From Clostridiales bacterium (GTDB lineage Bacteria; Bacillota; Clostridia; Christensenellales; Aristaeellaceae), in NCBI GenBank assembly GCA_015056015.1, contig SVHD01000019.1, positions 1-42,541 on the forward strand: DNA of 42,541 nt, in the 5' to 3' direction. The translations under genes were made by a program, and so were the position numbers. Shown here piece by piece: positions 1 to 42,541 of this stretch. Within the stretch, counting starts at the first letter, position 1. Each line of letters starts with the position of its first letter. A model generated the notes under the pieces. That model worked only from the letters and a program-made list of their open reading frames with translations, did no database searches and was not told the origin of the DNA.

Positions 1-120
1 ATAACAGCTGCCATCCGGTCCGCGCCAGTCATTGCCGATCGTCGCGTTGAATGCTTTCTTGTAAAACTCAACAGCAGTCTTGCTGTTTTTCACATACATC
101 TGCATCAGGGTTCTTTTCAT
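1..120 (-). CDS. VOC (glyoxalase/bleomycin-resistance fold) family protein, partial
   Basis: Only the first 40 codons lie in the window; the gene runs off the left edge. The visible N-terminus starts MKRTLMQMYVKNSKTAVEFY and continues KKAFNATIGNDWRGPDG, which has the spacing of the first beta-alpha unit of VOC proteins of the PhnB-like/glyoxalase type (a strand, then a helix with an 'A-EFYKKAF' pattern). A good ribosome site (GGAGG) sits 6 bases before the ATG. VOC proteins are cytoplasmic metal-dependent enzymes or drug-binding proteins; the substrate cannot be told. A 28-base near-copy of this start codon region occurs in inverted orientation at 3660. Confidence 0.7.
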   Translation of the reverse strand, partial: MKRTLMQMYVKNSKTAVEFYKKAFNATIGNDWRGPDGSCY

Positions 121-180
121 GATGTACCTCCTACATACAGTTGCAGCGTGCTCCCATCTGACATAACAAATCGGGTTGTG

Positions 181-351
181 TTATTTCTTTTTCTTGTTAC
201 GATAGATAATGAGCGCCGCTATAGCCACAACTATTATTCCAACGCAGCCGACAATCGCCAGCCAATTTGTTTGGGAGGCTAAAAATATAGCGGTAGGTCC
301 ATCGGCACCACCAATAATCCCAATAGTTGCAGGCTCATTACTGCTTATCAT
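181..351 (-). CDS. 56-aa membrane microprotein carrying an OadB-like GGADGPT motif
   Basis: The protein is 56 residues: MISSNEPATIGIIGGADGPT, then AIFLASQTNWLAIVGCVGII and a basic tail ending RNKKKK. Residues 10-22 (GIIGGADGPTAIF) closely match a signature of the beta subunit of sodium-pumping decarboxylases (OadB/GcdB/MmdB), where the Asp lies in the ion path. A full beta subunit has about 370-430 residues and many membrane helices; here only this motif and one helix (about 29-50) remain. The ribosome site GAGG lies 7 bases upstream, so it looks translated. It is 21 bases downstream of another small membrane gene on the same strand, suggesting an operon. Function unknown; a stand-alone microprotein or a decayed fragment are both possible. 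Confidence 0.6.
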   Translation of the reverse strand: MISSNEPATIGIIGGADGPTAIFLASQTNWLAIVGCVGIIVVAIAALIIYRNKKKK

Positions 352-372
352 ATGAACACCTCATTCCTCTAC

Positions 373-627
373 TTACAGGCTGTCAGTCTTCCTCATAGCA
401 CAATAGATCATCTGCGCAATACCAGCCAAAATCAGGGCAATAGCCGCAGCAATGACAAACGGCATAGAAACTTCATAATCCCGAGGAGAATAGCTGCCTG
501 CAGCAGCGGCTTGATAAGCCACGCGTCCAAGGACTGGCATCACATTTTGGATCATGCTATGGGCACATAGCAGCAGCATACCAAGGATGATCTCAATACT
601 GCCAAGAATATAGGTTGTCTTCTTCAT
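373..627 (-). CDS. 84-aa two-helix membrane protein of unknown function
   Basis: The 84-residue protein begins MKKTTYILGSIEIILGMLLL and has a second hydrophobic stretch at about 54-76 (SMPFVIAAAIALILAGIAQM), so it is predicted to be a two-helix inner-membrane hairpin with a soluble link of about 30 residues containing a GSYSPRDYE turn. The start is supported by AAAGGAG 7-8 bases upstream. It precedes the OadB-motif microprotein on the same strand by 21 bases, so the two are probably cotranscribed. No family is recognised with certainty. Confidence 0.6.
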   Translation of the reverse strand: MKKTTYILGSIEIILGMLLLCAHSMIQNVMPVLGRVAYQAAAAGSYSPRDYEVSMPFVIAAAIALILAGIAQMIYCAMRKTDSL

Positions 628-796
628 GATGTTGTTCTCCTTTATAATTCGAATTATATAATGACTCGATAGCGAAGTCTGAGATATTCCTTCCTCCTAA
701 GCAGCCCTGAATATGCGGCAAGGTCTGATCAAAGTCCAAATGATCAGAAGGCCCGGTTGTAATCGTGCCATCAACGGACATCAGCAGAAACGCAGA

Positions 797-895
797 TCAT
801 CTAAAACTTAAATCAGAAAATGGGGCATGTCCATATCCAAGCATGAAGAGTACACTCAATAGAATAATTGCTATGCCCTGTAGTTGCTTTTTCAC
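797..895 (-). pseudogene. Short membrane peptide; reading frame interrupted by an in-frame TGA
   Basis: A GTG start at 893-895, with AAGGAG 9 bases upstream, opens VKKQLQGIAIILLSVLFMLG followed by YGHAPFSDLSFR and a TGA stop (797-799). The same frame then stays open for 67 more codons down to 593 (SAFLLMSVDGTITTG...), overlapping the start of the next gene. The first 20 residues look like a single membrane helix. Either this is a 32-residue membrane peptide, or a longer small membrane protein with a nonsense change (TGG to TGA would give SFRWSAFLL). The broken surroundings favour decay. Confidence 0.35.
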
Positions 896-899
896 ACAC

Positions 900-1442
900 T
901 CAATCTCCTTGTTTGGATGTTTGCGTTGTTTTAACCAAATTCAACCCAAACACACCGCCATCAAACACAATCTCGTTACCGTCTGCATCCTTATAGAACG
1001 ACACCTTTTCCGTTTCGATCAGCTCAAAGCCCAAGGATTTGAGAAGCGAAACAGAGGGCGTGTTATTGATAGCAGTGCCTGCGGTCAGCCTTTTAATGCC
1101 AAGCTCACGCATATAGTCAATGAGCGCCAAATGACTTTCCTTTGCGTAGCCCTTGCCGTGATATGCGGAGTGGAAGCAATAGCCGATCTCGTGTCCGTTC
1201 TCTCGAATGTTAAAGGCTATGTATCCGATCACGGCATCGTCAAGGCAAACGGCAAAAAACATATGCTCGGTGCCGCTGTTCGCCGCTGCCCATTTTGCAA
1301 TTCTCGGCTGAACATCCGCATCATCGGTGATGTGTGGCTTGTCGTACTGCGAAAAGCTTCTCAAAGGCCTTTTCTCGCTTCCATGGAATCGCACCGTCTG
1401 AAGTAAAGAAGGGTAGGAGCGTGCTGGAATTTTTCCATCCAT
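900..1442 (-). pseudogene. GNAT-family N-acetyltransferase, 5'-truncated
   Basis: From about residue 60 this is a typical GNAT fold of the RimJ/RimL-like kind: FFAVCLDDAVIGYIAFN (strands 4-5), GYCFHSAYHGKGYAKES (the acetyl-CoA pyrophosphate loop, Q/RxxGxG-like HGKGYA), then TAGTAINNTPSVSLLKSLGF, the classical 'N..S..ll.klGF' helix. These enzymes acetylate amines of proteins, amino acids or drugs. The expected N-terminal strand and helices ('ETERLxLR') are missing: the first 25-30 residues are encoded by DNA that, read on the other strand, is part of an AraC-type regulator. The gene therefore probably lost its 5' end by a deletion and no convincing ribosome site is seen at 1442. Activity is doubtful. 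Confidence 0.6.
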
Positions 1443-1477
1443 TCACAATAAACATTTCAGTGCAGGGAGGTTACAGC
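1340..1477 (+). pseudogene. C-terminal remnant of an AraC-type helix-turn-helix domain
   Basis: In frame with the downstream protein, this stretch reads KSFSKAFSRFHGIAPSEVKK followed by GRSVLEFFHPFTINISVQGG. 'SFSKAFSRFHGIAPSEVKK' is the second recognition helix and closing segment of an AraC/XylS DNA-binding domain, and the following 'F.P..I.I.VQGG' is the linker usually seen in regulators with a C-terminal effector-binding domain. The first half of the DNA-binding domain is absent; upstream DNA belongs to the divergent GNAT gene. The remnant may still be read from a GTG at 1334, but translation more likely starts at the ATG at 1478. Confidence 0.55.
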
Positions 1478-2578
1478 ATGGCAAAGAAATTGATTGACGA
1501 GTTCCACTGGCGCGGAAACGCGCTGCACAAAAACGAGAGCATGAGCGATCAGGAGCGGTATGACGAGCTTATCAACTGGGCACGCAAGGCACGAGGCAAG
1601 AACCCCAACGTATTCGACAAACTGACCGAGTGGCTGTTGGATGATATGGAATGGAGCGAGGAGCAGCTCGCTCAGAACCGGCAAATCCTGATGCAGGGTA
1701 TTCTGGCTCGCTTCAAAGAGCAGAACGCGCAGCTGCGCACTAATCTCCTTGAACTACGCTCCACCGGTCTGGTAAACGAGGCGGTATTCAAGGCGCTTGA
1801 TCGGTTCGATGAAGAGCTGTCCGGCGTTTCTATCGACCCAAATTTGAAGGACGTCGTGTCCCTCGTATTCAGCGACTTTTCCGTTATGCTGGACAGAAAA
1901 ATCAGAAAAGTAATTGCAGGCGACAAATCCGGCCCCGCAGGCGTCGATACGATTAGCTTCTATGGCTACATCAACTGCCTCAAGGACTGCGACGCGCAGG
2001 TGCAGTGGTCACTATTCATGCCGGACACAGTCAAGCGTCAGCAGAATGGCTTTATGGTAAAGAGCTTCGAATATATGAAGGCTCCTGCCATGCGCTTCAT
2101 TGGCCGGGAAGGTGCCGATCTTGAGGAAATTGAGAACCGAAGAAAACTCTTTGCTGTACTGGATGGCATGAGTGATTACGCTTCTGATATCACGACAGAT
2201 GTCTTGTTTCTGCACCATCATGGTCAGTGTGTTGACGTTGCTCCGTGGCATATGCTCTGGGGACGCTTCATGCAGCCAGATGCGCCTGTGCCAGATGGAT
2301 TTGAGTATATTGATCTCGTTACCGAGAACGACGGCGGAACTGGCGTGCCCTTTCTGTCTCAGTACGCTTATACCACCTTCTCCGGCGATGCGGAAGCCAT
2401 GCATCGTGAAGAGGGCTACGATGTCCACGGCATGTACGACGTCACCCGCAATATCATCCTCGGTCAGGGTGTGATGATTCCCTATCCCCATAAATACTGG
2501 ACGGCTGAAGTTTTCCAGAACGGTTTTGAGAAGCCCGGAACGGCATATATGTTCAGCGTTGATCTGGACGCGCAGTAA
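1478..2578 (+). CDS. GyrI-like effector-binding protein (C-terminal part of an AraC-type regulator)
   Basis: From the ATG at 1478 (GGGAGG 7 bases upstream) the product has 366 residues. Residues 1-200 are helical and charged, with no family I can name. Residues about 200-365 (FMVKSFEYMKAPAMRFIGRE ... WTAEVFQNGFEKPGTAYMF) have the two-repeat pattern of GyrI-like/AraC effector-binding domains, which bind small molecules or, in GyrI, gyrase. The frame continues upstream into an AraC DNA-binding remnant without a stop, so the ancestral gene encoded a complete regulator. As it stands it lacks half of its DNA-binding domain, so regulation by DNA binding is unlikely. It is followed by two more GyrI-like genes, suggesting repeated duplication of one domain type. 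Confidence 0.55.
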   Translation: MAKKLIDEFHWRGNALHKNESMSDQERYDELINWARKARGKNPNVFDKLTEWLLDDMEWSEEQLAQNRQILMQGILARFKEQNAQLRTNLLELRSTGLVNEAVFKALDRFDEELSGVSIDPNLKDVVSLVFSDFSVMLDRKIRKVIAGDKSGPAGVDTISFYGYINCLKDCDAQVQWSLFMPDTVKRQQNGFMVKSFEYMKAPAMRFIGREGADLEEIENRRKLFAVLDGMSDYASDITTDVLFLHHHGQCVDVAPWHMLWGRFMQPDAPVPDGFEYIDLVTENDGGTGVPFLSQYAYTTFSGDAEAMHREEGYDVHGMYDVTRNIILGQGVMIPYPHKYWTAEVFQNGFEKPGTAYMFSVDLDAQ

Positions 2579-2668
2579 GTCACCCTTTCGGAAGCATATG
2601 ATTGTCGCAGCAAATGTGAATCAAATGAAGACTACGCTTATACATACGCTCAATCAAGGAGACGGATT

Positions 2669-3166
2669 ATGCAAAGCATTAGAATTTATGAAATTCCGGA
2701 CTGCAGGATGGTATCATCCGGCGTGGGGATGTTTGGCGACGGCACTTTAGAGAAATTTGAGAAATGGCTTTCCATGCAGCCGCGAGGGATATATCCGAAG
2801 GATTTTCTGTATTGGGACAGTTCATCCGATGAAAAGCAGGGCTTCAATTGGCTGTATGTGTATGAAGAAGGAATGAGCGTGCCCGACGAATTTCCCATCG
2901 TGAATTTTCATGGCGGACTGTATGCAGTCGCAACAGATATCGACCAAAAAACCAACAAGGAAGTCATGGATTCGGAGCTAAATATCTTTTTGATAGACAA
3001 CGGGTTTGAGCGCGATACATCGCGTCCGGAACTCGGAAATATCATCACAAGCCCGCATGCGAAAGAAACGCTAGGATATGAGCAGATGAACTACTGGTTT
3101 CCTATCCGAAAAAATCACGAAGGAGTTGATGAACATACGCTGCGTTTCCGAAATCCGACCCTTTGA
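2669..3166 (+). CDS. Stand-alone GyrI-like small-molecule-binding protein
   Basis: The 165-residue protein begins MQSIRIYEIPDCRMVSSGVG and contains WLSMQPRGIYPKDFLYWDSS and FNWLYVYEEGMSVPDEFPIV, a layout matching the GyrI-like fold: a strand with 'CRMV.SG', a helix, an aromatic-rich strand with 'FNWLYVYEE', then 'GLYAVATDID'. AAGGAG precedes the ATG by about 8 bases. No signal peptide or DNA-binding segment is visible, so it is probably a cytoplasmic ligand-binding protein. Its last 38 bases overlap the next gene, which encodes another protein of the same fold, indicating translational coupling. Confidence 0.6.
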   Translation: MQSIRIYEIPDCRMVSSGVGMFGDGTLEKFEKWLSMQPRGIYPKDFLYWDSSSDEKQGFNWLYVYEEGMSVPDEFPIVNFHGGLYAVATDIDQKTNKEVMDSELNIFLIDNGFERDTSRPELGNIITSPHAKETLGYEQMNYWFPIRKNHEGVDEHTLRFRNPTL

Positions 3167-3656
3167 AGAGATTCTTGAAATCTATCGTCTCCCAGCTTTC
3201 CGCATCATCGGCGTTGAAGCACGTTCGGGCGGCACACTCGGCAATACAGCGCCAGCCCTGTGGGACAGCGTTTTCAAAAGTGGTAAGGATCAAACATTGC
3301 GTTCGCTCCCCTCGCTCATACCTGAATCGCTTATGGGCTGGACCTGCGAGCATGATCCCGAAACCGATACCTTTGTCTACATGGTCTGTACAATTACACC
3401 TGCCGGAACGGAGGTGCCGGAAGGTTTCACTTTCCGTGACTGGCCAGAGACACTATGCGCAAAGGGGCTCTTTGGTGAAGATGTAGGAAAAACTTGTGAA
3501 CGCATAAAGCCGTTGGGATACACTATAAACTGGGATATCTGCCCATGGAACGCCGAATTACATATGGACGAAGAGAAAGCAAATCCTCCAAAACAAAGTA
3601 AAACCCCGTGGCATTGGCTGGTGCCAGTCAAGCCTGGCACACAAGAACGGAAATAA
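3129..3656 (+). CDS. Second stand-alone GyrI-like effector-binding protein
   Basis: From the ATG at 3129 the product has 175 residues (a TTG at 3126 is an alternative start; AGGAG lies directly upstream, slightly too close). It starts MNIRCVSEIRPFEEILEIYR and shows PAFRIIGVEARSGGTLGNTA near the N-terminus, FVYMVCTITPAGTEVPEGFT in the middle and TPWHWLVPVKPG at the end, the pattern of GyrI-like/AraC effector-binding domains ('p.fr.iG' and 'Y.vC...... vP.Gf'). It overlaps the preceding gene by 38 bases. With that gene and the truncated AraC regulator it forms a run of three related ligand-binding domains. Ligand unknown. Confidence 0.6.
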   Translation: MNIRCVSEIRPFEEILEIYRLPAFRIIGVEARSGGTLGNTAPALWDSVFKSGKDQTLRSLPSLIPESLMGWTCEHDPETDTFVYMVCTITPAGTEVPEGFTFRDWPETLCAKGLFGEDVGKTCERIKPLGYTINWDICPWNAELHMDEEKANPPKQSKTPWHWLVPVKPGTQERK

Positions 3657-3659
3657 AAA

Positions 3660-3688
3660 ATGAAGAGAACCCTGATGCAGATATATAG
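3660..3688 (+). pseudogene. 28-base remnant of a VOC gene start
   Basis: The bases from 3660 read ATGAAGAGAACCCTGATGCA then GATATATAG, encoding MKRTLMQIY before diverging. The VOC gene at 1-120 begins with almost the same bases (MKRTLMQMY) on the opposite strand. The match then stops abruptly and an in-frame stop follows. This looks like the tip of a second VOC-type gene left after a deletion. Confidence 0.4.
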
Positions 3689-3750
3689 AGTTGGGTTACG
3701 CACGAATAACGCGTAATATTTCTGTAATAGTCAATACGAGACACACACGG

Positions 3751-3825
3751 AGTGCTCAGCGTATGGACGGCACAAATGGGACTCATGACACAACCCATGA
3801 CACAGGATTTCGCAAACCCTTATAA
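3751..3825 (+). pseudogene. Possible C-terminal tail of a tyrosine integrase
   Basis: An open frame ending at the TAA 3823-3825 encodes ...SAQRMDGTNGTHDTTHDTGF and then RKPL. A Thr/His/Asp-rich tail of this kind next to a tRNA 3' end is, from memory, typical of clostridial phage/ICE integrases. The rest of the gene is missing upstream, where the frame reads nothing recognisable. The assignment rests on the tail composition and on the adjacent attachment-site-like sequence, so it is tentative. Confidence 0.3.
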
Positions 3826-3852
3826 ATCAAGGGGTTTGAGGCTTGTGTCAAG

Positions 3853-3878
3853 AGGTTCAAGTCCTGTTTCCCGCACCA
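3853..3878 (+). mobile_element. tRNA 3'-end fragment, probable attachment site (attR-like)
   Basis: The bases AGGTTCAAGTCCTGTTTCCC then GCACCA form the T-loop (TTCAAGT), the 3' half of the T-stem (CCTGT), a 7-base acceptor strand (TTCCCGC) and an encoded ACCA tail. The 5' acceptor strand GCGGGAA, D-arm and anticodon arm are absent upstream, and the 5' T-stem reads AGAGG where ACAGG would be needed, so identity to a real tRNA starts only inside the T-stem. A class II (Leu/Ser-like) tRNA fits. Such partial tRNA ends are left at the far end of elements that integrate into tRNA genes; the element would be everything to the left. Confidence 0.6.
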
Positions 3879-3908
3879 AGCACTTGCGAAAGCAAGTGCT
3901 TTTTCTTT
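3879..3908 (+). terminator. Intrinsic terminator behind the tRNA end
   Basis: AGCACTTGC-GAAA-GCAAGTGCT is a perfect 9-bp stem with a GNRA-type tetraloop, followed by a T-run. It is probably the native terminator of the tRNA gene whose 3' end is retained here. Confidence 0.8.
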
Positions 3909-3979
3909 TGCAAAATGCCTTTGAAATAGAAGCACAGCAGGAGAAAGCAATGCGGAAGCGGCGGCCCTGGCGGCAGCAC

Positions 3980-4010
3980 AAAAAAGCCCGGTTCAAATGA
4001 ACCGGGCTTT
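3980..4010 (-). terminator. Terminator of the secernin-like peptidase gene
   Basis: On the minus strand a 13-bp perfect stem (AAAGCCCGGTTCA with its complement, 2-base loop) is followed by six T. It lies 44 bases after the stop of the minus-strand peptidase gene. Confidence 0.8.
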
Positions 4011-4053
4011 CATCATGCTGATTTGAAAATCTGCATCTTCCTTCGGAATATCA

Positions 4054-5430
4054 TTATTTGAGCAATTCCAGCTTCGTCCGCTGCATGTAGGCTTCCAGGA
4101 ATTCCTTCCGGGGCCCGAAAAGGCCGCCCGCCTGCCGGATATCATCGCTGATTTCCTTGGCAAGCTGCTTGATCAGCTGCATCGCCTCGGCCGTGCAGGC
4201 TTCGGTAAGCTGCGCCAGATTCTGCAGGGCCGCTTCCTTTTCCCCTTGCTGCATCAGATTCCGGGCGCATTGCTCCATGCTTTCGGCGCGGGCGTGGAAG
4301 TCCTCGTCCAGTCTGCGCAATGCGGCCCTTGCGGAAACGCCATACCGGCCTTCATCCACGCTGATCAGCATGGCCAGCCGTTCGGTTTCCCACCACAGAG
4401 AATCTTCGCGGTAAAATTCTCCGGCGTTTTTCATGGCATCGGGCACATCGCCCGCCCAATACACCGGAATGAAAACGGAACAGCAGGGCATGGAGGCGGA
4501 ATAGCGGGAAACAGGGCCCAGCAGATCATCCCAATGGCACAGCAGGGAAGCGGCGGTCTGGGAACTATCCCAGGTCATGGCGTGCATACAGATGGAGACA
4601 AAGCCGCCGTAGCAGGCGCCAAAACGGGGCTCAATGATTTCGCCTTCAAAATGATCCCGCAGGATTTTTTTGGCATTGGCCATATCCAGGGGCTTTTGAT
4701 GGGCGCTGATCAGTTTTTTCAATCTGCGGAAACGAGGCGTGGATTGGCTCTGCCGCAGGGCGGGCAGGGTATAGGCCTTGGCAAAATCCAAAGGCTCGTC
4801 GGGGCGCAGCCAGCGGCGATTCCGGGCGTATTCCTCCAATTGATCAGAGCAGAGCGTGTAATCCGTGCCAATGCTGTAGCAATTGGAAATAGCGGCCCAA
4901 TCCGTGATTTTTTTGGCCGCCCATTGCCGGCCGGCGGTTTCCAGCAGCCAGATTTCCTCCTTGTCCACCAGCAGGAAGGAATTTTCATATCGGCGATCAA
5001 AAAGCGGGCTGGCATTGGCGTTTTGCCCGTATTGCGTAAGCAGCGCGGTGATCACATCCACGCCTTTCCGGGCCGTATCTGCCCGTTCCAGGGCCAGGCG
5101 GAGCAAATCCATGCCCAGCAGCCCTTCTTCCTTTTCGCCTTCGCAGCGGGAACCCTCTGCCTCATTGCCGATGATCAGGCCGCATTCATTCACGCCCATT
5201 TCAAAGCCCCAGATCCAATAGGGCCGGGAGCCAAGAACGGTATAGGTTTTTTCTGCCTGGGGGATGGTCAGATGGGTGCATTTTACCGTTTCGCCCTTCT
5301 CATGAACGCCGCCGGGAAAAAAGGACAGGGGCTGCGCTTCACCCAGAGGGCGATCGCTGTTTTTGGCCAGAAAATTTTGATTCCCGGTAAAAAATTCTTT
5401 TGTCAGGGCAAAGGTATCGCAAGAGAGCAT
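4054..5430 (-). CDS. Secernin-type C69-family dipeptidase
   Basis: The 458-residue protein begins MLSCDTFALTKEFFTGNQNF; 'CDTF' at position 4 is the N-terminal nucleophile signature of secernins and C69 dipeptidases, Ntn hydrolases in which Cys becomes the catalytic N-terminus after removal of the first residues. Supporting motifs are FLAKNSDRP (20-28), WIWGFEMGVNECGLIIGNEA (72-91, the 'N.G..iGNEa' core) and the 'LVDKEEIWLLETAGRQWAA' strand region (153-171). No signal peptide is seen, so it acts in the cytoplasm, probably on imported dipeptides. Length fits the family. The start is supported by AAAGGAGGA and by a consensus promoter. It stands alone between two terminators. Confidence 0.85.
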   Translation of the reverse strand: MLSCDTFALTKEFFTGNQNFLAKNSDRPLGEAQPLSFFPGGVHEKGETVKCTHLTIPQAEKTYTVLGSRPYWIWGFEMGVNECGLIIGNEAEGSRCEGEKEEGLLGMDLLRLALERADTARKGVDVITALLTQYGQNANASPLFDRRYENSFLLVDKEEIWLLETAGRQWAAKKITDWAAISNCYSIGTDYTLCSDQLEEYARNRRWLRPDEPLDFAKAYTLPALRQSQSTPRFRRLKKLISAHQKPLDMANAKKILRDHFEGEIIEPRFGACYGGFVSICMHAMTWDSSQTAASLLCHWDDLLGPVSRYSASMPCCSVFIPVYWAGDVPDAMKNAGEFYREDSLWWETERLAMLISVDEGRYGVSARAALRRLDEDFHARAESMEQCARNLMQQGEKEAALQNLAQLTEACTAEAMQLIKQLAKEISDDIRQAGGLFGPRKEFLEAYMQRTKLELLK

Positions 5431-5482
5431 GAAAAAAATCCTCCTTTTTGCTGGGGAAATACAGTGAATATTACTGTGAAGA

Positions 5483-5512
5483 ATTATAACAGCAAAGCGA
5501 TTTTTCTGTCAA
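5483..5512 (-). promoter_or_regulatory. Consensus sigma-A promoter of the peptidase gene
   Basis: Minus strand: TTGACA (5507-5512), 18-base spacer, TATAAT (5483-5488), about 53 bases from the start codon. Just downstream, 5461-5477 holds the dyad ACAGT-N7-ACTGT, a possible operator. Confidence 0.8.
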
Positions 5513-5522
5513 GGAAAGGGGC

Positions 5523-5551
5523 TTGAATGCGCCGAAGAAAAAGATTATAAT
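5523..5551 (+). promoter_or_regulatory. Promoter of the secreted protease-fold gene
   Basis: TTGAAT (5523-5528), 17-base spacer, TATAAT (5546-5551), 32 bases before the start codon at 5584, with the ribosome site AGGAGAGGGG between. It is close to, and divergent from, the peptidase promoter. Confidence 0.65.
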
Positions 5552-5583
5552 ACATATGATCACAACAGGAGAGGGGATTCACG

Positions 5584-6276
5584 ATGAAAAAAAGAATTGC
5601 TGCCCTGGTGCTGGCGCTCTTGCTGACGGCGCTGCCCTTGACTTCCCTGGCGGGAACCTTTCAGGAAAGCCATGCCATTGCCTATATGGAAAGCCGCTTT
5701 ACCTGCGGCTGCAGCCGCGGCGGCACCGGCACCATGATTGGCCGCTTCGGCCTGATTACGGCGGCCCATAATCTGTATTGCCATCAGCATGCCAAGCCGC
5801 TGCAATACTGCAATTTCTATTTTGGCGCCAAATCGGCGGGCAGCTGCTGGTATCAGTATACGGGCCGCTTCAATTACAAGGTTTATGATACCTTCGTTAA
5901 TGGCTATTCCTCCAAAAATGATATCGGCTATGTAATTTTTGAAACGCCGGTGGGGGATGAAACGGGCTGGTTTGCCTGCCGGGTGGGCGATGATCATTAT
6001 CTGAATGAAGAATTCACCCATGTTTATTCCTATGATAACAAGCGGCATCTGGACGCCCTTTTTGAAATCCAGTATGTGCTGGACAGCTACCAGATTTACT
6101 GGAACGGCTGGCTTTCCGGCGCGGAGGGCGGCCCGGTCTATTTCTGGAATGAGGGCATGGAATATCCGGAAGTGATTGCTGTATATACCTCTCACGATAA
6201 CCAGGGAAATGGCTATGGCCGGCGATTGACCCAGAATGTATTCAATGATATGCGGGCGGAGGGCGCCTTCAACTGA
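5584..6276 (+). CDS. Secreted trypsin-like (S1) fold protein lacking the catalytic serine
   Basis: The 230-residue protein has a signal peptide (MKKRIAALVLALLLTALPLT, cleavage near SLAG, residue 23). The chymotrypsin-fold landmarks are GTGTMIGRFGLITAAHN with His62, KNDIGYVIFE with Asp113, and SGAEGGPVYFW at 178-188. The last should read G-x-S-G-G-P; here the nucleophile position is Glu181 (codon GAG), so the charge-relay triad is incomplete. Six cysteines (41, 43, 66, 76, 88, 132) could form disulfides. The family resembles extracellular glutamyl endopeptidase/V8-like proteins. It is monocistronic, with its own promoter and terminator. It is probably an inactive binding protein, or one that uses another chemistry; a sequencing error is unlikely, as two base changes are needed to reach Ser. 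Confidence 0.7.
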   Translation: MKKRIAALVLALLLTALPLTSLAGTFQESHAIAYMESRFTCGCSRGGTGTMIGRFGLITAAHNLYCHQHAKPLQYCNFYFGAKSAGSCWYQYTGRFNYKVYDTFVNGYSSKNDIGYVIFETPVGDETGWFACRVGDDHYLNEEFTHVYSYDNKRHLDALFEIQYVLDSYQIYWNGWLSGAEGGPVYFWNEGMEYPEVIAVYTSHDNQGNGYGRRLTQNVFNDMRAEGAFN

Positions 6277-6283
6277 TGATAAG

Positions 6284-6309
6284 GCGGCGTGATGATCACG
6301 CCGCTTTTT
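6284..6309 (+). terminator. Terminator of the protease-fold gene
   Basis: GCGGCGTGA-TGA-TCACGCCGC, a 9-bp perfect stem with 3-base loop, followed by five T, 8 bases after the stop codon. Confidence 0.85.
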
Positions 6310-6441
6310 GCGTGCATGAAAAATGATAAAAAACTGTAAAAACAGGCGGATTGATGATAAAATCTCATATTTTTTCTCCTCTGCGAATGAATTATAATAA
6401 TAAAAAACGGGATCAATCCATGATCGGAAAGGGAGAAATAT

Positions 6442-8547
6442 ATGCAGGCACGGGTGGTCAATTATCATGGCGTAAATTCCATTGAAATCAATGGGAAGAT
6501 TTTTCAATATGTAGGCTATCGTTCCTGGACGCCCAAGGAAAAATATCTCAGGGCCTTTGATGAACTGGGCTTTCCCTTTATGACCATGCTGCCCAGCGGC
6601 ATCAAAAATTCCCTGGGCGTGCCCTATTCCCCCTACGGCGAATACTGGATCGGGGAGGGAAAATACGATTGGGATGTGCTGCGGCGGCAGATCGATGATT
6701 TTGTCAATTACGCGCCCCATACCTATATCCTCCTCAATATTATGCTGGATACCCGGGACTGGTTTTTGAAGGAGCATCCCGATTGCCCCAATTCCTTTAT
6801 TTACTTTACGGCGGCCTGCGCTTACAAGCCCTGGATTGAGGCGGCGTCGCAGATGGTGAAGGATACCATCGATTTTGTGGAACGGGAATACCCGGAAAAA
6901 GTTTTCGGCATTATGCTGTCCGCCGGCGGCACCTGCGAATGGCATAATAAGGCGCCGGATTTTTTGCAAAATGAAAATCGGCTGGCGGATTTCAGACGCT
7001 GGTGCGGCCGGCCGGACGCCTGGGTGCCCACCTCTGCGGAAAGAGCAGAAACAGGGGATGACGCCGCCCGCAGAGGCGGCGATCATGATGTGGCTATCAC
7101 CGATACGCTGCAATATATGCCCGCCCCGAAAAACGCTGCGGAAATCCAATATGGGATGTTCCGCGATCCGGTTTTGCAGAAAAATACCATGGATTTCTAT
7201 CGCTATTCTGCCAGCATTGTGATCGATACGCTGCGGCATTTTGCCCGCTTGGTGAAAACGCATACGAATAACCGGCTGCTGGTGGGCGCGCCGGTGGGCT
7301 ATATTATGAATGCCGCGCCGGTTTATACGTATATGTATCAGGCGCTGCAAATGAAGGAACTGGATTTGATCGCCTGCCCGGCCTCCTATAGTCATCGCAC
7401 GCTGGATAGCGTCAGCTCCTCCCAGACGGGGCTGGATGCGGTTCGCCTGAATGGCAAAGTGATGGTGCATTCTGTGGATAACGTCACCTATGCCGGCAGC
7501 AGAACGGCTTACGGCCAGATGCTGCTCTATGCCCATATCGCCCATGAAAGCATGGAGCAATCCATCAATTATATCCGCCGGGAAACCGCCATGGCCATGG
7601 CCAAGGGCGCAGGATTCTGGTTTTTTGATATGTATGCCTGCTGGTATCCCGAGGAAAAGGATCGGTACGAGCTGTACAGAATCAAGGAAGCCTACGGAAA
7701 GATTCTGGAAAAGCCGGTGAAATATACTGCCCAGGTGGCCATGCTGATGGATACCACTGCCATTCTCCATAGCCCCGCGCTGGATCAGTGGGGCAAGGAA
7801 ACCAATGTGGATCAGCGGGAAGAATTGGGGCATATGGGCTGCCCGGTGGATTTCCTGTCCGTTTATGATCTGCTGCTGCCCGATTTCCCCGATGATCAGT
7901 ATAAGCTGATGATCCTGCCCAGTTGCTTTTCTGCGGGGACGGAATTGCGGGATGCCGTCAATCGCCTGCGGAAAAAGGGCGTCAGTTTCCTTTTCTATCA
8001 TGCCGCCGGCGGCATGACCGAAACGGGGCTGGATTATGAGGCGGCCTCCGATTTTACCGGCATTCATCTTTGCCCTGATCCGGAAAAGGCCTTCTTTACC
8101 CTGGTGGAAAAGGAGCATAATTGCCTGGGCTATGATAAAATCTACGGCCATCCCCGGAAGCTGGTGGTCACCCCGGCCATGACCGCGGATGACCCGGATA
8201 TCGAGGTGTGGGGCAGGGATATGTTTTCCCAGAAACCCCGTCTGGTACTGAAAAAACGGGAAAAGGGCTTTGACGCCTGGACCTTCCGTGGAACCGTGCC
8301 TGCAGGGGTGCTAAGGAAAATCGCGCTGGAGGCCGGGGTGTTCATGTATCAGGATCATGGATTGCCCACCTACGCCAACGGGCGCATGGCCGCCTTCTTC
8401 GATCATAAAGGCGGAAAACGGGAAATCACCTTCCCCTACAAGGGCAAAATGCTGGATTATTACACCGGTCAGGAATACGAAAGCGACGGCACGCCCCTGC
8501 AGATTGAATTCAAGGAAAACGAATGCAAGCTCTTCATTTATGAGTAA
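6442..8547 (+). CDS. Glycoside-hydrolase-like protein (GH42/clan A type), copy 1
   Basis: The 701-residue cytoplasmic protein has three parts. Residues 1-430 look like a TIM barrel with many conserved aromatic residues and KVFGIMLSAGGTCEWHN, where Glu166 is the likely acid/base at the end of strand 4; a nucleophile is not obvious (VMVHSVDNVTY at the expected place has Asp). Residues about 445-590 (YKLMILPSCFSAGTELRDAV, RLRKKGVSFLFYHAAGG) form a Rossmann-like domain as in the trimerisation domain of GH42 beta-galactosidases. A beta-rich tail follows (ANGRMAAFFDHKGGKREITF). No signal peptide. GGGAG precedes the ATG. It is 24 bases from a close paralogue. The substrate is unknown; the neighbouring sialidase-fold gene suggests host or dietary glycans. 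Confidence 0.6.
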   Translation: MQARVVNYHGVNSIEINGKIFQYVGYRSWTPKEKYLRAFDELGFPFMTMLPSGIKNSLGVPYSPYGEYWIGEGKYDWDVLRRQIDDFVNYAPHTYILLNIMLDTRDWFLKEHPDCPNSFIYFTAACAYKPWIEAASQMVKDTIDFVEREYPEKVFGIMLSAGGTCEWHNKAPDFLQNENRLADFRRWCGRPDAWVPTSAERAETGDDAARRGGDHDVAITDTLQYMPAPKNAAEIQYGMFRDPVLQKNTMDFYRYSASIVIDTLRHFARLVKTHTNNRLLVGAPVGYIMNAAPVYTYMYQALQMKELDLIACPASYSHRTLDSVSSSQTGLDAVRLNGKVMVHSVDNVTYAGSRTAYGQMLLYAHIAHESMEQSINYIRRETAMAMAKGAGFWFFDMYACWYPEEKDRYELYRIKEAYGKILEKPVKYTAQVAMLMDTTAILHSPALDQWGKETNVDQREELGHMGCPVDFLSVYDLLLPDFPDDQYKLMILPSCFSAGTELRDAVNRLRKKGVSFLFYHAAGGMTETGLDYEAASDFTGIHLCPDPEKAFFTLVEKEHNCLGYDKIYGHPRKLVVTPAMTADDPDIEVWGRDMFSQKPRLVLKKREKGFDAWTFRGTVPAGVLRKIALEAGVFMYQDHGLPTYANGRMAAFFDHKGGKREITFPYKGKMLDYYTGQEYESDGTPLQIEFKENECKLFIYE

Positions 8548-8571
8548 GCGATAAGAAGGAGCGTTGAGAAT

Positions 8572-10662
8572 ATGCAGGCAAGAGTAGTCAAGCACAACGG
8601 GGTGAATTGCATTGAAATCAATGGGAAGATATTTCCTTATGTGGGCTATCGCTCCTGGATGCCCCAGGAAAAATATCTTCGTTCCTTTGATGAACTGGGC
8701 TTTCATTTCATGACCATGCTGCCCAGCAGCATCAAAAATTCCCATGGCGTGCCCTATTCTCCCTACGGTGAATACTGGATCGGGGATGGAAAATACGATT
8801 GGGATGTGTTGCGCAAACAGATCGATGATTTTGTGAATTATGCGCCCCATACCTATATCCTGCTTAATCTGATGCTGGATACCCGGGAATGGTTCCTCAG
8901 GGATCATCCGGCCTGCCTGAATTCCTTTAATTATATTTCCGCGGCCTGCGCCTACAAGCCCTGGATTGATACGGCCTCCCGGATGCTCAGAGATACCATT
9001 GATTTTGTGGAAAGGGAGTATCCGGATAAGGTATTTGGCATCATGCTCTCTGCCGGCGGCACCTGCGAATGGTATAATCGGTTTCATGATTATCCTGAAA
9101 ATGAGGTGCGGGATGCGCATTTCCGGGCCTGGTGCGGCCGTGCCGATGCGAAATTGCCCACGATAGCGGAAATGCAGGAAACCGGCGATGATGCGGCCCG
9201 GAAACTGGGGCAGGATACGGAAGGGCGGTTTGGCATTTTCCGGAATCCCGCAATCCAGAAGGGCGTGATGGAGTACTATCAATATTCCAATCAATTGGTT
9301 GTGGATACCCTGCAATATTTTGCCAGACTGGTGAAGGAGCATACCCGGAATCGCCTGATCGTGGGCGCGCCATCGGGATATATCATGGGTTACGCATCGG
9401 CAGATGCAGCAAAAGCATATATGTATCAGGTGCTCCAGATCAAGGAACTGGATCTGATCGCCTGCCCGGCCTCCTACAGGCATCGCGCTCTGGACAGCGT
9501 CAGCGCCTCCCAGAGCGGCCTGGACGCCGTTCGTCTCAATGGCAAGGTAATTGTGCATTCTGTGGATAATGTCACCTATGCCGGCGGGCGCACAGTGATG
9601 GGCCAATTGCTCCAGAATCTGACCCAGAATCATACGGCGGCCCGGCATGCGGTTCATGAAAATATGGAGCAATCCATCAATTATATCCGCCGGGAAACCG
9701 CCATGGCCATGGCCAAGGGCGCGGGATTCTGGTTCTTTGATATGTATGCCTGCTGGTATCCGGAGGAAAAGGACCGGTATGAACTGTACAGAATGAAGGA
9801 GGCATACAACAAAATTCTGGAAAAGCCGGTGAAATATACCGCCCAGGTAGCCGTGCTGGCGGATACCACCGCTTCCCTCTATACCCCCATCATCGGGCCA
9901 ATGGGCCATGAAAATATCAAGCTGCAGCAGGAAGAACTGGGGCATATGGGCTGCCCGGTGGAATATCTTTCGATTTATGATCTGCTGCTGCCTGATTTCC
10001 CGGCTGATCAGTATAAACTGATCCTGATTCCCAATTGCTTCTCGGCCGGGCAGGAATTGCGGGATGCGATCAATCGCCTGCGGAAAAAGGGCGTCAGCTT
10101 CCTTACCTATTATGCTGCCGGGGCCATCACGGAAGATGGCCTGGATTATGATGCAGCCTCCGATTTCTGCGGCATTCGCCTGTGCCGGGATCCGGAACCG
10201 GCGCATTTTACGGTGGTGGAGGAAGGGTATAATGCCCTGGGCTATCCGCAGATTTACGGCGATCCCCGGGAATACAAGCCCGAACCTGTTATTACCGTGG
10301 CAGATGAGGATGCAGAAATCTGGGGCCGGGATTTCTTCACAAAGAAAGCGCGCCTGGCCGTGAAAAAGCGGGACAAGGGCTTTGACGCCTGGACCTTCCG
10401 AGGTGCGGTACCCCGGGGAATCCTGCGGAAGCTGGCGCTGGAGGCCGGCGTTTTCATGTATCAGGATCATGGATTGCCCACCTATGCCAATGGCCGCATG
10501 GCTGCTTTCTTTGATCATAAGGGCGGAAAACGGGAAATCACCTTCCCCTACAAGGGCAAAATGCTGGATTATTATACCGGAAAGGAATACGTAAGCGACG
10601 GCACGCCCCTGCTGATTGAATTCAAGGAAAACGAATGCAAGCTGTTTATCTACGAAGATTAA
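8572..10662 (+). CDS. Glycoside-hydrolase-like protein (GH42/clan A type), copy 2
   Basis: This 696-residue protein is a tandem paralogue of the preceding one. Both start MQARVV, share KIF-YVGYRSW, VFGIMLSAGGTCEW (Glu166 in both), INYIRRETAMAMAKGAGFWF and the last 70 residues almost without change. Differences are concentrated in two loops: residues about 200-225, where copy 1 has a longer insert (GGDHDVAITDTLQYMPAPKN), and about 350-370, where copy 2 has a longer segment (QNLTQNHTAARHAVHENMEQ). Both loops lie on the side of the barrel where substrate pockets usually form, so the copies may have different substrates. AAGGAG precedes the ATG. The pair forms an operon ending in a terminator 12 bases after the stop. 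Confidence 0.6.
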   Translation: MQARVVKHNGVNCIEINGKIFPYVGYRSWMPQEKYLRSFDELGFHFMTMLPSSIKNSHGVPYSPYGEYWIGDGKYDWDVLRKQIDDFVNYAPHTYILLNLMLDTREWFLRDHPACLNSFNYISAACAYKPWIDTASRMLRDTIDFVEREYPDKVFGIMLSAGGTCEWYNRFHDYPENEVRDAHFRAWCGRADAKLPTIAEMQETGDDAARKLGQDTEGRFGIFRNPAIQKGVMEYYQYSNQLVVDTLQYFARLVKEHTRNRLIVGAPSGYIMGYASADAAKAYMYQVLQIKELDLIACPASYRHRALDSVSASQSGLDAVRLNGKVIVHSVDNVTYAGGRTVMGQLLQNLTQNHTAARHAVHENMEQSINYIRRETAMAMAKGAGFWFFDMYACWYPEEKDRYELYRMKEAYNKILEKPVKYTAQVAVLADTTASLYTPIIGPMGHENIKLQQEELGHMGCPVEYLSIYDLLLPDFPADQYKLILIPNCFSAGQELRDAINRLRKKGVSFLTYYAAGAITEDGLDYDAASDFCGIRLCRDPEPAHFTVVEEGYNALGYPQIYGDPREYKPEPVITVADEDAEIWGRDFFTKKARLAVKKRDKGFDAWTFRGAVPRGILRKLALEAGVFMYQDHGLPTYANGRMAAFFDHKGGKREITFPYKGKMLDYYTGKEYVSDGTPLLIEFKENECKLFIYED

Positions 10663-10673
10663 GGGAAAATTTC

Positions 10674-10703
10674 ATCCGGATGATTTTTCATCCGGATTTT
10701 TTT
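10674..10703 (+). terminator. Terminator of the hydrolase pair
   Basis: ATCCGGATGA-TTTT-TCATCCGGAT, a 10-bp perfect stem followed by a run of T. Confidence 0.85.
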
Positions 10704-10754
10704 ATTGCCCGAAAAAGGAAAAATGAAAAAGACAGAAAACAATTGTATAAATGC

Positions 10755-10782
10755 TGTAACGAACGGGCTTTCTTTGCATCTG
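10755..10782 (+). promoter_or_regulatory. Probable ECF-sigma autoregulated promoter
   Basis: TGTAAC (10755-10760), 16 bases, then CATCTG, about 25 bases before the sigma gene start. TGTAAC/TGAAAC-type -35 boxes with a 16-17-base spacer are typical of promoters that Firmicute ECF sigma factors use for themselves; the -10 part is only a loose fit to CGTC. No good sigma-A promoter is seen here. Confidence 0.5.
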
Positions 10783-10805
10783 TATCAGTGAAAGGGGGGA
10801 GCAAG

Positions 10806-11291
10806 ATGGAGGAAATGGAAAAAATCTATCGCGAGTATGGAGGCATGATCAAAGGCATGCTGATCAATCTTTGCCATGATGAATTTCTGTCTGAAGAATT
10901 GACCCAGGAAACCTTTTTCCAGGCCTTCCTTCACGCCCGGGATTTCCGGGGCGGCTCCCTTTCGGCATGGCTGTGCACGATTGCCAAGCGATTATATTTT
11001 ACTTCCCTCAGGAAGCAAAGGGCCCTTTCCCTGGAGGAAGTGAAGGAACCCTCTGCCCCCGATTTTGCCGACGCCCTGGTATCCAGCGATCAGGCCATGC
11101 GGGCCCAGCATATCCTGCATCATCTGGAGGAGCCCTATCGGGAGGTATTTACCCTGCGCACCTATGCAGAATTGAGCCATAAACAGATTGCAGAGCTATT
11201 CGGAAAAAGCGAGGCCTGGGCCCGGGTGACCTATTACCGGGCGCGGCAGCGGCTTTCCGAAGCGCTGATGGAGGAAGAACATCATGAATAA
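10806..11291 (+). CDS. ECF-type RNA polymerase sigma factor
   Basis: The 161-residue protein begins MEEMEKIYREYGGMIKGMLI. Region 2 spans about 10-75 (LSEELTQETFFQAFLHARDF, then LSAWLCTIAKRLYFTSLRKQ, the -10 recognition helix), and region 4 about 105-155 (EPYREVFTLRTYAELSHKQI, then AELFGKSEAWARVTYYRARQ, the -35 helix-turn-helix). Region 3 is absent, as in all ECF factors. The start at 10806 is chosen because AGGGGGG lies 5-10 bases upstream; an upstream in-frame extension would overlap the preceding terminator. The stop overlaps the anti-sigma start by 8 bases, so the two are translationally coupled. Its regulon may include the adjacent glycan genes, but this is inference. Confidence 0.9.
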   Translation: MEEMEKIYREYGGMIKGMLINLCHDEFLSEELTQETFFQAFLHARDFRGGSLSAWLCTIAKRLYFTSLRKQRALSLEEVKEPSAPDFADALVSSDQAMRAQHILHHLEEPYREVFTLRTYAELSHKQIAELFGKSEAWARVTYYRARQRLSEALMEEEHHE

Positions 11292-12120
11292 AGATTGTAA
11301 TATTGCCCGGGATCTGATGCCCCTGGTCATTGATGAAGTGGCCAGCGGGGAAAGCAAAAATTTTGTGGAAGCGCATATCGGGGATTGCCCCCCCTGCCGG
11401 GATTATTTTGAAGGCATGAAAAATGCGTTTCATGCCATGGCCGCCGAAAAAGCCCATCAGGATGCAGAACGGAAAATGATGGAGGCCGCCGCCCTGGAAC
11501 TGAAAAAGAAGCGGAGACGGCGCACCCTGAAGGCTGTTTTGATTGGTACCTTGGTGGCGCTGGTGCTTACCTATGGCGGGGCTCTGACCATTTCCCATCT
11601 CGCATATACCCCCGCCGTGTATTTGGAGGCGGATCGGATCGGCTTTTCCATGTATCAGCTCAGCAACGGGGATATCTATTTCCGGGAAACGGCGCTGAAT
11701 GCGGGTTTCTTTGTGGAATGGCAGGAAAAAACAGAAACCGTGGACGGAAAAAAGGTGCTGTCTTTGCAGGCCATGGAGCCCCGGCTGATTCTTCGGCGGC
11801 AGGAAAGCGGAAATTCCTGCACCGGTATCCTGAGCGATTTTGCTGAAAGGGAAATAGATCTGATCCGCATCGGCCGGGAGGGGGCCTGGGAAACGGTCTG
11901 GGAAAAAGGCGATGAAATTCCTGCCGCATCCGAAGCCCTGGAAAACTACTGGGCAATCAGCGGGAAAATAGATGCGTTGGTTGTCCAGGCGGAGGATGTG
12001 GGCGGCAAGCCGGCTTTCACCGATGAAGAATGGGTGGAATATGAAAAGCTGCAGGCGGAGCTGCTTTTCTGGGGCCGCCGGGTCTATGAGGAATGGCAGA
12101 CGGAAAAATTGTGGGATTAA
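11284..12120 (+). CDS. Membrane anti-sigma factor with zinc-binding N-terminus
   Basis: The 278-residue protein has the zinc anti-sigma signature at its N-terminus: MNKDCNIARDLMPLVIDEVA (Cys5) and H31-x3-C35-x2-C38 in VEAHIGDCPPCRDYF. A basic KKKRRRR stretch (74-80) leads into one membrane helix (about 84-106, AVLIGTLVALVLTYGGALTI), and residues about 107-278 form an extracytoplasmic domain without recognised family. It should hold the upstream sigma factor at the membrane until an outside signal arrives. It overlaps the sigma gene by 8 bases. The external domain is mostly strands with many Trp and Glu residues; its signal is unknown. Confidence 0.85.
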   Translation: MNKDCNIARDLMPLVIDEVASGESKNFVEAHIGDCPPCRDYFEGMKNAFHAMAAEKAHQDAERKMMEAAALELKKKRRRRTLKAVLIGTLVALVLTYGGALTISHLAYTPAVYLEADRIGFSMYQLSNGDIYFRETALNAGFFVEWQEKTETVDGKKVLSLQAMEPRLILRRQESGNSCTGILSDFAEREIDLIRIGREGAWETVWEKGDEIPAASEALENYWAISGKIDALVVQAEDVGGKPAFTDEEWVEYEKLQAELLFWGRRVYEEWQTEKLWD

Positions 12121-12132
12121 ATGTGCGGAAAA

Positions 12133-12167
12133 CTCTCGGCGTCATCTCGGACGCCGAGAGCTTTTTT
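12133..12167 (+). terminator. Terminator of the sigma/anti-sigma operon
   Basis: CTCTCGGCGTC-ATCTCG-GACGCCGAGAG, an 11-bp perfect stem followed by C and six T, 12 bases after the stop. Confidence 0.9.
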
Positions 12168-12182
12168 ACAAATATGAAAGGA

Positions 12183-12211
12183 TTGACAATGGTTTTTCCG
12201 TGTGCTTTAAT
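12183..12211 (+). promoter_or_regulatory. Promoter of the sialidase-fold gene
   Basis: TTGACA (12183-12188), 17 bases, TTTAAT (12206-12211), 48 bases before the ATG at 12260. Confidence 0.6.
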
Positions 12212-12259
12212 GAAACGGAAAAGAAACGGCCGATAAGCAGATCGAAAGGAAGAATACAT

Positions 12260-13363
12260 ATGAAAATTCTGGAAAGCAAAATCGTGGGCTTGCTGCCGCC
12301 TGCGGAGGGCAATCCCCGAAACAGCGAGGGATCATTTCTTCGCCTGGATGACGGCAGCATTGCCTTTGCTTACAGCCGCTATACAGGAAACAGCGCCAAT
12401 GATCATGCGGCCTGCGAAATCGCCTGCATTTATTCCCGGGATGGCGGAGAAACCTTTGATACAGCGCATCCTCAAAAGCTGGTGGGCGCAGAGGAATACG
12501 GAGAGAAAAACGTGATGAGCGTTACTTTGCGCCGGATGCACAATGGCGATATCGGCCTTTTTTACCTGCTGAAGCAGGAAAAGGAAAGGCTTGAATCCCG
12601 CTATATTCTGCGCCGGTACCGGGGCGATTTTTCCTACCCGGTGGGCGAAACAATCATTGCGCCGGATCGGGTGCCGGGCTATTATGTCATCAATAATGAC
12701 CGGGTGGAGGAATTGTCCTCCGGCCGCTGGCTGGTTATGGGGGCCTATCATTTTACCGGCCGGCAAAGGGATGGCAGCCCGTTTACGGATCCCCGGGCGC
12801 TGGCCTTTACCTTCTGTTCCGATGATGATGGATATACCTGGCAGCAGATGGATGCGGTGCTGGCGCTCAATCAGCCGGGCAGCCGCACCGGATTGCAGGA
12901 ACCTGGCTGCGTGGAATTGCCGGGCGGCGCGGTCTATGCTTATTTCCGAACCGATCTTTCCTATCAATATGAAAGCGTTTCGGCCGATCAGGGAGAAAGC
13001 TGGTTCCAGCCCCGGGTTTCCCGTTTTTCCTCGCCCCGTTCGCCCATGCTGATCAAGCGGAATGAAAAGGATGGCTTGTATTGGGCGGTGTGGAATCCGG
13101 TGCCGGAATACTTTGGCAGGGAACAACCCACGGATTATTGGATCGGGGGCAGAACGCCGCTGGTGATGGCGGTATCGGAAGACGGCGTGAATTTTTCCCA
13201 GCCTGTGATTCTGGAAGATGATCCCACCCGGGGCTTTTGCTATCCTGCGCTGCATTTCCTGGATGATGGCATGCTGCTGGCTTATTGCAGCGGCGGAAAA
13301 GAAGAAAAAGGATGCCTGAACCGGATTACAATCCGGAAAATTACCCTCCCTTCGGGTGATTGA
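12260..13363 (+). CDS. Sialidase/BNR-repeat six-bladed propeller protein
   Basis: From the ATG at 12260 (AAAGGAAG 8 bases upstream) the product has 367 residues. Asp-box (S-x-D-x-G-x-T/S-W/F) repeats are visible: SRDGGETF, SDDDGYTW, SADQGESW and the weaker SEDGVNFS, the hallmark of sialidase-like beta propellers. The start RNSEGSFLRLDDGSIAFAYS and the VEELSSGRWLV and LQEPGCVELPGG segments are those of cytoplasmic exo-sialidase-like hydrolases. There is no signal peptide, so any activity would be on imported glycans. A complete Arg triad cannot be assigned by eye, so substrate and catalysis are open. It lies beside the paired glycoside-hydrolase-like genes but has its own promoter. Confidence 0.75.
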   Translation: MKILESKIVGLLPPAEGNPRNSEGSFLRLDDGSIAFAYSRYTGNSANDHAACEIACIYSRDGGETFDTAHPQKLVGAEEYGEKNVMSVTLRRMHNGDIGLFYLLKQEKERLESRYILRRYRGDFSYPVGETIIAPDRVPGYYVINNDRVEELSSGRWLVMGAYHFTGRQRDGSPFTDPRALAFTFCSDDDGYTWQQMDAVLALNQPGSRTGLQEPGCVELPGGAVYAYFRTDLSYQYESVSADQGESWFQPRVSRFSSPRSPMLIKRNEKDGLYWAVWNPVPEYFGREQPTDYWIGGRTPLVMAVSEDGVNFSQPVILEDDPTRGFCYPALHFLDDGMLLAYCSGGKEEKGCLNRITIRKITLPSGD

Positions 13364-13376
13364 AATTTAAATTTAC

Positions 13377-13405
13377 TTGACATCTTTCTGCCTTCGCGGT
13401 ATACT
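13377..13405 (+). promoter_or_regulatory. Promoter of the T-box-alaS transcript
   Basis: TTGACA (13377-13382), 17 bases, TATACT (13400-13405). Transcription would start near 13412, about 550 bases before alaS. Confidence 0.8.
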
Positions 13406-13411
13406 TGTTTG

Positions 13412-13676
13412 GAATTGTAAATCAGGCTGTGAGGCAGAAAAATCCCTGATGATTCCGCGTTTCAGCGAGCCGATGAGGGTGTAAGATCGGCACGATGGAT
13501 GGGGGAGGGCCGCTGCCGAGCCAACGCCGGAACGTGATCCTTTCATCAGTATGGCGATTCGGGCTCCTCCCGTTATCAGGAATTGAGGTGGGCGCGCAAG
13601 CGCCAATTGAAGTGGTACCGCGAATGCAGTGTGTCTGTTCGTCTTCAAAGATGTTACAGGCACACTTATTTTTTAG
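13412..13676 (+). ncRNA. T-box leader (tRNA-sensing riboswitch) of alaS
   Basis: The highly conserved T-box sequence TGAAGTGGTACCGCG is at 13608-13622, inside the antiterminator; its TGGT would pair with the NCCA end of a tRNA whose discriminator base is A, as in tRNA-Ala. The terminator stem follows: AGTGTGTCTGT (13628-13638) pairs with ACAGGCACACT (13656-13666, one G-U), then a T-run. About 190 bases of structured stem I/II/III sequence precede it, including GCCGAT...ATCGGC. The specifier codon could not be placed by eye, so Ala specificity rests on the downstream gene and the discriminator match. Uncharged tRNA would stabilise the antiterminator and allow alaS transcription. Confidence 0.9.
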
Positions 13677-13696
13677 GGGAACGAGGAAAAGGTATG

Positions 13697-13800
13697 GCGG
13701 GAGGAGATTTCTTTTGAAAAAGAAATCTCCTCCCGCACCCTCCCAAAGAAAACCACCTCTGGATTTTTCTGGTGTACATTCTATCATCGTCTGTGCCAGT
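13697..13800 (-). repeat. Dispersed hairpin repeat, copy 1 (full)
   Basis: Read on the minus strand: head CACTGGCACAG, core AATCCAGAGGTGG-TTTTCTTTGGGAG, tail hairpin GCGGGAGGAGATTTCTTT with perfect 18-bp complement and 4-base loop. It lies in the alaS 5' untranslated region, head to head with copy 2. Confidence 0.75.
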
Positions 13801-13821
13801 GAAGCAATTCTTATATTGCGG

Positions 13822-13926
13822 CACTGGCATTCAAGAGAGTAGGAGACGCAACAGTATCATCCAGAATCAGTTTCCTTTGGATGGGTGCGGGAAGGCCTTT
13901 CCTTTTCAAAGGAAAGGTCTTCCCGC
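13822..13926 (+). repeat. Dispersed hairpin repeat, copy 2 (full)
   Basis: Head CACTGGCATTCAAGAG, core ATCCAGAATCAG-TTTCCTTTGG, tail hairpin GCGGGAAGGCCTTTCCTTT pairing with AAAGGAAAGGTCTTCCCGC (one G-U). It ends 36 bases before the alaS start codon. With copy 1 it forms an inverted pair with both hairpins outward. Confidence 0.75.
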
Positions 13927-13962
13927 CAGTTTCCCGCCCCCGTAATCTTAGGAGGAAAGAAT

Positions 13963-15933
13963 ATGAAATCTTTGACTGCCAACGAACTGCGCGCGCTTTT
14001 CCTGCAGTTTTTCCAGGAAAAGGGCCACAAGGTAATCCCCTCTGCTTCCGTCATTCCCGAGAATGACCCCACCGTGCTCTTCACCACCGCCGGCATGCAT
14101 CCCCTGGTTCCCTATCTGCTGGGCCAGAAGCATCCTGCCGGCACCCGGCTCACCGACGTGCAAAAGTGCATCCGCACCGGCGATATCGACGACGTAGGCG
14201 ATATGAGCCATCTGACCTTCTTTGAAATGCTGGGCAACTGGAGCCTGGGCGATTATTTCAAGAAGGAAATGATTCCCTGGAGCTGGGAATTCCTGACCAG
14301 CGAAAAATGGCTGGGCATCGATCCCGCCAAGCTGGCCTTCACCGTCTTTGAAGGCGACGAAGACTGCCCCCGCGACGAAGAAGCCGCCAATCTCTGGCGC
14401 AGCTGCGGCGTGAAGGATGATCATCTCTTCTATCTGCCCAAGGAACATAACTGGTGGGGCCCTGCCGGCGTTACCGGTCCCTGCGGCCCGGACACCGAAA
14501 TGTTCATCATCGTCAAGGAGCCCTGCGGCCCCAATTGCTCCCCTGCCTGCAAGTGCGGCGCTTACCTGGAAATCTGGAACGACGTATTCATGCAGTATAA
14601 CAAGCAGCAGGATGGCACCTTCATTCCCCTGTCCCAGAAGAACGTGGACACCGGCATGGGTCTGGAGCGCACCATCTGCGTGCTGACCGGCAAGAAGAGC
14701 GTTTACGAAACCGATATCTTTGCCCGTATCCTGGGCAAGATCGAAGAGCTCTCCGGCAAGAGCTACAATCCCGATGATGAAAATACCAAGGCTTTCCGCA
14801 TCATCGCCGATCATATGCGCACCTCCACCTTCATCCTGGGCGATCCCCGGGGCGTATCCCCCTCCAATGTGGACCAGGGCTATATCCTCCGCCGTCTGAT
14901 CCGCCGCGCGGTGCGCTATGGCATGGGCCTGGGTCTGGGCGCCGGCTTCACCTGCGAAATCGCCAAGGTGATCATCGATCAGTACAGCGATGTTTATCCT
15001 GAACTGAAGGAAAATTCCGCCTTCGTGCTGGAACAGCTGAAGCTGGAAGAAGAACGCTTTGCCCGCACCCTCAAGCAGGGCGAAAAGGAATTCGACAAGA
15101 TTTACAATAACGTCTGCAATACCAAGAATCTGCTGGATTCCATTCTGGCCAACGCCGATCCCGTGGCCTGCGCCCAGGAAAATGCCAAGACCAAGAAGCT
15201 GCGTCCCTCTCCCGATATGCTGCCCATCATTGAGGCCGCCAACAACGGCGATCCGGCCGCCCTGAAGGCTGCCATCGAAGCCCGCCTTGCCACCCTGTCC
15301 ACCCTGGATGGCCGCAGCGCCTTCAAGCTCTATGATACCTATGGCTTCCCCATTGAAATGACCATGGAACTGGCCGCTGAAAAGGGCCTGAAGGTGGACG
15401 AGGAAGATTTCGCCCAGCGCTTCAAGCAGCATCAGGAAACCAGCCATGCCGGCGCCGAACAGCGCTTCAAGGGCGGCTTGGCCGACGCCAGCGAGCAGAC
15501 TGCCTGCCTGCATACCGCCACCCATCTGCTCCAGGCTGCGCTGCGGAAAGTCCTGGGTGACGAAGTGCATCAGAAGGGCTCCAATATCACTGCCGAACGT
15601 CTCCGTTTCGACTTCACCTTCGGCCGCAAGATGACCGCCGAAGAAATCGCCGAAGTGCAGAAGCTGGTCAACGAAGCCATCGAAGCCAAGGCCCCCGTGA
15701 CCATGGAAGAAATGACCGTTGCCGAAGCCAAGGCGCAGGGCGCCATGGGCCTGTTCGAAAGCAAGTATGGCGAAAAGGTCAAGGTGTATACCATGGGCCA
15801 GTTCTCCAAGGAAATCTGCGGCGGCCCCCATGCTTCCAATACCGGCGATCTGGTTTCCTTCAAGATTCAGAAGGAAGAATCCTCCTCTGCCGGCGTGCGC
15901 CGCATCAAGGCCACCATCGGCCGTCAGGCGTAA
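13963..15933 (+). CDS. alaS: Alanyl-tRNA synthetase, short form without C-Ala domain
   Basis: From the ATG at 13963 (AGGAGG 8 bases upstream) the enzyme has 656 residues, against about 870 for usual bacterial AlaRS. The catalytic class II core is intact (FTTAGMHPLVPYLLGQKHPA; TRLTDVQKCIRTGDIDDVGD; THLTF-like MSHLTFFEMLGNWSLGDYFK; NVDTGMGLERT motif 3). The editing domain has its zinc motifs HTATH (about 517) and CGGPH (about 619, usually CGGTH). The protein stops after the editing domain, so the DHHA1/C-Ala domain is missing. An unusual segment of about 60 residues (LLDSILANADPVACAQENAK to AAIEARLATLST) is inserted before SAFKLYDTYGFP. Controlled by the T-box leader. Confidence 0.95.
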   Translation: MKSLTANELRALFLQFFQEKGHKVIPSASVIPENDPTVLFTTAGMHPLVPYLLGQKHPAGTRLTDVQKCIRTGDIDDVGDMSHLTFFEMLGNWSLGDYFKKEMIPWSWEFLTSEKWLGIDPAKLAFTVFEGDEDCPRDEEAANLWRSCGVKDDHLFYLPKEHNWWGPAGVTGPCGPDTEMFIIVKEPCGPNCSPACKCGAYLEIWNDVFMQYNKQQDGTFIPLSQKNVDTGMGLERTICVLTGKKSVYETDIFARILGKIEELSGKSYNPDDENTKAFRIIADHMRTSTFILGDPRGVSPSNVDQGYILRRLIRRAVRYGMGLGLGAGFTCEIAKVIIDQYSDVYPELKENSAFVLEQLKLEEERFARTLKQGEKEFDKIYNNVCNTKNLLDSILANADPVACAQENAKTKKLRPSPDMLPIIEAANNGDPAALKAAIEARLATLSTLDGRSAFKLYDTYGFPIEMTMELAAEKGLKVDEEDFAQRFKQHQETSHAGAEQRFKGGLADASEQTACLHTATHLLQAALRKVLGDEVHQKGSNITAERLRFDFTFGRKMTAEEIAEVQKLVNEAIEAKAPVTMEEMTVAEAKAQGAMGLFESKYGEKVKVYTMGQFSKEICGGPHASNTGDLVSFKIQKEESSSAGVRRIKATIGRQA

Positions 15934-15951
15934 GATTTTTCAATAAATTAT

Positions 15952-16010
15952 GCGAGAGGGTGTTTCTGAAAAAGAAACACCCTCTTTTCTTTCCCAAAGA
16001 AAACTGTTTT
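15952..16010 (-). repeat. Degenerate copy of the hairpin repeat, acting as alaS terminator
   Basis: Copy 3 (partial). AGAGGGTGTTTC (15955-15966) pairs perfectly with GAAACACCCTCT (15974-15985) and is followed on the plus strand by TTTCTTT, so it can end alaS transcription. On the minus strand the flank reads CAGTTTTCTTTGGGA, the repeat core; the CACTGG head is not recognisable. Confidence 0.6.
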
Positions 16011-16075
16011 GGGATCCATTGGGATGATGGAAAAATGCAAAGCATCCCGCGGGGCGGTCACGGATTATGTTTTCG

Positions 16076-16098
16076 GGCGGATTGAATCCGCCTTTTTT
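16076..16098 (+). terminator. Second terminator in the alaS-hpf gap
   Basis: GGCGGA-TTGAA-TCCGCC followed by six T. Together with the hairpin at 15955 it isolates hpf from alaS. Confidence 0.7.
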
Positions 16099-16148
16099 GA
16101 TTGCGCGCAGGGAGATGGAAAGAAATTTATAAAAAATGGTTAAAAATA

Positions 16149-16177
16149 GCAGGAAATTTTGATTGAATGGCGAATAT
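16149..16177 (+). promoter_or_regulatory. Sigma-H-type promoter of hpf
   Basis: GCAGGAAAT (16149-16157), 11 bases, GGCGAATAT (16169-16177) matches the Bacillus sigma-H consensus RnAGGAwWW-N11-12-RnnGAATww at every specified position. Bacillus hpf (yvyD) is known to be transcribed by sigma-H among others. The leader would be about 80 bases. Confidence 0.55.
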
Positions 16178-16262
16178 AAGGGGTACATAGATAATGTGAG
16201 AGAGAAAAAAGAAAGAAATAACCGGAGGGGTTCCGGTTCATAAACTTGAGAGGAGTGTTTCT

Positions 16263-16802
16263 ATGAAAACCAACATCACCGCGAAGAACATGGTTGTCAC
16301 CCCCGGCATTACCAATCGTATCACCAAGAAAACTGCCACCATGGAACGCTATCTGAAGCCGGATACGGAAATGTTTGTCCGGCTGCGCAAGGAGCGGGAT
16401 GAGCGCATCTGCGAAATCACCGTTCCCATGAACGGCGTTACCCTGCGCGCGGAATCCTCCAGCAAGGATAATTTGTTTATGTCCATCGACAGCGCCCTGG
16501 CCAAGCTGGAACGCCAGATCCTGCGTCATCGCACCAAGCTGGAAAAGCGGCTGCGTGAAGACGCCTATCGGGATGAAACCCCCGAATTTATCGAGGATAT
16601 CGCCGCCTACGGCACGGAAGCCCGCAAGGTTGTGCGTACCAAGACCTTCCCCGTACGTCCCATGGCGGTGGAAGACGCCATCCTGCAGATGGAATTGCTG
16701 GGCCATTCCTTCTTCGTCTTCGTCAATATTGAAACGGAGCGGACCAACGTCCTCTATCTGCGCAAGGACGGCAATTTGGGCCTGATGGTGCCGGAAGACT
16801 AA
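16263..16802 (+). CDS. hpf: Ribosome hibernation promoting factor, long form
   Basis: The 179-residue protein begins MKTNITAKNMVVTPGITNRI and has the S30AE/YfiA fold at 1-105 (beta-alpha-beta-beta-beta-alpha, basic second helix SALAKLERQILRHRTKLEKR) and a C-terminal dimerisation domain at about 122-179 (VVRTKTFPVRPMAVEDAILQ, MELLGHSFFVFVNIETERTN, VLYLRKDGNLGLM). Long HPF pairs 70S ribosomes into inactive 100S dimers in stationary phase. GAGAGGAG precedes the ATG. A sigma-H-type promoter upstream suits stationary-phase expression. It is monocistronic, ending at a strong terminator. Confidence 0.95.
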   Translation: MKTNITAKNMVVTPGITNRITKKTATMERYLKPDTEMFVRLRKERDERICEITVPMNGVTLRAESSSKDNLFMSIDSALAKLERQILRHRTKLEKRLREDAYRDETPEFIEDIAAYGTEARKVVRTKTFPVRPMAVEDAILQMELLGHSFFVFVNIETERTNVLYLRKDGNLGLMVPED

Positions 16803-16845
16803 AAATTTTATGAAGGGCGGCCTTATTTATCGCCCGATTTATTGC

Positions 16846-16877
16846 AAAAGGGGCCGGATGAAAATCCGGTCCCTTTT
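16846..16877 (+). terminator. Terminator of hpf
   Basis: AAAAGGGGCCGGAT-GAAA-ATCCGGTCCCTTTT: 14-bp stem with one G-U pair and a tetraloop, ending in T-rich sequence. Being A-rich before and T-rich after, it may also serve the minus-strand gene that converges on it. Confidence 0.8.
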
Positions 16878-16897
16878 CCTTTGGATTTCAGTATTTA

Positions 16898-17605
16898 TTA
16901 TAATCCCTGCCACAGAAGCTTTTCCATTTCCTGATGCAGGACCAATTCTGCGCCTGCGGCGGCCTGATTTAAATCCAGGGAACGGAGGTGGGTTTCCCTG
17001 GTTCCTCCCCAATCTTCGTCGGGTTCCCTGACGGAAAGGATCAGCGTCATGGGCGATTTTTCATCAAAGCAGATTTCCGCCCTTCTTACCAGCCGCAGCT
17101 GCCCATCCTCCCAGCGATAAATCTCGCTGGCGCCGGTGGCGGCGCTGTCGTGGATATAATTATAAACCAGCTGCTTTTCGGGATAGAGGGTATAATTGCT
17201 CAGCCAGATGGCGCCGATATTCCGCGCTTCAAATGCGCTTTCGTTGGGGTTATAGAAAAAGAAGGTATGCTGGCTGTTGGACGCCCCCAGCAGATACAGA
17301 ATATCCAGATCGGGATAGCCGTCAAAATCCAGATCTTTTGCCACAATGCCGGGCATGCCCTCAAAATCATCCTGGGTGGATACATACAGGGATTGGAAAA
17401 TTTCCTTCGTTTCTTCCCGGATGATATCCAGCCGGAAGATTTTTTCCCGGGCATAATCCGCGCCCCGGTATTGCTGGCCGACCCATTCCGCAGCGATGGA
17501 AAATTGTTCGCCGGTGGGGAAGGAAAGCTGCGCTTCCCCCAGGGCAGCGGGCGCAAGGAACAGCAAAAGAAGCAGCAAAGCGAAGAATTTTTTCATGCGA
17601 TTCAT
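16898..17605 (-). CDS. Secreted protein with FG-GAP/VCBS-like calcium-binding motif (XAC2610-like)
   Basis: The 235-residue product has a clear signal peptide (MNRMKKFFALLLLLLFLAPA, cleavage after ALG near residue 23; an ATG three codons later is an alternative start). The mature part contains VAKDLDFDGYPDLDILYLLG, a Dx[DN]xDGxxD calcium-binding motif of FG-GAP/VCBS repeat proteins, followed by a blade-like HTFFFYNPNESAFEARNIGA and EIYRWEDGQLRLVRRAEI. This arrangement is seen in small secreted XAC2610-type proteins of unknown function. It is transcribed toward hpf, with no gene cotranscribed. A role in sensing or binding outside the cell is only a guess. Confidence 0.6.
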   Translation of the reverse strand: MNRMKKFFALLLLLLFLAPAALGEAQLSFPTGEQFSIAAEWVGQQYRGADYAREKIFRLDIIREETKEIFQSLYVSTQDDFEGMPGIVAKDLDFDGYPDLDILYLLGASNSQHTFFFYNPNESAFEARNIGAIWLSNYTLYPEKQLVYNYIHDSAATGASEIYRWEDGQLRLVRRAEICFDEKSPMTLILSVREPDEDWGGTRETHLRSLDLNQAAAGAELVLHQEMEKLLWQGL

Positions 17606-17677
17606 CCTTTCATATTGGTTTCAACCATGAAACGATGGAGAATGGGGATTTCTTCCACCAGTAAATTTTTGATTTTG

Positions 17678-17707
17678 AAAAAACCCAAGGCATGATTGCC
17701 CTGGGTT
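17678..17707 (-). terminator. Terminator of pfkA
   Basis: On the minus strand AACCCAGGGCA-ATCA-TGCCTTGGGTT (one G-U) followed by a T-run, 17 bases after the stop. Confidence 0.85.
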
Positions 17708-17724
17708 TATATCTGTATTTTTGA

Positions 17725-18801
17725 TCAATCCCCGAAGGAGATGCCCATATCCTTGGCCACCTGCACCATCTGATGATCCTGGGGCACCAGCTTGGGCACG
17801 CCGGCAATTTCGGAAAGCTTGTTATGGGTGATGGTATTGCCCACCAGCGCCACGGTAACGCCGTATTCTTCCCGGGCGATAAGCTGGGCGGCATGCACGC
17901 CGAACTGGGTGGAAAGCACGCGGTCATAGGCAGAGGGAGAGCCGCCCCGCTGCACATGCCCGGGCACCACGGCCCTGGCTTCCACGCCCACCAGATCGGA
18001 AAGCTCCTTGGCCACCCGGTTGGCAATGCCGTTGAAGCCCTTTTCGGCGCGCAGGGCATCCCGCTCCTTGCGCTTCATTTTGGCTTCCTTCTTATCCATG
18101 GCGCCTTCGGCCACCGCCAGGATGGAGAAGGCCTTTTTGCTCTTGGCCCGGGTTTCCACCACCTTGGCCACTTCCTTGATATCATAGGGGATTTCGGGCA
18201 GCAGCACCACATCCGCGCCGCCGGCCAGGCCGGAATACAAGGTCAGCCAGCCCGCCTTATTGCCCATGATTTCAATCACCATGCAGCGGCCGTGGGAGGC
18301 GGCGGTGGTATGAATCCGGTCGATGACGTCGGTGGCGATATCCACGGCGGTATGGAAACCGAAGGTGAAATCGGTGCCGTAAATATCGTTGTCGATGGTC
18401 TTGGGCAGACCGATCACATTCAGCCCTTCCTCGGAAAGCAGATTGGCGGTTTTGTGGGTGCCGTTGCCGCCCAGGGTCACCAGGCAATCCAGCTTCATTT
18501 TTTCGTAGTTTTCCTTCATGGCCTTGACCTTGTCCACCTTGTCATCCTCGATGACGCGCATATTGCGGAAGGGGGTGCGGGCCGTGCCCAGGATGGTGCC
18601 GCCCAGGGTCAGAATGCCGGAAAACTGGCTGCGCTTCATTTCCTGCCATTCGCCCTCGATCAGGCCGCGATAGCCATCCTGAATGCCAACGATTTCCACA
18701 TCTTCAAACATTTCATACGCCGCACGGGCTACGCCGCGGATGGCCGCATTCAGGCCGGGGCAATCGCCGCCGCTGGTCAAAATACCAATTCTACGCTTCA
18801 T
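17725..18801 (-). CDS. pfkA: 6-phosphofructokinase, PPi-like/mixed-type sequence
   Basis: From the ATG at 18801 (AAGGAG upstream) the enzyme has 358 residues. It phosphorylates fructose 6-phosphate in glycolysis. Landmarks are MKRRIGILTSGGDCPGLNAA (nucleotide loop), TLGGNGTHKTA (110-118), GLPKTIDNDIYGTDFTFGFH (131-150, catalytic Asp137), EIMGNKAGWLTL and PGHVQRGGSPSAYDRVL. Two positions normally decide the phosphoryl donor: Gly114 (equivalent to E. coli Gly104) allows ATP, whereas Lys134 (equivalent to Gly124) is typical of pyrophosphate-dependent enzymes; the Mg-binding Asp103 equivalent is Asn113. The donor is therefore uncertain. A repeat copy lies directly upstream in its leader. Confidence 0.92.
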   Translation of the reverse strand: MKRRIGILTSGGDCPGLNAAIRGVARAAYEMFEDVEIVGIQDGYRGLIEGEWQEMKRSQFSGILTLGGTILGTARTPFRNMRVIEDDKVDKVKAMKENYEKMKLDCLVTLGGNGTHKTANLLSEEGLNVIGLPKTIDNDIYGTDFTFGFHTAVDIATDVIDRIHTTAASHGRCMVIEIMGNKAGWLTLYSGLAGGADVVLLPEIPYDIKEVAKVVETRAKSKKAFSILAVAEGAMDKKEAKMKRKERDALRAEKGFNGIANRVAKELSDLVGVEARAVVPGHVQRGGSPSAYDRVLSTQFGVHAAQLIAREEYGVTVALVGNTITHNKLSEIAGVPKLVPQDHQMVQVAKDMGISFGD

Positions 18802-18828
18802 AAGGCACGCTCCTTTTGAGATTATTTT

Positions 18829-18896
18829 GCGAGAGGGGGATTCTTTGGTGCCAAAGAATCCCCCTCTCGCGCTCTCCCCAAGAAAGCGGTATGGGA
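18829..18896 (-). repeat. Dispersed hairpin repeat, copy 4 (tail and core only)
   Basis: A perfect 20-bp hairpin: GCGAGAGGGGGATTCTTTGG with its complement and a 2-base loop, followed (minus strand reads it before) by the core CTTTCTTGGGGAGAGC. The CACTGG head has decayed. It lies 28 bases upstream of the pfkA start, inside its 5' leader, and faces copy 5. Confidence 0.7.
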
Positions 18897-18966
18897 TATT
18901 TCTTTTGCACTTCAAAGATGATTTTTCCCCCCGAAAAGAATCAATCAAAGTTTATTCTGCTTGTTT

Positions 18967-19073
18967 CACTGGCACACAAGCTGATTGGACGACATCCAGT
19001 AAAACCCAGAGTGGGTTTTCTTTGGGAGAGCGCGAGAGGGCCTTTCTTTTTCCGAAAAGAAAGGTTCTCTCGC
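18967..19073 (+). repeat. Dispersed hairpin repeat, copy 5 (full; first of three in tandem)
   Basis: Head CACTGGCACACAAGCTGATT, core ACCCAGAGTGGG-TTTTCTTTGGGAG, tail hairpin GCGAGAGGGCCTTTCTTTT pairing with AAAAGAAAGGTTCTCTCGC through two G-U pairs. Confidence 0.8.
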
Positions 19074-19089
19074 CAATTCTCATTTTCCC

Positions 19090-19196
19090 CACTGGTACAC
19101 AAGCCGATTTTGCGGCGACCAGTAAAATCCAGAGTGGGTTTTCTTTGGGAGAGCGCGAGAAGGCCTTTCTTTTTTCGAAAAGAAAGGTTCTCTCGC
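19090..19196 (+). repeat. Dispersed hairpin repeat, copy 6 (full; second of three in tandem)
   Basis: Head CACTGGTACACAAGCCGATT, core ATCCAGAGTGGG-TTTTCTTTGGGAG, tail GCGAGAAGGCCTTTCTTTT with AAAAGAAAGGTTCTCTCGC (two G-U, one A-C). Exactly 123 bases after copy 5. Confidence 0.8.
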
Positions 19197-19212
19197 CAAT
19201 TCTCGTTTTTCC

Positions 19213-19318
19213 CACTGGCACACAAGTAGATTTTGTGGCGACCGGTAAAATCCAGAATGGCTTTCTTGGAAGGGGGCTGGGGAAACCGTTCTTTGGCCAC
19301 AAAGAATGGTTTCCCCAG
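19213..19318 (+). repeat. Dispersed hairpin repeat, copy 7 (full; third of three in tandem)
   Basis: Head CACTGGCACACAAGTAGATT, core ATCCAGAATGGC-TTTCTTGGAAG, then the second arm type: CTGGGGAAACCGTTCTTTG with CAAAGAATGGTTTCCCCAG (one G-U). Again 123 bases after the previous copy. It ends 11 bases beyond the stop of the convergent ATPase gene. Confidence 0.8.
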
Positions 19319-19328
19319 AAAATCTCCA

Positions 19329-21035
19329 TTACTTCTTCAATCCCAAGATCCCCAGCAGGGAGCGGGTGAGGCTGCGGCCCACTTCGCGGCCGGCGCTGGT
19401 GGTGGCAGATTTGGTGAAGGAAGAGATCAGCTGCTCCGCCACGGTCATTTCGCTCTGCTTCTTGGCGACTTTCTTGGTCTTTTCCTTCTTTTCGATCACC
19501 TGCGCATCCTGCACGGGGGCATAGGTGGGATAGACGGGCTGCTGCGCGGGATAGACAGGCTGGGCCGGAGTGGGATAGACGCTCTGCTGCACCGGGGCCT
19601 GCATGGTGGGCATAACCCGCTCTTCATATTGCCCGGTCTGGGGATTATAGACCCGGAAGGCCACGGGCTGATAGACGGGTTCGGGGGCGGCGGCAGCCTC
19701 CGCTTCCACGGGGATGGGCCGCACCACCTGGGTTTTCTCCGCGCCGTTTTCGGTGAAATGCCGGGAGAGGATTTCATAGGCGCTTTCGGGATCCAGGGCG
19801 GTATCATATTTTTGCCCGATCATATCGGTTTCAATAAAGGTTTTCCGCAATTCATCGGAAATGGCGCCGATCTGGGACTGGGGCGGCAGAATGGTGGCCC
19901 TTTGCACGATGGAGGGCGCGCCATCCTCCTGCAGGAAGGAAAGCAGCGCTTCGCCGGTGCCCAGCTGGGTGAGGGTTTCCTCGGTATCGAAAGCGGGGTT
20001 CACCCGGAAGGTCTGGGCCACGGCGCGAACGATTTTCTGTTCCTGGGGCGTAAAGGCGCGCAGGGCATGCTCCACCCGGCCGGAAAGCTGGGAAAGCACG
20101 GAGGAGGGGATATCAGTGGGGGTCTGGGTGATGAAATACACGCCCACGCCCTTGGAGCGGATCAGGCGGATCACCTGCTCAATTCTCTCCAGCAGGGTTT
20201 TGCTGCAATCATCAAAGAGCAGATGCGCTTCATCGAAGAAGAAGACCATCCGGGGCTTATCGCTGTCGCCCTGCTCAGGGAGCAGTTCATATAATTCGCC
20301 CAGCAGCCAGAGCAGGAAGGTGGAATACATGGCGGGCTTGCGGAAGAGGGTATCCGCCGCCAGGATATTGATCATGCCGTTGCCGTTTTCATCCTGGCAG
20401 AGCCAATCGGAAAGCTCCAGGGCGGGCTCGCCGAAGAACTGATCGCCGCCCTGATCCTCCAGAATGGCGATGGCGCGCTGGATGGCGCCCACGGTGGATT
20501 TGGCCACATGGCCGTATTCCAGGGTATATTTGGCGGCGTTTTCGCCCACGTAAGCCAGCACGGCCTTTACGTCCTTCAAATCCACCAGCAGCATATGTTC
20601 GTCATCGGCGATGCGGAAAATGACATGCATCACGCCGGTCTGGGTTTCATTCAGCCCCAGCATCCGGGAAAGGAGCAGCGGCCCCATTTCGCTGACCGTG
20701 GTGCGCACGGGATGGCCCTTTTCGCCGTAAACATCCCAGAAGGTAACCGGGCAGGGACGGAAGGAAAAGGAGGGAACGCCGCAGGTCTGCAGCCGTTCGT
20801 CAATCTTTTTGTTGCCTTCGCCGGGCTTGCAAAGGCCGGCCAGATCGCCCTTGACGTCCGCCAGGAATACGGGCACGCCCAGTTGGGAAAAGCCTTCGGC
20901 CATTACCTGCAAAGTTACGGTTTTACCGGTGCCGGTGGCGCCGGCGATGAGCCCATGGCGATTGGCCATGGAGGGCAGCATGCATACCGCCCCTTCGTTG
21001 GAAGTGCCAAGCCAGATATTGCCATTGAGAAGCAT
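19329..21035 (-). CDS. HerA-like DUF853 family ATPase
   Basis: From the ATG at 21035 (AAGGAGGAA upstream) the product has 568 residues. Residues 25-45 (NRHGLIAGATGTGKTVTLQV) hold the Walker A motif, and RMVFFFDEAHLLFDD (about 260) the Walker B; VYFITQTPTDIPSSVLSQLS is a sensor-like strand. This is the HerA/DUF853 type of hexameric FtsK-HerA ATPase, cytoplasmic and of unsettled cellular role. After about 420 the protein becomes low-complexity: an Ala/Pro-rich stretch and repeated PVYP units (QQSVYPTPAQPVYPAQQPVY), then a Lys-rich segment and a short C-terminal helix region. The gene is flanked on both sides by hairpin repeats (three after its stop, one before its start). Confidence 0.85.
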   Translation of the reverse strand: MLLNGNIWLGTSNEGAVCMLPSMANRHGLIAGATGTGKTVTLQVMAEGFSQLGVPVFLADVKGDLAGLCKPGEGNKKIDERLQTCGVPSFSFRPCPVTFWDVYGEKGHPVRTTVSEMGPLLLSRMLGLNETQTGVMHVIFRIADDEHMLLVDLKDVKAVLAYVGENAAKYTLEYGHVAKSTVGAIQRAIAILEDQGGDQFFGEPALELSDWLCQDENGNGMINILAADTLFRKPAMYSTFLLWLLGELYELLPEQGDSDKPRMVFFFDEAHLLFDDCSKTLLERIEQVIRLIRSKGVGVYFITQTPTDIPSSVLSQLSGRVEHALRAFTPQEQKIVRAVAQTFRVNPAFDTEETLTQLGTGEALLSFLQEDGAPSIVQRATILPPQSQIGAISDELRKTFIETDMIGQKYDTALDPESAYEILSRHFTENGAEKTQVVRPIPVEAEAAAAPEPVYQPVAFRVYNPQTGQYEERVMPTMQAPVQQSVYPTPAQPVYPAQQPVYPTYAPVQDAQVIEKKEKTKKVAKKQSEMTVAEQLISSFTKSATTSAGREVGRSLTRSLLGILGLKK

Positions 21036-21055
21036 GGGGAATTCCTCCTTAGTTT

Positions 21056-21121
21056 CTGGGGAAACCCACTTTTGAGGCAAAAGTGGGTTTCCCCAGGCCC
21101 CTTCCCGAAAACCAATCCGGG
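21056..21121 (-). repeat. Dispersed hairpin repeat, copy 8 (tail and partial core)
   Basis: A perfect 19-bp hairpin CTGGGGAAACCCACTTTTG with its complement, 3-base loop. The flank GCCCCTTCCCGAAAACC is a decayed core and the head is missing. It sits 20 bases upstream of the ATPase start codon. Confidence 0.65.
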
Positions 21122-21191
21122 AAGGAAAAATATTTTGCCTTCATTCGTTGTTTCCCCGTGATTCGTAGGGAATATAATATTTGTTGATCGT

Positions 21192-22322
21192 TTATCCCTG
21201 GTGGAAAAGCACCGCCGCCGCCTGGGCGCTGATGCCCTCTTTTCTGCCTTCAAAGCCCATTTTTTCGGTGGTGGTGGCCTTGATGGATACCCGATCCAGG
21301 GGGATTTTCAGGCCTTTGGCCACTGTGGCCCGCATTTCATCCATATAAGGGGTCAGCTTAGGGGCCTGGGCGATGATGGTGACGTCCACATTGCCGATGG
21401 AGAAATCTTTCTCTTCCAGCACCCGCACCACTTCTTCCAGCAGCAGCATGGAAGAAATGCCCTTGTATTTTTCGGCGCTGTCGGGAAAAAGCTTGCCGAT
21501 ATCCCCCAGGGCGGCGGCGCCAAGCAGGGCGTCCATCAGCGCGTGCAGCGCCACATCGGCGTCGCTGTGGCCCAGCAACCCTTTTTCGTGGGGGATTTTC
21601 ACCCCGCAGAGCCATAAATCCCGGTTTTCCACCAATTGGTGGGCGTCATAGCCCGTGCCCATCCTGGGCAGAAGGGAAGCATTCATGCGCAAATCCTCCG
21701 GGGAAGTCAATTTGATATTATCGTAGCCCCCCATCACCAGATGCACGGGGTATCCCGCCGCTTCCATCAGGGCGGCGTCGTCGGTATAGCGCTGGGCGGC
21801 CTTTTCATGGGCGGCCAGCAGATCCTTCAGCCAAAATCCCTGGGGGGTCTGGGCGTGCCAGAGGGCGGCGCGATCGGGGGTTTCCAGTACCAGGCCCGTA
21901 TCATCCGTTTTTTTGATGGTATCCCGGGCAGGCACGGCGGCAACCCCGCTGCCGTTTTTTTCGATGCCGGCAAGCACATTCTGAATCGTTTCTTTTTTGA
22001 CAAAGGGCCGGGCGCCGTCATGAATCAATACGGCCTGGCAATCGGGGGAGAGGGCCTGCAGGCCGCAGAGGGCGGACGCCTGCCTGTCCGCGCCGCCGGG
22101 CACGATTTTATCGGCGGCAAGGCCGTATTGGGCAAGGGCGGCGGAAAAGAGATCCTCCTCGCCTGCACGGGTAACCAGCACGATTTCATTCACCAGGCCG
22201 GAAAAAGCCTGAAAGCATTTCACCACGGCGGGCACGCCATCCACCTGCAGCAAGGTTTTATTGCCCTTTGCGCCCATGCGCGTGCCGCTGCCGCCGCAGA
22301 GAATCAGGGCGGCGGAAATCAT
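21192..22322 (-). CDS. ispDF: Bifunctional IspD/IspF of the MEP isoprenoid pathway
   Basis: The 376-residue protein fuses two enzymes of non-mevalonate isoprenoid synthesis. Residues 1-222 are MEP cytidylyltransferase (IspD): [20 protein letters not shown] (nucleotide-binding loop), [19 protein letters not shown]. Residues about 226-376 are MEcPP synthase (IspF): [20 protein letters not shown] with metal ligands Asp and His, [35 protein letters not shown], and the closing [20 protein letters not shown]. The IspE step between them is elsewhere. The start overlaps the stop of the upstream DUF4364 gene by 4 bases (ATGA), so the genes are coupled. Confidence 0.95.
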
Positions 22323-22858
22323 GAATCTTCCTCCGTCAGCAGGCGGATCACCGTTTCATAGATTTCCCCGGCTTTTTTGGGCCATCTGGCCGCCAGCTGA
22401 TTGGCCAGATCCCGGCCGGGCAGGGAAAGGGTCAGCCGCATCATATCCATTTCCTGCTCGATAACGGAAAGGGTCAGTTCATATTCGCCGCGGCTTTTCT
22501 GCCTGGTTTCATGCAGATACTGGGCTTCCTCCTGGAATTTCTGCTTCCAGGCATGGCCCGTTTCTTCCAGCAGATCCTTGACGCTCTTGGGAACCCGGCT
22601 GCCAAAGAGGGCAAGGGCCTCTCTGCCGGCCTCGGTCACTTCGTAAAGATAGCCTGCCCGCTTTTTGCTGCGAACGGCCTGTCCCCGGGCGCAAAGATCG
22701 CCCAGGGCAAACATCATATCAAAATAATTCATCAGATCATGCTCAAAAAGAAATTGCAGCAGCTGCAATTCCGTGCAGGGGCAAAATACATTCAGGGAAT
22801 AAAGCACGATCAGGCGCTGCTCATCATCGGGCGCCCGGCGCGGGGGATGAAGGGTCAT
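22319..22858 (-). CDS. DUF4364 family winged-helix protein
   Basis: The 179-residue protein has an N-terminal winged-helix-like region ([20 protein letters not shown] ... [20 protein letters not shown], residues about 30-90) and a C-terminal helix-strand part ([20 protein letters not shown]). This matches the DUF4364 family, common in Clostridia and of unknown role, perhaps a small transcription regulator. GGAGG precedes the ATG. It is the first gene of an operon with ispDF (4-base overlap). A terminator-like hairpin lies in its leader. Confidence 0.75.
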
Positions 22859-22910
22859 AAAATGCCTCCGTCAAATAAAAAAATATATCCGATATAATTA
22901 TTCTGAAAAA

Positions 22911-22940
22911 AGAAAAAAAATCCTGCCGTTTTCCGGCAGG
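22911..22940 (-). terminator. Terminator-like hairpin in the leader of the DUF4364-ispDF operon
   Basis: On the minus strand CCTGCCGGAAAACGGCAGG (7-8-bp stem, 4-base loop) is followed by A and eight T. No minus-strand gene lies upstream, since nifJ runs the other way, so it would act either against readthrough or as an attenuator for the operon 50 bases further on. Confidence 0.6.
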
Positions 22941-23036
22941 GAAGAAAAAAATACGGCGAATGGAAAAATAATCACGGAAAATGAAAAGGAATAAGAAATT
23001 TAAAGGAAAAGTATATGTTTTTTCTCGGCGGTTTGC

Positions 23037-23066
23037 TTGACAGAATCGCGTAAAAGGCCGTATAAT
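23037..23066 (+). promoter_or_regulatory. Promoter of nifJ
   Basis: TTGACA (23037-23042), 18 bases, TATAAT (23061-23066), 70 bases before the ATG; both hexamers are perfect consensus, fitting a highly expressed gene. Confidence 0.85.
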
Positions 23067-23121
23067 GTTGATTTGGAGAAGAGGCGGAGAATTTTATCAA
23101 TTCCCCGCTCCCATACATTAA

Positions 23122-26637
<3,516 letters not shown>

Positions 26638-26652
26638 TCGTCACAAATAATT

Positions 26653-26690
26653 GTGGGAGACGCTTCTCAGGAAGCGCCTCCCACTTTTTT
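26653..26690 (+). terminator. Terminator of nifJ
   Basis: GTGGGAGACGCTTC-TCAG-GAAGCGCCTCCCAC (14 bp, one mismatch) followed by six T, 16 bases after the stop. Confidence 0.85.
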
Positions 26691-26717
26691 GTTGCTGATT
26701 CCTGGACAGGCGTGGGC

Positions 26718-26767
26718 AGGGGGCTCCGCGCCCCCTGTACCCCGCGCCAGAGGAGATTCTCCTCTGG
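26718..26767 (+). repeat. GC-rich twin-hairpin intergenic element
   Basis: AGGGGGC-TCCGC-GCCCCCT (26718-26736) is followed by GTACCCCGCG and CCAGAGGAG-ATT-CTCCTCTGG (26747-26767). The pattern of a G5C stem, an ACCCCGC linker and a second stem recurs, from memory, in intergenic DNA of many gut bacteria. It differs from the main repeat family of this window. Confidence 0.5.
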
Positions 26768-26861
26768 ACTCCGGCCTGCGATGAAAATTGGCTGGTTGCA
26801 CATTGGGATTTCCGCACAAAACTTGGGGAAATGAAAAGAAATTTATCCACGGGCAAACCGA

Positions 26862-26918
26862 AAACAAAAAAACGGCGCGGGAGAGAATGAATTCTCTCCG
26901 CTGCCGTTATTTTTGTTT
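26862..26918. terminator. Long bidirectional hairpin in the nifJ-GerMN gap
   Basis: AAACAAAAAAACGGC...GGAGAGAAT-GA-ATTCTCTCC...GCCGTTATTTTTGTTT: an inner 9-bp perfect stem, a 3-base internal loop, a 5-bp stem, then A/T-rich arms giving a T-run on both strands. Further small palindromes follow (GATGC-TTT-GCATC; GGGCGGCAT-CA-ATGCCGCCC). The rest of the 627-base gap 26638-27264 shows no convincing gene. Confidence 0.55.
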
Positions 26919-27141
26919 TCCGGATGCTTTGCATCTGGTGGGCGGCATCAATGCCGCCCAGCCCGTGGATGTCGACAACAAAGTTTCTTTTTGAAAAAAT
27001 GACAGGATAGTTGTCAAACGTTCCCTGCGCATCAGCGGGGAATTGTTTGTTTATAAGTACTCCCGTTCCGCTACCGGGTCCGGGGAAAATGTCCCTGATA
27101 CCGGGTATGGGGTGAATAAACCCCGTTCGTTTCCTTTGCTT

Positions 27142-27243
27142 CACTGGTACGCATGTGGCTGAAGTGACGTCCGGCAAAATCCAGAATGGCTTTCTTGGAG
27201 GGGGCGGGGAGGGATTCTTTGGCCACAAAGAATCTCTCCCCGC
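27142..27243 (+). repeat. Dispersed hairpin repeat, copy 9 (full)
   Basis: Head CACTGGTACGCATG, core ATCCAGAATGGC-TTTCTTGGAGG, tail hairpin GCGGGGAGGGATTCTTTG pairing with CAAAGAATCTCTCCCCGC (one G-U). It lies just beyond the stop of the convergent GerMN gene. Confidence 0.8.
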
Positions 27244-27264
27244 AAATATCCCCCTCTTCCATGC

Positions 27265-28311
27265 TCAATCCATTTCGATCACGCCGGGGTAGTAGGTCAT
27301 GATATCGGTATCCTGATTGAGGAAGGTGGATTGGGCCTGTTCCGGGGGCTGGTATTCCTTGCCCTCCACGGCGATTTTCACCTGCTTGACGCCGGGGAAC
27401 TGGGCGGCGGTAAAGAGGACGGCCCTGAGGGCCTGCACGCCGTTTTCACCTTCTGCGGCCGCCATAAATTCCTTGGTGAAATTGATGGTGACCACGCCAT
27501 TTTTCATGCTCACCCCAAGCAGACCGCAATCCTTGGGCAGGGGCGAGGAAAGGCCGCTGTCTGCCCGGGGGCCCTTGGCCAATTCCAGCATGGCGGTGGT
27601 GATATCCGCATCGGAAAAGACGGTGCGGGTGACCGGCACCAGCATGCGCCCGGTGGCGGAGGGAAAATACAACTGCACGGTATTGGCCCCGGCGGAGGAC
27701 AGGGTTTCCACGCTTTCCAGATTCAGATTCTGCCCGGTGAATACGCCGCTGACGTCGGTGCCATAGGTGAGCTTGCTGCGCTTTTGCCCATCGAAGAGGA
27801 AGGAAACCTCCTGCACGGAATCAAATTCGCATAAGGTTTGGGCCACGGAATGCACCATCAGCATTTCCTGCTCCGCATTCTGGCAGGAAAGGGCCTCTTT
27901 GGATAAATCCACCCGCGCCTTGCCATCGGCAATATTCAGATCCAGGGTGGTGCCTTCGGGAATGGTGGTTTTCAGGCCCAGCCTTGCCGCCGCCAGATCA
28001 TTGGCGCCGGAGGCCACCATCAGGGAAAGGGTGGCCTTGGCAACCCCATCCGTTTTATCGATCTGCCGGGTGACCGGCACCAGATAGCCCTCCCCATCCT
28101 GATAATAAACCACGGTGGCCTGGGTTTGGGCGGAGGAAAGGCGGGTAGTATCTGATAAGACGGGAATCTGATCCAGGGGCTCTTCATATTGGGTGGTAAT
28201 AGCCTGATCCTGATTAAGTGCCAGGGCCACCACCAGCGCCGAAGCGCACAGAATCAGCATCCGTTCCACATCCACCCGTCGGATATTCAATTTCCATTTT
28301 GTTTTCGTCAT
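27265..28311 (-). CDS. Membrane-anchored protein with two GerMN domains
   Basis: From the ATG at 28311 (AAGGAG 8 bases upstream; a GTG at 28320 is less well placed) the product has 348 residues. A short cytoplasmic N-terminus with basic residues precedes one helix (about 18-38, VERMLILCASALVVALALNQ). Two GerMN ('sporulation and spore germination') repeats follow: about 65-190 (ATVVYYQDGEGYLVPVTRQI ... TTLDLNIADGKARVDLSKEA) and about 210-335 (NTVQLYFPSATGRMLVPVTR ... GVSMKNGVVTINFTKEFMAA). Each has the 'V.vyY......LvPv.R' start and 'g.a.vdls.e' end. GerM is a sporulation-linked peptidoglycan protein in Bacillus; here the gene only indicates spore-former ancestry. It is divergent from the metNIQ unit. 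Confidence 0.85.
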   Translation of the reverse strand: MTKTKWKLNIRRVDVERMLILCASALVVALALNQDQAITTQYEEPLDQIPVLSDTTRLSSAQTQATVVYYQDGEGYLVPVTRQIDKTDGVAKATLSLMVASGANDLAAARLGLKTTIPEGTTLDLNIADGKARVDLSKEALSCQNAEQEMLMVHSVAQTLCEFDSVQEVSFLFDGQKRSKLTYGTDVSGVFTGQNLNLESVETLSSAGANTVQLYFPSATGRMLVPVTRTVFSDADITTAMLELAKGPRADSGLSSPLPKDCGLLGVSMKNGVVTINFTKEFMAAAEGENGVQALRAVLFTAAQFPGVKQVKIAVEGKEYQPPEQAQSTFLNQDTDIMTYYPGVIEMD

Positions 28312-28464
28312 GCTGCACACTCCTTCAAGATGTCCTTGCGCCTATATGTATGTGGCAGGAGGGGATGGGTATGCGTAATTCCTTGCAAAAACTTCATCCG
28401 TGTCTTTTCATTGTATTTTGGTATGATATGGGGGAATTTTACAAGTTTCGCTCCTCCTTTTCTA

Positions 28465-28493
28465 TTGACAAACGGCTGAAAAGCCGATATACT
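28465..28493 (+). promoter_or_regulatory. Promoter of the leader peptide-metNIQ transcript
   Basis: TTGACA (28465-28470), 17 bases, TATACT (28488-28493). The spacer contains the dyad CGGCT-GAAA-AGCCG (28473-28486), which could be a repressor site. Transcription would start near 28500, 38 bases before the leader ORF. Confidence 0.75.
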
Positions 28494-28537
28494 TTTTTCA
28501 TCCTTGGTAATGCTTGAAAGAAAGGGGATGCCATTTG

Positions 28538-28645
28538 ATGCAGTTCGTAGCGGCCATGATGATGGAAATGCAGATGTACATGTGCAGCATGTGCATGCGT
28601 TGCTACGCGCTGAATCATGGCCGCCTCTCTTCCGCCCCGGTATAA
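28538..28645 (+). CDS. Methionine-rich leader peptide of metNIQ (attenuation candidate)
   Basis: A 35-codon ORF, MQFVAAMMMEMQMYMCSMCM then RCYALNHGRLSSAPV, has Met at positions 1, 7, 8, 9, 11, 13, 15, 18 and 20 and Cys at 16, 19 and 22. AAGGGG lies about 10 bases upstream. The Met codons lie within and just after GCGGCCATGAT (28550-28560), which pairs perfectly with ATCATGGCCGC (28614-28624). A second hairpin, CCCCG(G)TATA with TATACGGGG, overlaps the ORF end (28635-28664), and an intrinsic terminator follows at 28671. The next gene is the methionine transporter metN. The layout is that of amino-acid leader peptides such as those of trp or his: ribosomes stalling at Met codons would melt the first stem. 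No S-box or T-box sequence is seen. Confidence 0.7.
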   Translation: MQFVAAMMMEMQMYMCSMCMRCYALNHGRLSSAPV

Positions 28646-28670
28646 GTTTATTGGCTATACGGGGATAGAC

Positions 28671-28702
28671 AGCAGGAAGCAGATGCGCTTCCTGCTTTTT
28701 TT
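28671..28702 (+). terminator. Attenuator-type terminator between leader peptide and metN
   Basis: AGCAGGAAGC-AGATGC-GCTTCCTGCT, a 10-bp perfect stem followed by six T, located 25 bases after the leader stop codon and 30 bases before the metN start. Placed here it must be escaped for metNIQ expression. Confidence 0.85.
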
Positions 28703-28731
28703 ATAGCTGTGGAAAGGAAAGGGAAAGAAAC

Positions 28732-29772
28732 GTGATCGAATTACAGCATGTCAGCAAGCATTTCGGCGGTGAAAAGGGCGTGCATGCCGTGCGGGATGTG
28801 AGCCTGAAAATCAACCGGGGCGAAATTTTCGGCATTGTGGGCTTCTCCGGCGCCGGCAAATCCACCCTGGTCCGCTGCATCAATATGCTGGAAAAGCCCA
28901 CGGAGGGCAAGGTTTTCGTGGATGGCAAGGAACTTACCAGCCTCAAGGGCAGGGCCCTCAATCAGGAGCGGAAAAAGATCGGCATGATTTTTCAGCAGTT
29001 CAACCTTTTCGCTACCCGCACCGTGCTGGATAATGTTTCCTTCCCCCTGCGCTATTCGGGGATGAGCCGCAAGGCCATCCGGGAAAAGGCCGTTTCGCTG
29101 CTCAAATTCGTGGAACTGGAGGATAAAATCGACGCCTATCCCTCCCAGCTTTCAGGCGGGCAGAAGCAGCGGGTGGCCATCGCCCGGGCCCTGGCCAGCG
29201 ATCCCAAGGTGCTGCTTTGCGATGAAGCCACCTCCGCCCTGGATCCCCAGACCACCACTTCCATCCTGAAGCTGCTCAAAAAGCTCAATGCGGAAACGGG
29301 CATCACCATCGTGGTGATCACCCATCAGATGCAGGTGGTCAAGGAACTTTGCCAGCGGGTGGCCGTGATGGAAAAGGGCAAGGTGGTGGAGGAAGGCGAG
29401 GTTTATTCCATCTTTGCCGGGCCTAAAAAGCCCATCACCCAATCCTTTATCAATACCGCATCCAATCTTTCCCGGGTACAGGAATTTATCGAGGAAAACC
29501 CCGCTTTTTCCCAGCTCAATCCCGGAGAAAAGATTATCCGCCTCAAATATCTGGATACCAGCGCGGCGGAAGCCCTGGTTTCCAGCCTTTCCCGGGAATT
29601 CGGGGTGGATCTGAATATTATCTTTGGCAATATCGATTGGATTGGCAATCATCTGCTGGGTGAATTGATCGTGATTGCCAGCGGCAAGACGGAAAATATC
29701 CCTGCCGCCATCGAATATCTGCAGAATAAGAACGTGGAAGTGGAGGTGATATCCCATGATGACCCTGCTTGA
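28732..29772 (+). CDS. metN: Methionine ABC transporter ATP-binding protein
   Basis: The 346-residue protein starts at GTG 28732 (GGAAAGGGAAAG upstream). ABC motifs are complete: Walker A GFSGAGKST (37-45), Q-loop MIFQQFNLF, signature LSGGQKQR, Walker B VLLCDEATSALD and the H-switch ITHQM. Residues about 265-346 form the NIL/ACT-like domain (EKIIRLKYLDTSAAEALVSS ... NIPAAIEYLQNKNVEVEVIS), which in E. coli MetN binds methionine and inhibits transport from inside. It therefore drives D/L-methionine (or related) import with feedback control. The stop overlaps metI by 17 bases. It follows the leader peptide and terminator. Confidence 0.93.
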   Translation: MIELQHVSKHFGGEKGVHAVRDVSLKINRGEIFGIVGFSGAGKSTLVRCINMLEKPTEGKVFVDGKELTSLKGRALNQERKKIGMIFQQFNLFATRTVLDNVSFPLRYSGMSRKAIREKAVSLLKFVELEDKIDAYPSQLSGGQKQRVAIARALASDPKVLLCDEATSALDPQTTTSILKLLKKLNAETGITIVVITHQMQVVKELCQRVAVMEKGKVVEEGEVYSIFAGPKKPITQSFINTASNLSRVQEFIEENPAFSQLNPGEKIIRLKYLDTSAAEALVSSLSREFGVDLNIIFGNIDWIGNHLLGELIVIASGKTENIPAAIEYLQNKNVEVEVISHDDPA

Positions 29773-30436
29773 AAAATGGTTTCCCCATGTGGTGGATAAG
29801 CCGGCAAAATTCCTGGAAAGCATTCAGGAAACGCTGGTAATGACCGGCTGGGCCGGGGGGCTGATGCTGGTTTTCGGCCTGATTCTGGGGGTATTGCTGA
29901 TCGTTACCAAAAAGGGCGGCATTCTGGAATGTCCCGTAGCCTTTCAGATTCTGGATAAAGCGGTGAATCTTTTCCGCTCCATCCCCTTCGTGATCCTCAT
30001 CGCCTTCCTGATGAATATCACCAAGGCGATCATGGGCACCCGCATCGGCATCAAGGGCGTGATTGTTCCCCTGGTGGTGGGCTCCGTTCCCTTCTTTTCC
30101 CGCCAGGTGGAAAGCGCCCTGGCCGGGGTGAATCCCGGGCTGATTGAGGCCGCCAAGGCCATGGGCGTAGGCCCCGTCGGGATCATCTTCCGGGTATATC
30201 TTCGGGAAGGCCTGGCCGCCATTGCGCGGGGCGCTACCATTACCCTCATTTCCCTCATCGGCCTTACCGCCATGGCCGGCTATGTCGGCGCCGGCGGCCT
30301 GGGGGATTACGCCATTACCTACGGCTACAATTACAATCGCATGGATATCGTATGGGCCTCGGTGATCGTGATCGTCATCATCGTCACCGTCATTCAGTTT
30401 ATCGGCACGCTCATCGCCAAAAAGGCAACCCACTAA
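29756..30436 (+). CDS. metI: Methionine ABC transporter permease
   Basis: The 226-residue protein has five predicted membrane helices and the MetI-type permease layout, starting MMTLLEKWFPHVVDKPAKFL. The coupling (EAA) loop is visible as NPGLIEAAKAMGVGPVGIIF followed by RVYLREGL, which docks onto MetN. The end, ITLISLIGLTAMAGYVGAGG then LGDYAITYGYNYNRMDIVW, is characteristic of MetI. It overlaps metN by 17 bases and is followed after 28 bases by metQ. Confidence 0.93.
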   Translation: MMTLLEKWFPHVVDKPAKFLESIQETLVMTGWAGGLMLVFGLILGVLLIVTKKGGILECPVAFQILDKAVNLFRSIPFVILIAFLMNITKAIMGTRIGIKGVIVPLVVGSVPFFSRQVESALAGVNPGLIEAAKAMGVGPVGIIFRVYLREGLAAIARGATITLISLIGLTAMAGYVGAGGLGDYAITYGYNYNRMDIVWASVIVIVIIVTVIQFIGTLIAKKATH

Positions 30437-30464
30437 TCAACAAGAATTATTTGGAGGTATCATA

Positions 30465-31292
30465 ATGAAAAAGGTATTTGCGTTCATTCTGGCTCTTTCC
30501 CTGATCTGCTGCTCTTCTTTTGCCCTGGCGGATGAAAAAACCAAGGTTTCCATCGGCGTGACCGGCGCTTTCTACGAAGATCTGTGGGCCCCTGCCATTG
30601 AAGCGCTGGCCAAGGAAAATATCATTGTGGAACTGGAACAGTTTTCTGATTTTGCCCTGCCCAACAACGCCCTGAATGATGGCTCCATCAGCATGAATGC
30701 TTTCCAGCATCACGCCTATTTCAACAATGACACCCAAACCAACGGCTATGATCTTTCCGTGCTGGCGGATACCTTTGTGATCACCATGAACATTTATTCC
30801 GCCAAATTCGATACCATTGAAGATCTGGTGGCTGCCGCCAATGAGGGCAAGAAGCTCACCGTGGTGGTGCCCAATGATGCCACCAATTACGGCCGCGCCC
30901 TGATCCTGCTGGCCAATGCGGGCCTGATCACCCTGAATGAATACGAAGGCACCCCCAACATTGAAAACATCGTGGACGCCAAGGTGGAACTGGAGCCCGT
31001 CAATGCGGCCATGACCTATCAGTTCCTCACCGAAGTGGACGCCGCCGTCATCAACGGCAATTATGCCGCCAGCTACGGTGTGGATCCCGAAAGCGCCATC
31101 TTCTATGAAGAAATTGATCTGACCAACGAATCCTTCATCTGCGTTATCGCCGTCCGTACCCAGGATATCGAAAATCCCGTCTACAAGCGGGTGGCCGAAG
31201 TATTCTGCTCCGATGTGACCGGCGAAGTGGCCAACACCGATTTCAAGGGCTTCTTCCACCTGGTCTGGGAAGCCGACAAGGCCGCGGAGTAA
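30465..31292 (+). CDS. metQ: Methionine-binding protein of the ABC transporter
   Basis: The 275-residue protein has a signal peptide (MKKVFAFILALSLICCSSFA, cleavage near ALA-DE). Cys15/Cys16 do not form a standard lipobox, so membrane anchoring by lipid is uncertain. The mature part is of NlpA/MetQ type: KVSIGVTGAFYEDLWAPAIE, VELEQFSDFALPNNALNDGS, MNAFQHHAYFNN, VVVPNDATNYGRALILLANA, and AAVINGNYAASYGVDPESAI. The family usually reads 'D.NyFQH'; here it is SMNAFQHHAYF. It captures methionine outside the membrane. AGGAGG-like GGAGG precedes the ATG. Confidence 0.9.
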   Translation: MKKVFAFILALSLICCSSFALADEKTKVSIGVTGAFYEDLWAPAIEALAKENIIVELEQFSDFALPNNALNDGSISMNAFQHHAYFNNDTQTNGYDLSVLADTFVITMNIYSAKFDTIEDLVAAANEGKKLTVVVPNDATNYGRALILLANAGLITLNEYEGTPNIENIVDAKVELEPVNAAMTYQFLTEVDAAVINGNYAASYGVDPESAIFYEEIDLTNESFICVIAVRTQDIENPVYKRVAEVFCSDVTGEVANTDFKGFFHLVWEADKAAE

Positions 31293-31315
31293 GGGAACGG
31301 AGGAGAGGGGGAACT

Positions 31316-31420
31316 CTGGGGAAACCATTCTTTGTGACCAAAGAACGGTTTCCCCAGGCCCCTTCCAAGAAAGTTATACTGGATACGGCTTGACTGCAGA
31401 AAATCCGCTTGTGTGCCAGT
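31316..31420 (-). repeat. Dispersed hairpin repeat, copy 10 (full)
   Basis: Read on the minus strand: head CACTGGCACACAAGCGGATT, core ATCCAGTATAAC-TTTCTTGGAAGG, hairpin CTGGGGAAACCGTTCTTTG with CAAAGAATGGTTTCCCCAG (one G-U in this direction). The arms are identical to those of copy 7, 12 kb away. Confidence 0.8.
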
Positions 31421-31445
31421 GAAGCAACGGAATGTTTTCTCGGGT

Positions 31446-31506
31446 CCCTTCCAAGAAAGTTATACTGGATTTTGATTGGCTGCAAAGAATCGACTTGTGT
31501 GCCAGT
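31446..31506 (-). repeat. Dispersed hairpin repeat, copy 11 (head and core, hairpin lost)
   Basis: On the minus strand ACTGGCACACAAGTCGATTC ... ATCCAGTATAACTTTCTTGG as in copy 10, but the tail hairpin is absent: the sequence changes after GGAAGGGA. It lies 86 bases from copy 10 in the same orientation. The remaining bases to 31565 contain a short direct repeat (ATTCCGCATTT twice) and the AGGTTG start region of the next gene. Confidence 0.65.
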
Positions 31507-31565
31507 AAAACAAATTTCAATTCCGAATTCCGCATTTCGAATTCCGCATTTTTTCCGGAGGTTGT

Positions 31566-32930
31566 ATGAATCGTTTATTTGATCTGATCCCGGATAAAGA
31601 CCGGGTGCTCCTCGGCAATATTGAAGACAAGTATTTATCCGATACGCTGGGCCGGCTCAAGGGCACGGCGGCGGCGCTGGTTTTCCCTGTATCCACGGAG
31701 GAAGTATCCGCCGTGATGAAATTCGCCTATGAAAATCATCTGCCGGTAACGCCCCGCGGCGCAGGCACCAATCTGGTAGGCTCCACCGTGCCCCACGGCC
31801 AGGGCATCATCCTGGATCTGTCGCTGATGAATCATATCCTTTCCGTGGATGAGGAAACCTTCACCGCCGTGGTGGAGCCTGGCGTGATGCTGCAGGATTT
31901 CCAGGCCCACGTGGAAAGCCTGGGGCTTTTCTATCCGCCGGATCCCGGCGAAAAGCAATCCACCCTGGCGGGCAATATCGCCACCAATGCCGGCGGCATG
32001 CGGGCGGTAAAATACGGGGTTACCCGGGATTACGTCCGGGGGCTGGAGGTCGTGCTTGCCGACGGCCGGGTGATTCAGGCGGGCACCAAGAATGTCAAGG
32101 ACGCCAGCGGCCTGGCCCTGAAGCAATTCTTTATCGGTTCCGAGGGCACCCTGGGCGTGATCACCAAGTGCATTCTCAAGCTGGTGCCCAAGCCCGAGGC
32201 CTCCCTTTCCGTGCTTTTGCCCTACGATGATCTGAAAACGGGCATCCGCAGCGTACACGCCATTATCAAGAGCAATATCGGCCCCACGGCCATTGAATTT
32301 ATTGAGCGCAGCGTGGTGGAGCTGGGGGAAAAATACACCGGCGTTTCCTTCCCCTGTCCCCAGGCCCAGGCCTATATTCTGCTTACCTTTGACGGCTTTG
32401 CCGATCAGGTGGAATCCGCCGCCCGCCGGGTGGAAGCGGTGGCGAAAAATACCGGGGCCATTGAATGCATTCCCATGAAGGATCCGGCCTTGGCGGCAGA
32501 TATCTGGCGGGTGCGGGGCTGCTTTGTGAAGGCGGTGGAGGCCGTGTCCGAGCAGGAGCCGGTGGATCTGGTGGTGCCCATTGATCAGACCGCGGAATTC
32601 ATTTCCTTCGTTCATGAAACGGAAGAAAAAAGCGGCGTGAAGATGATTTCCTTCGGCCATGCCGGGGATGGCAACGTGCATCTTTGCGTAATGCGGGAAG
32701 ACAGGGATGACGCGACCTGGGAAAAGGATCTGCACGAAGTGATGCATATCCTCTATGACAAGGCCTATTCCCTGGGCGGGCTCACCTCCGGGGAGCACGG
32801 GGTGGGCATTGCCAAGCGCCCCTATTTCCTGAAAAACACCGATCCGGAAAATCTTTCCGTCATGCGCGCCATCAAGGCCGCCCTGGATGACAGGCATATT
32901 CTCAACGATCATATTTCCTATTTGAAATGA
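31566..32930 (+). CDS. FAD-dependent 2-hydroxyacid dehydrogenase (GlcD/D-lactate dehydrogenase family)
   Basis: The 454-residue protein has the PCMH-type FAD domain at about 35-215 (PVTPRGAGTNLVGSTVPHGQ, FYPPDPGEKQSTLAGNIATN, AGGMRAVKYGVTRDYVRGLE, IGSEGTLGVIT) and the C-terminal oxidase domain at about 215-454 (FGHAGDGNVHLCVMR with metal-binding His, and GEHGVGIAKRPYF). Family members oxidise D-2-hydroxy acids (glycolate, D-lactate, and others) to 2-keto acids. CGGAGG precedes the ATG. An aminotransferase starts 10 bases after its stop, so the pair can turn a hydroxy acid into an amino acid. Next to metNIQ the substrate may be the hydroxy analogue of methionine, but D-lactate is equally possible from sequence. 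Confidence 0.88.
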   Translation: MNRLFDLIPDKDRVLLGNIEDKYLSDTLGRLKGTAAALVFPVSTEEVSAVMKFAYENHLPVTPRGAGTNLVGSTVPHGQGIILDLSLMNHILSVDEETFTAVVEPGVMLQDFQAHVESLGLFYPPDPGEKQSTLAGNIATNAGGMRAVKYGVTRDYVRGLEVVLADGRVIQAGTKNVKDASGLALKQFFIGSEGTLGVITKCILKLVPKPEASLSVLLPYDDLKTGIRSVHAIIKSNIGPTAIEFIERSVVELGEKYTGVSFPCPQAQAYILLTFDGFADQVESAARRVEAVAKNTGAIECIPMKDPALAADIWRVRGCFVKAVEAVSEQEPVDLVVPIDQTAEFISFVHETEEKSGVKMISFGHAGDGNVHLCVMREDRDDATWEKDLHEVMHILYDKAYSLGGLTSGEHGVGIAKRPYFLKNTDPENLSVMRAIKAALDDRHILNDHISYLK

Positions 32931-32940
32931 GGAATTTCCG

Positions 32941-34101
32941 ATGAAAAATCTTTCCAGCCGCACGAAAACCTTTACCGATTCCGTTATCCGCCGCATGACC
33001 CGGGTATCGCTCCAGTATGGCGCGGTGAATCTTTCCCAGGGTTTTCCGGATTTTGATCCGCCCAGGGAAATTCTGGATTCCCTTTCCCGCACGGCGGAAT
33101 TGCCCCATCAGTATTCCATCACCTGGGGCGCGGAAAATTTCCGTCAGGCCCTGGCCAGAAAGCAGAGCCGCTTCATGGGCATTCCCATTGATCCGGCCTC
33201 CCAGATCGTGGTCACCTGCGGCAGCACGGAAGCCATGATGGCCGCCATGATGACGGTGGCGGATCCGGGGGACAAGGTGATCGTCTTTTCGCCCTTCTAT
33301 GAAAATTACGGCGCCGACGCCATTCTTTCCGGGGCGGAGCCCATCTATGTGCCCCTGTATCCCCCGGAATTCAATTTCAATCCCGATGAACTGGAAAATG
33401 CCTTCCGTCAGAATCCCAAGGCCCTGATTCTTTGCAATCCCTCCAATCCCTGCGGCAAGGTGTTCACGAGGAAGGAACTGGAATTCATCGCTCATCTGGC
33501 GGAAAAATACGACGCCTATGTGATTACCGATGAGGTATACGAGCATATCGTCTATGCGCCCCATGAGCATGTGTATTTTGCTTCCCTGCCCGGCATGTTT
33601 GAAAGAACCATTTCCTGCTCCTCCCTTTCCAAAACCTATTCCATCACCGGCTGGCGGCTGGGCTATATCATCGCTTCCCCGGAAATTATCGATGTGGCCA
33701 GGAAGGTGCATGATTTCCTCACTGTGGGCGCGGCGGCGCCGCTGCAGGAGGCGGCGGTAACCGGGCTGAATTTCGGGGATGATTATTACAGGGCATTGCA
33801 GAAGACCTATACCGATAAGAAGGATCTTTTCCTGAACGGGCTGGATGCGCTGCAGATTCCCCATACCGATCCCCAGGGCGCCTATTATGTGCTGCTGGAT
33901 ATTTCGGAATTCGGCTATGAAAGCGATCTGGTTTTCTGCGAAGATCTGGCCCGGCTGGTGGGCGTGGGCGCGGTGCCCGGCTCCAGCTTCTTCAAGGAGG
34001 ATGTGAATCATCTGATCCGGCTGCATTTTGCCAAGCAGCCGGAAACCCTTCAGGAAGCGCTGAACCGGCTGGGGGATATGCGCAAAAAGATGAAGAAATA
34101 A
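32941..34101 (+). CDS. PLP-dependent class I/II aminotransferase
   Basis: The 386-residue enzyme is a fold-type I aminotransferase. Motifs are LSQGFPDFDPP (31-41, substrate loop), QYSITWGAENFRQALA, VVTCGSTEAMMAAMMTVADP, ILCNPSNPCGKVF (163-175), AYVITDEVYEHIVYAPHEHV (192-211) and SLSKTYSITGWRLGY, with the PLP lysine at 231. The 'LSQGFPDF' and 'EVYEHIVY' forms occur in kynurenine/methionine aminotransferases (YbdL/MtnE-like) that use glutamine or methionine with a broad range. AGGAA precedes the ATG. It is 10 bases downstream of the FAD dehydrogenase and ends at a strong terminator. Confidence 0.88.
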   Translation: MKNLSSRTKTFTDSVIRRMTRVSLQYGAVNLSQGFPDFDPPREILDSLSRTAELPHQYSITWGAENFRQALARKQSRFMGIPIDPASQIVVTCGSTEAMMAAMMTVADPGDKVIVFSPFYENYGADAILSGAEPIYVPLYPPEFNFNPDELENAFRQNPKALILCNPSNPCGKVFTRKELEFIAHLAEKYDAYVITDEVYEHIVYAPHEHVYFASLPGMFERTISCSSLSKTYSITGWRLGYIIASPEIIDVARKVHDFLTVGAAAPLQEAAVTGLNFGDDYYRALQKTYTDKKDLFLNGLDALQIPHTDPQGAYYVLLDISEFGYESDLVFCEDLARLVGVGAVPGSSFFKEDVNHLIRLHFAKQPETLQEALNRLGDMRKKMKK

Positions 34102-34140
34102 GCCGGCTATCTGCAAGGTTTATTCATAAGAAATATATTG

Positions 34141-34171
34141 AAAGACAGGCGGAACAGCGCCTGTCTTTTTT
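34141..34171 (+). terminator. Terminator of the dehydrogenase-aminotransferase operon
   Basis: AAAGACAGGCG-GAACAG-CGCCTGTCTTT, an 11-bp perfect stem followed by T-rich sequence. Confidence 0.9.
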
Positions 34172-34313
34172 CTGTATTGCAGAAGGAATTGCATGATTGA
34201 TGACGCGAAAATGCAAAAAAAGTGAGAAAAAGAATGAATAAACAGTAAAAATACATCCAAAAAGCAGGAAAATAATTGTATTGCTATTGTTTTTTTAAAA
34301 AAATTGTGTATTA

Positions 34314-34397
34314 TATAATAGCGTTATAAAATGCACGATTATGGGCATTGACGCAAGATACTGCATTTCAGGCCCCCCGGTTTGGGCCGTAGATGCA
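34314..34397 (+). promoter_or_regulatory. opp operon promoter region and structured leader
   Basis: TATAAT at 34314-34319 lies in a very A/T-rich stretch; no clear -35 box is seen at the right distance. The leader of about 125 bases contains TGCAT-TTCA-GGCCC...GGGCC-GTAG-ATGCA (34362-34397), a two-part stem with a symmetric internal loop, and GCGGCA...TGCCGC (about 34409-34434) just before the oppB ribosome site AAAGGTGG. No known riboswitch is recognised. Confidence 0.45.
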
Positions 34398-34451
34398 AAA
34401 AAGAACAGGCGGCAGAACGAAAGAAAAATGCCGCTCAAAGGTGGTTAGGTC

Positions 34452-35381
34452 ATGAGCTCCAAGATGATGTTTTATATCCTCAAGCGTATCCTGCTGGCAA
34501 TCCTGACGATCTGGATTGTCATCACGGTTACCTTCTTCGTCATGCACTCTGTGCCCGGCGGCCCCTTCGTGGGTGAAAAGGCCATTTCCAAGGAAGCCCA
34601 GGCTGCCCTGGAAGCCAAATACGGCCTGGACCGGCCGCTGATGGAACAGTATGTTACCTATCTGCGGGATATCGTAACCAAGTTTGATTTCGGTCCCTCC
34701 CTGAAGCTGCGCGGCCGCATGGTTATCGATGTTATCATGGATGGCATGCGCACCTCCGCCAAGCTGGGCCTGATTGCCGCCTTTGGCGCGGCCGTGGTCG
34801 GCATTACCCTGGGCTCCGTGGCTGCCCTTCGCCGCAATACCGTGCTGGATAAGACCATCATGGTCATCACCACGGCCTTTGTATCCATGCCTTCGTTTAT
34901 TATGGGCTCCTTCCTGCTGATTATATTCTCAGTGGCCTTGGGCTGGCTGCCGGCAAACGGCGCATCCCAGGGCGGGTTGATTCTGCCCGTCATTACCCTG
35001 GCCCTCTATCCCATGGCGTATATCACCCGTCTGACCCGCTCTTCCATGCTGGATGTGCTGGGCCAGGATTATATCCGCACCGCCCGGGCCAAGGGCGTGC
35101 CGGCCAAGAAGATCATTTTCGGCCATGCGCTGAAGAATTCCCTGATCCCCGTCATTACTTACTTTGGCCCCATGCTGGCCTTCATCGTCACCGGTTCCAT
35201 GGTGGTGGAGCAGATTTTCGCCGTGCCCGGCATCGGCCGTCAGTTTGTTTCCAGCATCACCAACCGCGACTATACCATGATCATGGGCACTACCATTTTC
35301 CTGGCTTCCCTGATCGTCATCATGAATCTGGTCAGCGATTTGCTTTACAAGGTTGTCGATCCCCGGATCGAATTTGACTAA
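34452..35381 (+). CDS. oppB: Oligopeptide ABC transporter permease
   Basis: The 309-residue membrane protein has the OppB/DppB architecture: first helix with VTFFVMHSVPGGPF (25-38), the periplasmic AKYGLDRPLMEQYVTYLRDI segment, a core of five helices, and the coupling loop YIRTARAKGVPAKKIIFGHA then LKNSLIPVITYFGPM. The end VEQIFAVPGIGRQFVSSITN RDYTMIMG motif is standard. It forms the inner-membrane channel with OppC. It is the first gene of the operon oppB-oppC-oppD-oppF-oppA, all on the plus strand with gaps of 14, 18, -8 and 91 bases. Confidence 0.93.
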   Translation: MSSKMMFYILKRILLAILTIWIVITVTFFVMHSVPGGPFVGEKAISKEAQAALEAKYGLDRPLMEQYVTYLRDIVTKFDFGPSLKLRGRMVIDVIMDGMRTSAKLGLIAAFGAAVVGITLGSVAALRRNTVLDKTIMVITTAFVSMPSFIMGSFLLIIFSVALGWLPANGASQGGLILPVITLALYPMAYITRLTRSSMLDVLGQDYIRTARAKGVPAKKIIFGHALKNSLIPVITYFGPMLAFIVTGSMVVEQIFAVPGIGRQFVSSITNRDYTMIMGTTIFLASLIVIMNLVSDLLYKVVDPRIEFD

Positions 35382-35395
35382 GGAGGGACGAAAAA

Positions 35396-36454
35396 ATGTT
35401 AAATAAGAATAAGCCCTTCAGCCTGCATCTGGATCCGGATATGCTGCGTCCGGCCACGGCGGAGGAAAAGGAATATATCAGCAAGATGCGTCCTTCCTCC
35501 ACCTTCTTCAAGGATGGCGTAAAGCGCCTTCTGAAAAATAAGGTGGCTACCTTCAGCCTCATCGTGATCATTCTGGTCACCCTGGCTTCCATCATTCTGC
35601 CCGCCGTATGGCCCTATTCCTACGATAAGATGCTGGGCGTTACCCCCGGCCGTCCCGTGGATAGCTCCTACAATAATCTGGCCCCCTTCACCTACGGCAA
35701 GACCGAGCTGAAGAAGATCGCTGCGGGCGAGGATGTATTCCCCCATATTTTCGGCACCGATTCCCACGGCCGTGATTATTTCATCCGCGTGGTTTACGGT
35801 ACCCGGATTTCCCTGGCCGTCGGTTTCTTCGCCAGCATCATCGTGCTGTTGATCGGTATGACCATCGGCTCCATTGCCGGTTATTTCGGCGGCAAGGTAG
35901 ACCTTGCCATCATGCGCGTGGTGGATATCATTTATTCGCTGCCTGATATGCTGGTGATCATCCTGCTTTCCGTGGTGCTGGGCCGGGTATTGAATGTAGA
36001 GGGCACCATCCTGGAAAAGATCGGCTCCAATATCATTTCCATGTTTATTGTATTCGGTCTTCTGTACTGGGTCAGCATGGCCCGCATGATCCGCGGCCAG
36101 ATCCTTTCCCTGCGTGAACAGGAATATGTGCTCTCCGCCCAGGCCACCGGCGCCAATGGCAAGTGGATCATCATGAAGCATCTGATCCCCAACTGCATCA
36201 GCGTGGTCATCATTTCCACCGCCCTGCAGATCCCCAACGCTATTTTCACCGAATCCTTCCTTTCCTTCCTGGGCCTGGGCGTAAACGCCCCCATGCCCTC
36301 CCTGGGTTCCCTGGCCTCCGACGCCCTCAACGGCATCAATTCCTATACCTACCGCCTGATCATTCCTGCCTTGTCGATCTGTCTGATCGTGCTTTCCCTG
36401 AACCTGTTTGGCGATGGCCTGCGCGATGCATTCGATCCCAAGCTGAATGCCTGA
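35396..36454 (+). CDS. oppC: Oligopeptide ABC transporter permease
   Basis: The 352-residue partner of OppB starts MLNKNKPFSLHLDPDMLRPA, with AAGGAGGGA upstream. The OppC N-terminal domain is present (FFKDGVKRLLKNKVATFSLI), followed by the extracytoplasmic stretch up to FPHIFGTDSHGRDYFIRVVY with the typical 'LGTDxxGRD' motif (here FGTDSHGRD). The coupling loop reads EQEYVLSAQATGANGKWIIM then KHLIPNCISVVI. The end TESFLSFLGLGVNAPMPSLG is family-standard. The N-terminal and external parts are about 40 residues longer than the usual 300-residue OppC. Confidence 0.93.
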   Translation: MLNKNKPFSLHLDPDMLRPATAEEKEYISKMRPSSTFFKDGVKRLLKNKVATFSLIVIILVTLASIILPAVWPYSYDKMLGVTPGRPVDSSYNNLAPFTYGKTELKKIAAGEDVFPHIFGTDSHGRDYFIRVVYGTRISLAVGFFASIIVLLIGMTIGSIAGYFGGKVDLAIMRVVDIIYSLPDMLVIILLSVVLGRVLNVEGTILEKIGSNIISMFIVFGLLYWVSMARMIRGQILSLREQEYVLSAQATGANGKWIIMKHLIPNCISVVIISTALQIPNAIFTESFLSFLGLGVNAPMPSLGSLASDALNGINSYTYRLIIPALSICLIVLSLNLFGDGLRDAFDPKLNA

Positions 36455-36472
36455 TGAAAGGAGTGCAGAAAT

Positions 36473-37496
<1,024 letters not shown>

Positions 37497-37504
<8 letters not shown>

Positions 37505-38486
37505 AAATAAAAAGAATCAACCGCTCATCGAGGTAAAAGGCCTGAAGGAATATTTCGATATCAATATGGGCTTTTTCCGCTCCAAGCCCCTGAAGGCTGT
37601 GGACGATGTATCCTTTACCATCAATAAGGGCGAAACCCTGGGCCTGGTCGGCGAATCCGGCTGCGGAAAAACCACCGTTGGCCGTACCATTCTGCATCTG
37701 TATAAGCCCACTGCCGGCGAAATCTGGTATGATGGCAAGCTGATCAAGAGCAAGGAAGATATCCACGAATTCCGCAAGAAGGCCACCATGGTTTTCCAGG
37801 ATCCCTATTCTTCCCTGAATCCCCGCATGACGGTATCCGATATCGTGGGCGAACCGCTGGATGTGCATCATCTGTATACCAGCAAGAAGGAAAGGGAAGA
37901 GCGTATTCTGGAGCTGATGGGCTATGTGGGCCTCAACAGCGAGCATGCTTCCCGCTACGCCCATGAATTCTCCGGCGGTCAGCGTCAGCGCATCGGTATT
38001 GCCCGCGCTCTGGCGGTGAACCCCGAATTCATGGTTTGCGACGAGCCCGTATCCGCCCTGGACGTTTCCATCCAGGCCCAAGTCATCAATATGTTTGATG
38101 ATCTGCAGGATCGGCTGGGCCTCACCTATCTTTTCATCGCCCATGACCTGCTGGTGGTGCGCCATATTTCCGATCGCATCGCGGTGATGTATCTGGGCCG
38201 GATGGTGGAATTGGCGGATGCGGATGAGATTTACAATCATCCCCTGCATCCCTATTCCCAGTCCCTGCTTTCCGCCGTGCCCCTGCCCGATCCCAAGGCC
38301 GCCCGCGCCAATCAGCGCATCGTGCTCCACGGCGATATTCCTTCTCCCCTCAATGCGCCCTCCGGCTGCCCCTTCCGCACCCGCTGCCGTTATGCCACGG
38401 AAAAATGCGCGGAATGCATGCCTGCCTTTGAAGAAGTGGAAAAGGGCCATTTCGTGGCCTGCCATCGGGTGAAGGAAATCAACTGA
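37497..38486 (+). CDS. oppF: Oligopeptide ABC transporter ATP-binding protein
   Basis: Start chosen at the ATG 37497 ([20 protein letters not shown]), with GGAAGGGG about 9 bases upstream; an earlier ATG at 37473 would lack one. The 329-residue protein has Walker [11 protein letters not shown]-loop [14 protein letters not shown], signature FSGGQRQR, Walker [15 protein letters not shown] and H-switch [11 protein letters not shown], and the Cys-containing C-terminal tail ([20 protein letters not shown]). It forms the ATPase heterodimer with OppD. The 91-base gap to oppA contains a weak hairpin. Confidence 0.93.
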
Positions 38487-38520
38487 TCCTGAAAACAGGA
38501 TCCCCTCATTTGCTTCATTG

Positions 38521-38550
38521 ATACGGGTATAAACACCATCCGTATTTTTG
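38521..38550 (+). terminator. Weak terminator-like hairpin between oppF and oppA
   Basis: ATACGG (38521-38526) pairs with CCGTAT (38540-38545) across a 13-base loop, followed by five T. It may lower readthrough or protect the oppA message from 5' decay; its short stem makes function uncertain. Confidence 0.35.
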
Positions 38551-38577
38551 AAAGAAATTTTTATAGGAGGAAACCCC

Positions 38578-40335
38578 ATGAAAAAGCTGGTTGCTCTCAT
38601 GATGGCTCTGGTAATGGCTCTGTCCTGCGCGACTTTCGCCGTTGCTGAAGACGCCCCCACCTCTCTGTCCGTGTGTCTGTCTTCTGAACCTGACACCCTG
38701 GACCCCGCCCTCAACTCTGCCGTTGACGGCGCTACCATGATCGCCCACCTGTTCGCCGGTCTGTCCACCTGGGCTCAGGACGAAAATGGCGCTCTGGTCA
38801 TCGAACCCCTGTGCGCCACCGAACTGCCCGAACCCGTTGTCAACGAAGACGGCACCGTGACCTACACCTACACCCTGGTTGACGGCCTGACCTGGTCCGA
38901 CGGCAAGGCCCTGACCGCCAAGGATTTCGAATTTGCCTGGAAGCGCGCCGCTTCTTCCGCCCTGGGCGCTGACTACGGCTACATGTTCGAAGTTGTGAAG
39001 GGTTATCCCGATGAACTGGCTGTGGAAGCCACCGATGACAAGACCCTGGTTGTTACCCTGAACAACGCTGTGGCCTACTGGAACGAACTGCTGGCCTTCC
39101 CCACCTATCTGCCCGTCCGTGAAGACGTGGTTGCCAACGAAGCCTGGGCCACCGATCCTTCCACCTACATCTGCAATGGTCCCTACAGCATCACCGCTTG
39201 GGAACACAGCAGCGTGATCACCCTGACCAAGAACGCCAACTACTTCAAGGCCGACACCATCAAGCTGGACGAACTCAAGTGCTTCCTGTCTGATGACTCC
39301 AACAACATGCTGGCCAACTTCGAAAACGGCGACTGGCTGCTCATCGACGACGTGCCCACCGCTGAAATCGCCAACCTGAAGGTCAACTATCCCACCGAAT
39401 TCGTTATCGCCGGCCAGATTGGTACCTACTATGTCTGCTGGAATGTGAACGAAGAAATCCTGCCCGAAGGCAACACCCTGACCGGTGCCGAAGCTGAAGC
39501 CGCCAAGGCCGAAATCCGCAACGCTCTGGGCCTGCTCTTCGACCGCAACTACATCTGCGAAGAAATCGGCCAGGCTGGCCAGGTTCCCGCTTCTTCCTTC
39601 GTCGCCATGGGTCTGACCGATGCTGACGGCTCCGAATTCTACAAGAACACCGGCGTGTCCGAAGAATTCGTTGGTTACTACAACACCTCCGTTGACGCTT
39701 ACCTGGACAACTGGGATGCCGCGATCGCTACTCTGAAGAAGTATTATACTTATGACGAAGCCACCGGCATGTTCACCAACTTCCCCACCCTGGAATACCT
39801 CTACAACACCTCTGACGGCCACAAGGCCATCGGCGAATACCTGCAGAGCGCTCTGGCTGGCGTGGGCATCACCATGACCCTGACCAACCAGGAATGGAAC
39901 ACCTTCCTCAACACCCGTAAGGAAGGCGACTACTCCATCGCCCGCAACGGCTGGCTGGCTGACTACAACGATCCCATCTGCTTCCTGGATATGTGGGTTT
40001 CCATCTCCGGTAACAACGACGTCCAGTATGGCAAGGGCGCTCATGCCGAACTGGCCATGTACAACCTGGATCTGACCGCTTATGGCTACGACGTGAAGGT
40101 TGAAAACGGCACCTGGGCTGAAACCTATGACGTGCTGATCAACACCATCAAGTCCTGCACCAACAACGAAGCCCGCTATGCCATGATGCACATCGCCGAA
40201 GATATGCTGATGGCTACCGGCTGCATCGTGCCCCTGTACTTCTATACTGACATCTACATGATCGATGACAGCATCGAAGGCTTCTTCTCCAACCCCCTGG
40301 GCTACAAGTACTTCATGTACTGCACCACCAAGTAA
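38578..40335 (+). CDS. oppA: Oligopeptide-binding protein of the ABC transporter
   Basis: From the ATG at 38578 (TAGGAGG upstream) the product has 585 residues: signal peptide about 1-23 (MKKLVALMMALVMALSCATF, likely cleavage AVA-ED), then SBP family 5 landmarks SLSVCLSSEPDTLDPALNSA, TYTYTLVDGLTWSDGKALTA, KDFEFAWKRA, STYICNGPYSI, RNALGLLFDRNYICEEIGQA and WLADYNDPICFLDMWVS. The Cys16 does not have a standard lipobox before it. It binds extracellular peptides and delivers them to OppBC. Codon choice is strongly biased toward a few codons, as in nifJ, so it is probably the most abundant product of the operon. Confidence 0.93.
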   Translation: MKKLVALMMALVMALSCATFAVAEDAPTSLSVCLSSEPDTLDPALNSAVDGATMIAHLFAGLSTWAQDENGALVIEPLCATELPEPVVNEDGTVTYTYTLVDGLTWSDGKALTAKDFEFAWKRAASSALGADYGYMFEVVKGYPDELAVEATDDKTLVVTLNNAVAYWNELLAFPTYLPVREDVVANEAWATDPSTYICNGPYSITAWEHSSVITLTKNANYFKADTIKLDELKCFLSDDSNNMLANFENGDWLLIDDVPTAEIANLKVNYPTEFVIAGQIGTYYVCWNVNEEILPEGNTLTGAEAEAAKAEIRNALGLLFDRNYICEEIGQAGQVPASSFVAMGLTDADGSEFYKNTGVSEEFVGYYNTSVDAYLDNWDAAIATLKKYYTYDEATGMFTNFPTLEYLYNTSDGHKAIGEYLQSALAGVGITMTLTNQEWNTFLNTRKEGDYSIARNGWLADYNDPICFLDMWVSISGNNDVQYGKGAHAELAMYNLDLTAYGYDVKVENGTWAETYDVLINTIKSCTNNEARYAMMHIAEDMLMATGCIVPLYFYTDIYMIDDSIEGFFSNPLGYKYFMYCTTK

Positions 40336-40368
40336 TTGGTTGAGCGGCCCAAGCTGCTAAAAAATGGC

Positions 40369-40403
40369 GGCGTATACCCGTGCAAACGGGTATACGCCGT
40401 TTT
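40369..40403 (+). terminator. Terminator of the opp operon
   Basis: GGCGTATACCCGT-GCAA-ACGGGTATACGCC, a 13-bp perfect stem with tetraloop, followed by G and four T. Confidence 0.9.
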
Positions 40404-40408
40404 CGCTT

Positions 40409-40694
40409 CAGGGGACAAAATATTTGTCCCCTGCGAAGGAAAATCTGCTCATGCAGCTTTTCCTTCGGTTTCATCACATTTCCTGTAAAAATGGGCCTTC
40501 AACGGTGGTTGAAAGCCCTATTTTTACGGCCGGAAATTGATATGGGAGGCGGCTTTCAGCCGCTCCTCGGCGCCGTACACGCCGCCGCCTGCGGATTTTT
40601 GATGAAGGCGCCTGGCCCCTTCATGCTTCCCCAAAGGATATCTGATGTTTTGAACGGCGGATAGCCGAGAAAAACGGATATACGCCGTTTTCGC
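40409..40694. repeat. Cluster of six further hairpins between oppA and the aldo/keto reductase gene
   Basis: The gap 40336-40761 has no convincing gene. After the oppA terminator it holds CAGGGGACAAA-ATA-TTTGTCCCCTG (40409-40433); CGAAGGAAAA with TTTTCCTTCG around an inner CTGC-TCAT-GCAG (40434-40467); GTAAAAATGGGCCTTCAAC with a near-perfect complement (40485-40527); GGAG-G-CGGCT-TTC-AGCCGCTCC (40545-40566); ATGAAGG...CCTTCAT (40602-40624); and AACGGCG...CGCCGTT plus T-run (40653-40694). The string TATACGCCGTTTTCGC occurs both in the oppA terminator and in the last hairpin, bracketing the cluster as a direct repeat. Confidence 0.6.
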
Positions 40695-40702
40695 ATTTAT
40701 TC

Positions 40703-40731
40703 TTGCTTTTCCGGGGAAAATACTGTAAAAT
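40703..40731 (+). promoter_or_regulatory. Promoter of the aldo/keto reductase gene
   Basis: TTGCTT (40703-40708), 17 bases, TAAAAT (40726-40731), 30 bases before the ATG with GAGGAGG between. Confidence 0.6.
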
Positions 40732-40761
40732 TTTTCTATTCGCGTTAGAGGAGGCACGGGC

Positions 40762-41943
40762 ATGAATTATCGCAAGGATAAATACGGAAATGATCTTTCC
40801 GTTCTGGGCTATGGCTGCATGCGTTTTCCGCAGAAAATGGGAAAGATCAACATGGAGGAAACGGAAAAGCAGATTCTGCAGGCCATTTCCGGCGGCGTGA
40901 ATTATTTTGATACTGCCTATATTTACCCGGGCAGCGAAAGCGCCCTGGGGGAAATCCTGGAAAAAAACGGGCTGCGGGAAAAAATTCATATTGCTACCAA
41001 GCTGCCTCATTATCTGATCAAAAGCCGGGCGGGCATGGAAAAATTATTTGCCGAGGAATTGCGCCGGCTGCGCACCGATTATGTGGATTATTATCTGATG
41101 CATATGCTGACCAATGTGGAGGCCTGGGAAAGGCTCAAAGCCATCGGCATGCTGGAATGGCTGCAGGAAAAAAAGGCCAGCGGGCAGATTCGGCAGATAG
41201 GCTTTTCCTATCATGGAAATTCAGAGGCCTTCTGCCGCCTGGTGGATGCCCATGACTGGGATTTTTGCATGATTCAGTATAATTACATGGATGAAAACAG
41301 CCAGGCGGGGCGCAAGGGATTGCAATATGCCCATGCCAGGGGTCTGCCCGTCATGATTATGGAGCCGCTGCGGGGCGGGCGGCTGGTGAACCGGCTGCCG
41401 GAGGATGCGCTGAAAATTTTCCGGGATTATCCCCGGCATTTTACCCCCGCCCACTGGGCCTTCCGCTGGCTCTGGAATCAGGAAGAGGTCACCTGCGTTT
41501 TATCCGGCATGAATTCGGAGGAAATGATTCGGGATAATCTGGATACCGCGTCGGATGCAAAGGCGGGAGATCTGGGCGAAGCGGATGAAGAAATGCTGGC
41601 CCGGGTGGTGGGCGCTATCAATGCAAGAATGAAGGTGGGCTGCACCGGCTGCGGCTATTGCATGCCCTGCCCGAAGCAGGTGGATATCCCCGGCACCTTT
41701 GCCGCCTACAACCGGATGTATGCCGAAAATAAATTTTCCGCTTTCAAGGAATATTTCATGTGCACTGCACTGCGGAAAAATTCCACCGCCGCTTCCAATT
41801 GCATCGGCTGCGGCAAATGCGAAAGCCATTGCCCCCAGCATATCGATATCCGGCAGCAGCTGAAAAACGCGCAGAAGGATCTGGAAGGCCCCATCTACCG
41901 CGTCGGGGCCGCGTTGGTCAAAAAAATGAAGATCCATTTTTGA
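40762..41943 (+). CDS. Aldo/keto reductase with C-terminal ferredoxin-like 4Fe-4S domain
   Basis: The 393-residue protein has an aldo/keto reductase barrel at 1-280: DLSVLGYGCMRFP, NYFDTAYIYPGSESALGEIL (catalytic Asp/Tyr pair in DTAYIY), KIHIATKLPHYLIKS (Lys), VDYYLMHML (His). Residues about 285-390 add two Cys clusters: GCTGCGYCMPCPKQVDIPGT and NCIGCGKCESHCPQHIDIRQ. This is the clostridial Fe-S aldo/keto reductase type, which may exchange electrons with ferredoxin instead of, or as well as, NADPH. Cytoplasmic. GAGGAGG precedes the ATG. It is monocistronic and is followed by a pair of hairpin repeats. Confidence 0.9.
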   Translation: MNYRKDKYGNDLSVLGYGCMRFPQKMGKINMEETEKQILQAISGGVNYFDTAYIYPGSESALGEILEKNGLREKIHIATKLPHYLIKSRAGMEKLFAEELRRLRTDYVDYYLMHMLTNVEAWERLKAIGMLEWLQEKKASGQIRQIGFSYHGNSEAFCRLVDAHDWDFCMIQYNYMDENSQAGRKGLQYAHARGLPVMIMEPLRGGRLVNRLPEDALKIFRDYPRHFTPAHWAFRWLWNQEEVTCVLSGMNSEEMIRDNLDTASDAKAGDLGEADEEMLARVVGAINARMKVGCTGCGYCMPCPKQVDIPGTFAAYNRMYAENKFSAFKEYFMCTALRKNSTAASNCIGCGKCESHCPQHIDIRQQLKNAQKDLEGPIYRVGAALVKKMKIHF

Positions 41944-41965
41944 TGGAGAGGGACGTATGGAATTT

Positions 41966-42069
41966 GTGGGGGAACCATTCTTTGTGACCAAAGAATGGTT
42001 CCCCCACGCCCCTTCCAAGAAAGTCATACTGGATATTTCGGCTGTTCTCTGATCCGCTTGGATGCCAGT
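41966..42069 (-). repeat. Dispersed hairpin repeat, copy 12 (full)
   Basis: On the minus strand: head CACTGGCATCCAAGCGGATC, core ATCCAGTATGAC-TTTCTTGGAAGG, and a perfect 19-bp hairpin GTGGGGGAACCATTCTTTG with its complement. It begins 22 bases after the aldo/keto reductase stop and is head to head with copy 13. Confidence 0.8.
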
Positions 42070-42102
42070 GACAGAAGGTAAAAAATACCCGGAATATTTT
42101 TT

Positions 42103-42205
42103 CACTGGCACGCAAGTTTGCTTAAACGTATTTGAAATTTCCAGAATGGTTTTCTTTGGGAGAGCGCGAGAGGGACTTTCTTTTTTAAAAGAAAGTCCCT
42201 CTCGC
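42103..42205 (+). repeat. Dispersed hairpin repeat, copy 13 (full)
   Basis: Head CACTGGCACGCAAGTTTG, core TTCCAGAATGGT-TTTCTTTGGGAG, and a perfect hairpin GCGAGAGGGACTTTCTTTT with AAAAGAAAGTCCCTCTCGC. It ends 22 bases beyond the stop of the convergent DUF3343 gene. Confidence 0.8.
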
Positions 42206-42227
42206 AATATTCCCGTCCTCTCTGTGG

Positions 42228-42500
42228 TCACAGCGCGCTGACGTGGGGGCGGCCGGAGCCGGAGCGCTGCACGCGATAAAAGCCGATCAGATTGCCTGGG
42301 CGTGCGCGCTGATAGGCGTCCAGCACAGCCTGGGTATCCTTAAGCTCAAAACGAACCGACAGCCCGCAGCCCACCGATACATCCCGGGGCGTGGAAATAA
42401 TCTGGGATTGCACGCCCGCCCTGCGCAGCGCGCTATCAAAGCGCATTACCTGCTGCCGGGATCTGAAAGCGCCGATGCCGAATGTTTCCTGCATGGTCAT
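42228..42500 (-). CDS. DUF3343 family protein (putative Se/S carrier-like)
   Basis: The 90-residue protein reads MTMQETFGIGAFRSRQQVMR, then FDSALRRAGVQSQIISTPRD and VSVGCGLSVRFELKD, matching the DUF3343 family: a 'F.S...v...e..L...g......PtPr..s..CG.al...' pattern with a conserved Cys-Gly (VGCGLS). The family is annotated as a putative selenium/sulfur carrier, without firm experimental role known to me. The start is at 42500; the ATG two codons later (42494) has the better distance (7 bases) from AGGAG. Its upstream region runs to the window edge. Confidence 0.8.
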   Translation of the reverse strand: MTMQETFGIGAFRSRQQVMRFDSALRRAGVQSQIISTPRDVSVGCGLSVRFELKDTQAVLDAYQRARPGNLIGFYRVQRSGSGRPHVSAL

Positions 42501-42541
42501 GCTCCTCCCTTCTTTCTCATATATTCTATGGTGAAAAGAGG

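Follow-up and report, generated by a model that had tools for sequence, protein, structure and literature searches.

A methionine-rich, cysteine-containing leader upstream of metNIQ in a Clostridiales bacterium: a candidate ribosome-mediated transcription attenuator

Introduction

In the trp, his, thr, and leu operons of enterobacteria, leader codon runs and alternative hairpins are followed by a terminator before the first gene. Among Bacillota, a leucine-rich attenuator peptide reportedly controls the branched-chain amino acid genes of Staphylococcus aureus. To our knowledge, methionine does not usually figure among the amino acids for which leader-peptide attenuation is described, plausibly because it also starts every peptide. 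S-box (SAM-I) and T-box leaders sense SAM or uncharged tRNA directly.

Three sources describe leaders of comparable kinds. Histidine leaders occur in bacilli (PMC2965389). Mycobacterial polycysteine leaders are leaderless, carry contiguous Cys codons, and affect downstream translation (Canestrari et al. 2020, via PMC9031893). From RNA-seq, a leader termed metL was proposed to precede metNIQ in Streptomyces lividans TK24 (PMC8079986). Its 29 codons begin at a leaderless start, include few Met, and close with the Met/Cys ending GARCMCRRMCAF; no typical Rho-independent terminator was found by its authors (PMC8079986).

Here, we describe a leader before metNIQ in a Clostridiales bacterium (Aristaeellaceae; GCA_015056015.1), located in the 42,541-nt stretch of the forward strand of contig SVHD01000019.1 that was analyzed as a whole (the window). 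Like the classical attenuators, it has a leader ORF with a run of codons for the presumed regulated amino acid, alternative hairpins, and a terminator before the first gene; unlike them, it would read Met codons mixed with Cys codons, and it takes the place occupied in many relatives by an S-box or T-box, neither of which was matched at the window site. The S. aureus leucine leader and the histidine leaders of bacilli share leader-peptide attenuation in Bacillota with the design proposed here but have other codons and precede other genes. The polycysteine leaders, as reviewed, resemble the window leader in that a run of sulfur amino acid codons controls downstream genes, and differ in being leaderless, in their contiguous Cys codons, and in acting on downstream translation. 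The S. lividans leader is likewise a short ORF with Met/Cys codons before the same operon, but it was proposed from RNA-seq, is leaderless, has few Met, and lacks a typical terminator. The mechanism class is known, and the amino acid and setting are nearly undocumented in the literature searched, in which no Met leader proposal other than S. lividans metL was found.

Results and discussion

Parts of the metNIQ leader

All parts of the leader and of the operon lie on the forward (+) strand. A sigma-70-type promoter (TTGACA-17-TATACT; 28465 to 28493) matches the consensus at 11 of 12 positions. Downstream, a Shine-Dalgarno-like AAAGGGG (28521 to 28527) is located 10 nt 5' of the ATG of a leader ORF of 35 codons plus stop (28538 to 28645; ATG at 28538, TAA at 28645), whose peptide is MQFVAAMMMEMQMYMCSMCMRCYALNHGRLSSAPV. 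The peptide contains 9 Met (8 internal) and 3 Cys; 9 Met and 2 Cys fall within residues 1 to 20, and the third Cys is residue 22. Codons 7 to 20 (28556 to 28597) form the Met/Cys run, the proposed site of ribosome stalling. A perfect 11-bp inverted repeat has its 5' arm (GCGGCCATGAT) at 28550 to 28560 and its 3' arm (ATCATGGCCGC) at 28614 to 28624. A second hairpin folds over the end of the ORF (28636 to 28664), and an intrinsic terminator (28671 to 28703), with a 10-bp stem at 28671 to 28696, a 6-nt loop, and a T-run to 28703, precedes the GTG start of metN at 28732. The first-pass annotation had described the promoter, the Met-rich ORF with its Met/Cys counts, the inverted repeat, the second hairpin, and the terminator from the letters alone, and all of these were recovered, the counts exactly.

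The absence of an S-box or T-box before metN, also claimed in that annotation, was borne out by Rfam scans. Upstream of the window metN, neither the SAM-I (RF00162) nor the T-box (RF00230) covariance model matched; at gathering score, the sole match over the whole window was a T-box at 13420 to 13649, away from the leader; and at E values of up to 5 over 28400 to 28800, only a snoRNA model matched, far under its cutoff. An S-box or T-box leader was therefore ruled out. Six leaders, together with the S. lividans peptide, were scanned against NCBIfam and matched no leader family.

The Met-rich leader before the window metN is not a product of chance. Among the 639 stop-defined ORFs of 15 to 70 aa in the window (321 on the + strand and 318 on the - strand), it alone has at least 6 internal Met in 20 residues. 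Upstream regions of metN homologues had a coding-strand ORF with at least 6 Met plus Cys in 12 residues in 26 of 150 cases (window included), versus 1 of 150 on the reverse strand. Between leader stop and metN, a terminator of -14 kcal/mol or better was detected for 28 of 35 leaders, versus 4 of 175 shuffles. Such a terminator was also present at L188, L189, and L190; those of L173 to L175 were weak (about -10 kcal/mol), and the terminator scan found none at L014 or L131.

Co-transcriptional folding and a stall-released antiterminator

Folding was carried out with a co-transcriptional model in which the ribosome masks the RNA as far as 12 nt beyond its A site, and the RNA left free is folded up to the terminator loop. 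Under this model, upstream pairing of the 5' arm of the window terminator averaged 0.68 while the ribosome occupied Met/Cys codons, compared with 0.00 when it was at the stop codon. With footprints of 9, 12, 15, and 18 nt, the stalled value was 0.68 throughout, and the stop value was 0.09, 0.00, 0.00, and 0.00, respectively. The stalled-versus-stop difference was reached by 7 of 600 dinucleotide shuffles.

The pairing joins region 2, the 5' strand of the antiterminator (28623 to 28638), which pairs with 28662 to 28686 when the ribosome is on codons up to about 27, to region 3 (28672 to 28686), the 3' strand, which overlaps the 5' arm and loop of the terminator. Its core, CUUCC at 28629 to 28633 with GGAAG at 28675 to 28679, is lengthened at either end and stacks onto the middle hairpin at 28636 to 28664, which thus sits inside the antiterminator. 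With a stalled ribosome, the weak CTTCC/GGAAG pairing seen by eye in the first-pass annotation proved to be this core. The antiterminator no longer forms after the ribosome has moved beyond about codon 27, and all Met and Cys codons are therefore upstream of the limit. In silico, and within the co-transcriptional model only, antiterminator and terminator exclude each other, and a ribosome stalled at the control codons releases the antiterminator.

Equilibrium folding of the window gave no switch, with a terminator probability of 0.95 to 0.97 at every ribosome position. Because the terminator wins everywhere at equilibrium, the switch must be kinetic. The terminator melted at equilibrium in about 9 of the 30 leaders folded (L017, L019, L086, L125, L130, L133, L135, L137, and L141).

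Across these 30 leaders, a set that holds the near-duplicates L020/L021 and L134/L139, the mean stalled-minus-stop difference in the co-transcriptional model was 0.39, versus 0.18 in shuffles (Wilcoxon p = 1.4e-6). Leaders L014, L017, L129, L131, L132, L134, and L139 were added by eye below the Met+Cys threshold; L090, which passed it, was excluded from the folding set. The difference was above the leader's own shuffle mean in 27 of 30 cases, and in 7 of 30 at most 2 of 60 shuffles were as large; the switch was not significant individually in most of the leaders. L007 was below its own shuffle mean and L148 equal to it, and L107 ran opposite to the model (0.47 stalled, 0.72 at the stop).

In the ribosome-free MFE structure, the Shine-Dalgarno region (28520 to 28527) pairs with region 2 (28624 to 28632) in a wider zone of pairing (28520 to 28532 with 28619 to 28632), so that translation of the leader and the antiterminator strand could be coupled. 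The 11-bp repeat was considered as a protector fold of the ribosome-free RNA and rejected: its stem probability was 0.001 in 28500 to 28705, the pairing of the Shine-Dalgarno region with region 2 taking its place. In 28538 to 28645, with the RNA 5' of the ATG out of play, the probability was 0.98, and in the model the repeat may possibly act as a pause or protector hairpin once a ribosome covers the Shine-Dalgarno region.

Conservation in a same-genus orthologue

One orthologous locus, L188, belongs to the same genus as the window; its MetN is 85% identical, and its flanks have diverged to about half. Three segments were kept: the Met run (37/42 identical), region 2 (28619 to 28638; 17/20), and the terminator (28671 to 28704; 30/34). 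Identity was lower on the 5' side (upstream, 13/30; promoter, 14/29; 5' UTR, 22/44; codons 1 to 6, 9/18) and in the other segments (codons 21 to 27, 12/21; linker at 28639 to 28670, 14/32; after the terminator, 8/21). Over the 300-base alignment, the three attenuator elements matched at 84/96 positions versus 92/195 in all other segments (Fisher p = 5.9e-12), a test that compares one pair of genomes, the window and L188. The limits of the Met run and of the terminator had been fixed before the sequences were aligned, and region 2 was set from the window fold. The three segments kept are those that a leader-peptide attenuator requires.

The stall-released pairing is also kept in L188, which answers the proposal of the first-pass annotation that the RNA be folded for alternative pairings. 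Upstream pairing of the L188 terminator 5' arm was 0.65 with the ribosome stalled and 0.19, 0.02, and 0.19 at codons 28 to 30; at the stop codon it was 0.37, not 0. The middle hairpin has an equivalent fold in L188 despite the 14/32 identity of 28639 to 28670.

These data also bear on the idea that the leader is a structured RNA or riboswitch of unknown kind, its Met-rich ORF being a by-product of self-complementary AUG/CAU repeats. The RNA at 28500 to 28705 does fold strongly (-81.8 kcal/mol; z of -4.4 versus dinucleotide shuffles, with 0 of 200 shuffles as stable), and its Met codons are able to pair mutually. However, ATG falls in one frame of the 35 leader ORFs (169 versus 6 and 7), a count that is partly selection because the leaders were chosen for Met/Cys; the leader frame in L188 has no indels relative to the window though the flanks diverge; and no Rfam family matches. 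We rejected an RNA-only element on the frame bias and the indel-free frame, and consider it very improbable.

Distribution among metN homologues

The window MetN was searched in 200 family genomes (matches at an E value of 1e-60 in 180) and then in 308. Matches at 1e-108 or better came from 31 of the 308, and upstream sequence was read at 30 loci, window included. A Met-rich leader was present at 16 of these 30 near MetN loci (L002 [window], L188, L003, L004, L189, L005, L190, L006, L007, L008, L009, L013, L017, L019, L020, and L021), weak at 1 (L014), and lacking at 13 (L191, L192, L010, L011, L012, L193, L015, L194, L016, L195, L196, L197, and L018). Among the latter, the upstream sequence of L018 is limited to 216 bases, L012 and some others sit behind another gene, and L196 and L197 have an upstream ORF with at least 5 Met plus Cys that was judged by eye not to be a leader. 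L191 has no leader at 62% MetN identity.

A tree of 45 chosen MetN rows placed the window among the ten members of one clade (support 99/98), with L191 and the remaining leaderless rows outside it. The joining of L084/L107 with Cys-leader rows in this tree was not used because two long branches meet there. In the upstream regions of relatives, proposed as a check in the first-pass annotation, a Met-rich ORF was found in 10 of 10 members of the window clade. The expectation that orthologous loci carry such an ORF thus held within the clade and failed at 13 of the 30 near homologues, which are more distant.

Leaders also occur farther afield. An ORF with five Met in 20 residues was found at 4 of 80 named loci, those of Lacrimispora celerecrescens (L107), a Peptostreptococcaceae member (L084), Christensenella (L086), and Chryseobacterium (L082), and at all four a stem and a T-run precede metN; a second Chryseobacterium locus (L111) had no such ORF. 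Counting Cys as well added a Streptomyces locus (L090), whose leader ends in GARCMCRMCRMCAF; L106 and L108 have, by eye, shorter Cys-containing endings. Since the S. lividans and window MetN proteins are far apart and the leader peptides are short and unlike by inspection, we regard convergence as being as likely as common descent for these two leaders.

In a Met+Cys scan of 40 further family loci, 9 passed (within L124 to L148), and a leader-like ORF, MCMMCMAMPCAVLSVHVLLKS, was present in 1 (L170) of six additional upstream regions (L167 to L172). At 15 order- or class-level loci (L173 to L187), the element directly before metN was a Met/Cys leader in 3 (L173 to L175), a SAM riboswitch in 5, and a T-box in 2, with L185 excluded from the Rfam scan (little upstream sequence); L184 has a T-box about 1.3 kb upstream of metN. 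Several class relatives thus use a SAM riboswitch or T-box instead of a leader. In the genome of the window (estimated to be 84.5% complete), the only SAM riboswitch found precedes a gene read by eye as metK (L032), not a transporter gene.

Proposed mechanism

The leader present throughout the clade and the conserved stall-released pairing support, in silico, the ribosome-stalling attenuation put forward in the first-pass annotation. On the folding model, the element is very likely a ribosome-mediated transcription attenuator of metNIQ that reads Met codons with Cys codons mixed in. From the leader parts, their conservation, and their mutually exclusive folds, all observed, we infer stalling, a dependence on Met or Cys charging, and read-through. 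As the leader is transcribed by RNA polymerase, a ribosome would follow and translate its 35 codons. If Met-tRNA (and Cys-tRNA) is plentiful, this ribosome would run on to the stop codon and cover region 2, and the terminator at 28671 to 28696 would form and end transcription before metN. A shortage of elongator Met-tRNA would instead stall the ribosome at codons 7 to 20, leaving region 2 (28623 to 28638) free to pair with the terminator 5' arm around the middle hairpin, and the polymerase would read into metNIQ. With no ribosome, region 2 would pair with the Shine-Dalgarno region at 28520 to 28527, hiding both and leaving the terminator free. Initiation needs Met too, and severe starvation could therefore silence leader translation and favor termination.

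A Met-run leader would be a third, ribosome-based solution for the same operon beside the S-box and T-box. A conserved Met-run attenuator also makes the separation of elongator from initiator Met-tRNA supply directly testable.

Cysteine codons and a sister clade with Cys-rich leaders

At least one Cys codon is present in 34 of 35 leaders, with both TGC and TGT in use. Cys-rich leaders that share this design and terminator layout occur in a second metNIQ clade of the family, e.g., MTNRKMMCCCSKRVFAAPTL in L134. Such leaders, often KMMCCCSxRVFAA, were located upstream of metN at L134, L139, L141, L130, L133, L135, L129, L125, L132, L148, L124, L137, and L131. Twelve Cys-leader MetN proteins form one clade (support 100/100, with row L166 disregarded). 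A clear Cys cluster was observed in 11 of the 12 leaders of that clade, a frequency biased because the operons (L153 to L166) were fetched for their leaders or as neighbors in hit groups; the exception, L131 (operon L165), has scattered Cys and a negative terminator scan. In several Cys-rich leaders, the Cys run is followed by GCTGCGC, which looks able to pair with the 5' arm of the terminator. In L125, L130, L133, L135, L137, and L141, a ribosome stalled on Cys codons causes the terminator to melt even under equilibrium folding.

Given the sister clade, the cysteine sensing raised as an option in the first-pass annotation may be real. A stronger version holds that a shortage of cysteine, or of sulfur amino acids in general, is the true signal and that the Met codons serve only as a slow single-codon spacer placed ahead of the Cys codons or among them. 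The near-universal Cys codon and the sister leaders fit this version, as does the reported response of mycobacterial polycysteine leaders to cysteine (PMC9031893). Nonetheless, Met outnumbers Cys in every window-clade leader (8 internal Met and 3 Cys in the window); L190, a member of that clade, has Met and no Cys, as does L017 outside it, with 6 Met; and of the three window Cys residues, two are kept in L188 and Cys 22 is lost. We therefore think it unlikely that cysteine is the true signal. For the attenuator favored here, our guess is that Met would be the main amino acid sensed and that Cys would provide an additional input.

L188 retains most of the Met and Cys positions in the run, as would be expected if the nascent peptide itself arrested the ribosome on sensing a metal (copper or other), SAM, or some sulfur compound, codon supply being irrelevant. 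Met/Cys spacing of this kind could bind soft metals. Among the leaders, however, residue order varies widely while Met/Cys richness is constant, and the downstream genes encode a Met-type importer, not a metal exporter. Sensing by the nascent peptide is therefore very improbable. The metal sensing that the first-pass annotation attached to a CxxCxxC-like Cys spacing found no support in the present data.

Transporter genes and substrate

The operon comprises metN (28732 to 29772; an ATPase with a NIL domain, GTG start, matching Pfam ABC_tran and NIL), metI (29756 to 30436; a permease, PF00528), and metQ (30465 to 31292; an NlpA-family binding lipoprotein, PF03180, that matched MetQ structures). 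NCBIfam MetN, MetI, and MetQ models were the best hits for the three proteins, all under their curated cutoffs; TIGR02314 scored 392.3 bits on MetN (cutoff, 499.7), and NF008049 scored 178.6 bits on MetI (cutoff, 212).

At a ligand site within SFICVIAVR, the window MetQ carries a Cys in place of the Asn seen in Met-binding MetQ structures. The site was defined by PDB chains 6cva (Ala) versus 6dzx (Asn); we take 6cva to be a ligand-free MetQ mutant. The residue was Cys in 9 of 9 window-clade MetQ proteins (the window among them; L003 is cut off by its contig end), Leu in 13 of 13 from Cys-leader operons, and Asn in the other aligned MetQ proteins, two rows being without the residue. Because leader type and binding pocket change together, the exact substrate is in question; and because of the Cys-for-Asn change and the scores under cutoff, it may not be plain methionine. 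Judged from these protein comparisons, the assignment of the window metNIQ as a plain methionine importer is uncertain.

We tentatively suggest, with somewhat less than even confidence, that Met/Cys leaders are widespread, repeatedly evolved sensors of sulfur amino acids before metNIQ-type transporters (in Bacillota, one Bacteroidota member, and Streptomyces), with a Met:Cys mix tuned to the paralogue (Met runs in one clade, Cys-rich leaders in another). The leader would then predict the substrate, and the window transporter may take up some sulfur compound that is not plain methionine. For poorly annotated NlpA/MetQ-type transporters, the codon mix of the leader may be of help in predicting the substrate.

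Other features of the window

The T-box at 13420 to 13649 lies upstream of a gene starting at 13885 or slightly later, presumably alaS by eye. Dispersed repeats of about 60 to 120 nt, in both orientations and apparently intergenic, were observed at 13693 to 13807, 18826 to 19324, 21053 to 21111, 27142 to 27204, 31315 to 31510, and 41960 to 42209, some of them in tandem with 123-nt and 86-nt spacing. A tandem duplicated pair of genes for proteins of about 700 aa occupies 6442 to 8547 and 8572 to 10662, with DNA 80 to 88% identical over the repeat blocks found.
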